From NCBI RefSeq assembly GCF_000799735.1, contig NZ_JUHH01000001.1:1240001-1304000 (forward strand): a DNA stretch of 64,000 nt, given 5' to 3'. The notes below the pieces were generated by a model. That model was given only the letters and a program-made list of their open reading frames with translations. It made no database searches and had not been told where the DNA came from. A program made the position numbers and the translations under genes. Shown piece by piece: positions 1 to 64,000 of the stretch (positions are counted from its first letter, which is position 1; every line of letters begins with the position of its first letter). The DNA is from Methylotenera sp. G11. Lineage in GTDB: Bacteria > Pseudomonadota > Gammaproteobacteria > Burkholderiales > Methylophilaceae.

Positions 1-802
1 ACGGATGTGAGTCGACCTGCACGACCACCTTGGTTTCAACATTCATCGCTGTCAGTTTACCGCCCCACAGGCACCCTGTATCCAGGGCATAAATATTCGC
101 CCGCTGTTGCAATCCCAATGCTGACCAATGTCCGAAAATCACCTGCGTATCTTTTGTAGCCCTCCCCGGCACGTCAAACCAGGGAATATAACCAGCCGGA
201 ATATCCTGCAGCTCACCCTTGAATTTAAATTCCATCTTTCCTTCCGTAGTGCATATCCTTAAACGCGTAGCCGCATTGGTAATCAATCGCAGCCGGTCAA
301 ACCCGTGCAGCCCGTCACTCCAATGATCCGGCAGGTTGCCGTACATGTGCCTCAGGAAATCCAGGTAATGATCACCATGCAGAACCTTTTCAACCTCAGC
401 AGCATAGCCAAGCGCCTGCTCTGCTGTCCATTGCGGCAGCAAACCGGCATGCACCATCAAATGATCGCCTTCCCGGTAGATCAGGCGCTGATGTCGCAGC
501 CAGTTTAAGAGCACCCCCCTATCAGGCGCTGCCAGCAGCGCATCCAGAGTATCGCCCTTATGTGCGGCAACGATCCCTTCTGCCACCACCAGGGCATGCA
601 AATCATGATTGCCAAGCACCACCGTGAGGCTATCCTGATGTGCGTAACACCAGCGCAGCACCTCCAGCGAACCGCTGCCTCTATTGATAAGGTCGCCAAC
701 CAGCCACAAACGGTCTGACTTCTCATCAAAGCTTATGCGTTCAAGCAGCGCCTTAAATGCATGATAACAACCCTGAATATCACCTATTGCATATATAGCC
801 AC
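1..802 (-). CDS. apaH: Symmetrical Ap4A hydrolase ApaH (3' end outside window)
   Basis: Diadenosine tetraphosphatase, which splits Ap4A into two ADP in the cytoplasm. Reading the minus strand from a GTG at 800-802 gives AIYAIGDIQGCYHAF, then LVGDLINRGSGSLEVLRW and LGNHDLHALVVA. These are the GD-x-QG, GD-x-NRG and GNHD metal-binding motifs of the calcineurin-like phosphoesterase family. Further in are MVHAGLLPQW and IFGHWSALG, also typical of ApaH. The frame is open to base 1, so the C-terminus lies outside the window. A GTG start is chosen because no ATG is in frame; GGTGAG lies six bases upstream. A second in-frame GTG is at 806-808. The start is fairly uncertain, the identity is not. Confidence 0.93.
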   Translation of the reverse strand, partial: MAIYAIGDIQGCYHAFKALLERISFDEKSDRLWLVGDLINRGSGSLEVLRWCYAHQDSLTVVLGNHDLHALVVAEGIVAAHKGDTLDALLAAPDRGVLLNWLRHQRLIYREGDHLMVHAGLLPQWTAEQALGYAAEVEKVLHGDHYLDFLRHMYGNLPDHWSDGLHGFDRLRLITNAATRLRICTTEGKMEFKFKGELQDIPAGYIPWFDVPGRATKDTQVIFGHWSALGLQQRANIYALDTGCLWGGKLTAMNVETKVVVQVDSHP

Positions 803-847
803 GCACACTCACCATTTAAAATCCACCAAAAGCATTGCCAAGAAAAA

Positions 848-870
848 AGCCACTTAGTTATTAAGTGGCT
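848..870 (-). terminator. Intrinsic terminator of the diheme cytochrome gene
   Basis: A nine-base-pair stem AGCCACTTA/TAAGTGGCT with a five-base loop. On the minus strand it is followed by a run of T (the A-run at 843-848). It lies 35 bases past the cytochrome c stop codon and separates that gene from apaH. Confidence 0.85.
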
Positions 871-904
871 TCTCTTCATCTTACGCTAAAAATAACCTAA
901 AAGA

Positions 905-1744
905 TTAGAATTTTGCGCCTGCTGCATTCGCCATATGTTTCACGGCACCTGCGACTTCATCATCGCTCAGGCTTGGATTTCCACCTTTAGCCGGCATTGT
1001 ACGCACACCTTTAATCGCGTGAGATACCAATGTTTCGTAACCTTGCTTGATACGTGGCTCCCACTGTGCCTTATCCCCAAATTTAGGTGCATTCATCAAT
1101 CCAGCTGCATGGCACATGGAACATACGGCCTTATATACTTCCTCACCACTTTTACCTGCTGCCGGAGCTGCAGCAGCAACAGGCTCTGCCGTTTTTGCTT
1201 CGGCTGCCGGGGCAGCTGCGGCTTCTGCCGGCTTATCTGCAGCCGCTTTTGGTGCCGGTGCTTTGAAATTTGCACCTGATGCGTTTGCCATATGTGCAAC
1301 CGCACTTGCGATCTCACCATCAGTCAGTGCAGGGTTACCGCCACGTGCCGGCATTGCACGAATACCTTCGATGGCATGCTTGATCAGTGTTTCATAACCT
1401 TGCGCAATACGTGGCTGCCATTGACCTTTATCACCAATTTTTGGCGAATTCATCAGGCCAGCTGCGTGACACATAGAACATACCGCTTTAACCACTTCTT
1501 CACCGCTTTTTTCAGCGCCTGAAGCTGCACCGGCTGCTGCGACTTCAACAACGGCTACAGGCTTGATATTTTCTTCAACCTGAGAAACGGCTGCTGTTGG
1601 CTCTGCAACCTCAATCGTGTCAGTTACACCAAAAATTTTCGCTACCAACAAAACAAATAGGACAATACCTACGACACCTACAAACGAGGCAAGTACGACT
1701 TGTCCAAATGAATAGCCTTTTTCGTCGCTATTTACATTGCTCAT
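905..1744 (-). CDS. Membrane-anchored diheme cytochrome c (tandem c5-like domains)
   Basis: A 279-residue electron carrier with one N-terminal membrane segment (residues about 13-38, VVLASFVGVVGIVLFVLLV) and two c-type heme domains facing the periplasm. Each domain carries the same heme-binding stretch CSMCHAAGLMN and a later RxMPA(R/K)GGNP segment whose methionine is the probable distal ligand. The domains are joined by a linker rich in Ala, Pro, Glu and Lys. They are nearly identical over about 85 residues, so the protein arose by internal duplication. The fold resembles cytochrome c5/c555. The redox partner is not shown by the neighbours. Confidence 0.9.
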   Translation of the reverse strand: MSNVNSDEKGYSFGQVVLASFVGVVGIVLFVLLVAKIFGVTDTIEVAEPTAAVSQVEENIKPVAVVEVAAAGAASGAEKSGEEVVKAVCSMCHAAGLMNSPKIGDKGQWQPRIAQGYETLIKHAIEGIRAMPARGGNPALTDGEIASAVAHMANASGANFKAPAPKAAADKPAEAAAAPAAEAKTAEPVAAAAPAAGKSGEEVYKAVCSMCHAAGLMNAPKFGDKAQWEPRIKQGYETLVSHAIKGVRTMPAKGGNPSLSDDEVAGAVKHMANAAGAKF

Positions 1745-1796
1745 TACAGTTCATTCCCAGAAAAAATTAGTAAAGAAACGATTATACCTGCACTTT

Positions 1797-1832
1797 AGAT
1801 TAAGGCAAAAAGACAGATTAAGGCAAAAAGAC
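1797..1832. repeat. Perfect 18-bp tandem duplication upstream of the cytochrome gene
   Basis: The unit AGATTAAGGCAAAAAGAC occurs twice back to back with no mismatch. It sits 53-88 bases upstream of the cytochrome start, in what should be its promoter region. It may be a slippage product or a doubled regulatory site; the sequence does not decide. Confidence 0.9.
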
Positions 1833-1953
1833 TAAAAATCCAGCCGAAAATCAAATGCATGGAACAAAGTCATTAAACGATATGAAAAATGCCGTCTCCG
1901 AATACCGCACGCAGCGATTCTGTTTGTTATAATGCGCTACCTGTTGTTTATAC

Positions 1954-2030
1954 GCGCCCGTAGCTCAGTTGGATAGAGTATTGGTTTCCGAAGCCAAGGG
2001 TCGTGGGTTCGACTCCCGCCGGGCGCGCCA
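1954..2030 (+). tRNA. tRNA-Arg (anticodon CCG)
   Basis: A 77-base cloverleaf. The acceptor stem GCGCCCG pairs with CGGGCGC, the D arm is GCTCAGTTGGATAGAGT, the anticodon stem TTGGT/GCCAA encloses loop TTCCGAA with anticodon CCG at 1988-1990, the T arm contains GGTTCGACTCC, and CCA is encoded. TATAAT at 1928-1933 is a good -10 for it. The gene is the integration site of the neighbouring element, whose recombinase reading frame ends inside it on the other strand. Confidence 0.95.
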
Positions 2031-3617
2031 ATCAAGTATAGAAGTGGGCACTTGTAATGAGTTACCCACTTTTTTATTGTCTATAGTTACCGCATGCGCC
2101 ATTGCGCTGTAGCTACCTTTTACGACAGCGGTTTTGTCGTTGACTACAATTTCATCAATCAGCAGATTTAAGTAGCTTTTTGCGAGCGCAGAATCTTTGG
2201 CAAGCAGCTTGGCTTTCAAGGTCTTGGCAAATGCATCTACTTGGCTGGCCTTGAGCTGGTCTACAGGAAGGGAATGCTCACGTCGAACCCCTGCCTGCTC
2301 TATCAAGAGCGCCTCTCGCGCCGACTTGAGCTGTTGGGCGCGGCGTTGGGTGGTCTCATCAAGGTCGATGACACCCGTCTCGATAGCATCCAGTAAGCGA
2401 TGCTGCCTTTCCTCGATTTGCTTGATCTGGCGGTTCAATTCATTGACGCGCTGCTGCTGCAGGTCTTTGCTGCTTTTCATGCGCTTGCGTAGCGCAGTCA
2501 TCATGCCATGGACACGCTGCGGCGTAAGCACTGTCTCAGCTAATTGGTTCAATACTTGCTGATCGGTTTTCTCCATTGAAAGATTTTTACTTTCGCATGC
2601 ATAATTGCCCTTGTTCTTACGCGAAGTACATTTGTAATATTTGTATCGACCACCCTTTCCAGTTGCCAGTGTCATACTGCCGCCGCAAACACCGCACTTG
2701 AGCAAACCAGTTAATAAAATGGGTGATGTCGTGACACGCGGCGGCGTCTGCGCAGGCGCGCGCAAAGCGCGCTTCTCTCGCACCTGCTCAAACTTCGCCG
2801 CATCTATAATCACCGGAATATCGGTTTTAACCCATTCTGTTGGTGGTCGCCTCTGGCCGGTTTTGGAATCAATTACGTTAAAAAAGTACTCTCCCATGTA
2901 AAGGGTATCTGAGAGCACGATATGCACCTTCTGCATACGCCATGCCTTGCCTCTCATTAACAAACCCTTATCGGTTAAATATTTGGCGATGTCCTTCACA
3001 CCAAAAGCTTTTCCACTCAGCCCGTTAAGGTAAAGATCGTAAATCATGCGCACAATACCTGCTTCGGCCTCGTTAATTTCAAGCCTTTTCTTTTTGCGTC
3101 CGCGGCTGCCTTGTGTTTCGGTTGTAATGACCTGATAGCCAAATGGCGGTTTCGAGCCGTTGAAGAATCCCTGACGCGCGTTTTCTTTCATGGCGCGTGA
3201 GGTATGTTTGGAGTTTTCTTTGGATTGGTATTCGTCAAAGGTGCTGATGATACGGCGCATCATCTCACCTGCTGAATCGTCGCTGGTTTGTTGTGTGATG
3301 GAAATGACCTTGATCTTGTTTTTAAGCAGCTTGCGCTCATAGACGCCGAACTGGATCGCATCCCGAAAGAACCTTGAAAGGCTGTGAATGATGATGGCTT
3401 CAAAGTCTTGCGGCCTTTGCATGGCATCATTGATGAGCTGCTGGAATACCGGCCTTTTGTCATCGGTTGCAGATGCGCCAGGTTCAACATACTCATGCAC
3501 GACCAAATGACCGTTGGCTTTGCACCATTCGTTAAGCTGTCTTAACTGATCCGGTATGGACAAGTCGTTGTCAGCTTGTCTGGTGGTGGAAACACGAGCA
3601 TAAAGAGCGACGTGCAT
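1965..3617 (-). CDS. Large serine recombinase (integrase of the tRNA-linked element)
   Basis: A 550-residue site-specific recombinase. The resolvase-type catalytic domain is N-terminal (LYARVSTTRQ, nucleophile Ser10; later HSLSRFFRDA). The Recombinase domain follows (RQGFFNGSKPPFGY, SGKAFGVKDIAKYL), then a zinc ribbon (CGVCGG and CTSRKNKGNYACESK) and a coiled-coil segment around residues 400-440. ATG at 3615-3617 has AGGAGA eight bases upstream. The last 22 residues (WRARRESNPRPLA and on) are the antisense translation of the tRNA-Arg gene, so the stop codon is host DNA. This marks an element joined to the tRNA 3' end. It is the probable integration/excision enzyme of the 2.0-7.06 kb element. 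Confidence 0.93.
   Translation of the reverse strand: MHVALYARVSTTRQADNDLSIPDQLRQLNEWCKANGHLVVHEYVEPGASATDDKRPVFQQLINDAMQRPQDFEAIIIHSLSRFFRDAIQFGVYERKLLKNKIKVISITQQTSDDSAGEMMRRIISTFDEYQSKENSKHTSRAMKENARQGFFNGSKPPFGYQVITTETQGSRGRKKKRLEINEAEAGIVRMIYDLYLNGLSGKAFGVKDIAKYLTDKGLLMRGKAWRMQKVHIVLSDTLYMGEYFFNVIDSKTGQRRPPTEWVKTDIPVIIDAAKFEQVREKRALRAPAQTPPRVTTSPILLTGLLKCGVCGGSMTLATGKGGRYKYYKCTSRKNKGNYACESKNLSMEKTDQQVLNQLAETVLTPQRVHGMMTALRKRMKSSKDLQQQRVNELNRQIKQIEERQHRLLDAIETGVIDLDETTQRRAQQLKSAREALLIEQAGVRREHSLPVDQLKASQVDAFAKTLKAKLLAKDSALAKSYLNLLIDEIVVNDKTAVVKGSYSAMAHAVTIDNKKVGNSLQVPTSILDWRARRESNPRPLASETNTLSN
2021..2030 (+). repeat. Candidate attachment core, tRNA side (attL)
   Basis: GGGCGCGCCA, the last ten bases of tRNA-Arg. 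The same ten bases recur in the same orientation at 7053-7062, bracketing the recombinase, Rep protein and cargo. Short cores are normal for serine recombinases. The match is only ten bases, so the boundary is a proposal. Confidence 0.5.
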
Positions 3618-3638
3618 GAGGTTTTCTCCTGTTACGAG

Positions 3639-3776
3639 TTAATCATCTGCCTGATGGTTTTGCATCATTACCAGAATCAGTTCCGGCATGACGGATTCAA
3701 TCAAGGCGAGTTCTTCATCAGAAATTAAAGCGGCCTGAGTTTTGAATCGAATTTCTAGGTTTGAACTTTGTTCCAC
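3639..3776 (-). CDS. Small acidic protein with GTG start, upstream of recombinase
   Basis: A 45-residue reading frame starting at GTG (3774-3776) and ending 21 bases before the recombinase start. A purine-rich AAAGGGGG lies about ten bases upstream. The predicted protein (starts VEQSSNLEIRFKTQ, contains ISDEELALIESVMPELILVM) is acidic with one amphipathic helix. It could be a small partner of the recombinase, such as a directionality factor, but no family is recognised. The position and the ribosome binding site are the only support. Confidence 0.45.
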   Translation of the reverse strand: MEQSSNLEIRFKTQAALISDEELALIESVMPELILVMMQNHQADD

Positions 3777-3805
3777 TCATGATGGCACCCCCTTTCGCGC
3801 ATCAT

Positions 3806-4021
3806 CTATTCCCGCCCATTCCTAGCCATGCCATGCTGCTTTTCTATCAGCAGCGGTTTTAATTCTTTTTCCAGTCCACGTTCCCCGAACTCATCAAGAA
3901 ACAGCTTTTTAAATGCTTGGTATTGATGCTCTGGCAATGACGCCTGAGCGATCAGCAATACGCGATTTTTACGCGCATTGAGTAACGTAGTCACCACTTG
4001 ATAAAGGCTAGCCCCTACCAT
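3806..4021 (-). CDS. Small hypothetical protein coupled to the Rep gene
   Basis: A 71-residue protein whose start codon overlaps the end of the replication initiator gene by seven bases, so it is probably translated from the same message. It is mostly helical and charged, with LPEHQYQAFKKLFLDEFGERGLEKELKPL in the middle read in parts, and no membrane segment or signal peptide. No family is recognised. Overlap with a well-supported gene and absence of any competing frame are the reasons to accept it. Confidence 0.6.
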   Translation of the reverse strand: MVGASLYQVVTTLLNARKNRVLLIAQASLPEHQYQAFKKLFLDEFGERGLEKELKPLLIEKQHGMARNGRE

Positions 4022-5088
4022 TCACCCAATCTCATTTCTTTGGCTCTGCGGTCAACATCTTGCTGCCAAGTCAGTGGATCATGTAATTCCGTGACCCTGT
4101 TTTGTAAGTGCTGGAAGGCTTCATCCATATAGGACTTTTTATTGCCAGTGTATAAGGCATCAATCGCAGCCACTCTTTTAACGTAGCCATAAACGCTGAT
4201 GGCAATTCTAGTGAGCCGCTCTTCAAGCAATGCCAACTCATCCAGCTCTTTAATGACCCCTAGCCCGTCCATCTGATCTACACGTTCAATCAAGTCCAGC
4301 CATAGCGGATGCATAGACCAGCGTGAGCGATTGCTATCGCTGGATTTAATTCTGAGTGTTGTATGATCTTTTACCAGCACCCGCAGCAGGTCGCCTTGAC
4401 GTTCTGCCAAGCTATTGAATGATGAAATGCCAAGTTGGCGCAGGTAGTCTTTTCTGACTTGCCACTCAATACGCCATACATCGTGATCCATTCCCCATAG
4501 ATCAAACAGCCATGTTTTCTTGCTTTTCTCGTTGATTTCATCGACCTTGTTATAGGTTCGCAACACAACCTGATCTGATCCAAATTGAAACGTCTGCACC
4601 TTTCCATTCTTGCGAAATTGGGTATCTTTTTCTGCCTTGGAAATGAAGTTATCTTCATCAAAATCCAGCTCAGACAAATGGTAGTCAAAAGCAAAATCTA
4701 TTCTTGATAACCTTTCAGGCTGAGACTGGATCATGCCAACAGAGGCAGCCCACGCCAAGAACCGCTCATGCAGTTTTAATGCGCCATGATGCCACAGTGC
4801 AATACTGCGGAATTTCACAAAAAAATTCGGAGTATTGAACTCCCCGAACTGGACAATGAAGGCTTCATTCTCGATCAGGAACGGATAGCCGCTGCTGGTA
4901 CCATGTGAAGCGAGCAGGAATTCTTCCGAGCCCAGCTTGATGGCTTGTTGCTTGCTGTTTTTAGAGCGGGCGAGGTTTTCTTTCTGGACAGCCAGCGACA
5001 CGAAATCCAACTGGGATTGGTCAGTCGGGATCAAGTAATAGGCACACTCAATGGTGTCAAAGCCTGAGATCAGAAAGTTAAAGCTCAC
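4015..5088 (-). CDS. Replication initiation factor, Rep_trans-like
   Basis: A 357-residue protein resembling the Rep_trans family of initiators, found in filamentous phages, Tn916-type elements and rolling-circle plasmids. Support comes from the motif RLSRIDFAFDYHL (residues about 127-139), the later LRTYNKVDEI with its likely catalytic tyrosine, and WRIEWQVRKDYLRQ. The family nicks one strand at an origin to start replication. Here it would replicate the excised circular form of the element. It overlaps the upstream RHH gene by four bases (ATGA) and the downstream 71-residue gene by seven. Two hairpins lie in the intergenic stretch upstream of the operon. Family assignment is from motif memory, so moderately sure. 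Confidence 0.72.
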   Translation of the reverse strand: MSFNFLISGFDTIECAYYLIPTDQSQLDFVSLAVQKENLARSKNSKQQAIKLGSEEFLLASHGTSSGYPFLIENEAFIVQFGEFNTPNFFVKFRSIALWHHGALKLHERFLAWAASVGMIQSQPERLSRIDFAFDYHLSELDFDEDNFISKAEKDTQFRKNGKVQTFQFGSDQVVLRTYNKVDEINEKSKKTWLFDLWGMDHDVWRIEWQVRKDYLRQLGISSFNSLAERQGDLLRVLVKDHTTLRIKSSDSNRSRWSMHPLWLDLIERVDQMDGLGVIKELDELALLEERLTRIAISVYGYVKRVAAIDALYTGNKKSYMDEAFQHLQNRVTELHDPLTWQQDVDRRAKEMRLGEW

Positions 5089-5528
5089 TTGTATAAACTT
5101 TCGATATATTCATGACTACCGCATTTATATTCAAACAAATCACTTGGTGAGTCATTTCCAAGTTCTTTTTCTAAGTCTTTATAGTGTTGATTGGATTTAT
5201 GTCTGAATTGAGCCCTTGCACCGCCCATCTCAAAGAGCGACTCTTGGGGAAGCCCTGCGTGATATGACTGCTCATCCTCATATTGTTGCTGGAACTCATT
5301 CACAGGAACAATATTCATCGGGAGATTTTTTTCTAAATCATCCAGCGCTGCTGATAACAAGTCAGCGACAATTTGGGTGCGATTTTTTTGTGGATACAAA
5401 TCACATAATGCAGCAATTTTTGCAGCAATATGAACAGGCAAACGAAAAGAAAATTGTTTTGATACCAACCTAGAGTTATCAGCACTAGACCAAATGTCAT
5501 GCAGATGTTGAGTTTTCATGTAAATCAT
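5085..5528 (-). CDS. Ribbon-helix-helix type DNA-binding protein
   Basis: A 147-residue protein. Residues about 22-65 (SKQFSFRLPVHIAAKIAALC, then NRTQIVADLLSAALDDLEKNLP) have the strand-helix-helix pattern of Arc/MetJ/CopG proteins. The acidic C-terminal half has no recognised domain. It is the first gene of a four-gene set (RHH, Rep, 71-aa protein, then the recombinase pair), so it probably regulates replication or copy number, or acts as an accessory nicking factor. An internal ATG (residue 4) is an equally good start. Confidence 0.7.
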   Translation of the reverse strand: MIYMKTQHLHDIWSSADNSRLVSKQFSFRLPVHIAAKIAALCDLYPQKNRTQIVADLLSAALDDLEKNLPMNIVPVNEFQQQYEDEQSYHAGLPQESLFEMGGARAQFRHKSNQHYKDLEKELGNDSPSDLFEYKCGSHEYIESLYK

Positions 5529-5630
5529 CCATAAGTTATTTAACTTACAAATAAGTTACATATAATTTTTGAAAATGTCAAACGAATTACAGATAAATCC
5601 AGAATATTTTTGATTTATGAACTGACATTG

Positions 5631-5740
5631 GTGGCGATGACCTCCTCCCGCTTCGCGGTAGCACATTCATCGCCACATTTTAAATATACTGTTATGATTA
5701 GTTATGTATTTATAGCCCCCCGTGTTACATGAACGGGGGG
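5631..5740. other. Hairpin-rich stretch, possible replication origin
   Basis: Two structures lie between the divergent Rep operon and the lipoprotein gene. GTGGCGATGA (5631-5640) pairs perfectly with TCATCGCCAC (5667-5676) and encloses a small CCGC-TTC-GCGG hairpin. Forty bases on, CCCCCCGT (5716-5723) pairs with ACGGGGGG (5733-5740) across a nine-base loop. Neither is followed by a T-run, so they do not look like terminators. Nested hairpins next to a Rep_trans gene are where a nick site or single-strand origin would be expected. Confidence 0.45.
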
Positions 5741-5820
5741 TTAACTAATATACATATTCAAAGCGTCAACTAGAAATAATTTACGCTATTAAATCTAAAC
5801 CAATAAAAGGAATAATAATA

Positions 5821-6048
5821 ATGTTTCAGAAATCTTTAATCATTCTGAGTATGTCAGCTTTAACCCTTCTTTCCGGTTGTGCATCTGACCCAGCCTGGAG
5901 GAAACCGGGAGTTTCTCATGAAGATGCGGTAAGTGCACTTTCAGAATGCAAATATCAGGTAGGGTTGAATAAAGTTGCAAAATCCGAGCAGAATGAACTC
6001 GTTAAAAGCTGTATGCAAGCAAAAGGCTTCCGGTGGAGAACAAATTAA
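5821..6048 (+). CDS. Small lipoprotein
   Basis: A 75-residue protein with a lipoprotein signal (MFQKSLIILSMSALTLLSGC, lipobox LSGC with Cys20) and a short mature part with two more cysteines (SECKYQ and VKSCMQAKGF). The ribosome binding site AAAAGGAA lies just upstream. The mature domain, ending in a C-x5-GFRW pattern, resembles small lipoproteins often carried on mobile elements. Function unknown. It would be anchored in the outer or inner membrane. Confidence 0.8.
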   Translation: MFQKSLIILSMSALTLLSGCASDPAWRKPGVSHEDAVSALSECKYQVGLNKVAKSEQNELVKSCMQAKGFRWRTN

Positions 6049-6144
6049 TTAAATTGCTAATTTTTCTATCAAGCGGAATGGATTAAGACACGCCGCTTGA
6101 TAAATATTTATATTTTCATTTACAAAAATAAATTAAGAGGCAAA

Positions 6145-7005
6145 ATGAGTCAGCAATCATCGTCAAAACAATCAATCATCATCGGTGCACTATCTGGGGC
6201 ATTAGTGCTATCAATTGGAGCATCCGCTTTTTTTTATTTTCAAAGTAAAAATCAACCACAAGTTATCAGTCAAGAAAAGACATCTGAAGAATCTAAAGCA
6301 TTGCCACTCCCAAGCAAAGAAACAGCCTTAAAAGAACTGTTTGGCGTATCTGACCCAAGTGGAAAAGTAAAAATAGCATCCGATAAACTTACAAACTTTT
6401 GGTTTGAGCAATCGTTCAAGGTCGGAACCAACAATCTCCACGTAAAATTCTTTGCAACGCAAAGTCTAGATGGAACTGGCAATCCGTATGATAGCCATGC
6501 TACAAGCCTCGAAGTTGGGGCAATCACTTACAAACAAAACTCTAATCAGTGGGAGGTTATATCAAAACAACCCCAATTTGGATCGGCCGGCACATGGGGC
6601 ATGCTTAGTGAAGCAAAGCCTGTAGCTCTTCATCTTTCAAAAACCTCATTGGCTTTTACTCTTGACCAGTCATATTCAGGTCAAGGACACAGTGAAGAAG
6701 GGAAAATATTATTCGTTTTCTCGCAAAATTCATGGCACGACGTTGGTTTTATCAAAACAGGTGGAGAAAACTCAGGCGACTGCGAAGATACTCCACCTGC
6801 TCCTGGTGAAGAATTTTCACTTGGCCCTTGCTTTAAATATAAAGGGGTAATATCTGTTGCAAATGGCTCAACATCTGAATATCCAGATCTATTAGTAACT
6901 CGCACTGGCACAGAAAACAAAGAGCATAGAGGCGCGCTTATACCTGCAAAAAATGTAACGTACATTTTCAAAGAAGGAAAATATATCAACCCAAATGAGC
7001 TTTAA
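6145..7005 (+). CDS. Membrane-anchored periplasmic protein of unknown function
   Basis: A 286-residue protein. The start is placed at ATG 6145 (MSQQSSSKQSIII), because AAGAGG at 6135-6140 fits it. The longer frame from 6097 begins in low-complexity AT-rich sequence. Residues about 10-32 form one membrane segment. The rest is a soluble periplasmic domain rich in Ser, Thr and Gly, with two cysteines in the 210-235 region (GDCEDTPPAPGEEFSLGPCF). No family is recognised. It is the last gene before the proposed far attachment site, so it may be cargo of the small element. Confidence 0.75.
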   Translation: MSQQSSSKQSIIIGALSGALVLSIGASAFFYFQSKNQPQVISQEKTSEESKALPLPSKETALKELFGVSDPSGKVKIASDKLTNFWFEQSFKVGTNNLHVKFFATQSLDGTGNPYDSHATSLEVGAITYKQNSNQWEVISKQPQFGSAGTWGMLSEAKPVALHLSKTSLAFTLDQSYSGQGHSEEGKILFVFSQNSWHDVGFIKTGGENSGDCEDTPPAPGEEFSLGPCFKYKGVISVANGSTSEYPDLLVTRTGTENKEHRGALIPAKNVTYIFKEGKYINPNEL

Positions 7006-7052
7006 TTATGGCACTAAAATAATTTCTTGCCAGTGCCCAACTTCATAAGCTT

Positions 7053-7062
7053 GGGCGCGCCA
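7053..7062 (+). repeat. Candidate far attachment core (attR)
   Basis: GGGCGCGCCA, identical and parallel to the last ten bases of tRNA-Arg at 2021-2030. It lies 47 bases past the last gene of the serine-recombinase element. By chance a ten-base match of this GC-rich kind would be rare in this AT-rich stretch. The core sits in a longer TTGGGCGCGCCACC context that does not extend the match. Confidence 0.45.
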
Positions 7063-7091
7063 CCAGCTTAGCAAGACCATGATTCACTGTC

Positions 7092-7165
7092 AGAGGAAGC
7101 ATATCTTTGTCCTTAAGGCAGCTTTATGCTTCCAAATTACAAAGTCAGTTATATGCTTCCAAAAA
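7092..7165. repeat. Cluster of three GGAAGCATA(A/T) motifs
   Basis: GGAAGCATATC occurs on the plus strand at 7095-7105. GGAAGCATAAA and GGAAGCATATA occur on the minus strand, read from 7133 and 7160. Similar motifs lie at 19.44-19.50 kb and 21.89-21.99 kb, near the transposition genes. Repeats of a CATAAA-type core are the usual look of TnsB binding sites at Tn7-like ends. The orientations here are mixed, so this cluster is not proven to be a transposon end. Confidence 0.35.
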
Positions 7166-7238
7166 GCTAATTGATAAATACGTATTATTAACTGTCTCTG
7201 GAATTTTATTCTTCTTGTTATTTATAAATTAGTCCATT

Positions 7239-8924
7239 TTATGCATTTTCCAAGTTGTAAATCCAGCATGCCGCGATAAATGGATCGAGCTCATCCCAAT
7301 AATTATTAACTTTAGTTTTTTCAGGATGAAATCTTGTAGAATGAATTTGACTTTGAATGTTGCTAAAAGAAAATATTCCGCCTTCAGTTGATGAATATAG
7401 TCGAATAAGGTGCAATAAAACATTATCGATAATTTCCAACTCCTCTAACTTTTCTGCAACTTTTTTCGTTTTTGATGCAAGGTTATCCTTTTTTTCTGCA
7501 GTTAATTTCATTAAGTTAAATGTTGTTTTAACGGTTTCCTCTAAGAATGCCCTGAGTAGCAGTACACATGAAATAGGTGTTTCTTCAGAGCTTAAATTAC
7601 TCATTTCGTAAAACATTTCATAAGCACTTTTAAACTTCGCATCGACCCGCGTTTTGGTATACCTCCAATCCACAAAAATTGATCGGTCACGCTGTAAAGT
7701 TTCGGTTGGCCTTTTTTGGCCTCGAGATTGTTTTTGATTATTTGATTCTGTGGCTGCAGCAGTTGAATTATTTCTTGATTTTGATTCGTCTTTTGAAGGG
7801 CGATCTTCATGCGAATCATCTTTGATGTATCTTTTTTTAATTTCAGACCGGTAGTTATCAGCAACTGGCTGCAATTTATCTATAACTGTAAGGAATAAAG
7901 AAGCATCCTCCCTCATCGCACTCTTGGCAGTATTCCATGGCAACGAGCTCGGCTTTTCAGCAATAAACCTTACAGTACAGATAAATCCATTATACTCAGA
8001 GTGCCATTTAGCATGCCAACCATGCCGTCTTTCGGTGCTTGCTTTGACAATTACTCTATCATTACAGATGAAATATATCCCAAACTCTTCCGTTAACGTA
8101 CGGTTCATACTTAAAGAATAAAGATCCTCATTTGGAAAGTTATATTTCTCGTGGATCCCTGACTCAATAACGATAGTTACTCCATCAATTAAAAAAGTGT
8201 TATGTGTCGGCAAAAATTTTCCATTAGTCCTCAATGATGGAAGTTTCGACTCGAGCTTTACAGGTAAATCATCAAAATAATTTAAATTAATAACTAAACC
8301 TTTTGAAAAATAAACGGAGTATCTATCTTTAATCCCGTTTTTTGCATTATCTAGCCATCTTGCATTTTGAATGTCTCTTTGTATTTCGTCATTTAATCGA
8401 GTGACTGTGAAAATAGTTTTTACTTTTCCAGCAGATGCTCTCACATCAGCTAATAGCTTGCCTTCAGATCCACCAATATGTTTACTAGTGAATTGAGCCT
8501 CATAGATTGATTTGCCATTGTCTATATGAAATTCGTAACTATCGCCCATTTTAAGTAGAGAGCGCTTTAGTCCAATTCCATACTGACCGATTCCGTAATT
8601 ATGTTGTGATGGATTGAAAATAAGGAAGGTTTCATTCTTAAGGATATGTTCGTCTATTCCGAGGCAATTATCCTCGATAGATATTTTGTTAGCTGAGATA
8701 GAAAGGTTTATCTCGTAACCTCTATATGATGAAGGGAGACCAAACTCATCTTTTTCGTATTTTCCTGCAGAGTAAATGGCATCTCTAGCAGCATCAATAG
8801 AATTATCAATTAAGTCATAAAGAGCGTCTAAAGTTGAAACATCCTTGATAAGGACCCCCTCCACAAAGTTCTGTGGAAATCCCATTGTGATTTGAATTTT
8901 GTTTTGCTCCATCTCCCCCCCCAT
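7239..8924 (-). CDS. GHKL/MORC-like ATPase, probable defence protein
   Basis: A 561-residue protein with an N-terminal Hsp90/MutL-type ATP-binding domain. The motifs are DLIDNSIDAARDA (Asn41 for metal), IEDNCLGID and GQYGIGLKRSLLKMG. An S5-like transducer region follows. A lysine- and serine-rich linker (about 375-410) leads to a C-terminal helical domain that looks HEPN-like (VLLLRAFLEETVKTTFNL), though catalytic residues are not evident. ATPases of this group occur with DNA methyltransferases in restriction-like loci and are related to eukaryotic MORC. It lies 103 bases downstream of the methyltransferase in the same direction. No nuclease is present beside it, so any cleavage activity would have to come from this protein or elsewhere. 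Confidence 0.8.
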   Translation of the reverse strand: MGGEMEQNKIQITMGFPQNFVEGVLIKDVSTLDALYDLIDNSIDAARDAIYSAGKYEKDEFGLPSSYRGYEINLSISANKISIEDNCLGIDEHILKNETFLIFNPSQHNYGIGQYGIGLKRSLLKMGDSYEFHIDNGKSIYEAQFTSKHIGGSEGKLLADVRASAGKVKTIFTVTRLNDEIQRDIQNARWLDNAKNGIKDRYSVYFSKGLVINLNYFDDLPVKLESKLPSLRTNGKFLPTHNTFLIDGVTIVIESGIHEKYNFPNEDLYSLSMNRTLTEEFGIYFICNDRVIVKASTERRHGWHAKWHSEYNGFICTVRFIAEKPSSLPWNTAKSAMREDASLFLTVIDKLQPVADNYRSEIKKRYIKDDSHEDRPSKDESKSRNNSTAAATESNNQKQSRGQKRPTETLQRDRSIFVDWRYTKTRVDAKFKSAYEMFYEMSNLSSEETPISCVLLLRAFLEETVKTTFNLMKLTAEKKDNLASKTKKVAEKLEELEIIDNVLLHLIRLYSSTEGGIFSFSNIQSQIHSTRFHPEKTKVNNYWDELDPFIAACWIYNLENA

Positions 8925-9027
8925 TGTTCATATGAATCGTATCTTAATAAGATTCCGCTGGCTATAAGTCTCCAAAATTAAATAAGGGCTTATATAATTT
9001 TTTTGTTTAGGGGGTACAGATATTGAG

Positions 9028-10161
9028 CTAAGATATTACTTGTCGAATAGGATTCTCTTGATCCAGTTTAGATTTAACTAATGATAGTAAAGATTGAGCC
9101 ACTACAGGGGATACACTATTTCCAATCATTCTGAAACTATGCCATTTTGTTTTGTGGAAACAAAACCAATCAGGGAAACCCTGCAGACGCGCAGCCTCCC
9201 GAACTGTAATAACTCGCCCCTGTTCAGGATGAAGCGGACGTACCGCTTGATAACTACCTTTGTCTGCACCTGTTCCTGCGCGAAGTGTGGGACATAGGCC
9301 ATCCCATTCCAACTTTTTAGATCTACTGATTTTATCAGTAGCCCCTGGCCTTGTAGCGAGATAACGCAACCTAACAGCTTCAGTATGTACTGTTTCAAAA
9401 TGTCCGGAAGTGTTGCCCACTTTGAGTTGACCTAATGCTACATTCCACCCCATACCTGCTGGAGGTGCAGATCTCATCCTCTTAGCATAATTTGAAGGAA
9501 CAGCATTGTTGTAAGGAGCCCAACCATAATCCTCACTATTTTGTCTTAAGGGGTCAGGTAGATCTAGAATTGCATCACGGACTGTAATTAAAGGTATTTC
9601 AGTAGGAATTAAATCGTTAGGAAAGACTTGATTCATTCTTGTTGAATCGTAACCGATCACTACAACACGCTTACGTTTTGTTGGAACCCCGAATGAACTA
9701 GCATCAACAACTGTAGGTGGAAGTACAGTGTATCGTTTATCTACAGTCTCAATAGCTTTATTCAGCTCTTCGACATTTCCCTCATCCAATAAGCCCTCAA
9801 CATTCTCCATAATGAAAAATTTGGGCAGAATAATATTGACGGTTCGATAAAAATGCATCAGTAGAGATCTACGTGGATCATCCCGTTCATTCTTACCTAT
9901 ACGGCTATAGCCTTGACATGGAGGCCCTCCTATAACGCCATCAATTTCATTATGGTCTAATATAATGCGCCAACTGTCCTCGTCCATTATCGACAAGTCC
10001 CCGTTAAGTGTACGGGTTTGGGGGAAATTTAACTGATAAGAAGACTGTAATGTTTTATCGATATCTACAGCAGCTACCACATCAAAGCCTGCTTGCTTGG
10101 CGCCTAGTCCAAAGCCCCCGCAACCTGAAAACAAGTCTACTATTTTATATTTATTTGCCAT
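9028..10161 (-). CDS. DNA (cytosine-5) methyltransferase
   Basis: A 377-residue Dcm-type enzyme that puts a methyl group on C5 of cytosine in a short DNA target. Motif I is DLFSGCGGFGLGAKQAG (residues 9-25), motif IV is GGPPCQGYSR with catalytic Cys82, motif VI is IMENVEGLL, motif VIII is the SFGVPTKRKRVVVIG region, and motifs IX-X end in QGFPDWF and MIGNSVSPVVAQ. All catalytic motifs are intact and the length is typical. It is the first gene of a two-gene minus-strand unit with the GHKL ATPase and probably marks self DNA for that system. The target sequence cannot be read from the protein. Confidence 0.95.
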   Translation of the reverse strand: MANKYKIVDLFSGCGGFGLGAKQAGFDVVAAVDIDKTLQSSYQLNFPQTRTLNGDLSIMDEDSWRIILDHNEIDGVIGGPPCQGYSRIGKNERDDPRRSLLMHFYRTVNIILPKFFIMENVEGLLDEGNVEELNKAIETVDKRYTVLPPTVVDASSFGVPTKRKRVVVIGYDSTRMNQVFPNDLIPTEIPLITVRDAILDLPDPLRQNSEDYGWAPYNNAVPSNYAKRMRSAPPAGMGWNVALGQLKVGNTSGHFETVHTEAVRLRYLATRPGATDKISRSKKLEWDGLCPTLRAGTGADKGSYQAVRPLHPEQGRVITVREAARLQGFPDWFCFHKTKWHSFRMIGNSVSPVVAQSLLSLVKSKLDQENPIRQVIS

Positions 10162-11055
10162 TCAGCGCACCTGAGTTAAAGGTTAGCGAATTATTTCATA
10201 AAAATAAAAAAAAAGCGACCGCAGCCTGACAAATACTACAACATTTAGCAAAATATGTTGCATAAAAACTAAATAAAGCATTATCTATAGCACTACTCTG
10301 GAAAATAAAGCATGTTGTCGACAATAATCGACATAATTTTCTATTAATGAGATCAATTCAAATTAATTTCCATCGATTGAAAACCTAGGGCTTTTTTATG
10401 TCAATGGTATTTAATATTTGTATGATCTCAATTGTTATCTTTAGTGGATGTAAACCAAAACCAAGACAAATCCGATTGCGTCAATGTCCTGCGATGCCTC
10501 GCTCTAGAATACGTTTATGCGAAACACACATTTAGCGGCAAGATTCGTAGCGACTTCTCTATTGCGCGTATATACAACCTATTCATTAATATGCTGGGTA
10601 ATATTATGTACATTCGATAGTTGTTCATTTTTCCTTTGCACACTGACTTTAAATCAATCCATAGCTTATGCCTAAAAGAAATCACGTCACATCCCTTTTG
10701 GACCAATGGGTCAGAAATTTCCTGGTGAGTGCAGGTCATTAATGATGTTAGTCAAACGTCGACAGTTATCAGCATTACAAATTGCTTTTAGCTGTAAATA
10801 AATTTCGTGCTTCGGAGGATCCTGAAATCCTACCCTATGTAAAATTTTATGAAGCTTCTCGAAAGGAGTCATACCAAATGTTCAGTTGCCGGACAGTACT
10901 GTACCGGAACCGATTATTTCAACCACATTTACTAACCTTATTGCCGCTCTTAGCTAGATACTGTTATAGTCTATTTGCCTGAATGAAGGCAGCCGAAGTT
11001 TCTGAATTTTTACTAAATCGAATTTATCAACAAATTATCAGGTAGGTAAGAAACA
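10162..11055. other. 894-base AT-rich intergenic region between divergent defence units
   Basis: No convincing gene. It must hold the promoters of the methyltransferase unit (minus) and the second ATPase unit (plus). One 34-codon frame at 10878-10982 has a good AAAGGAG nine bases upstream of its ATG, but its product (MFSCRTVLYRNRLFQPHLLT) has no recognisable family. Near 10890-10910 the sequence GGACAGTACTGTACC contains a ten-base palindrome that could be an operator. Confidence 0.6.
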
Positions 11056-12375
11056 ATGGAAAATACAATTAACGCAAAGCCAACTAAAAAACTAGTTGCG
11101 TATGTGTTAACAAAAGATATTCTTCTCGAAGACGCAATTCTGGATCTGATTGACAACTCTATTGATGGAGCCAAAAGACTTTCCGTTGATAACTATAAAC
11201 AATTCTGGGTAACAATTACGATAAATAAGCACCAGTTCACTATCAAAGACAATTGTGGTGGAATTCCCCTAAATATAGCTAAAGAGTATGCCTTTCGATT
11301 TGGCCGTCCTGACGACTATGCTGCACTGGATGAAAACCCTTCTGATGCGGTTGGAAATTTTGGCGTCGGTATGAAAAGAGCGCTTCTCAAGATGGGTAAG
11401 AAAATAAAAATAGTTTCAAATACTACTGAAAACTATTTTGAAATTGATATCGATGTAGAACAGTGGTTAAAAAATGAGGAATGGACCTTTGAATTTTCTA
11501 AACTTGAACATCAATGCAACCCCAACCTAGACCTAGGCACCACAATCACGGTTGACGGGCTTTATAGCGGAGTTTCCGCTAAATTCGGACTTTCTAATTT
11601 CGTTGATAAATTAGAATTGCTTATCAAAGAAAAACAAATAATCTCCATACAAAAAGGTCTGAGAATTGAGCTAAATAACCAAGTATTGGCTTCTCATAAA
11701 ATTGAATTACTTTCCTCGAAAGACATTAAGCCCATATACAAAAAATTCGATCTTGAAATTGACGATGGGAAAGTATCAATAGAGTTATATGCGGGAATAG
11801 AAAAATCTGATAACAACAAAGCCGGTTGGAACATAATTTGTAATGGTCGAACTCTATTACAAGCAGACAAATCTCCTGTAACTGGATGGGGTTATAACAA
11901 TGATGCTCTAAGAGTACCCAGCTACCATAACCAATATGGGCAGTTTAGAGGTTATTTGTTTTTCAAATCTAGCGACATTAAAACCTTACCTTGGAACACT
12001 ACTAAATCCGGTGTTGATCAGGAACATCCAGCATTTCGCAAGGCCTTCCAAGAAATGATTGCTGCAATGAAAGAAACTTTTACTTTTCTAAATGCTGTTG
12101 ACAAAGAAAGTGAGCAGGAAGAGCAGCCTTTAAATGATTACATAGCGAAGGCCAAATCAATCGCTCTGGACAATATTACCGAATCTGCAAACTTTATATA
12201 TCCAGTTACGACTTCGCAAACTGATAAAAGTAAAAAATTAACATGGATTCGATACCAAAAGCCCACTGAAGAAGTTAATCGCGTCATGCAAGTATTAGAA
12301 GTTACGAAACCGGAAGATGTTGGCATTCAAACATTTGAGATCTATTACGCAGTAAACGTAGAGGCAGAGGATTAA
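11056..12375 (+). CDS. Second GHKL ATPase, probable defence protein
   Basis: A 439-residue protein with the same ATP-binding fold as the minus-strand ATPase 2 kb away: DLIDNSIDGAKRL (Asn34), IKDNCGGIP and GNFGVGMKRALLKMGK. A WNIICNGRTLLQADKSP segment and the LPWNTTKSGVDQ stretch match the transducer region, LPWNTAKSAMRED, of the first ATPase. It lacks the long linker and helical tail of that protein. The start ATG has an AGGTAAG-like site upstream. The next gene begins seven bases after the stop, so the two form an operon. The role is probably phage or plasmid defence; the mechanism is unknown. Confidence 0.8.
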   Translation: MENTINAKPTKKLVAYVLTKDILLEDAILDLIDNSIDGAKRLSVDNYKQFWVTITINKHQFTIKDNCGGIPLNIAKEYAFRFGRPDDYAALDENPSDAVGNFGVGMKRALLKMGKKIKIVSNTTENYFEIDIDVEQWLKNEEWTFEFSKLEHQCNPNLDLGTTITVDGLYSGVSAKFGLSNFVDKLELLIKEKQIISIQKGLRIELNNQVLASHKIELLSSKDIKPIYKKFDLEIDDGKVSIELYAGIEKSDNNKAGWNIICNGRTLLQADKSPVTGWGYNNDALRVPSYHNQYGQFRGYLFFKSSDIKTLPWNTTKSGVDQEHPAFRKAFQEMIAAMKETFTFLNAVDKESEQEEQPLNDYIAKAKSIALDNITESANFIYPVTTSQTDKSKKLTWIRYQKPTEEVNRVMQVLEVTKPEDVGIQTFEIYYAVNVEAED

Positions 12376-12382
12376 CCGAATT

Positions 12383-13324
12383 ATGGTCGCTCATAATCAA
12401 ATAAACTTTAACCTAAGACCAAGCAAAAGGATTGAAAGAAGACTCATAGCAGATAAATTAGCCTCTATTTATAGGTTTGATGATCCAGCACGCTATGGTT
12501 ATATAGGTATGGGTTCTGTTTACTTCACCGACTTTGCACTATTCCATAAATTGTTTGGTATAAATGAAATGGTAAGTATTGAAGAGCATGCCCCTAGTAT
12601 TGCCAGATGTGATTTCAACAAACCTTATGGCTGTATTACAGTGGCTGAAGGTACAACAAATGCAGTGCTACCTACTTTAAATCTATTCAATACAAATCCG
12701 GTCATTTGTTGGCTAGATTATTATTCTTATTTAACGACATCAATTCTGGCCGATATAGAGACTTTTGTTCGCAAAGCGAAAATAGGCAGTTTTTTGGTTA
12801 TTACATTGAACTCTGCATTGTTAAATGCAGCAGAAAAAATTGAAGATTTTTTTGCTGGGTTGCCAGCTGAGTATAGCTCCAAACGTTACAAAAAAGAGGT
12901 GGTTTCAATAGCAGGTCTTCAAAATGTAATGCTGAGGATTATAGAATCGCGATTGGAAAGTACTCTAGCAGACATCAATATTGGAGCCACCAACAGCAAT
13001 AAAAAACAGCTTTTGCGAATGATTGATATAGCTTACAAAGACAATGCTCAAATGATTACATTTGGTTGGATTCTTGCAAATAATAAAATAAAAAGGGCTC
13101 TGCGCGCTGAACCATCAATGGTACAAAACTTTATGCCAAAAAGAATAGAGTTACACGCCCCAGCACTAACGTTCAAAGAAGTAAACCACCTTAAGGCACT
13201 TCTACCATTGTCGTTGACACAAGCAGAATACGAAGCTAAGTCGAAACCTGTGCGTCCAGTAGACGCACATCGGTTTGCAGAATTTTACAGGTTCTATCCC
13301 CAATTCGCAGATGTTGAGGAATAA
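12383..13324 (+). CDS. Rossmann-like partner of the second GHKL ATPase
   Basis: A 313-residue protein of unknown function. After a charged start (NFNLRPSKRIERRLIADKL) comes YGYIGMGSVYFTDFALFHKLFG followed by EMVSIEEH. This is a glycine-rich turn, helix and acidic strand end, like a SAM-binding methyltransferase fold. ICWLDYYSYL (residues about 111-120) sits where motif IV of such enzymes would be. No exact family is recognised. Its location seven bases behind the GHKL gene suggests that the two act together, for example as a nucleic-acid modifying or sensing pair. It could also be a non-catalytic Rossmann protein. Confidence 0.7.
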   Translation: MVAHNQINFNLRPSKRIERRLIADKLASIYRFDDPARYGYIGMGSVYFTDFALFHKLFGINEMVSIEEHAPSIARCDFNKPYGCITVAEGTTNAVLPTLNLFNTNPVICWLDYYSYLTTSILADIETFVRKAKIGSFLVITLNSALLNAAEKIEDFFAGLPAEYSSKRYKKEVVSIAGLQNVMLRIIESRLESTLADINIGATNSNKKQLLRMIDIAYKDNAQMITFGWILANNKIKRALRAEPSMVQNFMPKRIELHAPALTFKEVNHLKALLPLSLTQAEYEAKSKPVRPVDAHRFAEFYRFYPQFADVEE

Positions 13325-13334
13325 GCATTATTAA

Positions 13335-13580
13335 ATGCTAATACGAGTAGTGGTTAATACGCATAGGTATCAAACCAAATATATTCAAAAAATTTGCAAA
13401 AAAATTAGAGATACTGAGCTTATAGTTTCCAACATATTTAAATTACCGCCAGAAGTAGCATTTGCAGTTGGTGGTACTTACGAAAGAATCGTTAGAGCAA
13501 GTAAACGAGCAATCACCAATCATTTTGTTACTTCCCTGCATAATCAAATCTCTAATTATTTAGGGAATTATCTCATCTAG
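13335..13580 (+). CDS. Small basic hypothetical protein, third gene of the unit
   Basis: An 81-residue frame starting eleven bases after the previous stop and ending 29 bases before a strong terminator, which supports it as the last gene of the unit. The product is basic (CKKIRDTELIVSN, RIVRASKRAITNHF) and has no signal peptide or membrane segment. No family is recognised. It may be a DNA-binding accessory or a degraded remnant; no strong ribosome binding site is close to the ATG. Confidence 0.45.
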   Translation: MLIRVVVNTHRYQTKYIQKICKKIRDTELIVSNIFKLPPEVAFAVGGTYERIVRASKRAITNHFVTSLHNQISNYLGNYLI

Positions 13581-13609
13581 CTTTCACACAAATTTATTTT
13601 GTCAAATTT

Positions 13610-13632
13610 AGCCGCTGAATAAGCGGCTTTTT
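13610..13632 (+). terminator. Intrinsic terminator of the second ATPase unit
   Basis: Stem AGCCGCT/AGCGGCT with loop GAATA and a run of five T. It ends the plus-strand GHKL unit and separates it from the transposition genes. Confidence 0.85.
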
Positions 13633-13652
13633 CATTTCTGCAATCCACATCA

Positions 13653-13688
13653 GTAACTTCAAGTTCATGGTTTTGAACTTGAAGTTAC
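13653..13688. repeat. 15-bp perfect hairpin
   Basis: GTAACTTCAAGTTCA and TGAACTTGAAGTTAC pair over all fifteen positions around a six-base loop (TGGTTT). There is no T-run, and a terminator already lies 21 bases upstream, so it is not simply a terminator. It lies between the defence unit and the Tn7-like genes, where a mobile-element boundary is expected. Confidence 0.7.
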
Positions 13689-14184
13689 AAATTAACTTTA
13701 AGTTTCAATGACTTAATCAATAATTAACTGTTGCATATTCCCTGTAATTGGTTTATTAGTAATTGTTTCGACAAAAGTTGCGCGATTAAAAATCCATGCT
13801 AACTTGATTTTCAGATGGCCCAGGGCGGAATCTTGTTTTGGGTTATTTGAACAGTAGGCAGTGTTGTATAGCTGCCATTTTCAGAAAGGAAATATCGAAG
13901 AAAAGAAGCTTACTGAGTGAAGCAGCCTGGATATTCAGGCTGCAGAAATGCAAAAGACCCAAGCGGAACGCATTGAGTCTCTCGAATGTTACTTAATAGC
14001 TAGCGACCAACTAGTTAAGTACATTCTACGACAACTGTGTGTTTTGTCAAATTTCCAGACGATAGTCTTGGCACCTTTGCGCCCCAACTTTCTCATCGGT
14101 AAAAAATGCCGATAAGTCAGACAGGACTCGCTACGCCCAAATTTCTACGACTCCTTAAATCAAGTTAGTTATCAGGAGCATGAA
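13689..14184. other. Non-coding stretch upstream of the transposase, candidate element end
   Basis: TTTTGTCAAATTT occurs at 14042-14054 and also at 13597-13609, 445 bases apart. Related sequences on the minus strand are ACTTTTGTCGAAAC (about 13765-13778) and CAGTTGTCGTAG (about 14026-14037). Repeated short sites of this kind next to tnsA are what the transposase-binding end of a Tn7-like element looks like. A hairpin GCAGCCTG/CAGGCTGC lies near 13922-13941. A 55-codon frame at 13948-14115 crosses one of the repeats and is not considered real. Confidence 0.4.
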
Positions 14185-16842
14185 ATGTTTAATCCAAATG
14201 AATTAGAAGCGTATTACCAGCAACACAACATCAGTTATGAAGCGCAAGGCATCATTAACCACATACGCACTTCAGATCCATCACGACGCACCGCAAGTGG
14301 CATGTACAACGTAGCATGCCGCTATCCCAGCAAGAAAATGAAATGCACCATCCAGGCAGAAAGCCATAACAATGAGCTGGCTGCCCTGTATCTATGGGAT
14401 CACGACTGCGTTACCCATGAGTTTTACGATCAGCCACCAAAAATAAAACTGAGCTACCAAAAGGACGCCGGTAAAAAAGTGACCATCATGCATACGCCGG
14501 ATTTTTTCATCCTGGCTGATGACTATACCGGCTGGGTCGAATGCAAGACGGAAGAGAAGCTGATTCAATTATCGGTCACCCAGCCAGAGCGTTATATAAA
14601 AGACGAACAAGGCAATTGGCGCAGCCCGCCGGGCGAGGCTTATGCAGCCCAATACGGTTTGCAATACAGTCTGCGCTCGTCAGACGTGAACGATTGGGTC
14701 CTGATCCGCAACCTTGTGTTCCTGTCTGACTATATGGATGCTGACTGCCCGGCACCGACCAAATCCCAGATAGAGATTGCCCAAGGCCTGTTCCAGCATC
14801 AACCATGGATGAACCTGATCGACCTGGTGCGTGCGGATGAAAGGCTGCCGGCAGATGCCGTGTATAAGCTGATCGTGGATGGGCATCTGTATTTCCCTAT
14901 CCTGTCCAACCCGATTTCAGAACTTGAATATACTGTCGTATACCGTGATGAGGTGGCTGCAGACTTCTATAGACTTCAATCTGCCAAGGATGTGATCACC
15001 GAATTTCATCTGCACCAGCCATTGCAGATCAAGCCGGGCGAGCAGCTTACCTGGGATGGCATGCCATGGAAGATAGACAATGTAGGCAAAACGTCTGTCT
15101 ACCTGAGTAATCATGAAGGCCAGACAGCACAACTGCAGCTGGAAGACCTCAATACCTACCTGCAGGAGAACAAGATTACCGGCCGGCCTGTCAGTCTGCG
15201 CGAAGACCTGCAGAGCGATGTCTACCAAAAGATCTCAGAGGCCGGTCCGCAGGCGATGCAGGTAGCAATTGCAAGGTATCAGATACTGCAGGATGCAGAC
15301 CATACCAGCAATGCCGTTTCCATTAGCACGGTGAAATATTACCGCAAGAAGTTTAAGCAAGCCGAAATGCTCTTCGGTAATGGCCTGGTTGGCCTATTCC
15401 CGCAGACCGCCAAACGCGGTAACCGTAACCGCAAGATTGACCAGGATGTGATCGATCTGATGACCGAGATCATTGAGGAGTATTTTCTAAAGTCACATGA
15501 CCCTAAATTCATGGCGGCGTATGGAGCTCTCAAAAACAAATGCAAAGAACAAGGCCTGATCGCCCCCAGCGACAAGACCTTCCGCAAGGCGATCGAAAAG
15601 CTGAATCAGTATGACGTCGTACTGGCCAGAAAAGGCAAACGTGCCGCCTATGAGCATGAGACATTCTACTGGCGGCTGGATATGGAAACACCGCGTCACG
15701 GCGAACGGCCATTCGATATAGCGCATATCGACCATACACAACTGGATATACAACTGGGTGACAGGTTGTTCGGCATCCAGTACGAACGCCCGTGGCTCAG
15801 CGTCATGCTTGATGCCTACTCTAGGAAAGTCCTAGCTTTCTGGATCACATTCGATTCACCCAGCTATCACAGCTGCATGATGCTCATTAAGCGTTGCGTA
15901 CAGCAGCACGGCAGAATACCCAGAGTCATCGTGATGGATGGCGGTGCCGAATTCGACAGTGTTTACCTGGAGACCTTACTGGCATTCCTAAAAAGCACCA
16001 AAAAATCCAGGGCTAAATCCAAGGCACGCTTCGGTTCAGTACTGGAACGATTTTTCGGCACCACCAATACGCAGCTCATTCATAACCTCAGCGGCAATAC
16101 CCAGGCAACCAAAACCCCGCGTACCTGCGTACCTAGCCACGACCCGAAGGCGCTATGCGCATGGACACTGCAATCGTTTACCGATTGCTTCGTCAACTGG
16201 CTCACGCAAGTCTACGAGAGCAATCCGCACAAAAGTCTCGGGACCAGCCCTGCCCAGGTATTTGCAGTAGGCATGCAGGACTATGGCATGCGGACTCACA
16301 AACATATCACCTACAACCGGGAGTTCGAGTTGCTGTGCATGCCAACGACCAAGGCCGGTGTCGCAAAGATTGATCGCATCAAAGGCATCCACCTCAATTA
16401 CCAGAGGTATTGGTGCAATGAGTTCACAGCCCCTGCGCTGGCAGGCAAGAAAGTTCCGGTGAGATTCGACCCTGACAATGCAGCCCATGCCTATGCTTAC
16501 GTCCACGGCTGCTGGGTCGAATGTGTCTCCGAATTTGCCGCTATTTTCAGGAACAGGAGCGTCAAACAGATCGAGTTCATCACCAAAGACTTCAAGGCCA
16601 AAAGCAAGCTGATGGGACAGAAGCAGGAGATTACGGCGCAATCCATGGCGGAGTTTTTACGGCAGGCGTCATTATCCGAAGAGACGCAACGCCAGATCTG
16701 GCGTGATCAGGAGCTGCAGGCCAGAGCGCAGCTTGAGTCGCCAGCTGCAGAAACCGTGGAGATACCGGACATCTCAGATGCTGAGATTGTAGATGCCGAA
16801 ATCGTGATTGAAGACGAACTGCAAGTTTACGGAGACTTTTAA
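14185..16842 (+). CDS. TnsA-TnsB fusion transposase of a Tn7-like element
   Basis: An 885-residue protein joining the two catalytic subunits of Tn7-type transposition. The N-terminal part is a TnsA-like endonuclease with Glu64, Asp106 (HTPDFF) and E119-C-K121 (WVECKTEEK), which cuts the 5' ends. A DNA-binding linker with the segment KTFRKAIEKLNQYDVVL follows. The C-terminal part is a TnsB/Mu-type DDE integrase with Asp516 (AHIDHTQLD), Asp585 (VIVMDGGAEF) and Glu621 (RFGSVLERFFG), spaced D-35-E. All catalytic residues are present. It is followed two bases later by tnsC. Codon use is visibly more GC-rich than in the AT-rich defence genes upstream. The gene looks functional. Confidence 0.92.
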   Translation: MFNPNELEAYYQQHNISYEAQGIINHIRTSDPSRRTASGMYNVACRYPSKKMKCTIQAESHNNELAALYLWDHDCVTHEFYDQPPKIKLSYQKDAGKKVTIMHTPDFFILADDYTGWVECKTEEKLIQLSVTQPERYIKDEQGNWRSPPGEAYAAQYGLQYSLRSSDVNDWVLIRNLVFLSDYMDADCPAPTKSQIEIAQGLFQHQPWMNLIDLVRADERLPADAVYKLIVDGHLYFPILSNPISELEYTVVYRDEVAADFYRLQSAKDVITEFHLHQPLQIKPGEQLTWDGMPWKIDNVGKTSVYLSNHEGQTAQLQLEDLNTYLQENKITGRPVSLREDLQSDVYQKISEAGPQAMQVAIARYQILQDADHTSNAVSISTVKYYRKKFKQAEMLFGNGLVGLFPQTAKRGNRNRKIDQDVIDLMTEIIEEYFLKSHDPKFMAAYGALKNKCKEQGLIAPSDKTFRKAIEKLNQYDVVLARKGKRAAYEHETFYWRLDMETPRHGERPFDIAHIDHTQLDIQLGDRLFGIQYERPWLSVMLDAYSRKVLAFWITFDSPSYHSCMMLIKRCVQQHGRIPRVIVMDGGAEFDSVYLETLLAFLKSTKKSRAKSKARFGSVLERFFGTTNTQLIHNLSGNTQATKTPRTCVPSHDPKALCAWTLQSFTDCFVNWLTQVYESNPHKSLGTSPAQVFAVGMQDYGMRTHKHITYNREFELLCMPTTKAGVAKIDRIKGIHLNYQRYWCNEFTAPALAGKKVPVRFDPDNAAHAYAYVHGCWVECVSEFAAIFRNRSVKQIEFITKDFKAKSKLMGQKQEITAQSMAEFLRQASLSEETQRQIWRDQELQARAQLESPAAETVEIPDISDAEIVDAEIVIEDELQVYGDF

Positions 16843-16844
16843 TC

Positions 16845-18047
16845 ATGAACACTCAAGACAAATTCCCGCTGTCATTGCTGCAAAACTCTATCGACGTCCG
16901 CAAGGAATATTTCTACCGCAAGACGATCAACCATCCGCGACTGGAGATGGCCAAGAATGACGTTCTGTCCCTTGTTGATACCAGCGACGAACCGGACATC
17001 ATGATCGTCACGGGGCCGACCGGCGTCGGCAAAACCACCTTAGCGGCAAAGATCGAAGATCAGTTACTGGAGCGCAATATGATGCGCATGCAATCGGACA
17101 AGTCACATTTGCCGGTTATCCGGGTCGATGCGATCCCACCGGATAAAGATATAAAGTTTGACTGGAAGGATTTCTATACCCGTTTGCTGTATGCCTTCAG
17201 CGATCCATGCATCTCACAAAAACAACTGTTTGAAGATGAAATCTACATGGAGCAGCCAATCTCGCCACATTACTCTATGAACACCGTGGCAGCATTACGG
17301 CGCGCCGTAGAAAATACCATGAAGATGCGAGGCACCCGAGCGTTGATCATAGATGAGGCCAATCATTTGCTGATGGTAGACCCCAAGCTCATGCGTCGGC
17401 AGTTTGAAGTCATTAAATCACTCTCGCAGAAATGTAACGTGACCATAATTTTGATTGACACCTACGATTTGCTGGAAATTCTGGAGCAGAGTGCTCAGTT
17501 GGTTCGCCGCGGGCGTGTGGTGCATATGGCACGATATGACGACTATATCGCCGCCGACAATATGGCATTCAAGAATGCTCTGTACTCCTTTCAGCGGCAT
17601 ATGCCGTTCAAGGTCGAACCCGATCTCATCAAGCATCTGAACATTTTTTATCTGAAATCGGCTGGTTGTATCGGCATTCTCAAGAAATGGCTTAATAACG
17701 CAGTCCGGGAGGGTTTAAAGAAGAACCTTGAAACCATTGATATGGAATTTATATTGCAATATGCACACTCCAATAAAAGCATTCAGACCGTTTTGAAGGA
17801 AGCCTTTACTGGAGAATCCAAGCTCAAGGACATCGATGTCAAGGAATTGCGCGGTATGCTCAAATTGCATCATGAGAATATCGGCAAGGTTGCAACACAA
17901 GTTACAGATGTTTTGCCGACAGGTGCAGATGGTGAGCAAATATCCCTGCCAAATCTTCCGCCGGATAAAAAGTCAGTCAAAGGCCAAGTCGGCAAACGCA
18001 ATCCCAAGCGTGACAAAACGGAGTTGAATTTTGCTTTATTCTCCTGA
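16845..18047 (+). CDS. TnsC/TniB-type AAA+ transposition regulator
   Basis: A 400-residue ATPase that links target selection to the transposase. Walker A is TGPTGVGKTTL (Lys63) and Walker B is RALIIDEANHLL (about residues 164-175). A KCNVTIILIDTYDL sensor segment and an arginine-rich LVRRGRVVHMARYDDY stretch follow. It starts two bases after the transposase stop and its end overlaps the next gene by 17 bases, so the three genes form one translationally coupled operon. In the family, this protein forms filaments on target DNA and is recruited by TniQ. Confidence 0.9.
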   Translation: MNTQDKFPLSLLQNSIDVRKEYFYRKTINHPRLEMAKNDVLSLVDTSDEPDIMIVTGPTGVGKTTLAAKIEDQLLERNMMRMQSDKSHLPVIRVDAIPPDKDIKFDWKDFYTRLLYAFSDPCISQKQLFEDEIYMEQPISPHYSMNTVAALRRAVENTMKMRGTRALIIDEANHLLMVDPKLMRRQFEVIKSLSQKCNVTIILIDTYDLLEILEQSAQLVRRGRVVHMARYDDYIAADNMAFKNALYSFQRHMPFKVEPDLIKHLNIFYLKSAGCIGILKKWLNNAVREGLKKNLETIDMEFILQYAHSNKSIQTVLKEAFTGESKLKDIDVKELRGMLKLHHENIGKVATQVTDVLPTGADGEQISLPNLPPDKKSVKGQVGKRNPKRDKTELNFALFS

Positions 18048-19392
18048 TGTCTACATAGAGGATATTGGCAACCGTATCGTCATTCCAGCCCGTAGCAGGT
18101 TGTTCGGGCTGGCGCCGATTGGTATTGGCAGTGGCGGATCAGAAGGATTGATTTCCTATCTGATCCGTTTATCCAAAGCACATTGCATCAGCCCAAGGCT
18201 GTTGCTCAGCACCGAGTTTTTGCCACGCATGTCCGAGGTCAATTCCGGGCGACATGCGATGTTCTATATGGACTACGCTAAAACCTTACATAGCACTGGT
18301 AAGTTCGCGAATAAATTCGTGACCATGACGGAGGAACTGACCGGCAGGGATGGGCTTGCATTACTCACCGCCCTGCCATGGCAGGAAATAATCCCTGCGA
18401 TAGGCACCGGTCTGATGGCACAACATCCCAAATGGTGCAGCGCCTGTTTGGCAGATTATCGAAACCATCACACGCCTGCCTACTTCAAGCTTTCCTGGGG
18501 CTATGCACTGTACCAAGTATGTTCAGTACATCATCAGCATTTGGTTGATGAATGCCCTTGGTGCGGCAAACACCAGCCCTTCATACCGGTTCATGCCAGC
18601 CTAGGCCGCTGCAATTACTGTTATGGCTGGCTTGGCACCTGCGACAAGGAACCATCCAATATCCATGATCCCTATCAGCTCTGGGTAGCTGGCGCGATTG
18701 AGGACATGATCATTCACAGCAAAGACGCCATGCAAAAAGTCACGGGTGAGTTGTTCCGGGAAAAACTCATGAAGCTGACTATTGCCCTGGCAAGCAATAA
18801 GAAAAAAAGGTTCTCGGAAATGCTGGGATTCACCCCTTCCACAATGGCCTCTTGGATTACGAAACAACAGAAACCGTTATTCCCGCAATTTCTGTATCTT
18901 TGCCACCAGCTGGGAGAGATGCCATCTGAATTGTTAATGGAAGACTTCGATCCCTATAAGATTGATATTCACTTTAAATCACATGCCCAAAAACTGCACT
19001 GCATAAGCCCCAAGATAGGTCTGCAGGAACCACCCAAGCACGAAATTTACGAACGTCTGCAGGCAATCTGTAATGATACGGATGATTGCAGGCCACTGGC
19101 CGACATCATTACCGAGCTGGCACTCACCAGAAAATATCTGCTCTACTGGTTCAAAAAAGAATGTGAAGTGATTTCATCGAAGCACAAGCAATGGATCAAC
19201 CGGACCGCGCTACAAAAGAAAAAAGCACAGCTACAGGAAGTGCGGAATATTACCTGGCATCTCTATGAGCAAGGCTTATATCCTAGCAACAGGCAAGTAG
19301 CGAAACAACTGCTTCCACTAAAACTATGTTTTGCGAAAATGCATCTGCGAACCACCCATCGCAACACATTGAAGGAGTTAGGCTTAACGTAA
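18031..19392 (+). CDS. tniQ: TniQ/TnsD-type target-selection protein
   Basis: A 453-residue protein with the TniQ N-terminal domain (SGGSEGLISYLIRLSKAH) and paired zinc-binding motifs: WCSACLADY, CSVHHQHLVDECPWCGKH and CNYCYGW (residues about 133-210). The C-terminal half is helical with helix-turn-helix character (DIITELALTRKYLLYWFKKE), as in TnsD proteins that read a fixed site. It starts at TTG 18031 inside tnsC, with CGGAG seven bases upstream. It is longer than the short TniQ of CRISPR-guided elements, and no cas gene is near, so site-specific targeting by this protein itself is more likely. Confidence 0.88.
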   Translation: MLYSPDVYIEDIGNRIVIPARSRLFGLAPIGIGSGGSEGLISYLIRLSKAHCISPRLLLSTEFLPRMSEVNSGRHAMFYMDYAKTLHSTGKFANKFVTMTEELTGRDGLALLTALPWQEIIPAIGTGLMAQHPKWCSACLADYRNHHTPAYFKLSWGYALYQVCSVHHQHLVDECPWCGKHQPFIPVHASLGRCNYCYGWLGTCDKEPSNIHDPYQLWVAGAIEDMIIHSKDAMQKVTGELFREKLMKLTIALASNKKKRFSEMLGFTPSTMASWITKQQKPLFPQFLYLCHQLGEMPSELLMEDFDPYKIDIHFKSHAQKLHCISPKIGLQEPPKHEIYERLQAICNDTDDCRPLADIITELALTRKYLLYWFKKECEVISSKHKQWINRTALQKKKAQLQEVRNITWHLYEQGLYPSNRQVAKQLLPLKLCFAKMHLRTTHRNTLKELGLT

Positions 19393-19444
19393 GCAACAAG
19401 GGTTCAGGTACTCAAACGCATGTAAACTGGTATAATTAATCTGC

Positions 19445-19504
19445 CATAAACTTTACGTCCCGCACCCGGTCAGCAGAGTCGGTTAATGCCGTGTAAAGTT
19501 TATG
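19445..19504. repeat. 12-bp inverted repeat downstream of tniQ
   Basis: CATAAACTTTAC at 19445-19456 and GTAAAGTTTATG at 19493-19504 are perfect inverted copies 36 bases apart. They share the CATAAA core with repeats at 7.1 and 21.9 kb. The remaining 19393-19752 interval shows no gene. Confidence 0.7.
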
Positions 19505-19752
19505 CTCCCCATTGCAGCCCTTGCTCAAAAAGACTAAATCTTCGCCTCAATCTAATTTAGCCAAGATTCATGCTTCGGCACGTTAAAGCCTTTGGCACAA
19601 GTTTAAAACAATATAAATTCACCACCCTAAGATTTTAATTGAATGACTGGTAAGCGGACAAAGCGGTCATTCATTTATTTAATAATTATAAAAACTCAAC
19701 TACAATCAATTCAATTATGCCGCATCTCTGTATTATTAACTGTTAGCAGATT

Positions 19753-21681
19753 ATGCCCAATCGGATACGTAGCCACGTTCTCGAAGAACGATCACTCGCT
19801 TTCTTACGAGAAGTATTTCCAGACTCCTGGGTGATTCATTCTTTTAGTAAAGATTATGGGATCGATGTTCAGGTAGAACTATTTACTGAGAATGGAGACC
19901 GCACAGGGATTCGTTTCTACGGTCAAGTTAAAGCTACAGACAATGACGTAAGCGATGATGTTTTAAGACTAGATCGCTCGCATTTCGAATACTGGTCTGG
20001 ACATACTGACCCGGTTGCACTGTTCCGGTACTTTGATACGACGAAACAGTTGCAGTGGTGTTGGTTGCATGATGTCGATTGGCTTATGAAGCCAGGGAAT
20101 GAGTCCTTAGACGTGGCCGGTTTATTGAAAACATGGAATATAGCTATTTCTCCGACGGAGGTTGAAAAATACCTACACGCAAGAAGGCAAGCACTGTTTG
20201 AGCCGCTTATCCCTCCGTACGAAATCACCATTGAGCAATTAGACAACAACGATGTCGCACCAGTTATCGCCGCAAAGATCGCTAGCAAAATCAAATCAAA
20301 GAGCTTCAAGGTTCTTCCGCGAGAAATGTCAATTGGCCATTTTCAGTTGATCTTCGCTCCTAACAAGATAGCTTCAAGCTACAGCGGCCTACCGGGCTTC
20401 GTGTTTCACCACAAGGAGAAACTAACGGAAGGCGAGCTAGTAGAGCATGCTCTATTGGCGACATTCCTTTGCGCATGTCGATATGAACGAATTATCTTTG
20501 CAAGATCACTTGCTAGCGTTTCGGCACCACTCCTATATCGCGCCGCTGGAGAAGAGCTAAGACTCCAGTTCTTCGACGCAATGATTTTTTCCTTAGGGCT
20601 AATGTCGGCCGTAGAAATGATTACCCCTTTGCTAAACGGTGAAGCCGATTCGTCGTTGCCGTGGTTCATTTTCTCGACAACATGCGCTGCTTCATCATGG
20701 AGATATGGCGAGGCGCATACCTGGTCAGCATTGCTCGAGAGTTGGTTGGAAAAGCCACCCATCCCTGAGAATATCGGTCCGTTCGCCTACAACTTGGGTA
20801 ACTCGCTTGCTAGCCAAGGGAGATGGGAAGAAGCCCGTGAAGCATACAGTATTGCGATAGCAAAAGATGCTACTTATGATCGCAGGTCATATTTCTGGAG
20901 CGAGTACGGAGCAGCAAATTTCGAAATAGGAAATTTTGAAGAAGCCTCTAACTGTTACAAGAAAGCACTTACTCTGGAAGATTCCTCAGAAAATCGTTGG
21001 CGCCTTGGAGACACTCTCTTTAATGCGGGTCAATTCGCAAAGGCCAGCGAGCAACTCCAAATTGCATTACCTGAAGTAGGTGAACGTAATCGGACCTATG
21101 TCGAGCTTCTCTTAATGGTGTGTAATGAACTTCGCGAAGTGTGGGGGTTGGAGTCACAGACTGGCTCACCAATCGAGGAACGCGATATGGACGTGTTGCA
21201 GCAATATACGTCAGCCATGAATGAAGGTGAGATCATCGCGCACCTTCTTCCACTTATGAATAAGAATGCAATTGATGGTTGCCTTAACTTTAACGCTGGT
21301 GTGTTAGCCAGTCGAGATGGTTACTACTCAATTGCTGCATACAGATTCCTGACTTGCGCTCTTAAGCAACGTGGGGATACGGAGGCATGGGTTAACTCAA
21401 TCATGTGCGCTCTAAACTCTGGGAACGCCTACTTGGCAATCCTTTCGGCTAAGACTGCACACTTTTTCGTGGGCGAAGAATTTTTACCATGGGCGCTTGG
21501 CATGATGCCGGGTAGTCCACAAATTCCTGCACAAATAGCAGATTCATGGCGGTCCTTAATGACCGAACTAGTCGAGTCATTTGAACAGGATCGAACAGGG
21601 AGTGAAGAAATTCCGGTACTTCGAATTCATACGCCAGATGGCACAAAGGTGTTTCATTTAGGCAACAACAATATGGGCTAA
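19753..21681 (+). CDS. DUF4365 nuclease-like domain fused to TPR repeats
   Basis: A 642-residue protein. The first 150 residues match the DUF4365 pattern: SHVLEERSLAFLREV, DYGIDVQVELF and RFYGQVKATDND. The Asp of GID and the QVK pair suggest a PD-(D/E)XK-type nuclease core. The second half carries several TPR units (for example YNLGNSLASQGRWEEAREAY and YGAANFEIGNFEEASNCYKKAL), which usually bind partner proteins. Such proteins are common cargo in defence islands. It is the only gene between tniQ and the presumed element border and is probably its cargo. No partner gene is present. Confidence 0.75.
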   Translation: MPNRIRSHVLEERSLAFLREVFPDSWVIHSFSKDYGIDVQVELFTENGDRTGIRFYGQVKATDNDVSDDVLRLDRSHFEYWSGHTDPVALFRYFDTTKQLQWCWLHDVDWLMKPGNESLDVAGLLKTWNIAISPTEVEKYLHARRQALFEPLIPPYEITIEQLDNNDVAPVIAAKIASKIKSKSFKVLPREMSIGHFQLIFAPNKIASSYSGLPGFVFHHKEKLTEGELVEHALLATFLCACRYERIIFARSLASVSAPLLYRAAGEELRLQFFDAMIFSLGLMSAVEMITPLLNGEADSSLPWFIFSTTCAASSWRYGEAHTWSALLESWLEKPPIPENIGPFAYNLGNSLASQGRWEEAREAYSIAIAKDATYDRRSYFWSEYGAANFEIGNFEEASNCYKKALTLEDSSENRWRLGDTLFNAGQFAKASEQLQIALPEVGERNRTYVELLLMVCNELREVWGLESQTGSPIEERDMDVLQQYTSAMNEGEIIAHLLPLMNKNAIDGCLNFNAGVLASRDGYYSIAAYRFLTCALKQRGDTEAWVNSIMCALNSGNAYLAILSAKTAHFFVGEEFLPWALGMMPGSPQIPAQIADSWRSLMTELVESFEQDRTGSEEIPVLRIHTPDGTKVFHLGNNNMG

Positions 21682-22136
21682 TCCATTATTCCGCCAGCCT
21701 ACGCGAAAAGCCAAGCAGGCCGGCGAATTCAAAAATTTTGACCATCCGCTTAGCGGACATTAAAAAACAAACTGCTAGCATTAGCAGTCTATGTGCTCAC
21801 ACATAACAATTAAGTTAAATGTTGCTTTGCAGATTTATGCAACAGTAGGTAAAAGCTGATTTAATTGACATCTGTGAAATACGAGTTAATTTATGCTTCC
21901 ATTATTGCCTTTAGTCAACTTTATGGTTCCTTGCAAACCTAGATAAAGACTCGACTCGATGACAGATCCTTATTAACTGCATAAATTAATGCTTCTAAAA
22001 TTTAATCAATAAATTGTCCTTCTTACATTCACAATGGTTTTTCATGCAAATCAACCACTTGAAATCTCAAAGTGTTACACATTACTGTTACACGTAGCAC
22101 ACTTTAATATTGTGCTTGTGCAATGGAACAACTCAC
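21682..22136. other. Intergenic region with CATAAA-type repeats, possible element end
   Basis: Three motifs resemble those at 7.1 and 19.45 kb. Read on the minus strand they are GGAAGCATAAATTAAC (from 21900) and GGAACCATAAAGTTGAC (from 21932); on the plus strand, CTGCATAAATTAATGC (about 21977-21992). A small hairpin ACTGCTA/TAGCAGT lies near 21771-21788. No gene is seen. Repeated sites beyond the cargo gene fit the distal end of a Tn7-like element, but no terminal inverted repeat or target duplication could be fixed. Confidence 0.4.
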
Positions 22137-22274
22137 ATGAGTGATGAAGTGAAAAATCAAACCAATCTCGCCAAGCGCAAAGGCGCTGACGCTTATCATT
22201 TCCGCGCAAGAATACCTGCTGAACACCACCGATTTACTCTGACTAAAAACAAAAATCTATATTCTGGTTTCTAA
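22137..22274 (+). pseudogene. Truncated N-terminus of a tyrosine integrase
   Basis: A 45-codon frame, MSDEVKNQTNLAKRKGADAY followed by HFRARIPAEHHRFTL, then a stop. The YHFRARIPAE segment is the typical opening of phage-type tyrosine recombinases of the DUF6538 kind (a beta-strand pattern like YYFRRRIP). The rest of the gene, normally about 400 codons, is missing. It is probably a relic of an earlier element at this island edge, cut off by later insertion or deletion. Confidence 0.55.
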
Positions 22275-22465
22275 TCTAGAACGCATTAGCATTTCACATA
22301 ATAATTTGGCTTTAATAAACCAAGCGGTGGTTAAAAAAAACCACTTGCATCTTCCGAGATGTCCTGCCTGAGAGTAGATCATTGAATTAATTGAGCTTTA
22401 TAAATGGCATGTTTTCTGCATACCTTGGTGGAATGATTTTATAAACATTTCTAAAAGCAAACTCA

Positions 22466-24622
22466 ATGGCAACAAAAGTTTTAAATACTTTTTTTGGAAT
22501 AATCCTGGTGATGTTATTTTCTGTTAACCATGTGCAAGCAGAAACAAAAGCAAAACCTGCAAATAACACGCGTTACCTCAAAATCACAAAAGGTCACTCC
22601 TATCCACTACGCCTGGCGAATGACATTGAAACATTGGCGATTGGGGATCCCAACGTCATTCAAGTAGCAACGCTTAAACCTAACATGATCATCATCAGCG
22701 GTCAGATGACCGGTAGCACTTCATTAACCATTTTTAGTGCAGATAACCAGAATACGTCCTATGTAGTGCAAGTGACCAACGACACTACACAACTCAAAAC
22801 ACTGTTGAACCAGATTGAACCCAACGTGAAGGTAGACGAAATTGGTGAGGTCATTGTACTCAAGGGAACCGTAAAAACAGCAGCGGCTCTGAATAGAGTT
22901 TTAACGATAGCAGATCGCTTTATGAGCTCATCTGCCACACCAGACTTTTCTGTTATTTCTGACCAAGGAGGTGTACTGGCAGGAAATACAGATGAAACTG
23001 AAGAAGTCAATCCAGTTAGACAAAACTTAGCGCTTCAAATACTAAATATCAATAGCCGACAAAATGGAGGGCAAGGAGGAAATCAGGGGAGCGCCACACG
23101 CGGAAACCGAGGCGGCGTAGCCGCATCATTAAATCAGCCTTTATATCCGAATAAGGGTAATCTGGCACAAAACATTTCACGCGGTGATGTAGTGATGGTC
23201 GCCCAGGGAAAAGTGATGAGTCTCATAAAGGTGGAAAGTCAGCCGAAAGTCGAAATTCAAATGCAAATCGTTGCCGTTGATAGAAACAAAACTGACGAAC
23301 TGGGTTGGGACTGGCGACTTACAAGCATGATTGAGAACGGCGGCAGCACAACTGGTGTTAGCATTGGCAGCATGCTAGGTGGCGTTAGCCCAAGTATAGG
23401 AAACGGCATTGGTGGAACGGGAAATACGGGAGTTACTAATGTTGGCACATCAACTATTGCAGGAATATTAAGTTACGCAAATCCAGCGCAAGGTATCACG
23501 CTTGGGTTGGTTAATTTTCTAAAACTCATAGAAGAAAAAGGTGCCGGAGCAACTTTATCAGAGCCATTGATCACTGCATTAAGCGGCGAATCTGCTAGTT
23601 TTTTAGTGGGGGGCTCACTTCCAATACCTGTGCAAATGATATCCGCCGGTAGCACTACTCAAAATCCAGTGGTATCAACCAACGTTACTTTTGTGCAATA
23701 TGGCCTGAGTCTAATTGTTAGACCGACGGTATTAGAGAACGGTAAGATCTCAATCATACTTGATCAGTCCATATCTGAGCCTGACTACACTAATGCATTC
23801 ACATTGATGGGAGCCCCCATCCCTTCGTTCAGGCAAAAAACAGTCAGCACACTTACTGAGTCGGCCAGCGGTGAAACGTGGGCTGTAGCTGGCTTACTCA
23901 CTGAAGAAGACAGTAAGAAATTCAGTGAAGTGCCATATTTTTCACAAATACCTGTGCTAGGTAGTTTATTTAAGAAGAAGAACAATAAGGTTTCTAGAAA
24001 TGAGTTGTTTATTGTAGTTAATGCGAGACGTGTTGATGGTGTAAACAACACTACTCAGAATTTCAATGATTCCGGGAACTTGAAACCGACAGATGATAAT
24101 TTAATCAATAATGAGTCTGTAAATGACGCAAGCACAACGGAAGAATCAGAAGCCACACTAAACAATAAGCTGGCGACAGCAAAACCAGAGCAAAAAAAAG
24201 AAGCAATTAATAAGAACAAAAAAATATCTGCTGTTAATGACATAAAGAAAAACAGCCTGTCAGATGTAAATCAAAAATTACCACTGATTGTAAATGGCCT
24301 ACCAAAAAAGACTCCGCAACAGGCTGATGATGCTTTCAGTCCAGCTATAGAGCCGAAATCAGTCCATACAAGGCAAATTAATAACACAAGCAGTTTGCCA
24401 GCCGTAGACGCTCAAATACAAGATAGCACGTCAAAACCTATCAACGAGCCCCCAAATCTCGATGATTCAGCCAGGCTGTTTGATGGGATTTCCTATCTCT
24501 TAGATACCGATGTTGAGTTGAATCTGTTTACTCAGACGGCTAATTTACCAAAATTACGGCCAAATAATCGATTCCCATTTCTGAAATCTAAAAAACCATT
24601 GACTGAATCAACACAAGGTTAA
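22466..24622 (+). CDS. rcpA: Tad pilus outer-membrane secretin RcpA/CpaC
   Basis: A 718-residue protein forming the outer-membrane channel of the Flp pilus. It has a signal peptide (cleavage near VQAETKA), a pilus-assembly N-terminal domain (YLKITKGHSYPLRLANDIETLAIGDP), BON-like and N1 domains, and a secretin core (KVEIQMQIVAVDRNKTDELGWDW; later LSLIVRPTVLENGKISI and GETWAVAGLL). The core ends near residue 525. About 190 further residues are an Asn/Ser/Lys-rich, poorly conserved tail that is unusual for the family. It is first in the plus-strand tad operon. A weak hairpin (GTGGTT/AACCAC, 22326-22344) lies upstream. Confidence 0.92.
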   Translation: MATKVLNTFFGIILVMLFSVNHVQAETKAKPANNTRYLKITKGHSYPLRLANDIETLAIGDPNVIQVATLKPNMIIISGQMTGSTSLTIFSADNQNTSYVVQVTNDTTQLKTLLNQIEPNVKVDEIGEVIVLKGTVKTAAALNRVLTIADRFMSSSATPDFSVISDQGGVLAGNTDETEEVNPVRQNLALQILNINSRQNGGQGGNQGSATRGNRGGVAASLNQPLYPNKGNLAQNISRGDVVMVAQGKVMSLIKVESQPKVEIQMQIVAVDRNKTDELGWDWRLTSMIENGGSTTGVSIGSMLGGVSPSIGNGIGGTGNTGVTNVGTSTIAGILSYANPAQGITLGLVNFLKLIEEKGAGATLSEPLITALSGESASFLVGGSLPIPVQMISAGSTTQNPVVSTNVTFVQYGLSLIVRPTVLENGKISIILDQSISEPDYTNAFTLMGAPIPSFRQKTVSTLTESASGETWAVAGLLTEEDSKKFSEVPYFSQIPVLGSLFKKKNNKVSRNELFIVVNARRVDGVNNTTQNFNDSGNLKPTDDNLINNESVNDASTTEESEATLNNKLATAKPEQKKEAINKNKKISAVNDIKKNSLSDVNQKLPLIVNGLPKKTPQQADDAFSPAIEPKSVHTRQINNTSSLPAVDAQIQDSTSKPINEPPNLDDSARLFDGISYLLDTDVELNLFTQTANLPKLRPNNRFPFLKSKKPLTESTQG

Positions 24623-24640
24623 ATGTAATTGGCAACCGTT

Positions 24641-25354
24641 ATGAAAAATATAAAGTTAACAAACTATTCTAAATTGGGCTTTTTAGCCGCATTAATTCTA
24701 AATATATCGGCTTGTGCTTCAGTTAAAAGCCCAGATGCACCAGTGCCGCAGAATTACGCGTATTCATATCAGAAACAATTACAAGCCTCTCAGCATTGGG
24801 CAATTGTTGCCGACGACATGTCAAATCAAGTGATTAAAAACCTGCAAGCGAGAGGATTATTCAATCAACCTGTATACATTGCGATAAAGTCGAATCACTC
24901 GGCATTTAGTCAGGCACTTAACGATTTTATGATCACTAATTTGGTTAAGAAAGGCGCCAAAGTCAGTCGCTCCAAAGAAAAAAGTACAGTATTGGATTAC
25001 AAAGTTCAAGTGTTGAAATTCAATGCGAATCGGAGTGTAGCTTTACCTTCACAAGCCCCATTAACAGTTTTGGCTGGAGGTGTAGCAGTTACGCGTGTAG
25101 TTGCTGATGCGATTGATCTCACTGGATTTGAGCAAGCCATTATTACCGGCGCAGTCTTGACTGATTTATGGGCTAACGATAAGGCGCCAAAACTGGAGCT
25201 AGTAGTTACTGCCTCAATGGTCGAGAACAATTTATACACCATGAGGACTACAGATATTTACTATGCTAACGCTGAAGATATTAATTTATATAAGCATAAC
25301 AAAATGGAAGACAGTCCTTTTGACGACCCATTCTATAACCAGCGTCGTCGATAA
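24641..25354 (+). CDS. Tad-locus lipoprotein
   Basis: A 237-residue lipoprotein (MKNIKLTNYSKLGFLAALIL, lipobox ISAC). The ATG at 24641 is preferred to a TTG twelve bases upstream because it gives a proper signal peptide. The mature part contains QALNDFMITNLVKKGAKVSR and VLDYKVQVLKF. This resembles proteins that assist secretins, and in Tad loci this position is often taken by CpaD/RcpB-like or pilotin-like lipoproteins. Not clearly homologous to either from motifs alone. It follows the secretin gene by 18 bases. Confidence 0.75.
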   Translation: MKNIKLTNYSKLGFLAALILNISACASVKSPDAPVPQNYAYSYQKQLQASQHWAIVADDMSNQVIKNLQARGLFNQPVYIAIKSNHSAFSQALNDFMITNLVKKGAKVSRSKEKSTVLDYKVQVLKFNANRSVALPSQAPLTVLAGGVAVTRVVADAIDLTGFEQAIITGAVLTDLWANDKAPKLELVVTASMVENNLYTMRTTDIYYANAEDINLYKHNKMEDSPFDDPFYNQRRR

Positions 25355-25416
25355 TTTAAGCCTCTTACAAATTCGATTTAATAATAAGCCAATTAAATAT
25401 ACACATAATAACTCCA

Positions 25417-26046
25417 ATGAAAATATCAGGAATTAAATTAACGCTAGGGTTTATGGCTGTACTTGTTACTTTCTTTTTGGTGACATTTTCAAACAATTGG
25501 GGTAATGCAACTGCAAAAAAAACTACAGAAGACCTTGAGCCGATTATTAGATCAGTTCAGCACAAACCAATCGAAGCCAGAAAACATTGCCCGGCAATTA
25601 TTAAGAAATTACGGGACAGCATTACAAAGCTAGAAGGTAAAGACGTTGAAATCAGGCGGCTTAAAATCATCAAGCTTATTGCAGACTGCGAATTAGCCTC
25701 ACAACAATATAAGTCTGCATCAGGCAGTTTGGCTGATCTTTCAAATGCCCAGCCACAAGTGGCCAAATGGCATGGACTAAGAGCAAAAGTGTTATTTAAG
25801 CTAGGCAATTTGAATGAAGCTATCAGGGAAGCCCGGCTAGCGGTTCAACTGGAGCCCTCAAACCTTCAGTGGAAAGTACAGGAAGCAAGAATTCTGGCGC
25901 AGACAGCGATGCGCAGTCGCACAAAACGAGCTTACGAAGCCGCAATTAAAATTGCCCCTTACGACCAAGCGTCAGCACTTCAGGAAGAACTAGCGACTTT
26001 CTTGAAAAGTACAAAACCACAATTCCCTAATGAATCAATCGAGTAG
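25417..26046 (+). CDS. Membrane-anchored TPR protein, TadD-like
   Basis: A 209-residue protein with an N-terminal membrane anchor (LTLGFMAVLVTFFLVTFS) and at least two TPR-like helix pairs: WHGLRAKVLFKLGNLNEAIREARLAV and the segment starting WKVQEARILAQTAM. TPR lipoproteins such as TadD are needed for Tad pilus assembly. This one lacks a lipobox cysteine, so it is a functional guess. It lies between the lipoprotein and tadZ. Confidence 0.7.
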   Translation: MKISGIKLTLGFMAVLVTFFLVTFSNNWGNATAKKTTEDLEPIIRSVQHKPIEARKHCPAIIKKLRDSITKLEGKDVEIRRLKIIKLIADCELASQQYKSASGSLADLSNAQPQVAKWHGLRAKVLFKLGNLNEAIREARLAVQLEPSNLQWKVQEARILAQTAMRSRTKRAYEAAIKIAPYDQASALQEELATFLKSTKPQFPNESIE

Positions 26047-26057
26047 TAGATCCAGAA

Positions 26058-27260
26058 ATGCGCATTCTCATTATCAGTTCACAGCAAACATTCAGACAGC
26101 AAGTGCAGGCAATTTGCCTGCGATTGCCTGACCGTATTGTTAGCTTACGTACGGCAGAGTCCATTGGCCAGGGCTTAGAACTGGCATTACAATTTGAAGC
26201 CCAGGTAGTTTTTATTGATCTGACCAGGAACATAGAAGCCGGCATTCTAGCCATAGAGCAATTGGCGCTGATCACCAATCGTATGGTGGTAGTGAGTATA
26301 GATAAATTCAGTACTGAATTTATGTCGCGTACCATAAGGGCAGGTGCGCGTGAGATTCTAGCCCAGCCAGTTCAGGAAGAGGATATCCATCAGATCATTC
26401 AGAAAACGGAACTGTTATTGACGGGTAACAGTTCGCAGCAGCCAGAGCGCACCGGTAAGATATTCATGTGTTTTTCAAGCAAAGGCGGTGTAGGAAAGAC
26501 CACACTTGCATGCAACCTTGCCATCACTTTGCAGCAGAGATTCGGTAACAATCAAGTTGCCCTCATTGATGCCAATACTGAAGCGCCAAATATCGCACCC
26601 ATGCTGGATCTGCGCCCGCAGAGATGGCTTCGCGATGCCATTGCAGAGTATCGACGCCTTGACTCCGAACTGTTAAAAGAGCTGATGACAGTTCACGAAC
26701 CCTCTGGTTTGAATGTGCTGGCACATAGTGGCGACAACCCTCTTGGGTTGGATTTTTCTGAAGACCAGCTATCTAAAATTTTGTTAGTTGCCAAAGGCAC
26801 GTATGACTGGGTTGTTGTGGATACTTTCCCATTACTTTCTAGCCTTAACCTTTCTCTAATGGATCTATCAGATGAGATTTTACTGGTTACAGAAGGTGTA
26901 GTGCCTTCACTTCGCAGTGCACGGCATAATCTCGAAATGTTAAAAAAAGCTGGCTACAACGAAAATAGAATACGAATCATTTTAAATAAATATACCCCCT
27001 TCAAAGGCAATGTATCCCCTGAGTTAGTTGAGGAAACATTAGCCTGGCCGATTAAAGACGTTATCCCATACGATGTACATTCCACCATTGCTGCGAACAG
27101 CGGGTTACCGCTAGTACAAATGTTTCCAGACCGTGATGTCACGCTGGCTATTGCTGACCTGGTAGATGCCCTAACCGGTGTAGAGTCTGCACCAGCATTG
27201 CCTGAGGCTTTTATTGAACGTCAATTGCGACTATTCCGTAACTGGTTAAATATTAATTGA
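26058..27260 (+). CDS. tadZ: TadZ/CpaE pilus localisation ATPase
   Basis: A 400-residue protein with an atypical receiver domain (residues 1-120, RILIISSQQTFRQQVQAI; VVFIDLTRNIEAGI) followed by a MinD/ParA-type ATPase with the deviant Walker A SSKGGVGKTTLACNLA and VALIDANTEAPNIA. TadZ places the pilus machine at a pole. Its TGA stop overlaps the tadA start by one base, typical of coupled tad genes. Confidence 0.92.
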   Translation: MRILIISSQQTFRQQVQAICLRLPDRIVSLRTAESIGQGLELALQFEAQVVFIDLTRNIEAGILAIEQLALITNRMVVVSIDKFSTEFMSRTIRAGAREILAQPVQEEDIHQIIQKTELLLTGNSSQQPERTGKIFMCFSSKGGVGKTTLACNLAITLQQRFGNNQVALIDANTEAPNIAPMLDLRPQRWLRDAIAEYRRLDSELLKELMTVHEPSGLNVLAHSGDNPLGLDFSEDQLSKILLVAKGTYDWVVVDTFPLLSSLNLSLMDLSDEILLVTEGVVPSLRSARHNLEMLKKAGYNENRIRIILNKYTPFKGNVSPELVEETLAWPIKDVIPYDVHSTIAANSGLPLVQMFPDRDVTLAIADLVDALTGVESAPALPEAFIERQLRLFRNWLNIN

Positions 27261-28654
27261 TGGAAAATTCCAATACAAAAACACTACGTGGCGAACTGCG
27301 CGAGCACGATCAATCAGTAGAGCGTAATTTACTGGCTGAACGGGTAGTGGCTCTCAATCAAACGGCCATGCAGACTGGCTTACTGCAGCAGACGGAAACT
27401 CCGGGAGTTACTGCATCCACCTACACTCAGATCAGGCATAAACTACATCGCGGTTTGCTGGATTTACTGAACCCACAGGCGGTAAGCAACGCAACATTTG
27501 AACAGATTAAAAATGCTGTTGAAGACTATGTCATGACAGCGCTAGTGCAAGAATCCCTACCATTATCCCGGCATGAGCGCGGCCGCCTAGTAGAAGATCT
27601 GCTATACGAAGTATTAGGTTTAGGCCCCCTGTCACCGTTAATGACTGACTCAACCGTGTCTGATATTCTGGTAAATGGTCCACATCATATATTTGTTGAG
27701 CGCCATGGCTTGCTGGAGATGACAGATGTGCATTTTCACGATGATGAACATTTAATGTTGACCATCGAAAGAATACTGTCACGCGTTGGCCGTCGTGTGG
27801 ATGAGTCCAGCCCAATGGCGGACGCACGCCTGGCAGACGGAAGTCGTGTCAATGTGATCATTCCGCCATTAGCTTTTAAAGGCCCATCCATATCAATTCG
27901 TCGCTTTATGCGCAATATCCTTGAAGTAAATGAATTAGTGATGGGGGGAGCTCTCACCCAGGAAGCGGCCGACTTTCTAAAACTAGCAGTCAAAGCACAG
28001 CTCAACATCATCATTTCCGGCGGCACTGGTTCAGGTAAAACAACCATGCTGAATTGCCTCTCACAATATATTGATGATGGTGAGCGTATTGTCACTATTG
28101 AAGACACTGCGGAACTTCAGTTGAACCAAGTACATGTGGTTGGTTTGGAGGCCAGACCGGCAAACACTGAAGGTAAAGGCAACGTTTCGATTAGAGACCT
28201 GGTTAAAAATAGCTTACGGATGCGGCCAGATCGCATCATTGTAGGTGAGGTACGGGGGGCAGAGGCGCTTGATATGCTGCAGGCCATGAATACCGGTCAC
28301 GATGGCTCATTGGCAACATTGCATTCCAATAGCCCAAGAGACACTTTGGCCAGGATGGAAACTATGATGTTAATGGCCGAGCTGGATTTACCCCAGCGTG
28401 TACTGCGTGAGCAAATTGCTTCAGCGGTTAACCTGATTGTGCATGTCAATCGCTACCCTAATGGCGCCAGAAAGGTATCTAACATTACCGAAGTAATTGG
28501 TATTGATAATGGGGTCATACTGACCCAGGATATTTTCGTGACCAGGCGAGAAGGCGAGCATATGGTAATGAAAGCCACCGGCATTATGCCTTCTATAGCG
28601 ACTATATTAGATGAACGCGGTATTGAGTTAGACAGCAATCTTTTCGCAACATAA
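27260..28654 (+). CDS. tadA: TadA/CpaF secretion ATPase
   Basis: A 464-residue hexameric motor ATPase that drives pilin assembly, and in this family often retraction too. Motifs: [17 protein letters not shown] (N-terminal domain), Walker [13 protein letters not shown], the Asp box [13 protein letters not shown], Walker [13 protein letters not shown], and the His box [23 protein letters not shown] at 27260 is chosen over the TTG three bases earlier because it overlaps the tadZ stop. Length and motifs are complete. Confidence 0.95.
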
Positions 28655-28660
28655 AAATAT

Positions 28661-29608
28661 ATGTTTTACATCATTGCATTATTAATATTGGTTTTGTTCA
28701 GTTTGCTGGTATTCGATTACATTGTAACGTCCAGAGAAGACAGGATACGCGAACGTCTTTTAGAGGGTGTGTTAGGTACGGATGAGGAAGATATCAGCCT
28801 ATGGGCCGATGCTGCGGATTTGCTGAAAGTTGATGCATTTCGTCAATTAATCGAGAAAAGTACACTCACAAGAAGTTTTGATATCAAGCTAAAACGTTCC
28901 GGTTTGGAAATATCACTCATCAAAGGCCTGATATTAATGGTACTCGGTGCAGTATCAGGGGCTTTAGTCGCCTATTACTATTTCGATAATATATCTGCGG
29001 CAGTTGCAGGTGTATTGATAATCCCAGGCGTAATGTGGTTTTTGCTTAGTCATTTAGCGCAGCGCCGCTTAAAAAAGCATGATCAGCAGCTGCCGGCCTT
29101 AATCACAGGCTTAATTACGACCATGGGCGCTGGCGGCACACCAATGCAGGCGTTGCAAGTTGCTTCAAAAAATGCCCCCAAACCGATTTCAGAGTCAGTA
29201 GAAATGTTGGTCAACGGCATGCAAATCGGCAGGTCACCCAACGCTGCATGGAAAGATTGGTCTGAATTCTGGGATACGCCATCATGCAAATTAATTTCAA
29301 CTGGAGTGCGTCTTAAATGGGAATCAGGCGGCCAGATGACTGCAATACTGGTGCATATTCTTGAAACACTGGAGTTTCATAAACGCATGGAACTAAGGGT
29401 GAGTACGCTCACCGCACAAGCAAAACTGTCTGCATGGGTATTATCCACCCTGCCCGTTGCATTAGCGCTACTTACCAATGCATACCGCCCAGATCTTTTT
29501 GATTCCATGCTAACGGACCGTTTGGGAATCAAATTACTGATTGCTGCCGGCGTGATGACGCTAGTGGGTTTTATCTGGTTACGTAAAATCGCACGTCTTA
29601 AGAATTAG
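28661..29608 (+). CDS. tadB: TadB inner-membrane platform protein
   Basis: A 315-residue member of the T2SF (GspF-like) family. Membrane segments lie near residues 2-20, 86-125 and 262-311. The cytoplasmic T2SF domain contains LPALITGLITTMGAGGTPMQ and the segment VRLKWESGGQMTAILVHILE. With TadC it forms the inner-membrane core that TadA turns. It begins six bases after tadA. Confidence 0.93.
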   Translation: MFYIIALLILVLFSLLVFDYIVTSREDRIRERLLEGVLGTDEEDISLWADAADLLKVDAFRQLIEKSTLTRSFDIKLKRSGLEISLIKGLILMVLGAVSGALVAYYYFDNISAAVAGVLIIPGVMWFLLSHLAQRRLKKHDQQLPALITGLITTMGAGGTPMQALQVASKNAPKPISESVEMLVNGMQIGRSPNAAWKDWSEFWDTPSCKLISTGVRLKWESGGQMTAILVHILETLEFHKRMELRVSTLTAQAKLSAWVLSTLPVALALLTNAYRPDLFDSMLTDRLGIKLLIAAGVMTLVGFIWLRKIARLKN

Positions 29609-29617
29609 GGCAACGCT

Positions 29618-30469
29618 ATGATATTTATTATTATTCTGTTGCTAATTGGTTTGGTTGCTATTGGACTCATGTTTTTACGGCAATACAAAGTGCACCAGCA
29701 ACTTATTACAAGACTGCAATTTGGGTTCGATCAGCAACCAGAAGCAATTGATATTGTTGACCTTTCCGCTGGTGATTATGGCCTGCAGGGAAGCGAACGC
29801 ATTTATTATCATTTACGTGAGTTTCTGAATACCCCACAGGGGAAAATATTGATGTTTAGCCTAGGCGCTATCGTTGCAAGTGCAGCGCTTGCGATCATGG
29901 AAAAACCATTCCGCAGCATATTGCTTGGGGCCGGTGGCGGAGGTATTTTATTACTGACATCAGGTTTGTTTTTTCTTTATGTAAATAAAAAAGAAAAATT
30001 AAATAAAATACAAACAGAACTCCCAAATGCACTGGAGCTTCTAGCTGCAATCATGGAAGGAGGTATGGCATTTGAATCCGCACTAGTGCATATGCTGCGC
30101 GAGGCAGACCCTAAGCATCCGCTGTATTTCGATTTACTCATTGTGAGTGAGGCTATAAAAAAAGGACGTCGCCGCAATGAAGCACTGGCTTTATGGGCTA
30201 ACCGATGTGAACTGGTTTATATCTCAGATGTTGTATCCAGCATGATTCAAGCCGAACAAACGGGTGCTTCATTAGGCTCGGTACTCAAACACCATGCCCA
30301 AGCAGTGCTTCGCGAAAATGAAGCCGTGATCCAGAGACGTGCGGAGCGTCTACCGGTCCGTATGCTCATGCCAATGGCGGGCTGTATTTTACCGGCAGTA
30401 ATTATCGTCGCTGCAGGTCCTAGTATTGTTCGTATTATGCACATAATTGACGACATCATTTCCAAATGA
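29618..30469 (+). CDS. tadC: TadC inner-membrane platform protein
   Basis: A 283-residue T2SF-family protein, partner of TadB. It has an N-terminal membrane segment (FIIILLLIGLVAIGLMFL), two central segments, the T2SF domain (LPNALELLAAIMEGGMAFES; SSMIQAEQTGASLGSVLKHH) and a final membrane helix. Ten bases separate it from tadB. Its stop overlaps the DUF192 start (ATGA). Confidence 0.93.
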   Translation: MIFIIILLLIGLVAIGLMFLRQYKVHQQLITRLQFGFDQQPEAIDIVDLSAGDYGLQGSERIYYHLREFLNTPQGKILMFSLGAIVASAALAIMEKPFRSILLGAGGGGILLLTSGLFFLYVNKKEKLNKIQTELPNALELLAAIMEGGMAFESALVHMLREADPKHPLYFDLLIVSEAIKKGRRRNEALALWANRCELVYISDVVSSMIQAEQTGASLGSVLKHHAQAVLRENEAVIQRRAERLPVRMLMPMAGCILPAVIIVAAGPSIVRIMHIIDDIISK

Positions 30470-30819
30470 ACACACATAAAAACAACACCATTACTCTTGA
30501 ACGTACAGGGCAAGTGTTAGTTACCAAAATACGCTGTGCAAACAATTACTTTCTCAGGTTACGTGGGCTAATAGGCACTCCCGCACTGACAAAATCAGAA
30601 GGAATGTTAATCTCCCCTTGTAAGCAAGTGCATACACATTTCATGCGATATCCGATTGATGTAGTGTTTTTAGATAAACATTACACAGTCATTAGCAAGG
30701 TGATTGCAATGCAACCATGGCGCGTTTCCAGTTATGTAACTAATGCACTCCATGTCTTGGAGTTGCCTGCGAATACTGCAGCCATGCTAGAGCCGGCAGA
30801 TAAACTTATATTTCAGTAA
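30466..30819 (+). CDS. DUF192 family protein in the tad operon
   Basis: A 117-residue protein with the DUF192 pattern: RCANNYFLRLRGLIGTPAL, then ISPCKQVHTHFMRYPIDVVF and VLELPANTAAML. DUF192 proteins are small beta-rich proteins of unknown role, often exported; this one lacks a signal peptide. The four-base overlap with tadC makes a link to the Tad system likely, though no function is established. Confidence 0.85.
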   Translation: MNTHKNNTITLERTGQVLVTKIRCANNYFLRLRGLIGTPALTKSEGMLISPCKQVHTHFMRYPIDVVFLDKHYTVISKVIAMQPWRVSSYVTNALHVLELPANTAAMLEPADKLIFQ

Positions 30820-30832
30820 AGTTTGTTCATTT

Positions 30833-31270
30833 GTGAAGGAAGCAAAATTGCAGCAGCTAAGAAAATCTCAGCAATCTGATGGATATGAACATGTAATGAC
30901 TGCTGACCGAATTCCAGCAAGACCCAAACCAGCTAGTTTTCGACCAATTTATATAGAGCCGCAAAAATCTCAACAAAATAAAAATGCTGATGTAGCCGGT
31001 GCCGATGAAGCAGGGATTGCATGGTGGCAGACCAAGTATTTTAAACTTCTAATGATATTAATTTCGATGCTGGGCTTCGTTGTTTCGTCAGCCTGTTTAT
31101 TTGCAACATTATTGATTGATCCGAAACTCACCACTAACTTTGACGGCGAAGTGGGAATATTTTTCCAAAATATGTATGCTCATTATGGCACCGCCGGCGT
31201 CCTTACCTTTTGGGGAATCAGCCTTTTATATTTCTTTGCAATGGCCTACCGCAATGCGGTTAAATTCTGA
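30833..31270 (+). CDS. Two-helix membrane protein, last gene of the tad plus-strand operon
   Basis: A 145-residue protein with a polar 60-residue start and two membrane segments (FKLLMILISMLGFVVSSACLF read in parts, residues about 69-92; and VLTFWGISLLYFFAMAY near 120-137). It starts at GTG 30833, thirteen bases after the DUF192 stop. No family is recognised. Past it, 31271-31529 holds only a weak AGCCCA/TGGGCT stem followed by TATTTT. Confidence 0.65.
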   Translation: MKEAKLQQLRKSQQSDGYEHVMTADRIPARPKPASFRPIYIEPQKSQQNKNADVAGADEAGIAWWQTKYFKLLMILISMLGFVVSSACLFATLLIDPKLTTNFDGEVGIFFQNMYAHYGTAGVLTFWGISLLYFFAMAYRNAVKF

Positions 31271-31529
31271 ATTCGTGATAAAAATTGACTATGTTATTAA
31301 CAACGAGTTTCAAGTTGTTAGCTCAAACAGGATTAAATATGACCGAAGGCACTTGCCAGACTTCAAGCTCTAATCCTGGACACATGGGTATGCATTTGAA
31401 TTGAAAGCCCACTCCGGTGCTATAGCCTGCCAGATTTGGCCTGCCTTCAGATGGGCTATTTTAACTAAGCAAGGATTTATAAATGAGACTGGCTTCATTC
31501 TCATAATGGCACCAAAAGCAAACGAAATA

Positions 31530-32624
31530 TCAGTACTCACCGTATAAATTCAAATCCGGCGACTCTAAGCTGCGCTGTTGCTGATTGCCTTTTAATAGCA
31601 AGCTGTCGTCATTGGGGCTAAAGCGCTGACTATTTTCGGAGTCACTCCGGTAAGTTTCCGAAAATGGCCTTTGCTGTTTACGTTGAAGTCCGTTAATGAC
31701 AACAATGCTATCCGGATCCTTACTAGGCTTAGGCAGGCGTGTTGTCACTTTAACCTCTTTGACAGGAGTAAGACGCGAGTCATCGCTAAATGGCCTGAAT
31801 ACAACTCGCATAGGACTGCCAATGGTAGCCGCCAGCACCGAAACATGTGCATCTTCCGGTGTCATCTGCAGCACCACAAACGGCTCCTCATTAGAACGCT
31901 TATTTTGAGGCATGTTACGAGGCACATACATCACCTCGGCATTTTCCGCAATCAATGTAGCAGTCACGGCACTTGATGCCCCTACCGTGACAGCACCTGA
32001 TGTAGCAGCTTTCAGAGCTGCCCTTGCATTGGCTTTTGCTTGACCATCACCTGGACTCTCACCGCCCCATGCATCTGACGCCTGTTTTTCAAGTGCTCTG
32101 ATATTTGCGCCACTGGCCGCAGATGATGCTTGCCCGGCAGAAGACTCGATTGACAACAAATCAATTCTATCCCCTACACGCATGGTGTTTAAAGACCCAG
32201 GAAAAAGGTTTGCGCTAATATGCACGATACGCATACCCGGTTTAGCAATCCCTGAAAAACCAGAGTGTGCACCGGCTTCGGTAATATCTGACTCCTTAAA
32301 ATGCTCACTCGCTAATATTGTTCTTCTGGCGAATCTCCCGATAAATTCTTTAGGCGAAATTAATGCGTCTGCAGGCACCTCACTCGGTTTCAGATATGAA
32401 ATTCTAAACATTAGGCTGCTTATTCTAGAACCCATTTGAATATCCTGTTTGGCTACAGGAATTGCAATCGTACCAGGCGGCCTTTGTCGCTCTTGTTCGA
32501 CCTGTTTGGGTTTTGGTGAAAGTATAAAAAATGCAGCAATCGCTACTAATATCAGGAGAGTCATGATGATAATCATACGCTGACGTCTTTGCTGGCGGAT
32601 GCGGGTATTGTTCTGTTGTGCCAT
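31530..32624 (-). CDS. rcpC: RcpC/CpaB pilus assembly protein
   Basis: A 364-residue protein of the CpaB/RcpC family. It has a membrane anchor at residues 16-34 (MIIIMTLLILVAIAAFFIL), a SAF domain (IPVAKQDIQMGSRISSLMFR; LASEHFKESDI) and a conserved core, GMRIVHISANLFPGSLNTMRVGDRIDLL read in parts. It is periplasmic and thought to gate or stabilise the secretin. It is oriented against the first tad block and ends the second, minus-strand block. A Ser/Gln-rich tail of about 60 residues is not typical. Confidence 0.9.
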   Translation of the reverse strand: MAQQNNTRIRQQRRQRMIIIMTLLILVAIAAFFILSPKPKQVEQERQRPPGTIAIPVAKQDIQMGSRISSLMFRISYLKPSEVPADALISPKEFIGRFARRTILASEHFKESDITEAGAHSGFSGIAKPGMRIVHISANLFPGSLNTMRVGDRIDLLSIESSAGQASSAASGANIRALEKQASDAWGGESPGDGQAKANARAALKAATSGAVTVGASSAVTATLIAENAEVMYVPRNMPQNKRSNEEPFVVLQMTPEDAHVSVLAATIGSPMRVVFRPFSDDSRLTPVKEVKVTTRLPKPSKDPDSIVVINGLQRKQQRPFSETYRSDSENSQRFSPNDDSLLLKGNQQQRSLESPDLNLYGEY

Positions 32625-32720
32625 GTTAGTTACGCTAAAATTATGTTAATAAACTATTTGTTAATTTAAATTCAATGACTAAAGAATTGTCATGAGTTAA
32701 CGCTGTCGGGGGTGTTTTTA

Positions 32721-34286
32721 CTAATTGCATGACGAAACTGTAGTTCTTACCTGATCACCGATTTTATCGGGAGGTGTAATATCCACCTGATAACAACCTC
32801 TGAAATCTCTAAAACGTTTCACTGTAGGATTCTTACTTGAGCCAATTGGGCCTATTTCAGAGCCCGCTGTGCCAACCAATTGGTTGCTACCTGCCACACC
32901 TACATTGTTGGGGTTGTAAAAATATGGGAGCAGGCTCAGGTAATCATCCGGTAACTCCTGTAAGCCAAAGGTCAGAAAGGATTCAAAAATAGAGCGGTAA
33001 CGCGTTTGAACTTGCAAAGGAACTGAGCCAGTCCCTGCTGTCACCAGGTTATTACATTCACCATTCGCATCAAAACCAGAATCCCTGTAATCTGCACCAT
33101 TACAAACCAACTGAAAAGCTGGCCTGAATTGCTCGTTACCGGCAGAGCTTGGTACATATTTCAGATTTTCTCCGCTATCGTTACTGTCTCCAAAAAAGTA
33201 AAAGCCGGTCGCGCCTTTTAAATCACCTTCTGTTGGGCAATACTCGGTGCCTGCAGCTGTACCCGAACCACACATCTTCCCAGGTGGTTTCAACCATAAC
33301 TTATAGCCGTTTGCCAGGCAGCCATCCAAACGTTGAATAGTGATTACACCAGCGGCATTGTCCACACAAACCTTGGTGTATTGGGAATATAAAGCTTGAT
33401 TAAGCTTAGGCAGGCCTTCATACGTATCGGTACCGCTAACTAATTCCCCAATCTTTTTACCGGCAGATCCGTCACAATTGCTAACATCAATAGGCAACGG
33501 ATTAAATAAATAAATGCTCGTCTCATCCGGCAATCCATTATCGTACTCAGCGCCATCGCAATTTGGATGATTAAAATTACCAGGATTGCTGTGATCTCCA
33601 AGATTTTTCCTTTCTACGATGCCTGACTTGTTCACTAGCAATCTAGGCTCATGAGCACTCATACTCATATTTTTTGGCACCAGCCACTTTATAACGCCTG
33701 TAATTTGGCAATCCTCAATTTTTGTGGGAACAGGAGCATCTGTGCAAATTGGATAAAAATCCTCCGAAATTTCCAGATCTCTAAATTCAGTATCCGGATA
33801 AATATCATCGATCGCTGCCTTGATATGTGCTCGATTAGCTGCAAGGCTTAAATCGCAGGCATTGATTTTTATAGGAAGATTGGCACTAGCAGAATCAAAC
33901 GTTCCAGCAACATATTCAGCAGTGCAGTCAATGACATTAGGTACATTGATGTCATCGAACATATAACTATCAAAAACAGCCTGCCTATTTTCATCAACTC
34001 TTGCATTTAATTCAGTGACTGTTTCGCTACCAATTGGCTCAATCTGGTTCAATTTTGTATATGAGTATCCAATTGCATTAGCCCATTCATTTGCTGCAGC
34101 CTTGGCTCCATCACCGGTTTTACTGGCGTGATAAGCGGTAATTCCTAGCTCCGCGCCACCCATCACCACCATGACCAATAAAATCAGCAGAATCGCATAT
34201 TCCACCATAGCCTGCCCACGCTGCCTTAATGAAGGCAGCGCTGCAGTTTTGGAAGTGCATAGTGACGAAGTAATTTGCTTCAGCAT
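32721..34286 (-). CDS. TadE-like minor pilin with large exported domain
   Basis: A 521-residue protein starting with the TadE-like pseudopilin segment (RQRGQAMVEYAILLILLVMV, residues about 22-41). The rest is a soluble domain of about 460 residues with some 17 cysteines, suggesting several disulfides (NACDLSL, NHPNCDGAEYDNG, GKMCGSGTAAGTEYC). It is much larger than usual TadE/TadF proteins of about 150-200 residues. It may be a tip or adhesive minor pilin. Processing at the RGQ site by the TadV peptidase is likely. It lies between rcpC and the glycosyltransferase genes. Confidence 0.75.
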   Translation of the reverse strand: MLKQITSSLCTSKTAALPSLRQRGQAMVEYAILLILLVMVVMGGAELGITAYHASKTGDGAKAAANEWANAIGYSYTKLNQIEPIGSETVTELNARVDENRQAVFDSYMFDDINVPNVIDCTAEYVAGTFDSASANLPIKINACDLSLAANRAHIKAAIDDIYPDTEFRDLEISEDFYPICTDAPVPTKIEDCQITGVIKWLVPKNMSMSAHEPRLLVNKSGIVERKNLGDHSNPGNFNHPNCDGAEYDNGLPDETSIYLFNPLPIDVSNCDGSAGKKIGELVSGTDTYEGLPKLNQALYSQYTKVCVDNAAGVITIQRLDGCLANGYKLWLKPPGKMCGSGTAAGTEYCPTEGDLKGATGFYFFGDSNDSGENLKYVPSSAGNEQFRPAFQLVCNGADYRDSGFDANGECNNLVTAGTGSVPLQVQTRYRSIFESFLTFGLQELPDDYLSLLPYFYNPNNVGVAGSNQLVGTAGSEIGPIGSSKNPTVKRFRDFRGCYQVDITPPDKIGDQVRTTVSSCN

Positions 34287-34341
34287 AATTTAGCTGCTAA
34301 TTAACAAGCACACATTGTTGAACGCAAGGCAGAAAAACAGG

Positions 34342-35037
34342 CTAAGCCGCCTCTGCTTTCTGGCGGCGTTGCTCGACAACATGCATCGCATCAAACGCTT
34401 TTTGCCAAGTATCGGCATGTTCACAATCGGCGTACTCATCAAAATACGGGCCGCCTAATGTATAGTGAATTAATGCTGCATCAGGATTTGGTTGGTTATA
34501 ACCAACTAAGTGGTTCCATTCAATGGGTATCTCACCTATCTCATCATCACTACTTAGCCATTTAAACTGGTGCAATTCCAGACCAGTTGCAGTATTTACA
34601 AATTCCGGCGTCAGCGCTTTGCAGCGTGCGTTATTAAATAAAATCACGCTAGACCAGTTTTTCTTTTGATACTTAGTTTGTATTGCCCCTAGAAACTTGG
34701 TTTCTTCAATCGGATTATGATCATGCTTCACGCACATCACCGCATAACGGTCATCACGCATAGCCCATAGCTTGGCAATGTCTTCTGTCATGACCATGTC
34801 GCAATCCATGAAAACACTCCACCCTTCATAGTTCGAAAGATAAGGCGTCAAAAATCGTGAGAATGAAAACTGGGTAGACTGCAATGGATTAATATCGCGC
34901 GTATATAAATCCCCTAACTGACTAAGCATGATGGGCGCAATGCTTACGGGTTGCGTGGCATGACTGTGAATACTATGAGATAGCACATGAAAAGCTACAG
35001 TTTCTCTCGTATCAAAACCAATAAAAACAGGAATCAT
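34342..35037 (-). CDS. Glycosyltransferase (GT-A fold, DxD motif)
   Basis: A 231-residue protein. ATG at 35037 is chosen because GAGG lies six bases upstream and the product starts with the family pattern MIPVFIGFDTRETVAFHVLS. SVFMDCDMVMTEDI contains the DxD nucleotide-sugar/metal motif, and HYTLGGPYFDEY is the typical C-terminal part. It resembles small glycosyltransferases found in surface-polysaccharide loci. It sits inside the pilus block with an acyltransferase and the giant glycosyltransferase, so it may modify pilins or a surface glycan. Confidence 0.8.
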   Translation of the reverse strand: MIPVFIGFDTRETVAFHVLSHSIHSHATQPVSIAPIMLSQLGDLYTRDINPLQSTQFSFSRFLTPYLSNYEGWSVFMDCDMVMTEDIAKLWAMRDDRYAVMCVKHDHNPIEETKFLGAIQTKYQKKNWSSVILFNNARCKALTPEFVNTATGLELHQFKWLSSDDEIGEIPIEWNHLVGYNQPNPDAALIHYTLGGPYFDEYADCEHADTWQKAFDAMHVVEQRRQKAEAA

Positions 35038-35212
35038 ACAAACCTCAAATAGTTTATAAATAACTAATTGAGGACAGCAATAAATATGCCGCAATCGCTA
35101 TTGGAATAACTTATTGATTATATATATTATTTTTTAATCAAATACGATGGGGAAGTGGTTGTTATTATACAAATGGTTTATTTAAACCATTTATATGATA
35201 TTTGTATCGATG

Positions 35213-36319
35213 CTATTTAATATAAGCAACTCTTAAATTAAGAAAAGGTTTTTCGATCGCATTCCATGTAATGTCAGATATGGCAATAGTTATTGGTAAC
35301 ACCATAAATACCGATATTAATAAAACGTCCACTCTCGGCTCTCCAGTGAGTTTTGGTAACAACGCTGGATATTTGCACAGAAGCTGAATAATAGGAAAAT
35401 GAAGCAAATAAATAGAAAAACTCCGCACACCTATCCATTGAAGAAAAAGCCCGCACAATGACTTATTTTTCAATTGCGCACCTACAAAACCAACTATAAA
35501 TATAGCCCATATAGCGCCCTCTGCAGCAGGCCAAAGTGCCTTCCATGCGCCTGTAGACGGCCATCCGCCTAAAGAATGATAATAAACAAGGGCTAATAGA
35601 GATATTGGTATGCCAGCTAAAAAAAGTCTTCGGCATAAGTCTTTTGAAGGCAGATGATTCTTAAGCCAAAATGCTGCAAGCATGCCTAATAAGAATTGAT
35701 CAATACGTCCAGCCAAATGCCAATACGTTAAATCGCGCGCATCCCCCCCGAGAGTGACTGCCAGCACGCGTAATAAATTGACAGCAAGTAACCACATGGC
35801 AATAGTTTTAAATGGCTTATCTGCTGCCAGCTTAAAAAGAAGAGGGAATAACAGATAAAATTGGAATTCCACGCCAATCGCCCAGGCCATCGCTGTTAAT
35901 GGCCCTGTTTCTAATGATTGAAAATCAGCCAAAGGCAAAACCATAGACAGGAATGATGGTAGGTTAAAAGCTTTGGGTGTTGCTGCCAGAGCCACAAATA
36001 TTAAAGTTAAATAAAGTGGATAAATTCTCAAAAAACGATTAGTGATAAAACCGGCGTAATTAATAGTTTTGCCGATAGAGCCATAAGTAAAAATAAATCC
36101 TGAAAGCACCATGAATAAAGCTACTGCAGTATGGCCTTCAATCAGAGGGATTAGTAAAGGATTGTTGCTGAACTCCCACATCGATACACCACTAAACGGT
36201 TTATTGTTTTTAACATAACTGCCAATCAGTTGATATGCGTGAAAAAACAAAATCCAAATAGCAGCAATACCACGAATCTGGTCAATAGCGGGAATATAAC
36301 TAATATTTTTACTCTGCAT
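35213..36319 (-). CDS. Acyltransferase-3 family membrane protein
   Basis: A 368-residue integral membrane acyltransferase that would add acetyl or similar groups to a glycan. The start YIPAIDQIRGIAAIWILFFHAY has the family's catalytic His and Arg region. About ten membrane helices follow. The ending FSIYLLHFPIIQLL and AIEKPFLNLR is characteristic. The ATG at 36319 lies after the stop of the giant gene; a GTG 27 bases upstream is also possible and would overlap it. Confidence 0.9.
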   Translation of the reverse strand: MQSKNISYIPAIDQIRGIAAIWILFFHAYQLIGSYVKNNKPFSGVSMWEFSNNPLLIPLIEGHTAVALFMVLSGFIFTYGSIGKTINYAGFITNRFLRIYPLYLTLIFVALAATPKAFNLPSFLSMVLPLADFQSLETGPLTAMAWAIGVEFQFYLLFPLLFKLAADKPFKTIAMWLLAVNLLRVLAVTLGGDARDLTYWHLAGRIDQFLLGMLAAFWLKNHLPSKDLCRRLFLAGIPISLLALVYYHSLGGWPSTGAWKALWPAAEGAIWAIFIVGFVGAQLKNKSLCGLFLQWIGVRSFSIYLLHFPIIQLLCKYPALLPKLTGEPRVDVLLISVFMVLPITIAISDITWNAIEKPFLNLRVAYIK

Positions 36320-36332
36320 AACTAATATCGGT

Positions 36333-39300
36333 TTAAATCGGAGCACATGATATGAGAATCTGCTGAGAGAAATATCTATCCATTTGCGACCTTGTCACTT
36401 TAATAGAGGCGTTACCTAAAGTGATGGCAGCCTTATCAGATTGGTTAAATTGAGCATCGACGCGCGCTCTCAATTCCTGCAATGACGAGTCTGGCCTGAA
36501 TGATTGTGTTACAACTCTATAACCATTCACTTCCAATAATTGAGTAAGCGTTTCAACAGAGAAAAAACGAATATGGGTGACATCAAACAAGCCGGCATTG
36601 GCGTAGTTAAAGCTACCCGACACTACACCATTGATATATTGAAGGTTCTGAACATTAGGTACTGAAATGACAACTCTGCCTTGAGCCGCAACCAGCCTTT
36701 TCAGCTTTTGCATGAATTTCCATGGGTTATATAAATGCTCAACAACATCTGACAGAATAATCAAATCAAATAATGCGCCCTGATATGTATCTACAAATTC
36801 TTCTGCTGTTTGATGTATAAACTGGAAGTTCTGATAGTTTTCACATGAATCATCTGCAACAATATCTACGCCGTATAAATCACTTTTATCTATAGCGTAT
36901 CCTAATGACTTGGGAAGTTCGATCAAATTCGAGCCGTCCGCACAGCCGATTTCACAAATCCGTCTTGGCTGGCAATCTATTAATTTAAACAAGTCATATC
37001 TAGGTTTAACTTTGTATTGAGCCTGTGCAATAGAAAATTTCTGCCCATAGGCAAAATCTATCTTAAAATTTAATGCCTGGATCTTTTTATGCGATGACCA
37101 TTCGGAATGGACGATTCGGCTGAAAGGTTTTTGAGGGTCGATCTGAGTAATTTCCAGCCCCAAAGATTCCACTTTTTTAGAAACAGCGATTTCTGACGCA
37201 ATGCATTCTTCATAATTTGCACCGATAGGGAAGCCATTGATAGTATCCAACGTGCTCCTTTTTAATGCCCAGATTAAACTGCGTAAGTGCTTTGCATCTT
37301 TTCCTGGATAAATAGCGTTGCGCTGCATGAAAGATAAATAAACTTCTGCACGCGCTTTGATTTCAGCACTCACTGGATTGCTGGATGGATCATTACCTTG
37401 CAAATCGCTCCAGCTGCGGGTCCAGTGCTGGTTGATACTTTCGCCGACTAGTCCAACCTGTGCATTCTCCAAGGCTTTAAGATAGTCATGCACCCAGCCA
37501 TCCTGGATAATCCGGCACTCGTCCTGCAAGAAAATAAAACTATCTACGTCTTTAAACTGGCGCCAACCATAATCCCATGCACCGATATTCATTCCTTGAT
37601 TTTGTCTGTATAGAATATTGGTTTTATATTTTCCAGAAGAAACTTCTATCAAACGCTGCTCTTGTTGATTAACGACTATGGTGATTTCAATGAGATGTCC
37701 GGGCTCATGAGCGTCAATTGATGCGATTAATGCCAGAAGATCATCAATGTCACGTCCGTCATAATAAGAAATGATTACCATGCACTTCTGCTGACTTAAT
37801 GACCCAGTTGGGTCACTCAAAACAACATTACTCCACAACCGCCCTATCATTTCTTTAGAGTAATGCTGAGCGATATGTTGCTGTCCCAGTCTTATCCTCG
37901 ACACGACCTCTTCTGGGTTTGCTACTGCCCAACGCACCCCCTCAATTAAATCATCACCCACCCATGCGCTATTGGCAAACGATGCGTATGAAGGCAGGTT
38001 TCCTGCCACTACAAAACGGCCACTCCATAATGTTTCCAATAATCGGTTTGAGCTTTTGGCTTTCTTGATATCATTATCAAGTGTAGGAATGACGACCAAG
38101 TCGCAGTTCGCTAAAGCCTGTGCAGTGGCCGCTACACTCCAAGGGGTATATTCAACCTGCAACCCCTCAGGTATGAATTTCTGTATGTCGCTTATATCGT
38201 TCGTCAATGCAGTGACAATGTTTAACGCGAGTGGCTGTTGTTGAGCATATTCAGCTAGCTGAGGTAACCACTTGATAAGCGTATCAATATTGACCACATG
38301 ACCAAACCAAAGCAGTTTAAGTGCTTTATTGGGACTGAATTTAATTGTCCCTTTAGAAAAATCTACAGGGTCGGCGATGATTGCATCGACATTTTTCCCG
38401 GTTGCCAGAATAGCTTCTGCCATTGCAGGGGTTGATGCCGTAACCTTATCCGCGATTGCAAGCAGCGCATGCTGTAATGGACCGCGTTGGGGATGCGTCA
38501 AGAAATTGTCGCAAAAATCGGCAATCACTGTCGCTCCGCGATTTTTAGCATCCTGCGCCAGTTTGACTGAGAAATCCGTAAATACTTTTGATATGATGAC
38601 AGTATCACCTTTTTGCGGAACGTTACTTCCCCATCCCCCCATCGCTTGGGCATAAGCTTCATTTACGAACTCACTGTTCCAGCCCGATTTTTCAAGTTCC
38701 AATGCTGGAGCCAGAACCCGATATCTAGCACTGGCCAAAGTTGACGTTTTATTGGTACCTTCGCTTTTAATCGCGCCAGCAGTTAGCCAGATCAGACGTT
38801 TACTTGATATATTGAAATGCGATTGATATGTGGCAACATGGTCACCATCCGCTTTATTGCCGTATGCTGCAACTAAGTCTGACTGTAGTTCATTCAGGGC
38901 ACCTGACCAGTCTTCAGATATATTCTGCCTGTAAACTTTGCTTTCTATGAACCACAAAGATTGATTACCTTGATACCCCCAGCGCCAATCACCTCCCGGA
39001 GTTTGTACTAGCACTTTAGATCCTAATCCCAAGCCTGCACGCAGGTGCATATTTGTGTTGGATACGCCAATGTTCTCATCCAGTAACGACAAAAGTGCAA
39101 GCAAGTCTTCCAAATCATCAGTTAATGCTGCGGCATCGTGAACAGGTGAGTTGAGCCTTTTCTCAAAGCGCGGAAGTTCGTCCAAAACAATATTCCGCTG
39201 CAAAGAAATCCATGTTGCATTGACAACTGAAAGCGTTACTGCAAATGCATTTTCATCTACGGCCTTCGTAAGTTTTCCGAGACTCCTTGCAATATCTTCG

Positions 39301-41693
39301 CTGGCTACTCCGGCACGCCAATTAATGCCAATGTATGGGCCGTTGCCGATTGATTTGAGCCATTCTCTCCACTTTTCGACAAGTTCTGGTTTTGGTGTCA
39401 GCGGCAGGGCTGGTGCAACAGGAGGTACGCCTAGGGACTCAACGGCTACAGGAAGCTCGTTAACGATAAAGGATAAGTCGTATTGTGTGCTATCAGGTGC
39501 AGGTTCGGCATCTGAAAAAACTTGATTAAAATAACCTGTTCTTTCAAGAATGGGCACTAATTTCTTTCCAGACCAATAATCGACTTTAATGCCTGCTTCA
39601 GTTAGCCAAGGCAGATAACGTAAAAAGGTGAGTTCATCACCCAAACCCATGTCGCGCTTGATTAGCACGTGTAAGCCACTGTGTTTTTTTGTTAATCTCG
39701 GACAACACCAGTCGTTGATTAATTCATCGCGTTTAGCTACATTTCTCGCGGTATAGTCTCTGAAACCCCGCACAGTATCACCAAGCTTTAACCTTGCCAT
39801 GCCACAATATTCCTGAGCATCAAGTCTGTTGGGATTTATCCTGATGCATGCTTCATAATCGGCAATTGCATCTTCTAACCGATTAAGCTGTAAAAAAGCC
39901 GCCGCTCTACTATAGTAGATACTGGATGTATTTTTAACAGCGCTATTGCTGATTGCATCCGATGCAAATTCAATCGCCTTATCATGACGTTTTCCAGCTG
40001 ATAATGCGCGAACATAATCGCCAATGATACGGCCATCTATCTGAGATATTTCGGCTGCGCGCTGCAGTATGCTGATAGCTAAATCATGCTTTGAATCACG
40101 CAATGCAGCCCATCCCAGCAGATGCAGGGCTTCAGCATTTTCTTGTATCGGGCTGGTTGCTGCCAACATTTTTATCACTGATTGAGCGGCTTGAATTGCA
40201 GCAGGGATATCCCCCGCATTGACAGCACCCCAGCCTTTTTGCAGCAAATGATCAACTTCATCCTGAACGATCTGCGGTTTTGAGATATATGATTGCGCGC
40301 CATTGCTCTTCAATGACCCAAACTTTTCATGTAGCACTTTGCCAATATCGGCAAAAGCACTGCCCCAGTCCTGACTCGCACCTTGGCGGTAAATTTTACT
40401 ATTCGGATACCATGGGCTGGCACTGCCATCCGCAAGCCAGCGCCAGTCCTGATATGGTCGATTAACCAAGATCTGTGCGCTTAAATTGAGTGATTCACGC
40501 AGATGTACATTGGTGTTGGGCACTGTGACGTACTCATCAACTATACTTAATAAAGCGAGCATGTCTTGCAGATTGTCGTTGTAGTATGAAAAATCAATAA
40601 AATCCCGGCCAAGCGCTGTAGCAAATTCTAACTGTTCCTGATCATCCGGAACGCGCTGTATGCTAATGACAGTGGCATTGATATTAGATAGTAACTTTCC
40701 TAACTCCTTAGGAGAGGCCGCCTTGTCATACATACGCAGGCCTGCCCGCTGCTTAGCGCCACGAGCCCCGGCACGCCAGGTAACTGCAATATATGGTGCA
40801 GGACCAATTTGAGAGATTTTTTCCCTGACTCTTCTGACTCTTGATTGATCAGCCATTAAAGCCAAAGGTGGCGGAGTCTCTATCGAACCGGTTTGAATGG
40901 CAGCCAGTGGCAGATCGCCCATGTTTAACCAAAAAGCATTTAATGGCGGGGTTATTGCCTCTTTAACTGATGCAAAAATTCCTGTACCCCTTAGCAGAAC
41001 TTTTGTTTTCTTATCTGTTTGTAAATGAATCCGCCAGCCCGCATCGGCCAGAGGCTTTGCAAATCTGGCGTAAAAGAGTGTGTCGCCGGGCCCCTGTTCG
41101 TTTTTAAGCCATAGTTCGCCAGGTTTTGTGAAATGTAATGCAGGACAACGGCTGCCAGCAGCTAAATTCTGTGAACGCCCCGTGTATATTTCAAAGCCAT
41201 TGGCATAGTCGCCTTGAATAAGGTGGCAGAAACTAAGCGAACCTTCCCAGGCCATTAAATGCGGCTTGAGAGCGATTGCCTCTTTTGCATAAGCAGCAGC
41301 AGTTCCATACTGATCCAGTGCCACATAAACTGCCGCCAGAAGTCCGCATAGCTCGGCACTACTGCCAAACTCCCTCAGTGCCTGCTGTAGGTGGGTTAGC
41401 GCTAACTCTGCTTCACCAGCAACGAGATAAGCTTCTGCTATATCTCTGCATCTTCTTTCGGTTACTTCTATTGCCAAGGCTTTTTCCAGCAATGGAAGCG
41501 CAATATCAGAACGACCATCCCGGCTCGCAAGCAGGCCTAAAATATGAAATGTTTCGGGCAGGTCTGGACCAATTGCCGCAGCCATTTTCGCATGTGATAT
41601 TGCGCCAGCCATGTCACTCTTATACAAAGCATCCCATGCTTTAGCGATATAGTCTTGAAATAGCCCCAAGGAACTGGCAGTGACGGTACTCAT
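36333..41693 (-). CDS. Giant TPR-glycosyltransferase-methyltransferase protein
   Basis: A 1786-residue cytoplasmic protein with, in order: TPR units (about 15-180), a heptosyltransferase-like domain (about 190-470, LWLKNEQGPGDTLFYARF), a second TPR set (about 490-670), a second heptosyltransferase-like domain (about 680-960, IKRDMGLGDELTFLRYL), a GT-B domain (about 965-1295, SNRLLETLWSGRFVVAG), an RgpF/rhamnan-type domain (about 1300-1520, MVIISYYDGRDIDDLLALI; FIFLQDECRII) and a class I methyltransferase (about 1560-1750, ICEIGCADGSNLIEL; LSDVVEHLYNPWKF). The first two TPR-transferase blocks are clearly duplicates. Gene order suggests glycosylation of pilin or a surface polymer. Start and neighbours abut closely: tadV ends three bases upstream. 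Confidence 0.82.
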   Translation of the reverse strand: MSTVTASSLGLFQDYIAKAWDALYKSDMAGAISHAKMAAAIGPDLPETFHILGLLASRDGRSDIALPLLEKALAIEVTERRCRDIAEAYLVAGEAELALTHLQQALREFGSSAELCGLLAAVYVALDQYGTAAAYAKEAIALKPHLMAWEGSLSFCHLIQGDYANGFEIYTGRSQNLAAGSRCPALHFTKPGELWLKNEQGPGDTLFYARFAKPLADAGWRIHLQTDKKTKVLLRGTGIFASVKEAITPPLNAFWLNMGDLPLAAIQTGSIETPPPLALMADQSRVRRVREKISQIGPAPYIAVTWRAGARGAKQRAGLRMYDKAASPKELGKLLSNINATVISIQRVPDDQEQLEFATALGRDFIDFSYYNDNLQDMLALLSIVDEYVTVPNTNVHLRESLNLSAQILVNRPYQDWRWLADGSASPWYPNSKIYRQGASQDWGSAFADIGKVLHEKFGSLKSNGAQSYISKPQIVQDEVDHLLQKGWGAVNAGDIPAAIQAAQSVIKMLAATSPIQENAEALHLLGWAALRDSKHDLAISILQRAAEISQIDGRIIGDYVRALSAGKRHDKAIEFASDAISNSAVKNTSSIYYSRAAAFLQLNRLEDAIADYEACIRINPNRLDAQEYCGMARLKLGDTVRGFRDYTARNVAKRDELINDWCCPRLTKKHSGLHVLIKRDMGLGDELTFLRYLPWLTEAGIKVDYWSGKKLVPILERTGYFNQVFSDAEPAPDSTQYDLSFIVNELPVAVESLGVPPVAPALPLTPKPELVEKWREWLKSIGNGPYIGINWRAGVASEDIARSLGKLTKAVDENAFAVTLSVVNATWISLQRNIVLDELPRFEKRLNSPVHDAAALTDDLEDLLALLSLLDENIGVSNTNMHLRAGLGLGSKVLVQTPGGDWRWGYQGNQSLWFIESKVYRQNISEDWSGALNELQSDLVAAYGNKADGDHVATYQSHFNISSKRLIWLTAGAIKSEGTNKTSTLASARYRVLAPALELEKSGWNSEFVNEAYAQAMGGWGSNVPQKGDTVIISKVFTDFSVKLAQDAKNRGATVIADFCDNFLTHPQRGPLQHALLAIADKVTASTPAMAEAILATGKNVDAIIADPVDFSKGTIKFSPNKALKLLWFGHVVNIDTLIKWLPQLAEYAQQQPLALNIVTALTNDISDIQKFIPEGLQVEYTPWSVAATAQALANCDLVVIPTLDNDIKKAKSSNRLLETLWSGRFVVAGNLPSYASFANSAWVGDDLIEGVRWAVANPEEVVSRIRLGQQHIAQHYSKEMIGRLWSNVVLSDPTGSLSQQKCMVIISYYDGRDIDDLLALIASIDAHEPGHLIEITIVVNQQEQRLIEVSSGKYKTNILYRQNQGMNIGAWDYGWRQFKDVDSFIFLQDECRIIQDGWVHDYLKALENAQVGLVGESINQHWTRSWSDLQGNDPSSNPVSAEIKARAEVYLSFMQRNAIYPGKDAKHLRSLIWALKRSTLDTINGFPIGANYEECIASEIAVSKKVESLGLEITQIDPQKPFSRIVHSEWSSHKKIQALNFKIDFAYGQKFSIAQAQYKVKPRYDLFKLIDCQPRRICEIGCADGSNLIELPKSLGYAIDKSDLYGVDIVADDSCENYQNFQFIHQTAEEFVDTYQGALFDLIILSDVVEHLYNPWKFMQKLKRLVAAQGRVVISVPNVQNLQYINGVVSGSFNYANAGLFDVTHIRFFSVETLTQLLEVNGYRVVTQSFRPDSSLQELRARVDAQFNQSDKAAITLGNASIKVTRSQMDRYFSQQILISCAPI

Positions 41694-41695
41694 GA

Positions 41696-42280
41696 CTACG
41701 CCGCCAGCAATCTTGTAATATATAAATGCAACTGCTCAATTGCAATGAGTGCGCAGCCTATAGACAGAGCCACACCATAAGGCATTGCAATGGCGCCTTC
41801 TGAACGCAGATCCCAGCCCATATCCTTGAAACCGGATAAATAAGCTGATCTCGCCATAAATTTCATGTTGTGCCACATGTGGTTTAGTCCACCATACTTA
41901 TAGGCAAGGCCCAGCGCCCATACACCGCCCACCATAGCGCCGACTAATATAGACAGCATCGTGCCCTTAAAACCTAAAAACAGGCCGAACACCATCACCA
42001 ATTTAACATCACCCGCCCCCACCTGTTTGAGTTTATAGGGTGCAAATAACAACATACCGCCAATGAGTGAACCCATTAATGAAAAGAAAAAGCCTTTGGC
42101 TACCTTGGCTGGAGGCAGATAAAAACACATGGCTATAAAAACAGATATCGCAAACAGACTGGCGATAATTAAATATTTATTTGGAATTTTTCTGTATTTG
42201 TAATCGTGCACACTGACAAACACACACAAAACCAGCGCTCCACACAGTAACGCTATGACAAACAACTCAAATGCCATCAT
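41696..42280 (-). CDS. tadV: TadV/CpaA prepilin peptidase
   Basis: A 194-residue A24-family aspartic membrane peptidase that removes the leader of Flp and the TadE-like pilins. The two catalytic aspartates are in SVHDYKYRKIPN and the GAGDVKLVMVFG motif. About five to six membrane helices are seen. It lacks the N-methylation domain of PilD-type enzymes, as usual for Tad systems. It follows the flp gene by 99 bases. Confidence 0.92.
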   Translation of the reverse strand: MMAFELFVIALLCGALVLCVFVSVHDYKYRKIPNKYLIIASLFAISVFIAMCFYLPPAKVAKGFFFSLMGSLIGGMLLFAPYKLKQVGAGDVKLVMVFGLFLGFKGTMLSILVGAMVGGVWALGLAYKYGGLNHMWHNMKFMARSAYLSGFKDMGWDLRSEGAIAMPYGVALSIGCALIAIEQLHLYITRLLAA

Positions 42281-42379
42281 CCAACTTTCAAGATTAACAC
42301 TTCAATGCTTCGAAACAGAAATGCCGTCACTTGCACAATACAAATGACGGCATAAGTCAATAAAGTCGATTATTAACTA

Positions 42380-42709
42380 TTAGTCGTCACCAAGGATGTT
42401 GGCTTCACCACCCAAAGTGGTGTTCATGTTACCGCTAGCCAGGAACTCTGCTGTATCGAAAATTGCGCCGTTAGAAGAGTTATCAAGCTGCACTAAACCA
42501 TCTGAGTCCAAACGAACGATCTGATCCGTACCTTGCTCGCCTGTTTCGCCGCCTGGCAAGTGGTTAGCCATCCAGCTGTAAAGGTCAGCAGTTTTGTCAC
42601 CCAGTTGCACTACAGCGATGTATGAAACCGCTGCAACAGCACCCAGAGTAACGCCGTACTCAACCATTGACTGACCTTCTTCGTCCTGCAAGAAATTTTT
42701 AATAGACAT
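42380..42709 (-). CDS. flp: Flp major pilin
   Basis: A 109-residue prepilin. The leader MSIKNFLQDEEG is followed by the conserved QSMVEYGVTLGAVAAVSYIA segment; cleavage after the Gly and before QSMVEY is expected. Glu and Tyr at the usual +5/+6 area are present. The tail is acidic (ETGEQGTDQIVRLDSDGLVQ) and longer than in the shortest Flp pilins of about 60-75 residues. First gene of the minus-strand tad block. Confidence 0.93.
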   Translation of the reverse strand: MSIKNFLQDEEGQSMVEYGVTLGAVAAVSYIAVVQLGDKTADLYSWMANHLPGGETGEQGTDQIVRLDSDGLVQLDNSSNGAIFDTAEFLASGNMNTTLGGEANILGDD

Positions 42710-43100
42710 GTAGATATCCCTTAATAAAATATTAATAAATAAATTTCATCGTCAATAAATCTTATTAACGACTGCACCGTGCTGATGTTGCTTTCAATTT
42801 TTTGCAATTGATTCCAATGCCCCATAAACACGTACCATCGCATGGTTAACCTTTTCAAGTTCTTGCCACGCTTTGTGTGCCATACAATATGCAACGGATA
42901 TGCCAACTGCCTGATTAATTATTTAACAAATTGATTAATAACAACTTTATGTGATTTATACTGCATTATTCAGCGGATAAATTTCGGTTACATTTGGTTA
43001 CTAAAACCAATACATGGGTTATTAATAACCGTTTTATCTCAACAATTTTCAAGGATTTGATGCAGAGTTTTCAACACATGAATTACCCAGCTTGTGACAC
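42710..43100. other. Non-coding region upstream of flp
   Basis: AT-rich, with no gene. It should hold the flp promoter. TGGCACACAAAGCGTG on the minus strand (near 42867-42882) recalls a sigma-54 -24 element, but the -12 GC is not at the right spacing, so no sigma-54 promoter is claimed. Confidence 0.6.
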
Positions 43101-43476
43101 ATGACGATGAATGTGTCTGGCATGAAATTCGCACGTGCTTTAACGCCTGCGAGAGCAGTTCCAGAGCAAGTGTTGCGCATTCAAATAGGTGATGAAGCGG
43201 AAGATATCAGCATCCCTCCCGATGGAAAAACGTTGGCGGCATGCCTGGAACAAGAGAATACGGTTTCTTGTGCTGATTTAACTACGTTTAAATCGATGCA
43301 TACGGTAGAAACCCAAGGCAAAAACCCTGAACATTGCATATTTTCACCAGATGGTAAAAAAACTTTATGCAGCTAATGGCAGAAGCAATCACGTATCTGT
43401 CATAGACACTGTGCCTAACAGACATATTGGTGATATTAGTGCAGGCCAGCTACCTTGGGGCGTGACAATTAATTAA
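43101..43476 (+). pseudogene. Frameshifted fragment of a YVTN-type beta-propeller protein
   Basis: The first frame encodes repeats such as DEAEDISIPPDGKTLAACLE and HCIFSPDGKK, then runs into a stop. Dropping one base from the run of seven A at about 43354-43360 restores LYAANGRSNHVSVIDTVP and GDISAGQLPWGVTIN up to the stop at 43474-43476. That continuation is a textbook YVTN propeller blade. The gene is also far too short, having about two blades where six or seven are usual. It is therefore a decayed remnant, with the frameshift either real or a homopolymer error. Confidence 0.75.
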
Positions 43477-43527
43477 AATTGGTGTCGCTGGCTGGTACGC
43501 TCTTGATAAGATTGAATACCCCATATT

Positions 43528-44919
43528 CTAGTCTATTTGAATATTGTGTTTTTCCATACGGTAGCGCATAGCCATCCTTGAGATGCCAAGCTCACGTGCC
43601 GCCTTGGACACATTATTTTTAGCATTGCTTAACGCCCGCAGCATTAAAGCTTTCTCGGTCTCGCCCAACAGTGAAGATGAGCTCAATTGAGCGCCTGGCA
43701 ATGCCAGATCACCTTCTGTAACGCGCCCCAGCTCACCACAAAGCAACACGGCGCGACTAATCAGATGTTTTAACTCGCGTACATTTCCAGGCCATGAATA
43801 TTTGCGGACTTTATCAAGTGCTTCTGGCGTAAAAACAGGTTTTGGCAAGCCATAACGTCTCGATGTCTGCGAGGCAAAATGCTCGGCCAGCAAGACCAGA
43901 TCACCAAGGCGTTCCCGCAGTGGTGGCATAACAAGACTCATCACATTAAGTCTATAGTACAAATCTTGCCTGAAACCACCTTGCAATGACATCTCATGCA
44001 AATCACGATTAGTCGCTGCAATAAAACGGGCTAGCACAGGCCGTTCTTTAGTCGAGCCTATACGACGCACCATACGGCGCTCAAGAACATTCAGCAATTT
44101 AGCCTGCAAAGCCAATGGCAACTCGCCGATTTCGTCCAGAAATAAAGTGCCATCTTCAGCCGCCTCAATCAAGCCAGGGCGGTTGTCGGTTGCTCCAGTA
44201 AATGCACCTTTTTCATGGCCAAATAGCTCGCTCTCAATCAATTCTGCCGGCAATGATGCACAATCCACATGTAAAAATGGCTTGTCATTACCATGGCAAG
44301 ATAAATGGATTAGCCTGGCTGCCACATCCTTACCCGTACCGGTTTCACCGTTAATCAATACTGTAGGAGGAATGCTGTCATTAGCTACAATTTGTGAAAT
44401 GCGAGTAATTTGCGCTTTAATACTTTGAATGGCGTGACTTTCTCCCAGCATCTCAGCACCTTCAATCGCATGCACATTACGCTGGCGGGAATAATCAAGA
44501 CTATTGTTCTGCAGTGCGGTCGCCTCAGCTTTCTTTACTGATAAGAACAGCTCTTCGAGATCGATTGGCTTTTTAAGATAGTCAATCGCACCAAGCTTCA
44601 TGGCGTTTACCGCATCACTGATTTCACCATGAGCGGTCATCACTGTAACCGTAGCGCTTTTACCAACAAAGAATGGAATAAGATCTATACCATTTCCATC
44701 TGGCAATCGCATATCCAATAAAACTATATCGGGAGAAAACTGCTTAACGATGTTGCGGGCATCCTCTACATTCTCAACATGAGCACATTCATAATTGGCT
44801 TTTTGCAAGCGACGCATTACTGCTCGCGCAAACAGAACCTCATCTTCAACAATAAGAATCTTAAATTGCTGCTTGATAGAGGTTGATTTTTCATCTGAAA
44901 CAAAATTGGCTAATCGCAA
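43528..44919 (-). CDS. Sigma-54 dependent response regulator
   Basis: A 463-residue NtrC-type activator. The receiver domain (residues 19-130) has phospho-acceptor Asp69 (IVLLDMRLPDGNG). The AAA+ domain (about 160-390) has Walker A GETGTGKDVAARL, the sigma-54 contact motif EKGAFTGA and the DGTLFLDEIGEL Walker B. The Fis-type helix-turn-helix is at the C-terminus (NNVSKAARELGISRMAMRYR). A sensor kinase is not adjacent. Its place at the end of the pilus region suggests it controls pilus genes, as such regulators do in some Tad loci. That is inference. Confidence 0.9.
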   Translation of the reverse strand: MRLANFVSDEKSTSIKQQFKILIVEDEVLFARAVMRRLQKANYECAHVENVEDARNIVKQFSPDIVLLDMRLPDGNGIDLIPFFVGKSATVTVMTAHGEISDAVNAMKLGAIDYLKKPIDLEELFLSVKKAEATALQNNSLDYSRQRNVHAIEGAEMLGESHAIQSIKAQITRISQIVANDSIPPTVLINGETGTGKDVAARLIHLSCHGNDKPFLHVDCASLPAELIESELFGHEKGAFTGATDNRPGLIEAAEDGTLFLDEIGELPLALQAKLLNVLERRMVRRIGSTKERPVLARFIAATNRDLHEMSLQGGFRQDLYYRLNVMSLVMPPLRERLGDLVLLAEHFASQTSRRYGLPKPVFTPEALDKVRKYSWPGNVRELKHLISRAVLLCGELGRVTEGDLALPGAQLSSSSLLGETEKALMLRALSNAKNNVSKAARELGISRMAMRYRMEKHNIQID

Positions 44920-45286
44920 AAGATACTCCTTGATTTCGGCGACTTAAAATATTTTTTAATTCAAGTTCCAAAATAAAACGATATCCTTGCCATCTGCAAC
45001 TTAGGGTCAACCTTACATGTCAAGGTTAATTTTTAGATTAATGCCTAAAGAAATAACTTACTTAAAGTTAAGTCTTTAATGGTTTAATGAGTTTTAATTT
45101 GAAACACAAAATCATGTAAGCAAAAAAAATACCCAAATTCACTTTTAATATTAAACTCAATAAAATCAATGCATTAAGTTTATTTTTATTTATCAATCTT
45201 ATGATAAAAGCCATAATATGGCTGTGCTCAACCACAGGTTGGCTGTTATGTATGGATACTGATCCTGTCAGAAGGACTTGATGAAC
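44920..45286. other. AT-rich intergenic region, no gene seen
   Basis: It holds the promoter region of the sigma-54 regulator on the minus strand. No repeat, hairpin with T-run or coding frame stands out. Confidence 0.6.
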
Positions 45287-45472
45287 TTACATCCGGCTGG
45301 CCTTTAAGAATGATTCAGATCTTAGATCTGACTGCCTTGCGAAGTATGCCGCGGCTTTTTTTAACAGGTCACGCTTCGGTGACGCGTTTCAGTTCCTTGC
45401 GTAAACGGTTCAACTCCGCTTGTTCAGCTGTTCTGGTTCGGTAGGCCGCGGAATCCAAGCCATATGCTCAAG
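45287..45472 (-). pseudogene. IS3-family OrfA relic
   Basis: On the minus strand one frame reads SAAYRTRTAEQAELNRLRKE then LKRVTEA. The adjacent frame continues RDLLKKAAAYFARQSDLRSE to a stop at 45287. Together these match the C-terminal part of IS3-type OrfA proteins (the E-R-D-I-L-K-K-A-A-A-Y-F-A signature), with a one-base shift between the halves. OrfB and the insertion sequence ends are missing. It abuts the end of the acr3 gene and is a scar of a former insertion. Confidence 0.75.
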
Positions 45473-45480
45473 GCATTGTT

Positions 45481-46527
45481 TTATGGACTCTCATACCAGT
45501 TGCGGCTGCTATTTACGATACGCACCACCAGCAGCATGACAGGGACCTCGATCAGCACCCCGACTACAGTGGCCAGCGCTGCCCCAGAATGAAAGCCAAA
45601 CAGGCTGATGGCAGCTGCCACGGCCAGCTCGAAGAAGTTACTGGCGCCTATCAGCGCTGATGGGCAGGCAATGTTATGTTTCTCACCTGCTTTCTTATTC
45701 AGCCAGTATGCCAGCGCGGAGTTAAAAAACACCTGAATCAGGATCGGCACCGCCAGCAGGGCAATTACCAGGGGTTGTTTCAGAATGGCCTCCCCCTGAA
45801 AAGCAAAGAGTAAAACGAGCGTTAACAACAGTGCTGCAATTGACCAGGGGCCTATCTTTTGCATAGCCGCATCAAAGGCCTGCTGGCCTTTGTTTAACAG
45901 GGCTTTGCGCCAAAGCTGTGCAATCAGCACCGGAATCAGGATATACAGTAAAACAGAAGTCAATAAGGTTGCCCAGGGCACGATGATGGCAGAAATGCCG
46001 AGCAGCAGCGCCACGATCGGCGCGAATGCAAAAATCATAATCATGTCGTTCAACGCCACCTGCGATAAAGTAAACAGCGGATCGCCATTGGTGAGACGGC
46101 TCCACACGAACACCATTGCAGTGCATGGTGCAGCCGCCAGCAGGATAAGGCCGGCAATATAACTGTCAATCTGGTCTGGCGGCAGCATGGGCGCAAATAG
46201 ATTGCGAATAAACAGCCAGCCAAGAAAAGCCATTGAGAACGGCTTTACCAGCCAGTTCACGAACAAGGTAACCCCGATGCCTTTAACATGCTGCCTGACC
46301 TCGTGCAGCGCACCAAAATCCACCTTCACCAGCATCGGGATAATCATGATCCAGATTAATAAGCCGACAGGCAGATTGACTTGTGCATATTCCAGTTTGC
46401 CAATAGCCATGAATACACTTGGCAACAGTTGACCCAGCACAATGCCGGTCACAATGCAGATGCCCACCCATAATGTCAGGTAGCGTTCAAAAATACTCAT
46501 GGAAGCCTTGTTAGTGTCAGATGTCAT
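45481..46527 (-). CDS. acr3: Arsenite efflux transporter ACR3
   Basis: A 348-residue inner-membrane transporter of the ACR3 (BASS-like) family with ten predicted helices. Characteristic segments are LPVGLLIWIMIIPMLVKVDF, LLAAAPCTAMVFVWSRLTNG with the essential cysteine, and CPSALIGASNFFELAVAAAI. It exports As(III), driven by the proton gradient or by ArsA. It is the last gene of arsR-arsC-arsD-arsA-acr3, 34 bases after arsA. It ends beside an IS3 scar. Confidence 0.95.
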   Translation of the reverse strand: MTSDTNKASMSIFERYLTLWVGICIVTGIVLGQLLPSVFMAIGKLEYAQVNLPVGLLIWIMIIPMLVKVDFGALHEVRQHVKGIGVTLFVNWLVKPFSMAFLGWLFIRNLFAPMLPPDQIDSYIAGLILLAAAPCTAMVFVWSRLTNGDPLFTLSQVALNDMIMIFAFAPIVALLLGISAIIVPWATLLTSVLLYILIPVLIAQLWRKALLNKGQQAFDAAMQKIGPWSIAALLLTLVLLFAFQGEAILKQPLVIALLAVPILIQVFFNSALAYWLNKKAGEKHNIACPSALIGASNFFELAVAAAISLFGFHSGAALATVVGVLIEVPVMLLVVRIVNSSRNWYESP

Positions 46528-46561
46528 GATTTTTATTTGTGATTAAGATTTGTTTTGGGGC

Positions 46562-48316
46562 TCACCCGGCAGCCAGGTCCAACAAGCGCTGAACACCGAT
46601 GGGCTCATCCTGCATCATGGGTACGACTGCATATCGTTTTGAATGCACTTTGGAAACCGAGTTAATCTCGACTAATTCATTCAGCGCGCGTTGATGCAGC
46701 AACGCTGAACCGGTACCGGTTGCTGCGACACTGTTATTGATTATCCAGGCCCATGGTTCAATGCCCGCACGACGCAGGTCTGACTGCAGGTTGGCGGCCT
46801 CCAGCACTGGCGTTTTTTCTGCCAGGGTCACAATGAGTATCTTGGTTCGCTTCGGATCCTGCAGCTGCATCATCGGCGTAGTGAAGTGCATATGCGCCTT
46901 CTCCATCTGCCGTACCACCTCACGATGGTAGGCGCCGGTAGCATCCAGCAATAGCAGGGTATGCCCGGTCGGCGCGGTATCCATGACCACGAACTTTCTG
47001 CCAGCTTCACGAATGATGCGCGAAAATGCCTGAAACACTGCGATTTCCTCTGTGCAAGGTGAACGCAGGTCTTCTTCCAGTAGCGCACGGCCTTCTGTAT
47101 CCAGCTGTGCGCCTTTGGTTTCGAGAACGTGATTGCGATAACGCTCGGTTTCTTCATGCGGGTCAATGCGACTGACAGTCAGATTGTCCATCGAGCCATT
47201 GAGAGTATCGGATATATGCGCTGCCGGGTCTGAGGTGGTCAGGTGAACCGGCAGTCCACGACGTGCCAGCTCAACAGCAACCGCCGTTGCCACAGTGGTT
47301 TTACCCACACCACCTTTACCCATGGTCATCACCAAGCCATGGCCATCTGCCGCGATACTATCCACCAGGCTGGATAAGCTGTGCTTAGTCACGTCAACCC
47401 TTGCACCGCTATCCCCGCCGGGTTGATAAGGTGCCTCCGTTAACAGCATGCGCAAGGCATCCAGGCCAACCAGATCAAAGGCTTTGAGTGAAACCTGATC
47501 CTGCGGTAGAGATTTCAATACGGCAGGGATTCCATCCAGTGCCGCCTGTTCTCGCTGGCAAATCGCAGCGGCCAGCGCATCATGCGCTGCCTCCACTTTT
47601 GGCAGGATGCCGTTAATCACAAGATATTGCTGCTGCAGGCCAATACCAGCAAGCTCCTCATGGGTACGAGCCACTTCACACAGGGTAGATTGCTGAGCGC
47701 GTGCAACCAGAATCAATCGGGTACGCTCATTATCGGCAAGTGCCTCCACGGCTGCTTTGTATTGTTCGCGCTGTTTTTCCAGACCGGCTAACGGGCCCAG
47801 ACACGAGGCATCCCCCTTGCCTTGTTCCAGAAAACCGCTCCATGCACCGGGAAGCTGCAATAAGCGGATAGTGTGACCAGTCGGCGCAGTATCAAAGATA
47901 ATATGGTCGTAGCTCTGGGTAATCGGGGAATCAATCAACAGTGTTGTAAACTCATCAAAGGCTGCGATTTCAGTCGTGCAGGCGCCAGACAGCTGTTCTT
48001 CAATGCCGCTGACCACTTCATCAGGAAGCAGGCCACGCACCGGATTCACAATACGGTCGCGATAGCCCTGCGCAGCTGCCTGCGGATCTATTTCAAGCGC
48101 ATCCAGATTCTTTACAGCCGGAACAGGGGTGATGTGATTGCCGATAGTGACGCCAAACACCTGACCGACATTGGATGCCGGATCGGTGCTGACCAGTAGC
48201 ACGCTTTTGCCAGCCTCCGCCAGATAAATGGCGGTTGCACAGGAGATTGAGGTTTTACCTACGCCACCTTTACCTGTAAAGAACAGAAACCGCGGTGGCT
48301 GCTCAAGAAACTGCAT
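46562..48316 (-). CDS. arsA: Arsenite-stimulated ATPase ArsA
   Basis: A 584-residue double ATPase that energises arsenite efflux. Each half has a deviant Walker A: FTGKGGVGKTSISCA near residue 14 and TMGKGGVGKTTVATA near 330. Each half also has the FDTAPTGHT/MDTAPTGHT signature. Cysteines that form the metalloid site lie in LSGACTTEIAAFDE and RSPCTEEIAVF. The ATG at 48316 has AAGGAG six bases upstream and gives the usual start MQFLEQPPRFLFFTGKGG. The longer frame from 48373 would lack this. It normally partners ArsB; partnership with ACR3 is seen in many operons that also have arsD. Confidence 0.94.
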   Translation of the reverse strand: MQFLEQPPRFLFFTGKGGVGKTSISCATAIYLAEAGKSVLLVSTDPASNVGQVFGVTIGNHITPVPAVKNLDALEIDPQAAAQGYRDRIVNPVRGLLPDEVVSGIEEQLSGACTTEIAAFDEFTTLLIDSPITQSYDHIIFDTAPTGHTIRLLQLPGAWSGFLEQGKGDASCLGPLAGLEKQREQYKAAVEALADNERTRLILVARAQQSTLCEVARTHEELAGIGLQQQYLVINGILPKVEAAHDALAAAICQREQAALDGIPAVLKSLPQDQVSLKAFDLVGLDALRMLLTEAPYQPGGDSGARVDVTKHSLSSLVDSIAADGHGLVMTMGKGGVGKTTVATAVAVELARRGLPVHLTTSDPAAHISDTLNGSMDNLTVSRIDPHEETERYRNHVLETKGAQLDTEGRALLEEDLRSPCTEEIAVFQAFSRIIREAGRKFVVMDTAPTGHTLLLLDATGAYHREVVRQMEKAHMHFTTPMMQLQDPKRTKILIVTLAEKTPVLEAANLQSDLRRAGIEPWAWIINNSVAATGTGSALLHQRALNELVEINSVSKVHSKRYAVVPMMQDEPIGVQRLLDLAAG

Positions 48317-48353
48317 TGATTCGCTCCTTGCTATCCAATGATTGTGGCTGACG

Positions 48354-48716
48354 TTAGCAGCATTTACCGCCACTGCAGCAACTGGTGACTGGCTGAATCT
48401 CTATGGCAGCGGTCAGTCCAGACCAGCGTGCCAGCTCGGTGCGGTTAGGATAACGTCCAGCCAAAGCAAATTCACCATCTACCAAAGTCAGCGGCAATGC
48501 TTCCTGGCCAGAGCGCTCAAGGAAATCTCGCACTACTTTATTGCTGGCAAATTCCATGGGTTGCTGTGCCAGATTGAAACGCTCGATTTGTGCGCCAGTT
48601 TTCTTCGCCCAGTCTGCGTCCGCAGAGAAGTTAACCAACTGCTGATCCACCTCTGTCCCGCATACGCCTGTACTGCAGCACAACGCTGGGTCATATATTT
48701 GTATAGTCTTGGTCAT
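48354..48716 (-). CDS. arsD: Arsenic metallochaperone ArsD
   Basis: A 120-residue protein that carries As(III) to ArsA and acts as a weak repressor. It has a thioredoxin-like fold with the vicinal cysteine pair and third cysteine in YDPALCCSTGVCG, plus two further pairs at the end (SCCSGGKCC). The second ATG (48716) is preferred: AAGGAG is six bases upstream. It lies between arsC and arsA, as usual. Confidence 0.93.
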   Translation of the reverse strand: MTKTIQIYDPALCCSTGVCGTEVDQQLVNFSADADWAKKTGAQIERFNLAQQPMEFASNKVVRDFLERSGQEALPLTLVDGEFALAGRYPNRTELARWSGLTAAIEIQPVTSCCSGGKCC

Positions 48717-48727
48717 CATTTTCTCCT

Positions 48728-49207
48728 TCAAGCGATAGCGTCCGCGATGTGATCCATTTCTGCTTTTAAAGCAGTCTTGTCGTGTTTAAGCTGCTCCAGC
48801 GGCAGCCCAAAGAACGCCTCGATGCGTCTGCGCAGAATGCTGTAGGCTTTCACAAAAGCCGCATTTATTTCTTCATCCGTTCCCGTGACATGCGCAGGAT
48901 CCTCAACGCCCCAATGTGTTCTGATTACCGAACCAAGGTAGGCTGGACATGTTTCTCCGGCCGCACTGCCGCATACGGTAATCACAATATCGGGGGTGGT
49001 TGGCAGGTTCTCCCAGGATTTACTGCGGTAGCCTTCTGTTGCAATGCCTTCCTTTGCCAGCAATGCCAGTGAACGCGGATGCACATAACCTGCGGGTTTG
49101 CTGCCTGCGCTCATCGCATGCCAGCCGGCAGGTGCCAGATGGTTGAATGTGGCCTCCCCTAAAATGGATCGGCAGGAATTGCCTGTACACAAAAACAATA
49201 CATTCAT
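48728..49207 (-). CDS. arsC: Arsenate reductase, thioredoxin-type (LMW phosphatase fold)
   Basis: A 159-residue enzyme that reduces As(V) to As(III). It has the phosphatase-type loop LCTGNSCRS (Cys7, Arg13). Further cysteines lie in ITVCGSAAGETCPAYLG (residues about 77-93), and HWGVEDPAHVTGTDEE contains the DP acid motif. This is the low-molecular-weight phosphatase class, which draws electrons from thioredoxin or mycothiol-like systems. It starts one base after arsR ends. Confidence 0.93.
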   Translation of the reverse strand: MNVLFLCTGNSCRSILGEATFNHLAPAGWHAMSAGSKPAGYVHPRSLALLAKEGIATEGYRSKSWENLPTTPDIVITVCGSAAGETCPAYLGSVIRTHWGVEDPAHVTGTDEEINAAFVKAYSILRRRIEAFFGLPLEQLKHDKTALKAEMDHIADAIA

Positions 49208-49208
49208 G

Positions 49209-49580
49209 CTATTCGGCCTTTTTAGAGGATTTTATTACGGGGATCAAGCCAGGTGAGCATTGGGATTGATTCAGTATATCTGCACATTGATCCGGATTGC
49301 CTGAGCAGCATTCTTCCGTAAGGTATGCAATTGTTTCAAGCATTAAAGAAAAGTTTGCCCGGTAGCGCTGGAACCTGCCTTCCTGCTGCACGGTGACCAT
49401 GCCCGCGTGCGTCATTGCCTTGAGATGGAAGGAGAGGTTGGTATTGGGGATACCCAGGCCAGAGGCAATCTCTCCGGCCACCATGCCATCCAAGCCTTTT
49501 TTTACCAACAGCCTGAATACGTCCAGGCGCACTTCCGATGAAAGTGATTCGAAAATAGCAGTAGCAGTTTTTTTGTCCAT
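49209..49580 (-). CDS. arsR: ArsR-family arsenic repressor
   Basis: A 123-residue winged-helix repressor. The helix-turn-helix is in GEIASGLGIPNTNLSFHLKA, followed by the wing VTVQQEGRFQRYRAN. Cysteines TEECCSGNPDQC near residues 93-102 form a C-terminal As(III) site, as in the Acidithiobacillus-type ArsR, instead of the ELCVCDL site of plasmid R773. It heads the ars operon and is expected to repress it until arsenite binds. 49581-49851 upstream is AT-rich with no gene. Confidence 0.93.
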   Translation of the reverse strand: MDKKTATAIFESLSSEVRLDVFRLLVKKGLDGMVAGEIASGLGIPNTNLSFHLKAMTHAGMVTVQQEGRFQRYRANFSLMLETIAYLTEECCSGNPDQCADILNQSQCSPGLIPVIKSSKKAE

Positions 49581-49851
49581 ATATTTATATTACAACAATT
49601 ATTGAAATATTGCATTATTATCTTTAAAAAGTTGACGCAATGGATGTGTACATATAAACGGGCGATCACTGAGCGCATCGCAATAGTAATGGATTCAGCC
49701 AAAGCAATGCTGCAGCTTTATGTCTGCGCAGGGGATGCCGCAGACATGCAGGCTTGAATTCAAGGGGGCAAAGCTGTCAGCCATTTATTCGAGTACAATG
49801 ACTTCAGTCTTATACTTCAACATCATTGCTTCCAGGCACCTTAAGGCATCT

Positions 49852-50184
49852 ATGCAAAAATGGCTTTTTCTCATTGTGGCGATTGTAAGCGAGGTAATAG
49901 CTACGTCGGCATTAAAGTCTTCGGAGGGATTTACCCGTTTATGGCCATCTATCATCGTGATTACAGGTTATGCATCCGCATTTTATTTCCTGTCATTAAC
50001 GCTGAATGTAATACCTATCGGGATTGCATATGCAATCTGGTCAGGTGTTGGCGTTGCACTTGTGGCTCTTATCTCATGGCTGTATTTTCAGCAACCGCTC
50101 GATTTTGCAGCAGTGCTGGGCTTATTGCTTATCCTGGCAGGTGTCATTGTTATTAACGTGTTCTCGAAATCGGTGTCTCATTAA
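49852..50184 (+). CDS. Small multidrug resistance (SMR) exporter
   Basis: A 110-residue membrane protein with four helices. The essential membrane glutamate is in VAIVSEVIATSALKSSEGFT, and the conserved LNVIPIGIAYAIWSGVG loop is present, as in EmrE/QacE-type exporters of quaternary cations. ATG at 49852 is used: the longer frame from 49720 adds a 44-residue non-conserved lead. It points away from the ars operon. Confidence 0.9.
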   Translation: MQKWLFLIVAIVSEVIATSALKSSEGFTRLWPSIIVITGYASAFYFLSLTLNVIPIGIAYAIWSGVGVALVALISWLYFQQPLDFAAVLGLLLILAGVIVINVFSKSVSH

Positions 50185-50338
50185 GATTCGCCACCATAAG
50201 TGCAAGCCCTTAGGTGCTCGCACTCATTTACGCGCATTCAACAATCTCCTAAAATAATGCCCCCTAATATTGAGTTGCAGAACCTTGCTCTCAGAGATTT
50301 CACAGAGTTATCGTTCTTCGCTCTCAAGGAGAACCATG

Positions 50339-50848
50339 ATGAAAAGCTCAATCCCCGCTGTTTTTTTCTTATCTGTTTTAATTCCAGGCACTGCGTTAGC
50401 CGGCAGCCCCCACTTCATCGGACCTATTGCCGTCAAATTCTCTACAGACCCGGCAAAAGTAGGCAGCATCAATGTATGCTGGAAAGAGGCCGGCGTAGGC
50501 AACAACCAGCAAATCAATTATATCGCCAGGGCACAAAATGCCGTTGCCACTTACGTTTGTGTAAACAATGGCGGAAACTGCCCTTCCGCTGACAATAAAA
50601 TCAACTTCACCGGACCGGTATCAAAGACCGGCTCTTTTTCATCCGGCAAAAATGGCGCCATTAGCAGTTGCCTTACTATTGAAGCGCCATCTGGAGCTGG
50701 CCTCGAATGCCCGGGACAAACTGTTACACTGTCAGAAGTGAGCTATTCCAATATCAGCGTAAAGGACACCACCAACAATGTTGAGAAGATGAGTATCTAT
50801 GTTGACGGCAACACGCTATCGAAAACATATTTCAGCTGTGGCGAATAA
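50339..50848 (+). CDS. Secreted protein of unknown function
   Basis: A 169-residue protein with a clear signal peptide (KSSIPAVFFLSVLIPGTALA). The second of two adjacent ATGs is chosen because AAGGAG lies six bases upstream. The mature part is Gly/Asn/Ser-rich and contains six cysteines (NVCWKEAG, TYVCVNNGGNCP, SSCLTIEA, LECPGQT, YFSCGE), so it is probably disulfide-bonded in the periplasm. No family is recognised. A strong terminator follows about 90 bases after the stop. Confidence 0.75.
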   Translation: MKSSIPAVFFLSVLIPGTALAGSPHFIGPIAVKFSTDPAKVGSINVCWKEAGVGNNQQINYIARAQNAVATYVCVNNGGNCPSADNKINFTGPVSKTGSFSSGKNGAISSCLTIEAPSGAGLECPGQTVTLSEVSYSNISVKDTTNNVEKMSIYVDGNTLSKTYFSCGE

Positions 50849-50940
50849 GGTTTTATATCAGATACGGATATCAGCAGATACATATCAACAATCTTGATTC
50901 AATGCCCGTTTTCATCTCTTAATGCTCACCATCAAATGAA

Positions 50941-50973
50941 AAGGCTGGCCCCATATGCGGTCCAGCCTTTTTT
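50941..50973 (+). terminator. Intrinsic terminator after the secreted protein
   Basis: AAGGCTGG (50941-50948) pairs with CCAGCCTT (50962-50969), followed by a run of six T. The rest of 50849-51297 has no gene but carries the cytochrome promoter described separately. Confidence 0.88.
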
Positions 50974-51197
50974 AAATAATGAATACGGAAAGTAATAAAC
51001 CCTGGCACGCGGCAATAGCCTCCCTACCTCGGTTAAGCTTAACCCCGTTTAGGATACTTTTACCATTTCCAACATCCTTGATGCTGTCGCATTCACCATG
51101 GCGCTGTAATCACTTGTCAGCTCAGCCTGCTCATCATCCAGCCACGCTATAAAGAAATGGCAACACCTGCGGCATTTTCTACAAACCCCGCTGGTGA

Positions 51198-51239
51198 TGC
51201 CGATTCTTGTCATCAGGCTGTCACAGTCACGCCTAAAAT
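51198..51239 (+). promoter_or_regulatory. Methylamine-regulon type promoter of the cytochrome c gene
   Basis: TGCCGATTCTTGTCAT at 51198-51213 matches eleven of the first twelve bases of the mau operator TGCCGATTTTTG. Exactly 20 bases later comes TAAAAT (51234-51239), a good -10. This is the same spacing as at the mauF, AraC and candidate sRNA promoters. Transcription would start near 51246 and give a leader of about 52 bases, close to the 50 bases at mauF. Confidence 0.6.
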
Positions 51240-51297
51240 CAGGTTTCAAAAAATAATTAAAATAAAGTTTACCAATCAATCTAATCTGGAGTTTTAT

Positions 51298-51615
51298 ATG
51301 CATAATCAATCACTTTCAAAACTTTTTCTGGCAGCCGCACTTGGCTTGAGCGCTCAGGCCGCACTTGCTGATGGCGCAATCGTGGCAGAAAAAGGCGGCT
51401 GTCTGATGTGCCACACCGTTGAAAAACGGAATGTGGGTCCGGCATTCAGGGACATATCTGCCGCTTACAAAGGTCAGGATGTAGAAGATAAACTGATCAA
51501 CAAAATCAAAAAAGGCGGACGCGGCAGCTGGGGCATCCTGCCTATGCCTCCTAACGAAGGCAAATTAACGGACGATGAATTCAGGGAAGTAGTGCGCTGG
51601 ATCAGAACCCTGTAA
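51298..51615 (+). CDS. Periplasmic monoheme cytochrome c (c551/c552 type)
   Basis: A 105-residue class I cytochrome c. The start at ATG 51298 has GGAG eight bases upstream and gives a signal peptide ending AALADG. Heme binding is GGCLMCHTVEKRNVGPAF (Cys-x-x-Cys-His) and the distal methionine is in GILPMPPNEGKLTDDEF. It lies beside the mau operon and shares its promoter type. Therefore it is a good candidate to pass electrons from methylamine dehydrogenase (directly or through azurin) to the oxidase. No amicyanin gene is present in the window. Confidence 0.92.
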   Translation: MHNQSLSKLFLAAALGLSAQAALADGAIVAEKGGCLMCHTVEKRNVGPAFRDISAAYKGQDVEDKLINKIKKGGRGSWGILPMPPNEGKLTDDEFREVVRWIRTL

Positions 51616-51644
51616 TCCAAGCGGTCGTCACTGCATTTCTTACA

Positions 51645-51665
51645 GCGGGGCTTGCCCCGCTTTTT
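51645..51665 (+). terminator. Intrinsic terminator after the cytochrome c gene
   Basis: GCGGGG/CCCCGC with a four-base loop and a run of five T, 30 bases after the stop codon. It also separates the cytochrome from the converging mau operon. Confidence 0.9.
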
Positions 51666-51768
51666 ACTTTACCGGATTAAGAAGCATCAAACCAGGCTGC
51701 AAGCCTGCCAGGTCTCTTTAGCTTTAATTCGTGATGGTGTGTTTTGGTGGATTAAAACTGTATCAGGA

Positions 51769-52635
51769 TTACTTTTTCACAATCGGAATACCGCGAAATG
51801 TTGCGCCACGGCGCAGATCCAGCTTCATGGATAGCGCCCCGCTACCACACTTGTCCAGACACGCGCCGCAGCGGGTACAGTCGCTGTCAGTCACCGTAAC
51901 AGCTTTTTTGGCAACCAAAGGCGCAAGTACATGAGGCTCAGGACATACCTTGATACAGTCGGAACAGCCTGCGCATGCATCAGCTTTGACGGCCATGACA
52001 CGCAGCCTGCCATAATGCCCTAGCCATCTGTAAAAAGCCCCCACGGGGCAAAGATGCCCGCACCAGCCACGTCGCGTCACGAGGAAATCAAACAGGAACA
52101 ATGCTGCAAGGAATGTGAGTCCGGCGGCGGAGGTCCACATGATCTCACGTTGCAGCAGCGTGATCGGGTTGATGTTCTCCCAGGCCAGCGTGCCGCTGAT
52201 CGCAGACAGTACCAGCGCCATGACCAGCAGTACAGTCCTCAGCTCTCGCGACATGGTCAGATTGCCCTTTATTTTTAATTTCTGCCGCAGCCAATACGCA
52301 GCATCGGTCAGCATATTGATGGGGCAAACCCAGCCGCAATAGATGCGACCGCCGAAAAATGCATAAAAGCCTGCCACGATTGCAGCACCGATCAGTACTG
52401 TCTTTGCGAACGGCGCGCCGGCCAGCAGGGATTGCAACATCACGAACGGGTCGGTCAGCGGCACATTCCAGAACCAGACGCTGGAAGAGAGGTTTCCCGC
52501 AGCAATGCGCCCGATTTCCGGCAGATCAACGATGAACGCCAGTACAATCAGAATCTGCACGCTGCGCCGCATCAGCAGCCAGCGCCGTCTTTTCAGTGCA
52601 GAAACCGTGCGGAGAAAGCGATTCGCCGCTACCAT
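51769..52635 (-). CDS. mauN: MauN, ferredoxin-type membrane protein
   Basis: A 288-residue NapH-like protein. The start ATG at 52635 lies within the last codons of mauM (ATGGTAG overlap) and gives the usual length; the open frame reaches further up inside mauM. Membrane helices carry GRIYCGWVCPINMLTD and GWCGHLCPVGAFY motifs, and two 4Fe-4S clusters lie at the end (CAGCSDCIKVCPEP, CTRCGACLDKCG). It is the last gene of the mau operon. Together with MauM it probably feeds electrons into maturation of the cofactor; it is not essential in all species. Confidence 0.92.
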   Translation of the reverse strand: MVAANRFLRTVSALKRRRWLLMRRSVQILIVLAFIVDLPEIGRIAAGNLSSSVWFWNVPLTDPFVMLQSLLAGAPFAKTVLIGAAIVAGFYAFFGGRIYCGWVCPINMLTDAAYWLRQKLKIKGNLTMSRELRTVLLVMALVLSAISGTLAWENINPITLLQREIMWTSAAGLTFLAALFLFDFLVTRRGWCGHLCPVGAFYRWLGHYGRLRVMAVKADACAGCSDCIKVCPEPHVLAPLVAKKAVTVTDSDCTRCGACLDKCGSGALSMKLDLRRGATFRGIPIVKK

Positions 52636-53333
52636 ACCATGCGTCCTACGGCGTTCGTACCTGACAGCCCCAAACCGAGCTCTCGCGGCAATACACGTAT
52701 CGTCGCCTCGGACAGCACGCAATGTTTTTCACAGGTACCGCATCCGGTACATTTATCTGGATTCACCGTCGGAATCTGCAGCAAACCGCGCTCATTCTGT
52801 ATCGGTTTCAGTGCAATCGCCTCACCGCGGATCGGGCACACACGGACGCATACACTACAGGTCAACCCCTTGTAGTTAAGGCAGTTTTCATGATCCACCA
52901 GTACCGCCACGCCCATATCCGCCTTACGTATATCTGTCAGCAGCGGATCTAGCGCACCGGTGGGGCAGGCTTTCACGCAGGGGATATCCTTGCACATGCG
53001 ACAAGGGTTCTGACGTGCCACAAAGAATGGCGTGCCCAATGGCGCCGGATCTGCCCAGCTGGCTAGTTTCAGAATGTCGTAAGGACAGTCCTTGACACAC
53101 AAACCACAGCGGATGCAGGTCGAATCAAACGCTTTTTCCGGCAAGGCGCCGGGTGGCCTGAGTATTTTTGCGGCACGCGCCGGCCGTGAAAAAATCGCCG
53201 CCTGCGCCACCACTGAGCCAAGTACAGCGACCCCCATATGACGGAATACACGTTTGAAGGCTTTTCTGCGTGCCGGCTCCTCTGAACCGGGTTTTACAGC
53301 GGCTGACTCTTTTGCGTTTGTATGCTTATGCAT
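52629..53333 (-). CDS. mauM: MauM, ferredoxin-type protein
   Basis: A 234-residue NapG-like protein with a twin-arginine type leader region (ARRKAFKRVFRHMGVAVLG) and four 4Fe-4S binding sets: CIRCGLCVKDCP, CRMCKDIPCVKACP, CSVCVRVCP and CTGCGTCEKHCV. It overlaps mauN by seven bases. Presumed periplasmic, working with membrane protein MauN in electron transfer linked to methylamine dehydrogenase assembly. Confidence 0.92.
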   Translation of the reverse strand: MHKHTNAKESAAVKPGSEEPARRKAFKRVFRHMGVAVLGSVVAQAAIFSRPARAAKILRPPGALPEKAFDSTCIRCGLCVKDCPYDILKLASWADPAPLGTPFFVARQNPCRMCKDIPCVKACPTGALDPLLTDIRKADMGVAVLVDHENCLNYKGLTCSVCVRVCPIRGEAIALKPIQNERGLLQIPTVNPDKCTGCGTCEKHCVLSEATIRVLPRELGLGLSGTNAVGRMVW

Positions 53334-53388
53334 GACTTACTCCATACTTGAACTTGATATCACCGTTGCCCGCAAAAACCGCCAGTCA

Positions 53389-53838
53389 TCAGTCCTGTAT
53401 CAGCATTTTTGCGCGTATCACCGGATGTATCCAGCAACGGAATACATATTCGCCCTCGGCATCATCCGGCACAGTCCAGCTCACAAGATCACCAGGAATT
53501 TGAATTTCAAGATTAACAACAGTACCGTCGGGATAAGTGACATAAAGTGCATGAGTAATATCTGAACGATTTTCTATCTCGATGCGGTCTTTACGTTTTG
53601 GCACGAATGACCATGGCTCAAGCTCGTGGTGAGACAGCGTCATCTTGTGTAACTGTGCGCCTGGAGCTAGCGGTATGGTCACGCCTTGCGCAGCCCTGGA
53701 AGGATAAATTCTCTGCGATGCCTCATGTGCAGCCGGATCATGCCCGGCTGCACTGTAAGCAGGCGAAGACACCACAAGCAGCAACATGGCAGCTACATGT
53801 GCGAGCGCACAGCCTGATAGACTTGGAATCGGCTTCAT
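53389..53838 (-). CDS. mauL: MauL, methylamine utilisation accessory protein
   Basis: A 149-residue exported protein. The start at ATG 53838 (MKPIPSLSGCALAHVAAMLL) is preferred because AAGGA lies about seven bases upstream. A GTG at 53874 overlapping the mauG stop is an alternative. The mature domain resembles cupredoxins (YVTYPDGTVVNLEIQIPGDL; GEYVFRCWIHPVIRAKMLI), with one Cys and one His in the place of copper ligands. It is required in some species for MADH formation; its exact task is unknown. Confidence 0.88.
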   Translation of the reverse strand: MKPIPSLSGCALAHVAAMLLLVVSSPAYSAAGHDPAAHEASQRIYPSRAAQGVTIPLAPGAQLHKMTLSHHELEPWSFVPKRKDRIEIENRSDITHALYVTYPDGTVVNLEIQIPGDLVSWTVPDDAEGEYVFRCWIHPVIRAKMLIQD

Positions 53839-53870
53839 CGCAACATCCTTCATTTTTTCTATATCCATAT

Positions 53871-54896
53871 TCACTCCGGCATCCGCGGATAATCCACTTT
53901 CAATGCACCGCCATCCAGCGTCTTGATAAACTCCACCAGGGTCTGCCTTTCTTCGTCCGTAAGTTCAAACGGTTTCATTTCCAGCGAACGGCTTTTGCGC
54001 GCAATGCCGCCTTTCTCGTAGTGCCTGACGACTTCGTCAAGGCTAAGCATGGCACCATCGTGCATATATGGGCCATTAATCGGCAAATCACGCAGCGATG
54101 GTGTCTTGAATGCATACTGCATGAGTGTTACCTGTGGCGGCACTTTCGCACCTCTGCCAATGTCTTCGGTACGCAATCCGATATCATGGAAGCTGTCGTC
54201 GGTGAAACGCCAGGATTTATGGCAGGCTACACACTTCGCTTTATTTTCAAACAGCGCGAAGCCACGCTTGGCAGATGCGCTGATAGCGCCTTCGTCGCCT
54301 GCTATCCAGCGGTCAAAGGGCGAAATATTGGAAACCAATGTGCGCTGAAAGCTAGCCAGCGCTTGCGTAATACGCTTCTGATCAATATCGGCATTGCCAA
54401 ATGCCTCTGCGAACAGAGTGCGATACCCTTGAATATTTTGCAGACGCGCAATCACGCCTGGCATATCAAAATTCATTTCATGCGGCGTCGTGATTGGCAG
54501 GACAGCCTGCGCCTCCAGCGAGCCAGCTCGTCCGTCCCACATCAGCGCTGTCAGCCATGCACTATTCAGGACAGTGGGCGTACGGCGTGCATTTGGCACA
54601 TTCTCAGAGCCTAGGGGAATTATCCTACCATCGCTCCAGCGATGATCTGGCGAGTGACAGGTGGCGCAGGACATTTTGCCATCGCGCGATAATCGCGCAT
54701 CAAAAAACAGGGTTTTCCCTAATGTCACCTTCTCAGCAGTCAATGGATTGTAAGACGGCGACAGGATGCCGTCCGGACGGAGATACGCATCTTTCGATGC
54801 AGTATCGCCCGCCCGGACGACACCTGCCGCTGTCAGCATTGACAGCGTAAGAATCAGGCCCATGAAGCGAAGTGCGGGCCTAGCTCTCATTTCCAT
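53871..54896 (-). CDS. mauG: MauG, diheme enzyme for TTQ cofactor formation
   Basis: A 341-residue periplasmic enzyme related to diheme cytochrome c peroxidases. It completes the tryptophan tryptophylquinone cofactor of MauA, using a high-valent diheme iron state. It has a signal peptide ([19 protein letters not shown]) and two heme sites ([14 protein letters not shown] and [10 protein letters not shown]). The conserved [18 protein letters not shown] segment supplies the tyrosine region of the six-coordinate heme. The start at ATG 54896 directly follows the mauA stop; an upstream in-frame ATG would overlap mauA. Confidence 0.95.
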
Positions 54897-54897
54897 C

Positions 54898-55470
54898 TTA
54901 GCTAGCCTTACCAACAACTGGTGAAATGGTGCAGTGGTATGTCATATCATCATTCTCAGCACCGAAACACCAAACGATGTCGTTGTTGAACTCTGGACGA
55001 TACACTGGCAATTCACCGTGTGTATTGAAGCAGCCGCAACGAGTGGCAGTCTGTTTACCACAGCAGTCACGATAAGCAATCAGATAGGTCTGACCATCGC
55101 CTGGGTTGTAGCAGCTGGCGACCCATGAGCTTGGTGACAGCGTTGAACCTGGTGGGCATGATGTCAAACTACCGCCATTACAGTCACAAATCTGACCGTC
55201 GATAGAGCAATGACGCCAGTAGTCGCAAGATTGCGGGTCTTTGTCCTGCGGTTTCCAGCCACCATCTTTTGTCATACTGTTAACACTAGCAGCCTGAGCT
55301 TCACCACCAAGAGCCAGACGAGCACGACGGTCTACTGGCAGCAAAGGCAACAGTGCTGAACCAGCTAAAAACATACCTACTTTACCGATAAAGCTACGGC
55401 GACCAGTGTAATTGGCGGTAGTACGTGCCAGTTTTTCAATGGTTGAGTCAAATCGTTTGTTTTCTTTCAT
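54898..55470 (-). CDS. mauA: Methylamine dehydrogenase small (beta) subunit MauA
   Basis: A 190-residue catalytic subunit carrying the TTQ cofactor. It oxidises methylamine to formaldehyde and ammonia in the periplasm. The long leader contains [20 protein letters not shown], a twin-arginine signal, with cleavage expected near residue 60. TTQ is made from Trp116 (PSSWVASC) and Trp167 (DIVWCFGA), which equal Trp57 and Trp108 of the mature Paracoccus protein. Asp135 (YRDCCG) matches the catalytic Asp76. The twelve or so cysteines of the mature part form the six disulfides known for this subunit. Confidence 0.98.
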
Positions 55471-55511
55471 TTTGTTTTCCTTATCCTAAAATTTCTAACT
55501 TTTGGACTAAA

Positions 55512-56144
55512 TTAATGAACACCTTTGTTTTGGTCTGCTTCTATCAACGTGGTCGTGCTGTGCTTCATGAAGTCCTGTAAAGTTGAGTGACCTTCACGAA
55601 CTGTTTCAAACAAGCTTTCAACATGCTCACGCGTATTGCACAGGCCTTTGCCAAGAATCACACCATCTGCATCGAGCAACACGCCATAAGGAACTTTAGA
55701 AATCTGATAACGCATACCGATTTCAGCTGAAACAACATAGCGCTCATTTTGCAGCGGATGGTTACGCAGGAACTCAAGATGTTCAGCGCGTGTACCATCA
55801 CTGATCAGCACTACATCAGTACCTTCTGCAGCAGCTACTGAACGAATAATCGGCAGCAACTTAGCGCAGATAGGGCAGCTTGGACCAGTAAACATCAACA
55901 GGCTTGGACGATTTGGAGCAAGCGCACGACCTACAGTAATCGGCGCACCGTCAAACGTCGTCAGACTAAACACCGGTGAGCGTTCCCCGATTTCAGGACC
56001 GTTGTCGAGCAACATCGCGCCCAGTGGAGCTGATCGCTCATGTAACAGACCGATTTGTCGAATAACGCCAAGCATCAATGCTGCCAGGCTTAAGAATGCG
56101 CACCACAGCAACACATTCGATGCAATAATAAATCCAGTATTCAT
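55512..56144 (-). CDS. mauD: MauD, disulfide-handling protein for MauA
   Basis: A 210-residue protein with an N-terminal membrane anchor (NVLLWCAFLSLAALMLGV) and a periplasmic thioredoxin-like domain. The active site is in FTGPSCPICAKLLP (Cys-Pro-Ile-Cys). It is known to be needed, with MauE, for stable MauA, probably by making or sorting its many disulfides. It lies 41 bases before mauA and 21 bases after mauE. Confidence 0.95.
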   Translation of the reverse strand: MNTGFIIASNVLLWCAFLSLAALMLGVIRQIGLLHERSAPLGAMLLDNGPEIGERSPVFSLTTFDGAPITVGRALAPNRPSLLMFTGPSCPICAKLLPIIRSVAAAEGTDVVLISDGTRAEHLEFLRNHPLQNERYVVSAEIGMRYQISKVPYGVLLDADGVILGKGLCNTREHVESLFETVREGHSTLQDFMKHSTTTLIEADQNKGVH

Positions 56145-56165
56145 TTCTATTCTCCTATATTTAAA

Positions 56166-56714
56166 CTAACTTTTTTTGGCACGTGAGTCGTGTAATCCTA
56201 CGACTAGATCTGCCGCAAGATAAATCATCGCGAACATCGCAGCAGCCGCTGCACCCATCAGTACAGATTCAATTGTCAATGCAGACATATTGATCGATAC
56301 ATTAGCGGTGTAAAGACTCACTGCGGCGAGTGCAAGGGCACGCATTACGTGAAACATGCCGATACGACTCACACTTGTTGGACGACGTACGCAACCACAG
56401 TCAATGTGGGTGCGGCCACGTCCGACATTAATCGCGAGCGCCATTGCAAACATCATGAAAAGGCCTGCCGCTACCCACGCAGCCACCTCGCGCGCTGGCG
56501 GCACCAGCAATGCTATGGCGCTGCCAAGCTCCAACCAGGGTAGAAGCTTCGCGAACGGCGCGACCATAAAGGAAGGAAGCAGCCGGTAGTTGGCAACCAC
56601 ACCCTGAAACTCATCTGCATTGCGGATTTTTGGAATAGCAGCCGCAACCAGAACAAGTGCCAGGAAAAGTGAGGCAAACACCGGGACAATCGGGTCATTA
56701 ATAAGCCAGTTCAT
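56166..56714 (-). CDS. mauE: MauE, membrane protein for MauA maturation
   Basis: A 182-residue membrane protein with about five helices, DoxX-like. It contains the two cysteines in [13 protein letters not shown], which may exchange electrons with MauD. It is required for MauA stability in known methylamine users. It begins seven bases after mauB. Confidence 0.94.
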
Positions 56715-56721
56715 GTTTTAC

Positions 56722-57954
56722 TCACTTATCCATCGTAATGATTATTTGAGGCGCTTTACCAATCTCATCCATTGATGCCAATTGCTTGCCACTAACAGCA
56801 TCAAATGTATACACTGATTTGTCCTCAATTGAAGCTGTGATCAATGTTGGATTTTTGTCTTGGGTCACAGCGATAGAATCAATGTTATGCTTCAAATCGA
56901 TACGACGCAGACGTTTGCCAGTTGTAGCATCAGCAACCACTACAAAGCGGCTAGCCGTTTTATGTGTCCATTTGGCACGCTTATCCGAGAGCAGATAGAT
57001 TTCGTTACGTTCCTTGTGCATAGCAACTGGTTGCCAGCCACCTGGAGCCCACTTTTCCTTCTTCTCTTTATCGCTGAATATCTCGATTGGTTTCAGGAAT
57101 TCAGCCCCTGATTCAGACAATTTAGCCTGGAAGATTTTACCTTCGTAGGTTGGCCAAACTAAACGGCCAGCCGAGTTTGAGTAGTACGGATTGTTGTGCA
57201 GATACTCGTTCTCAGCGTGGAATACTTTGGTATTCTTCTGCTTGGTATTGCCTTGATCATCATAACTTACCTGCAACATTGAACCATCACGACAGTGCAT
57301 GAAGAAATTTTGTTTGGCAGTTGGGAAAATGTGATAGCAATCAGGGATTTCCATCGTTTTCACATACTTTTTCTGTTGCAAATCAACCAAACCAACGCCT
57401 GATGATGGCGAGAATTGCTGAACCAGCATGTGTTTGTCATCAGTACTGAAAGCAGCAAAACGCTCAATCAAACCAGTCAGAAAACGGATTTCAGGAATAT
57501 CAACATCCACAGCTGGCTCAAGGGTTTGAGCATCATGCAACCTCACGTAGTCATCTCGCTTACCATGCGCAATACGATCGTAAGTTGTGTTAGCAATACC
57601 TACATATTTGCCTGTAGAACTTGCCATCACATGCGGCAGCTTGCCACCATCGATAATGCCGTGCAGTTGCAACTTGTTGTCATTGGCACCCATCACAAAA
57701 GTTTGAGAAGTTACGTTGAAGTGACCAGGATCAACGACGTAAAAACGCTTAATGTCACTTGGCGGCGCTTTTGCAACTGACAAATTGTCAATTTTTACGC
57801 TACCAACTGTGGCAAGTTGTTTCGGCACTGTTTTTTGAGCTTCAGCAAACGCAGGTTGCGCTGCTACCAACAAAGCGGCGATTGCCAGCTTGCCTGCAAG
57901 GCGAGTTTTCAACTCGCGCGGCCCGTTTGTTGTTTGATTATTTAAAGTAATCAT
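56722..57954 (-). CDS. mauB: Methylamine dehydrogenase large (alpha) subunit MauB
   Basis: A 410-residue periplasmic beta-propeller subunit that holds two MauA chains in the heterotetramer. ATG at 57954 has GGAG six bases upstream. The signal peptide ends near AQPAFAEA. Propeller blades include FYVVDPGHFNVTSQTFVMGA, FPTAKQNFFMHCRDGSMLQV and EIYLLSDKRAKWTHKTASRF. Length agrees with other MauB proteins. Confidence 0.97.
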   Translation of the reverse strand: MITLNNQTTNGPRELKTRLAGKLAIAALLVAAQPAFAEAQKTVPKQLATVGSVKIDNLSVAKAPPSDIKRFYVVDPGHFNVTSQTFVMGANDNKLQLHGIIDGGKLPHVMASSTGKYVGIANTTYDRIAHGKRDDYVRLHDAQTLEPAVDVDIPEIRFLTGLIERFAAFSTDDKHMLVQQFSPSSGVGLVDLQQKKYVKTMEIPDCYHIFPTAKQNFFMHCRDGSMLQVSYDDQGNTKQKNTKVFHAENEYLHNNPYYSNSAGRLVWPTYEGKIFQAKLSESGAEFLKPIEIFSDKEKKEKWAPGGWQPVAMHKERNEIYLLSDKRAKWTHKTASRFVVVADATTGKRLRRIDLKHNIDSIAVTQDKNPTLITASIEDKSVYTFDAVSGKQLASMDEIGKAPQIIITMDK

Positions 57955-58015
57955 ATTTTCTCCAGACATTATTAATAATTTTATAAATGCACTTCAGAAT
58001 CGAAACCACCCGCCA

Positions 58016-58873
58016 TTACAGAACCAACAGCGTCAAAGCTGCAGCACCGATAGAAAGCAGGAGGAATCCATCCACTTCAACAGCGCGCTCTTGCCAACGG
58101 GCTAACCAGGCTTGTGCAGACTGATTGCTAACTGGCAGGAAATTAATCGCGACTGGTAAGCAGCGACCGATGTTGAAGATGGCAAATATGGTGATGGCAG
58201 TGGTTACGTCGCCGCTGAACAGGGCTGCGCCGGTAACGATGTAAAGCATCGGCGTCTGCACATAAGTAAGATAGTTCATCCCCAATGCAAAACCGTACAA
58301 TAGACCAATCACCCAGGAACGGAAGCGGTAACGTGCATCATGAGGAACCTGTGCACGACGCTGCGGATATGGCATCTTCAAGAAGCCGAACTGATGCAGG
58401 CCATAGCCGATGCCTACTACCGACAGACCCGCTACCATATAATTGAAAGGCAGTTCATCAAACAAGAGCCAGCCCACCACACCCAGCGCACTCCCCAGAA
58501 CCAGCGCACCCAAGGCATAGCCCAGCACATGCGTCAGGAAGGTAGGCGTCCAGCGGACAACCGATCCAAATGAATAGCGTCCGGCCGGCCTCAGCAGACT
58601 CAGGCTGGAATAGCCGCACGGCGACCAGGTTGAAAGAAAACCGCCGACAAGCGCAAGCACTACAAACATTGCTGTTAACGCATCAGCTGTTGCCACCCTT
58701 GAATCAAGCGCAACGCCGCCCGCAACGCCTACAGCAACAGCCAGCGTCATTACCGCAAAGCGTACCGCTCCTGACCGCGGCTCAGCAAAACTGATTGCAT
58801 CAGGCACGCATGCGACGGCCGCACTGCCTTGGGATGACTGGTGATACGCTCCAGACCTTACACCCATTTTCAT
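58016..58873 (-). CDS. mauF: MauF, membrane protein, first gene of the mau operon
   Basis: A 285-residue membrane protein with about seven helices, related to the DsbD/CcdA group (AMFVVLALVGGFLSTWSPCG contains a conserved Cys; VLGYALGALVLGSALG). It is needed for MADH biosynthesis in known systems. ATG at 58873 has AGGAGG seven bases upstream. It is transcribed from the operator-bearing promoter about 57 bases upstream. Confidence 0.94.
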   Translation of the reverse strand: MKMGVRSGAYHQSSQGSAAVACVPDAISFAEPRSGAVRFAVMTLAVAVGVAGGVALDSRVATADALTAMFVVLALVGGFLSTWSPCGYSSLSLLRPAGRYSFGSVVRWTPTFLTHVLGYALGALVLGSALGVVGWLLFDELPFNYMVAGLSVVGIGYGLHQFGFLKMPYPQRRAQVPHDARYRFRSWVIGLLYGFALGMNYLTYVQTPMLYIVTGAALFSGDVTTAITIFAIFNIGRCLPVAINFLPVSNQSAQAWLARWQERAVEVDGFLLLSIGAAALTLLVL

Positions 58874-58929
58874 GATATCCTCCTATGGCCATACAGCCAC
58901 TTGTTGATTGAAATAAATAAAGAGCTGCC

Positions 58930-59014
58930 AATATAGTTACAATTTTGTTACTTCCGTAGCAAAAATCGGCATACCCCCGAACACGGCACCACCGGTGTTG
59001 CCGATTTTTGCTAC
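58930..59014 (-). promoter_or_regulatory. mau operon promoter with inverted operator pair
   Basis: The minus strand carries TGCCGATTTTTGCTAC (58971 down to 58956), then exactly 20 bases, then TATATT (58935 down to 58930) as -10. A perfect 16-base inverted partner lies at 58999-59014 on the plus strand, with ACACGGCACC between them. No good -35 is present, as expected for an activator-dependent promoter. Start near 58923 gives a 50-base leader before mauF. Confidence 0.75.
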
Positions 59015-59070
59015 CGCCCTTCCCACCACCCGGAAAATTAGGGCGCCTCCAGCTTTCACAGGCTGAAAAT

Positions 59071-59245
59071 AAAAAAAGCCGCACCCTTTCGGGTGCGGCT
59101 CAACCTTAGGCGTATTACCGTTGGAGATGCCTAAATCAATTACACTTAAAAAACTGAGGAAGTTCTGCGCTCACTCACTGCCTGTCACTTAAATCGAAAG
59201 TGATCCCGATTACCATGCCAAACAAGAATGTGCGTAAAAGTGAGA
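59071..59245 (-). ncRNA. Candidate small RNA, co-regulated with mau
   Basis: Between the second operator promoter (-10 at 59252-59257) and the strong terminator at 59077-59100 lies about 175 bases with no credible gene (the longest frame is 13 codons without a ribosome binding site). A transcript would start near 59245 and end in the U-run at 59071-59077. Its own terminator would stop it from reaching mauF. It could also be a decayed gene or an old promoter copy. Confidence 0.4.
59077..59100 (-). terminator. Strong intrinsic terminator between the two mau-type promoters
   Basis: AGCCGCACCC pairs with GGGTGCGGCT around TTTC. On the minus strand it is followed by seven T (A-run 59071-59077). 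It points toward mauF but lies upstream of the mauF promoter, so it ends a separate transcript and insulates the operon. Confidence 0.9.
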
Positions 59246-59251
59246 GGGCGA

Positions 59252-59334
59252 ACTATAGCAAGCAAGATATGGCGGCCGTAGCAATAATCGGCATGCATTC
59301 ACGCACGGCACCCGCTTTTGCCGATTACTGCTAA
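59252..59334 (-). promoter_or_regulatory. Second mau-type promoter with inverted operator pair
   Basis: The minus strand carries TGCCGATTATTGCTAC (59293 down to 59278), 20 bases, then TATAGT (59257 down to 59252). An inverted partner TGCCGATTACTGCTAA lies at 59319-59334. The interval contains GCACGGCACCC, sharing CACGGCACC with the first pair. Geometry is the same as at mauF. Confidence 0.65.
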
Positions 59335-59448
59335 CCACCTCAAACCAACAGCTCCGGAAACTCTACATAACGTCATATATCTAAAGTATATATAGGCATT
59401 TATCCGAAAATAACATTATTAATCATATGGTTATTCTCTGGCGGCTGT

Positions 59449-59490
59449 TGCCGATTTTTGCTATTCCCATCAAAAAATTTGGACTATAGT
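59449..59490 (+). promoter_or_regulatory. Operator and promoter of the AraC-type gene
   Basis: TGCCGATTTTTGCTAT at 59449-59464, then exactly 20 bases, then TATAGT at 59485-59490 on the plus strand. It directs transcription toward the regulator gene and suggests autoregulation. Unlike the other two sites here it has no inverted partner. Confidence 0.65.
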
Positions 59491-59616
59491 TAGCACGAAT
59501 AAACTAGCATCTTGTGCGTACAAAAACATCATCACGAGAACAATTCATTACGCAGTGATGTTGATAATTACAAATATGAGGAATAGCTAGACTTTCCTAT
59601 AAGAACATAAATAATA

Positions 59617-59667
59617 ATGCCGGATATCAACTCCACGGAAAGTCAGGCGGAAAGAGAAATATCTTGA
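59617..59667 (+). CDS. 16-codon leader frame overlapping the regulator start
   Basis: ATG at 59617 opens MPDINSTESQAEREIS and its TGA overlaps the TTG start of the AraC-type gene (TTGA). The arrangement would permit translational coupling. There is no strong ribosome binding site before the ATG, so it may equally be unused. Confidence 0.3.
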   Translation: MPDINSTESQAEREIS

Positions 59668-60680
59668 ATTTTCAAATAGAATTTTTAGATGCCGGCCCAT
59701 TAGGAAGCCCTAAGGTACATTTGTCCCGGCGCACCACCACTGATGTTTTGGAACAGGCAGATGCACTCCCATTCTGGTCGCAGGATTACACTCAGTTAAG
59801 CAAGGGCACATTTTCCGGCGCCCTGAATAGCGCAACTTTTCAGGGTGTGCAGATTTTTCACGAAAAAATGAATCGTGCCGTAGATCAGATTGCGTTTGCG
59901 CCGACCGATGCCTATGTCATCGGGTTACCGACAACCATCGATGGCGACGCCACATGGGGATTGATGCCTGTCAAAGCGAACTCCGTGATAACGCTGGACA
60001 AAAATACCGAACTCGTTTTCCGCACCTCCAACCAGTCCGAAATCACAGCAGCCGTTATTTCAGCGCAGCGCCTGGAGGATTATGCATCACAAGTCGAGTG
60101 GGTAGATCTGCGTAAAATCATGTCCAATGTAAGACCCGTGGAAACCTTATCCAGCGATATTACGATGCGGCTCCAGACTTCGCTGACAGACGGCATGCAC
60201 TACATTTCAAAATTCTGCGACAGTGCTGATGCGCAGCAGATCTGGCGCAACCTGGAAAGTGATCTGATGGCAACCTGCGTGCAGGCGCTTCTGCAGGCCA
60301 ACAATAGCCCAAGCCAAAACTATGATCATCGTATTCACCGCTATATTGTAAACCGCGTACGTGACCTGACTTTATCAAACTCAGGCTACCCGCTGTCCAT
60401 TGAAGAACTCTGTGTCAGCCTGCGCATCAGCAGGCGCACCCTGAACCATGCATTTATACGCGTACTCGGCATCACCCCGGTGGCTTACATGCGCAATGTG
60501 CGACTGCATCGCATACGTGCAGAACTGCAATCGGCGCCACATCAGGTAAGATACATTGCCAGTGTGGCTGCCAAATGGGGATTCTGGCACATGAGCCTGT
60601 TCTCCCGCTATTATCGGGAATTGTTTGGGGAAACCCCGATCGAGACTCTATCACGCTCACGCGTCGGGGAGCGACACTGA
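59664..60680 (+). CDS. AraC-family transcriptional regulator of the mau region
   Basis: A 338-residue regulator. The N-terminal 220 residues are an unrecognised sensing domain. The C-terminal AraC/XylS DNA-binding domain (about 235-335) has two helix-turn-helix units: LSIEELCVSLRISRRTLNHA and the segment RYIASVAAKWGFWHMSLFSRYYRELFGETP. It starts at TTG, with no ATG in frame. Divergent from mau, with an operator before both units, it is the best candidate for the methylamine activator. It is unrelated to the LysR-type MauR of Paracoccus. Confidence 0.88.
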   Translation: MNFQIEFLDAGPLGSPKVHLSRRTTTDVLEQADALPFWSQDYTQLSKGTFSGALNSATFQGVQIFHEKMNRAVDQIAFAPTDAYVIGLPTTIDGDATWGLMPVKANSVITLDKNTELVFRTSNQSEITAAVISAQRLEDYASQVEWVDLRKIMSNVRPVETLSSDITMRLQTSLTDGMHYISKFCDSADAQQIWRNLESDLMATCVQALLQANNSPSQNYDHRIHRYIVNRVRDLTLSNSGYPLSIEELCVSLRISRRTLNHAFIRVLGITPVAYMRNVRLHRIRAELQSAPHQVRYIASVAAKWGFWHMSLFSRYYRELFGETPIETLSRSRVGERH

Positions 60681-60750
60681 TCAGGGCACTCACTGCGTTC
60701 AGTGAGAAATCAAGCAACTGCAGCGATAATTTTCATCTACACATCAATGT

Positions 60751-60777
60751 CTTTGCCAGCAGCATAAACTGGCAAAG
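60751..60777 (+). terminator. Hairpin between the AraC-type gene and tatA
   Basis: CTTTGCCAG and CTGGCAAAG are perfect inverted copies around a nine-base loop. No T-run follows directly, so termination is uncertain; it could be an attenuator or protein site. A second hairpin CTCACTG/CAGTGAG lies at about 60689-60706. Confidence 0.45.
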
Positions 60778-60803
60778 TCCTTAAAAAAACAAGAGGTAAA
60801 ATA

Positions 60804-61031
60804 ATGGGTTCATTTAGCATCTGGCACTGGCTGATCGTACTGGTCATCGTAGCACTGGTTTTTGGCACTAAAAAACTGCGCAATATTGGCGGTGACGTCG
60901 GCGGGGCGGTAAAGAGTTTCAAGGAAGCGGTCAACGAAGGGAACGCCGCCCCTGCCATTGAACAAAGCGCTTATAGTCATGCGAATGGGCATACGATAGA
61001 AAACGACATTGGACACAAGGCCGGGCGATAG
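60804..61031 (+). CDS. tatA: TatA, twin-arginine translocase subunit
   Basis: A 75-residue protein with the short N-terminal membrane helix ([20 protein letters not shown]), the [20 protein letters not shown] amphipathic helix and the FGTKKLR hinge typical of TatA. AAGAGGTAAA precedes the ATG. First gene of tatABC. The Tat path exports folded proteins; MauA and probably MauM nearby have Tat-type leaders. Confidence 0.95.
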
Positions 61032-61058
61032 GCTCAGCTTTAAGGATAAAACCAAACC

Positions 61059-61469
61059 GTGTTTGATATCGCATTCTCAGAGCTGGTCGTGATCGGCATT
61101 GTAGCCCTGCTTGTCATCGGGCCGGACAAGCTACCCAAGATAGCGCGTACCGCAGGCCACCTGTTTGGCAGGGCGCAACGCTACGTCAACGACGTGAAAT
61201 CCGACATCAACCGCGAATTGCGTTTTGAAGAGTTGCAGAGCCTGCAGGATGAAATACGCCAGAATACGCAGCAACCCGCATCGCCCCAATACAAGGCAGG
61301 CCAGATCATCCGGCATGATATGGAACAAACTGCGCCCAAATACCAGGTAGGCCAGATTATCAGGCATGATCTGGAGCAGAACGATCATGCAGCCGAAGAA
61401 CATCAGCGCCCAACCATGATGGCGGATTACATTGACCCAGCGCCGCTCAAACAGGGCGCAGCCAATTGA
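61059..61469 (+). CDS. tatB: TatB, twin-arginine translocase subunit
   Basis: A 136-residue protein starting at GTG with FDIAFSELVVIGIVALLVIG, PDKLPKIARTAGHLFGRAQ and the long amphipathic helix, as in TatB. The C-terminal part has a near-repeat, YKAGQIIRHDMEQ then YQVGQIIRHDLEQ, which is not usual. AAGGA lies about ten bases before GTG. Its stop overlaps the tatC start (TTGA). Confidence 0.93.
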   Translation: MFDIAFSELVVIGIVALLVIGPDKLPKIARTAGHLFGRAQRYVNDVKSDINRELRFEELQSLQDEIRQNTQQPASPQYKAGQIIRHDMEQTAPKYQVGQIIRHDLEQNDHAAEEHQRPTMMADYIDPAPLKQGAAN

Positions 61470-62230
61470 ACATCGCCGATAACTTTGCCTCGCATCTGAT
61501 CGAGCTGCGGAATCGCCTGTTATATATAGTTGGCGGCTTGCTGCTGATTGTGATTGCACTGTTCCCGTTTGCAAACGATATCTACCATCTGCTTGCCACG
61601 CCACTGCTGGAAAGCCTGCCGGCTGGCGGGCAGATGGTTGCCACTGATGTGACCACCCCTTTCTTTGTGCCAATGAAAGCCGTACTGCTGGCAGCATTCA
61701 TTATTTCCCTACCCCACACCTTGTACCAGATATGGGCTTTTATCGCTCCCGGGCTATATACGCATGAGCGGCGCATCATCTGGCCACTTATTTTCGCAAG
61801 CACCCTACTGTTTTTATGCGGCATGGCCTTTGCCTATTTTCTTGTGTTCCCGGTCATATTCGGTTTCATCACCAGTACCGCGCCGGAAGGCGTGGCGGTA
61901 ATGACCGACATTGGCAATTACCTTGACTTTGCCATGTCGCTGTTCGTCGCATTTGGCCTTGCATTTGAGGTGCCTATCGCAGTGATCCTGCTGGTGGCAA
62001 CAGGAGTGGTAAACGTCGCAGGCTTACGCGAAGCCCGCGCCTACGTCATCGTCGGCGCTTTTGTGCTGGGAGCGATTTTCACGCCGCCGGATATTATCTC
62101 CCAGTTCATGCTGGCTATACCGCTGTGGCTATTATATGAAGCAGGGATTCTGGCAGCGAGCCTGATCCACAGACATCAAGGCGCAAGCGCTTCCGTAGTC
62201 AACAGCCACTTACACACGGCTGATAAATAG
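61466..62230 (+). CDS. tatC: TatC, twin-arginine translocase receptor
   Basis: A 254-residue protein with six membrane helices. It has the signature starts FASHLIELRNRLLYIV, then LYQIWAFIAPGLYTHERR, and ends in FTPPDIISQFMLAIPLWLLY. Conserved Glu in SHLIELRNR binds the twin-arginine signal. It starts at TTG inside the tatB stop codon, so the genes are coupled. A terminator follows. Confidence 0.95.
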   Translation: MNIADNFASHLIELRNRLLYIVGGLLLIVIALFPFANDIYHLLATPLLESLPAGGQMVATDVTTPFFVPMKAVLLAAFIISLPHTLYQIWAFIAPGLYTHERRIIWPLIFASTLLFLCGMAFAYFLVFPVIFGFITSTAPEGVAVMTDIGNYLDFAMSLFVAFGLAFEVPIAVILLVATGVVNVAGLREARAYVIVGAFVLGAIFTPPDIISQFMLAIPLWLLYEAGILAASLIHRHQGASASVVNSHLHTADK

Positions 62231-62278
62231 CGCCATCCTTTGCCCGCATCCTGAATCAGGTGGACCAGGCTACAAACA

Positions 62279-62315
62279 AAAAAGGCTGACTTCGTCGCAA
62301 GCCAGCCTCTTTTTA
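62279..62315. terminator. Bidirectional terminator between tatC and the small periplasmic gene
   Basis: GGCTG-A-CTT pairs with AAG-C-CAGCC with one mismatch. It is flanked by an A-run before and CTTTTT after, so it can stop transcripts from both sides. Confidence 0.75.
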
Positions 62316-62328
62316 CCTCTCAAATCCG

Positions 62329-62673
62329 TTATTTTTTACTATGGCCTTTGGATTTATGTTTGCCTTCATTTGAATGCGTCTTCTCTTGCCTGACGGCTTT
62401 ATCATCGGCGTTGCTGCCGCTGGCTGCAGCCTGTTCATTGCCTACGGTCATATCGTGTTCACCTCTTTCATGCCCCTGGTCAGCATGAGGCTTTTCTTCC
62501 CGGACCGTCTTATTGTCCGCGATGCTACCGCTGGCTGCAGCTTTTTCATTGCCTACAGTAACGTCATGTACACTTTTGGGTGAGGGCTCACTCTTTTCAT
62601 GCTTGCCGGCAGCAAATGTCAGTGTAGCGGAACATGCAAGAACAGCTGCCAATACCACTAAAGATTTTTTCAT
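62329..62673 (-). CDS. Small repetitive periplasmic protein
   Basis: A 114-residue protein with a signal peptide (KKSLVVLAAVLACSATLTFA). The mature part has two near-identical units of about 33 residues: HDVTVGNEKAAASGSIAD and HDMTVGNEQAAASGSNAD, each followed by K-x-VR-x-EK-x-H. The end is rich in Lys, His, Gly and Ser. No family is recognised. Histidine-rich ends can bind metals, which is only a guess here. Confidence 0.75.
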   Translation of the reverse strand: MKKSLVVLAAVLACSATLTFAAGKHEKSEPSPKSVHDVTVGNEKAAASGSIADNKTVREEKPHADQGHERGEHDMTVGNEQAAASGSNADDKAVRQEKTHSNEGKHKSKGHSKK

Positions 62674-62746
62674 TTACATCTCCTTGTAAACAGTTATGAA
62701 AGTATGTAAAAAATCAACGCCAGACAAGCAAAAACAGTTGACCGCT

Positions 62747-63679
62747 TTACATAATGCAGTTCCGGCCTTCTTTCTTCGCCCGGTATAGGCGCATATCAAC
62801 CTCTGCAACAAACTTGATCAATTCGTCATTGCGCGTCGGAATAATCGTGCCCACCCCAAAACTTGCGGTCATCAGCTGGCTGACCTGGGATTTTTCATGG
62901 AAGATCTGTTCCTTGAATATCAGGTTCCGGCATCGCTCAGCGACATTCTTGGCCGCTGTAGCATCCGTTTCCGGCAAGACCAGTACAAACTCTTCCCCGC
63001 CAAACCGTGCGAAAAAGTCCCGGGATCGGGTAGCGGCAGAGCTCAAAGCCTGCGCCACCCGCTTCAGGCAATCATCCCCCTGAATATGGCCATAGTGGTC
63101 GTTATATTGCTTGAAATAATCAATGTCCAGCATGATTAATGAAAGCGGCTGGTGATTGCGCATGGCATTAGCCCATTCCGCTTCCATAATGGTATCGAAC
63201 ATACGGCGGTTGGGAACACCGGTTAAGCCATCCTTGAATGAAAGATCTTCCAGCTCTTTCTGCAGCACGATCAATTTCTCTTCTGTAGTTTTTCGCTCGC
63301 TGATATCAAACATGAACCCGATCAGCGCTTCAACCTCGCCCTGCTCGTTACGAACGACATGCACTACATCACGAATCCACACATAATCGCCATCTTTGCC
63401 AAGCGCACGATAATCTGCTTCATGGTCAGTGCCAGCCTTGGACTGTGCAACGCAAAAATCCACAACCCATGCCCGGTCTTCAGGGTGCATCCTGGAAGCC
63501 CAATCCTCAACAGATACCCAGCTTGAACGCGGCCAGCCGAGCAGGCTCTCAATCTGCGGCCCGATATAGGAAAACTTCAGTGTAGCCCAGTCTATTTTCC
63601 ACGGAATCGCATTCGTTGATTCCAGCAGCGTTTTATAAACGGCACTGTCTGTTTCTATATCATTATCCATGATGGTCAT
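62747..63679 (-). CDS. PAS-GGDEF diguanylate cyclase
   Basis: A 310-residue cytoplasmic signalling protein. A PAS domain with PAC motif (FSYIGPQIESLLGWPRSSWV; YRALGKDGDYVWIRDVVHVV; ALIGFMFDISERK) is followed by a short coiled coil and a GGDEF domain (DGLTGVPNRRMFD; FFARFGGEEFVLVLP). The GGEEF active site is intact, so it should make cyclic di-GMP. The inhibitory RxxD site is not evident. The signal for the PAS domain is unknown. Confidence 0.93.
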   Translation of the reverse strand: MTIMDNDIETDSAVYKTLLESTNAIPWKIDWATLKFSYIGPQIESLLGWPRSSWVSVEDWASRMHPEDRAWVVDFCVAQSKAGTDHEADYRALGKDGDYVWIRDVVHVVRNEQGEVEALIGFMFDISERKTTEEKLIVLQKELEDLSFKDGLTGVPNRRMFDTIMEAEWANAMRNHQPLSLIMLDIDYFKQYNDHYGHIQGDDCLKRVAQALSSAATRSRDFFARFGGEEFVLVLPETDATAAKNVAERCRNLIFKEQIFHEKSQVSQLMTASFGVGTIIPTRNDELIKFVAEVDMRLYRAKKEGRNCIM

Positions 63680-63872
63680 TTCCCGGTCTTAAATTTTTCT
63701 GCGGTGTCTAGTTTAATACTTTGCGCCTGTATCTTCATGTAATTCTTTATATTTATCAAATAGCTAAAGACACCACCCTGAATGATAAACGAATACAAGC
63801 ATGGCAGAATATACCATTTCGTATTTAAAAATCAGGTACAGGAGGCTCCGGCGATTGTCCGAGCCACCGCTC

Positions 63873-63917
63873 CGTCATCAATCCGTCACAGTTCTGTCAT
63901 AAATTAAACTTAAAATC
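63873..63917 (+). promoter_or_regulatory. Candidate Pho box with three 11-bp repeats
   Basis: Three direct units follow each other with no gap: CCGTCATCAAT, CCGTCACAGTT and CTGTCATAAAT (63873-63905). This is the PhoB-binding pattern CTGTCAT plus four AT-rich bases. TAAAAT at 63912-63917 can serve as -10. The gene it controls would be on the plus strand beyond the window. The rest of 63680-64000 shows nothing else. Confidence 0.65.
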
Positions 63918-64000
63918 TGCGGCTTTGATTTCCGCGGAGCAAGTGCATAGCCGCGTGAAATCCAAAAAATTAATTTAAAAACCTATCACCCGGAACATCA

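Follow-up and report, generated by a model that had tools for sequence, protein, structure and literature searches.

In Paracoccus denitrificans the mau cluster is reportedly regulated by MauR, a protein of the LysR family and not of the AraC family. EutR is the regulator of ethanolamine use, an amine-related pathway. Its NCBIfam model (NF007522) is the best-scoring named model for the AraC-type protein encoded beside the mau cluster studied here, with 151.1 bits over residues 20-331, which is far below the 319-bit equivalog cut-off. By description, the system can also be likened to TmaR of Ruegeria pomeroyi, which the available text of PMC13390433 presents as an AraC-type activator of a methylated-amine pathway that is induced by a further catabolite of methylamine, binds in the region of its own promoter, and has genes of the trimethylamine and N-methylglutamate pathways under its control. 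XylS, acting at Pm of the TOL plasmid, likewise has 15-bp half-sites, each with a box A (4 bases) separated by 6 bp from a box B, and its sites overlap those of RNA polymerase at Pm, according to the accessible portion of PMC5481539 and a title cited in it. As given there, the XylS half-sites are direct repeats with boxes TGCA and GGTA, whereas the sites reported here carry TGCC and TGCTA and form inverted pairs facing away from each other, in two classes one helical turn apart; the direct-repeat arrangement of Pm is not that of this locus.

For the Methylophilaceae, Beck et al. 2014 noted the same neighbourhood, a mau cluster with an AraC-type gene and tatABC, as conserved; to the available text of that article (PMC4109929), the present analysis adds a binding site, promoter geometry, a porin and a small RNA. 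Among the open-licence papers retrieved by literature searches, titles and abstract openings contained no description of these operators or of this RNA, and no account of how mau is switched on in beta- or gammaproteobacterial methylotrophs.

The window, by which we mean the whole stretch of DNA analysed, comprises 64,000 nucleotides of Methylotenera sp. G11 (G000 in our genome set). Its mau cluster (51769-58873, minus strand) is followed, after a gap of 790 bases, by an AraC-type gene on the plus strand and then by tatA, tatB and tatC (60804-62230). Among the relatives referred to below, G172 is Methylotenera versatilis 7, G117 a Methylotenera MAG, G111 M. oryzisoli La3113 and G058 Methylobacillus rhizosphaerae; G109 is probably M. 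mobilis JLW8 and G055 probably M. flagellatus KT, and genus g15 is presumably Methylophilus. The genes concerned are:

51769..57969, minus strand: mauB, E, D, A, G, L, M and N (PF06433, PF07291, PF02975, PF03150, TIGR00397, TIGR02163; the names mauD and mauL come from position only)
58016..58873, minus strand: mauF, first gene of the mau operon, 67-88% identical to the gene preceding mauB in relatives
59664..60680, plus strand: AraC/XylS-type regulator gene, proposed activator (PF12833, PF00165, orthologs, structure model)
60804..61031, plus strand: tatA
61059..61469, plus strand: tatB
61466..62230, plus strand: tatC, with tatA and tatB possibly on one transcript with the AraC-type gene

For mauF, neither Pfam nor NCBIfam gave a family above cut-off, and we presume its identity from synteny. 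Along the AraC-tat stretch, terminator-like matches were weak and no more numerous than in shuffles. We consider it likely that a methylamine regulon has its control hub in this region, where an AraC/XylS-type class II activator would act through shared operators on mau, tatABC and a small RNA.

Operators and predicted promoters between mauF and the regulator gene

The initial annotation had reported five copies of one 16-mer, three of them 20 bases upstream of TATA-like hexamers, and both claims hold. Copies of TGCCGATTTTTGCTAC with 0-3 mismatches occur five times within 509 bases, all in the mauF-AraC gap (0, 0, 1, 3 and 1 mismatches, in order of position). The whole window contains seven matches at up to 3 mismatches, where shuffled sequence gives 1.0 on average (sd 1.0, maximum 4 in 100 shuffles). 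Three copies end exactly 20 nt before TATATT, TATAGT and TATAGT, and the remaining two, both on the plus strand, have AAATTA and CGGAAA at that position.

58930..58935, minus strand: predicted mauF promoter -10, TATATT, 20 nt from the 16-mer, at the profile peak over 24 loci
58956..58971, minus strand: operator 16-mer proximal to the mauF promoter (TGCCGATTTTTGCTAC), its 20 nt to the -10 conserved in relatives
58999..59014, plus strand: distal site of the mauF pair, facing away, 27-bp spacer
59252..59257, minus strand: predicted small-RNA promoter -10, TATAGT, also TATAGT in G109, G111, G117 and G172
59278..59293, minus strand: operator 16-mer proximal to the small-RNA promoter
59319..59334, plus strand: distal site of the small-RNA pair, 25-bp spacer
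59449..59464, plus strand: operator 16-mer proximal to the promoter of the AraC-type gene
59485..59490, plus strand: predicted -10 of the araC(-tatABC) promoter, TATAGT

The spacers of 27 and 25 bp claimed for the inverted pairs are also real, and CACGGCACC is present in both. In an exact search, CACGGCACC was absent from the araC-mauF gaps of 13 other family loci, with one other copy (L047:2009) outside the gap; because of this absence, its presence in the spacers is probably incidental and not that of a conserved element. A genome-wide search of G000 with the composite pattern returned only the three promoters listed. Three single-mismatch matches come next after the five sites; the one of these that was read by eye, in the window at 38508-38523 (minus strand), has no TATANT 20 nt downstream. 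On the far side of the mau cluster, a small cytochrome c gene (PF00034; 51157-51615, plus strand) lies on the opposite strand, and no 16-mer match was found within 12 kb on that side. The accessible text of PMC4109929 places a cytochrome c likewise at the mau cluster end in M. mobilis. Adjoining the cluster at 46562-49580 are arsenic-resistance-like genes, named by eye from their translations (a double ATPase like ArsA, and ArsD-like, arsenate reductase-like and ArsR-like genes).

A search for sigma-70-type promoters gave no match at any of the three starts, and the last three bases of the 16-mer occupy the position of the -35 hexamer (17-bp spacing). A proximal site that overlaps the -35 position, with no good -35 hexamer, is the layout of class II AraC-family promoters, to which these promoters would belong. 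Because the site covers the place of the missing hexamer, class II activation is suggested: the regulator would bind sites of 15-16 bp (box TGCC, 6 bp, box TGCTA), the promoter-adjacent one ending 20 nt before the -10, and the protein would replace the -35 contact. Upstream of it by 25-27 bp, or by about 36 bp with one turn more, a second site facing away would allow a dimer to grip both on one face of the helix.

This geometry recurs in relatives. In 24 mauF-araC gaps, 82 sites were found at up to 2 mismatches. For the mauF sites (n=19), agreement with TATAAT is greatest 20 nt past the 16-mer, at 4.53 of 6 compared with 0.74-2.63 at 27 other distances; the araC sites (n=23) have a modest peak there (3.43, against up to 2.83 elsewhere), and the other sites (n=40) reach 2.48, the next highest value being 2.05. 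Facing-away pairs, whose sites were picked irrespective of spacing, had spacers of 25 (5 pairs), 26 (7), 27 (1), 33 (1), 34 (1), 35 (2) and 36 bp (11). These 28 spacers, which come from related genomes and are not independent events, fall into two classes, 13 at 25-27 bp and 15 at 33-36 bp, with none between. Two classes one helical turn apart are as expected if a dimer sits on one face of the DNA. The count leaves out L089 (contig end, no mauF), L098 (a paralog), L100, L102, L104 and L105 (distant), L053-L055 (no adjoining mauF), L138 (G063, regulator not next to mauF), and L086, L087, L088 and L093 (same genomes as G172, G117, G058 and G111). Sites with 3 mismatches were uncounted, and five Methylophaga loci therefore stand without a pair in the count, though closer reading shows one.

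The repeats could instead be operators of a repressor, or repeat debris with no regulatory role, and in the window the distal member of each pair, which faces away, does stand without a promoter. Yet the fixed distance to the -10 and the two-class spacing are kept in many genomes, and a site at the place of the -35, where none of the three starts has a sigma-70-type promoter, fits an activator; we regard a repressor or debris as extremely improbable.

Conservation of the regulator, its sites and its neighbours

The protein encoded at 59664-60680 matches two helix-turn-helix families above cut-off (PF12833, 1.4e-20; PF00165, 4.4e-10). In an AlphaFold2 model (mean pLDDT 81, pTM 0.68), helices at 224-335 match the AraC-type DNA-binding domains 3mn2 and 3oio, consistent with the C-terminal double helix-turn-helix of AraC/XylS proteins, and a strand-rich part at 19-133 matches CuxR, ToxT, Rns and cupins, consistent with an N-terminal cupin-like sensing domain. 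The best solved-structure matches, CuxR, ToxT and Rns, have low TM-scores (0.24-0.41 by query length). Fifteen other orthologs are 56-83% identical to the window's regulator, and two stretches of the DNA-reading half, SRRTLNHAF and WGFWHMSLF, do not vary among 16 orthologs.

A search of 187 family genomes with the regulator gave matches in 34 at E <=1e-20, of which 15 stand apart at E <1e-100, the next best being 5.7e-35. Full-length mauB is found in exactly these 15 (Fisher p 2e-22, with relatedness ignored); 8 more genomes exceed the Pfam cut-off for mauB with short matches only. The site, 20 nt and TANNNT occur together in 14 of the 15 mau genomes against 5 of the 172 others, and the reversed pattern in 9 of 187, counts that are likewise not independent events among kin. 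In G058 the strict composite is absent and the mauF site has TTAGAG. In G056 a single mauF site carries TACCAT, and the surroundings of the regulator contain no site at up to 2 mismatches. The araC-proximal sites of G109 and G111 have 1-2 mismatches and TAAAGT at 19 rather than 20 nt, and several Methylophaga araC promoters also seem to be one base off.

A scan of named genomes gave 20 loci, 4 from Methylophilaceae, 11 from Methylophaga (Gammaproteobacteria), 1 from a Thauera MAG and 4 that are distant and have no mau. In the Thauera MAG, as in 9 of the 11 loci from Methylophaga, the regulator (56-63% identity) adjoins mauF and mauB, with sites present; L098 is a paralog with a fragmentary mauF match, and the contig of L089 ends before mauF. 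The tat genes lie on the other side of the regulator in 10 of the 11 Methylophaga loci. Conservation across Methylophaga and the 15 Methylophilaceae genomes that carry mau supports the mau control region with one operator type that had been claimed for the window, and reading the layout as a conserved regulon switch.

That the AraC-type protein itself binds the 16-mers we infer from its exact co-occurrence with mau, its invariant recognition-helix region and the sites at its own promoter. Another regulator might bind them, with the AraC-type gene just one more target; the assignment is made from sequence, and the AraC paralogs of L053-L055 have no operator pair nearby. But the AraC-type gene co-occurs exactly with mau and near-exactly with the sites, the gene neighbourhood and sites are conserved across classes, and the half-site layout resembles that of XylS in the available text of PMC5481539, all of which make a different binder quite unlikely. 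The three paralogs (53-55% identity, in g15 genomes) lie beside a TorF-like porin gene (41-43%), a paralogous regulator-porin unit.

Judged by their sites, members of the regulon would be mau, the regulator and the small RNA. The regulator would activate mauFBEDAGLMN, its own gene together with tatABC, and the RNA of about 175 nt between them, and TatABC may export the MauA subunit. The window, like L040-L043 and L046, has tatABC after the regulator gene, and L040-L043 have 74-79% identical counterparts of tatA in the same place. In L044, L047, L049, L052 and L138, tatABC is apart from the regulator transcript and has a site starting 70-81 nt upstream of tatA, with the poorer hexamers GGATGA, GATGAT or GATTAT at 20 nt. 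Two copies of tatC are present in each of the 4 mau genomes tested, and one in each of 2 mau-less genomes.

The interval from the regulator to mauF contains a porin of the TorF family (TIGR02001) in L044, L045, L047, L048, L049, L050 and L051 (51-100% identity to the L049 porin), and L046 has a weaker relative (27%); L052 and the Methylotenera-type loci L039-L043 gave no match. A site directed at the porin, with TATTGT at 20 nt, is present in L044, L046, L049, L050 and L051. In G173, a TorF-like porin gene about 9 kb from mauF (L136:1396-2562) has its own facing-away operator pair and TATTGT. In G183, a composite operator precedes an ORF of 340 aa with no Pfam match (L137:1470-2548, C97), a possible regulon member.

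A proposed small RNA at the second minus-strand start

The initial annotation had counted a second minus-strand start among the promoters of the mau regulon. Its 16-mer, 20-nt spacing and TATAGT stand, and what changes is the product, which is most likely a small RNA of about 175 nt and not a second mau mRNA. A terminator, overlooked earlier, stands about 150 nt after this promoter and ahead of that of mauF.

59070..59245, minus strand: proposed small RNA, about 175 nt, with a predicted start about 7 nt after the -10 and its end at the terminator U-run
59106..59134, minus strand: hairpin UUAGGC...GCCUAA of the small RNA, with UCUCCAA (59121-59127) as its loop core
59076..59101, minus strand: intrinsic terminator, strong, 11 pairs then a T-run

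The conserved 3' half reads UUUAGGC-A-UCUCCAACG ... GCCUAA, then the terminator. A covariance model finds 7 copies in 5 of the 187 genomes at 79.6-90.1 bits, scores that are high by construction, since the model was built from those copies; 60 genomes have some match at E <=0.01, and of these matches all but the 7 copies are at or below 33.6 bits. Each of the 7 copies lies behind its own site and 20 nt, and the RNA is clear in only 5 of the 15 mau genomes. In both G117 and G172 the complete unit is present twice in tandem, every unit with a site, 20 nt and TATAGT or GATATT; G109 and G111 have what by eye seems a decayed second unit. The fold of the window's RNA has z -4.2. Covariation is weak to modest: 97.1% of cells are paired and three pairs are changed on both sides, all in the terminator, and among 500 shuffles 23 score as high and 58 have as high a pairing percentage. 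G173 may hold a divergent eighth copy, comprising a 3-mismatch site, 20 nt, TATTGT (by eye), a hairpin with a UCUCCA loop and another terminator; its fold z is -4.3, the model gives 17.4 bits (E 0.11) and MAFFT aligns it out of register. A weak match after an AraC-type gene of G055 (15.9 bits, containing AGGCAUCUCCA) was taken as chance.

In 25 relatives' loci the model found no convincing copy (best 26.2 bits), and because of this the porin of the Methylobacillus and g15 loci appears to occupy the place that the small RNA holds in the window's clade. Rfam gave no small-RNA family at gathering score (best, for example, RF02278 at 22.7 against 50 bits), and over six loci only tRNA matches. With its own promoter, an intrinsic terminator and no conserved ORF, the transcript has the sequence features of a trans-acting small RNA, one that is apparently undescribed.

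The same transcript could be read as a leader of the mau mRNA, its terminator being an attenuator or riboswitch that conditionally allows passage into mauF; it is on the same strand as mauF and upstream of it, and its hairpin and terminator are conserved. We think this unlikely, as mauF has its own conserved promoter past the terminator, the first of the tandem units in G117 and G172 is followed by another operator pair and no gene, and Rfam had no match at threshold. A small peptide as the product is very unlikely. ORFs of 35-36 aa do cross the loop in G109 and G111, with shorter ones in G172b, G117a and G117b, and a frame xLGISN is common to several copies. Against this, G000, G172a and G173 have no loop-covering ORF of at least 9 aa, the 5' halves vary in length, the sole substituted base in TTAGGC.TCTCC is a first codon position of the xLGISN frame, and one copy has a 1-nt insertion just after it.

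xoxF leaders as candidate targets

The small RNA, as proposed, would end at the intrinsic terminator and expose the loop UCUCCAA, which could base-pair with Shine-Dalgarno sequences, an anti-Shine-Dalgarno that could block translation of other genes. With methylamine or a product of it present, mau and the RNA would rise together, and the RNA would most likely lower translation of one or more other mRNAs. No pairing of more than 6 nt was found between the RNA and any of 13 leaders (mau genes, araC, tatB, tatC, cytochrome).

The loop complements UUGGAGA, which is Shine-Dalgarno-like, and xoxF leaders of both classes match it; the leaders of xoxF, a lanthanide methanol dehydrogenase, are a weak lead as targets, the control comparisons being weak or negative. 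TTGGAGA-N4-9-ATG occurs at 18 sites in G000 and 21 in G173, the reversed pattern at 6 and 10, and the genes in both TTGGAGA lists, named by eye, are xoxF, rplN, frr and an ankyrin-like gene. As background we used 371 gene starts from a 400-kb sample and the window, with starts set by our own rule and one xoxF included; the xoxF set had 27 rows, and L202, which gave no start, was dropped. Seven contiguous Watson-Crick pairs, as in class A leaders, are equalled in the loop by 4 of 371 starts, by 6 with three stem bases included and by 15-27 with wobble. Class B xoxF has 10 contiguous pairs with wobble and stem bases (0 of 371) and 8 in the loop (4 of 371); without wobble it has only 4, equalled by 220-241 of 371.

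Duplex energy distinguished no target among the 371 starts. That of xoxF is unremarkable, being equalled or bettered by 23 of 371 for class B and 69-88 for class A, or by 73 and 171-212 when every start near the 5' end is counted. The xoxF leaders are closely similar in the mau-less G110, G115 and G164, and a genome's own RNA pairs with them no better than another genome's RNA. The window's genome has two near-identical xoxF copies (99.8%; L182, L193) far apart, with different leaders upstream of the ribosome-binding site.

For M. mobilis JLW8, the available text of PMC3728764 gives mau as methylamine-induced and contains no statement that xoxF is lower with methylamine than with methanol; neither 'ncRNA' nor 'intergenic' occurs in its main text as available. 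It is doubtful, though conceivable, that the RNA is a substrate-choice switch in which, on methylamine, UCUCCAA would pair with the xoxF ribosome-binding sites (UUGGAGA, UUGGGGAUG) and shut down methanol oxidation as long as mau is on.

What the locus offers is a precise operator, a likely regulator and a putative regulon with a porin and a second Tat exporter among its members, which occurs as a unit in two bacterial classes. If real, the small RNA within it would be a testable post-transcriptional layer in C1-substrate choice.
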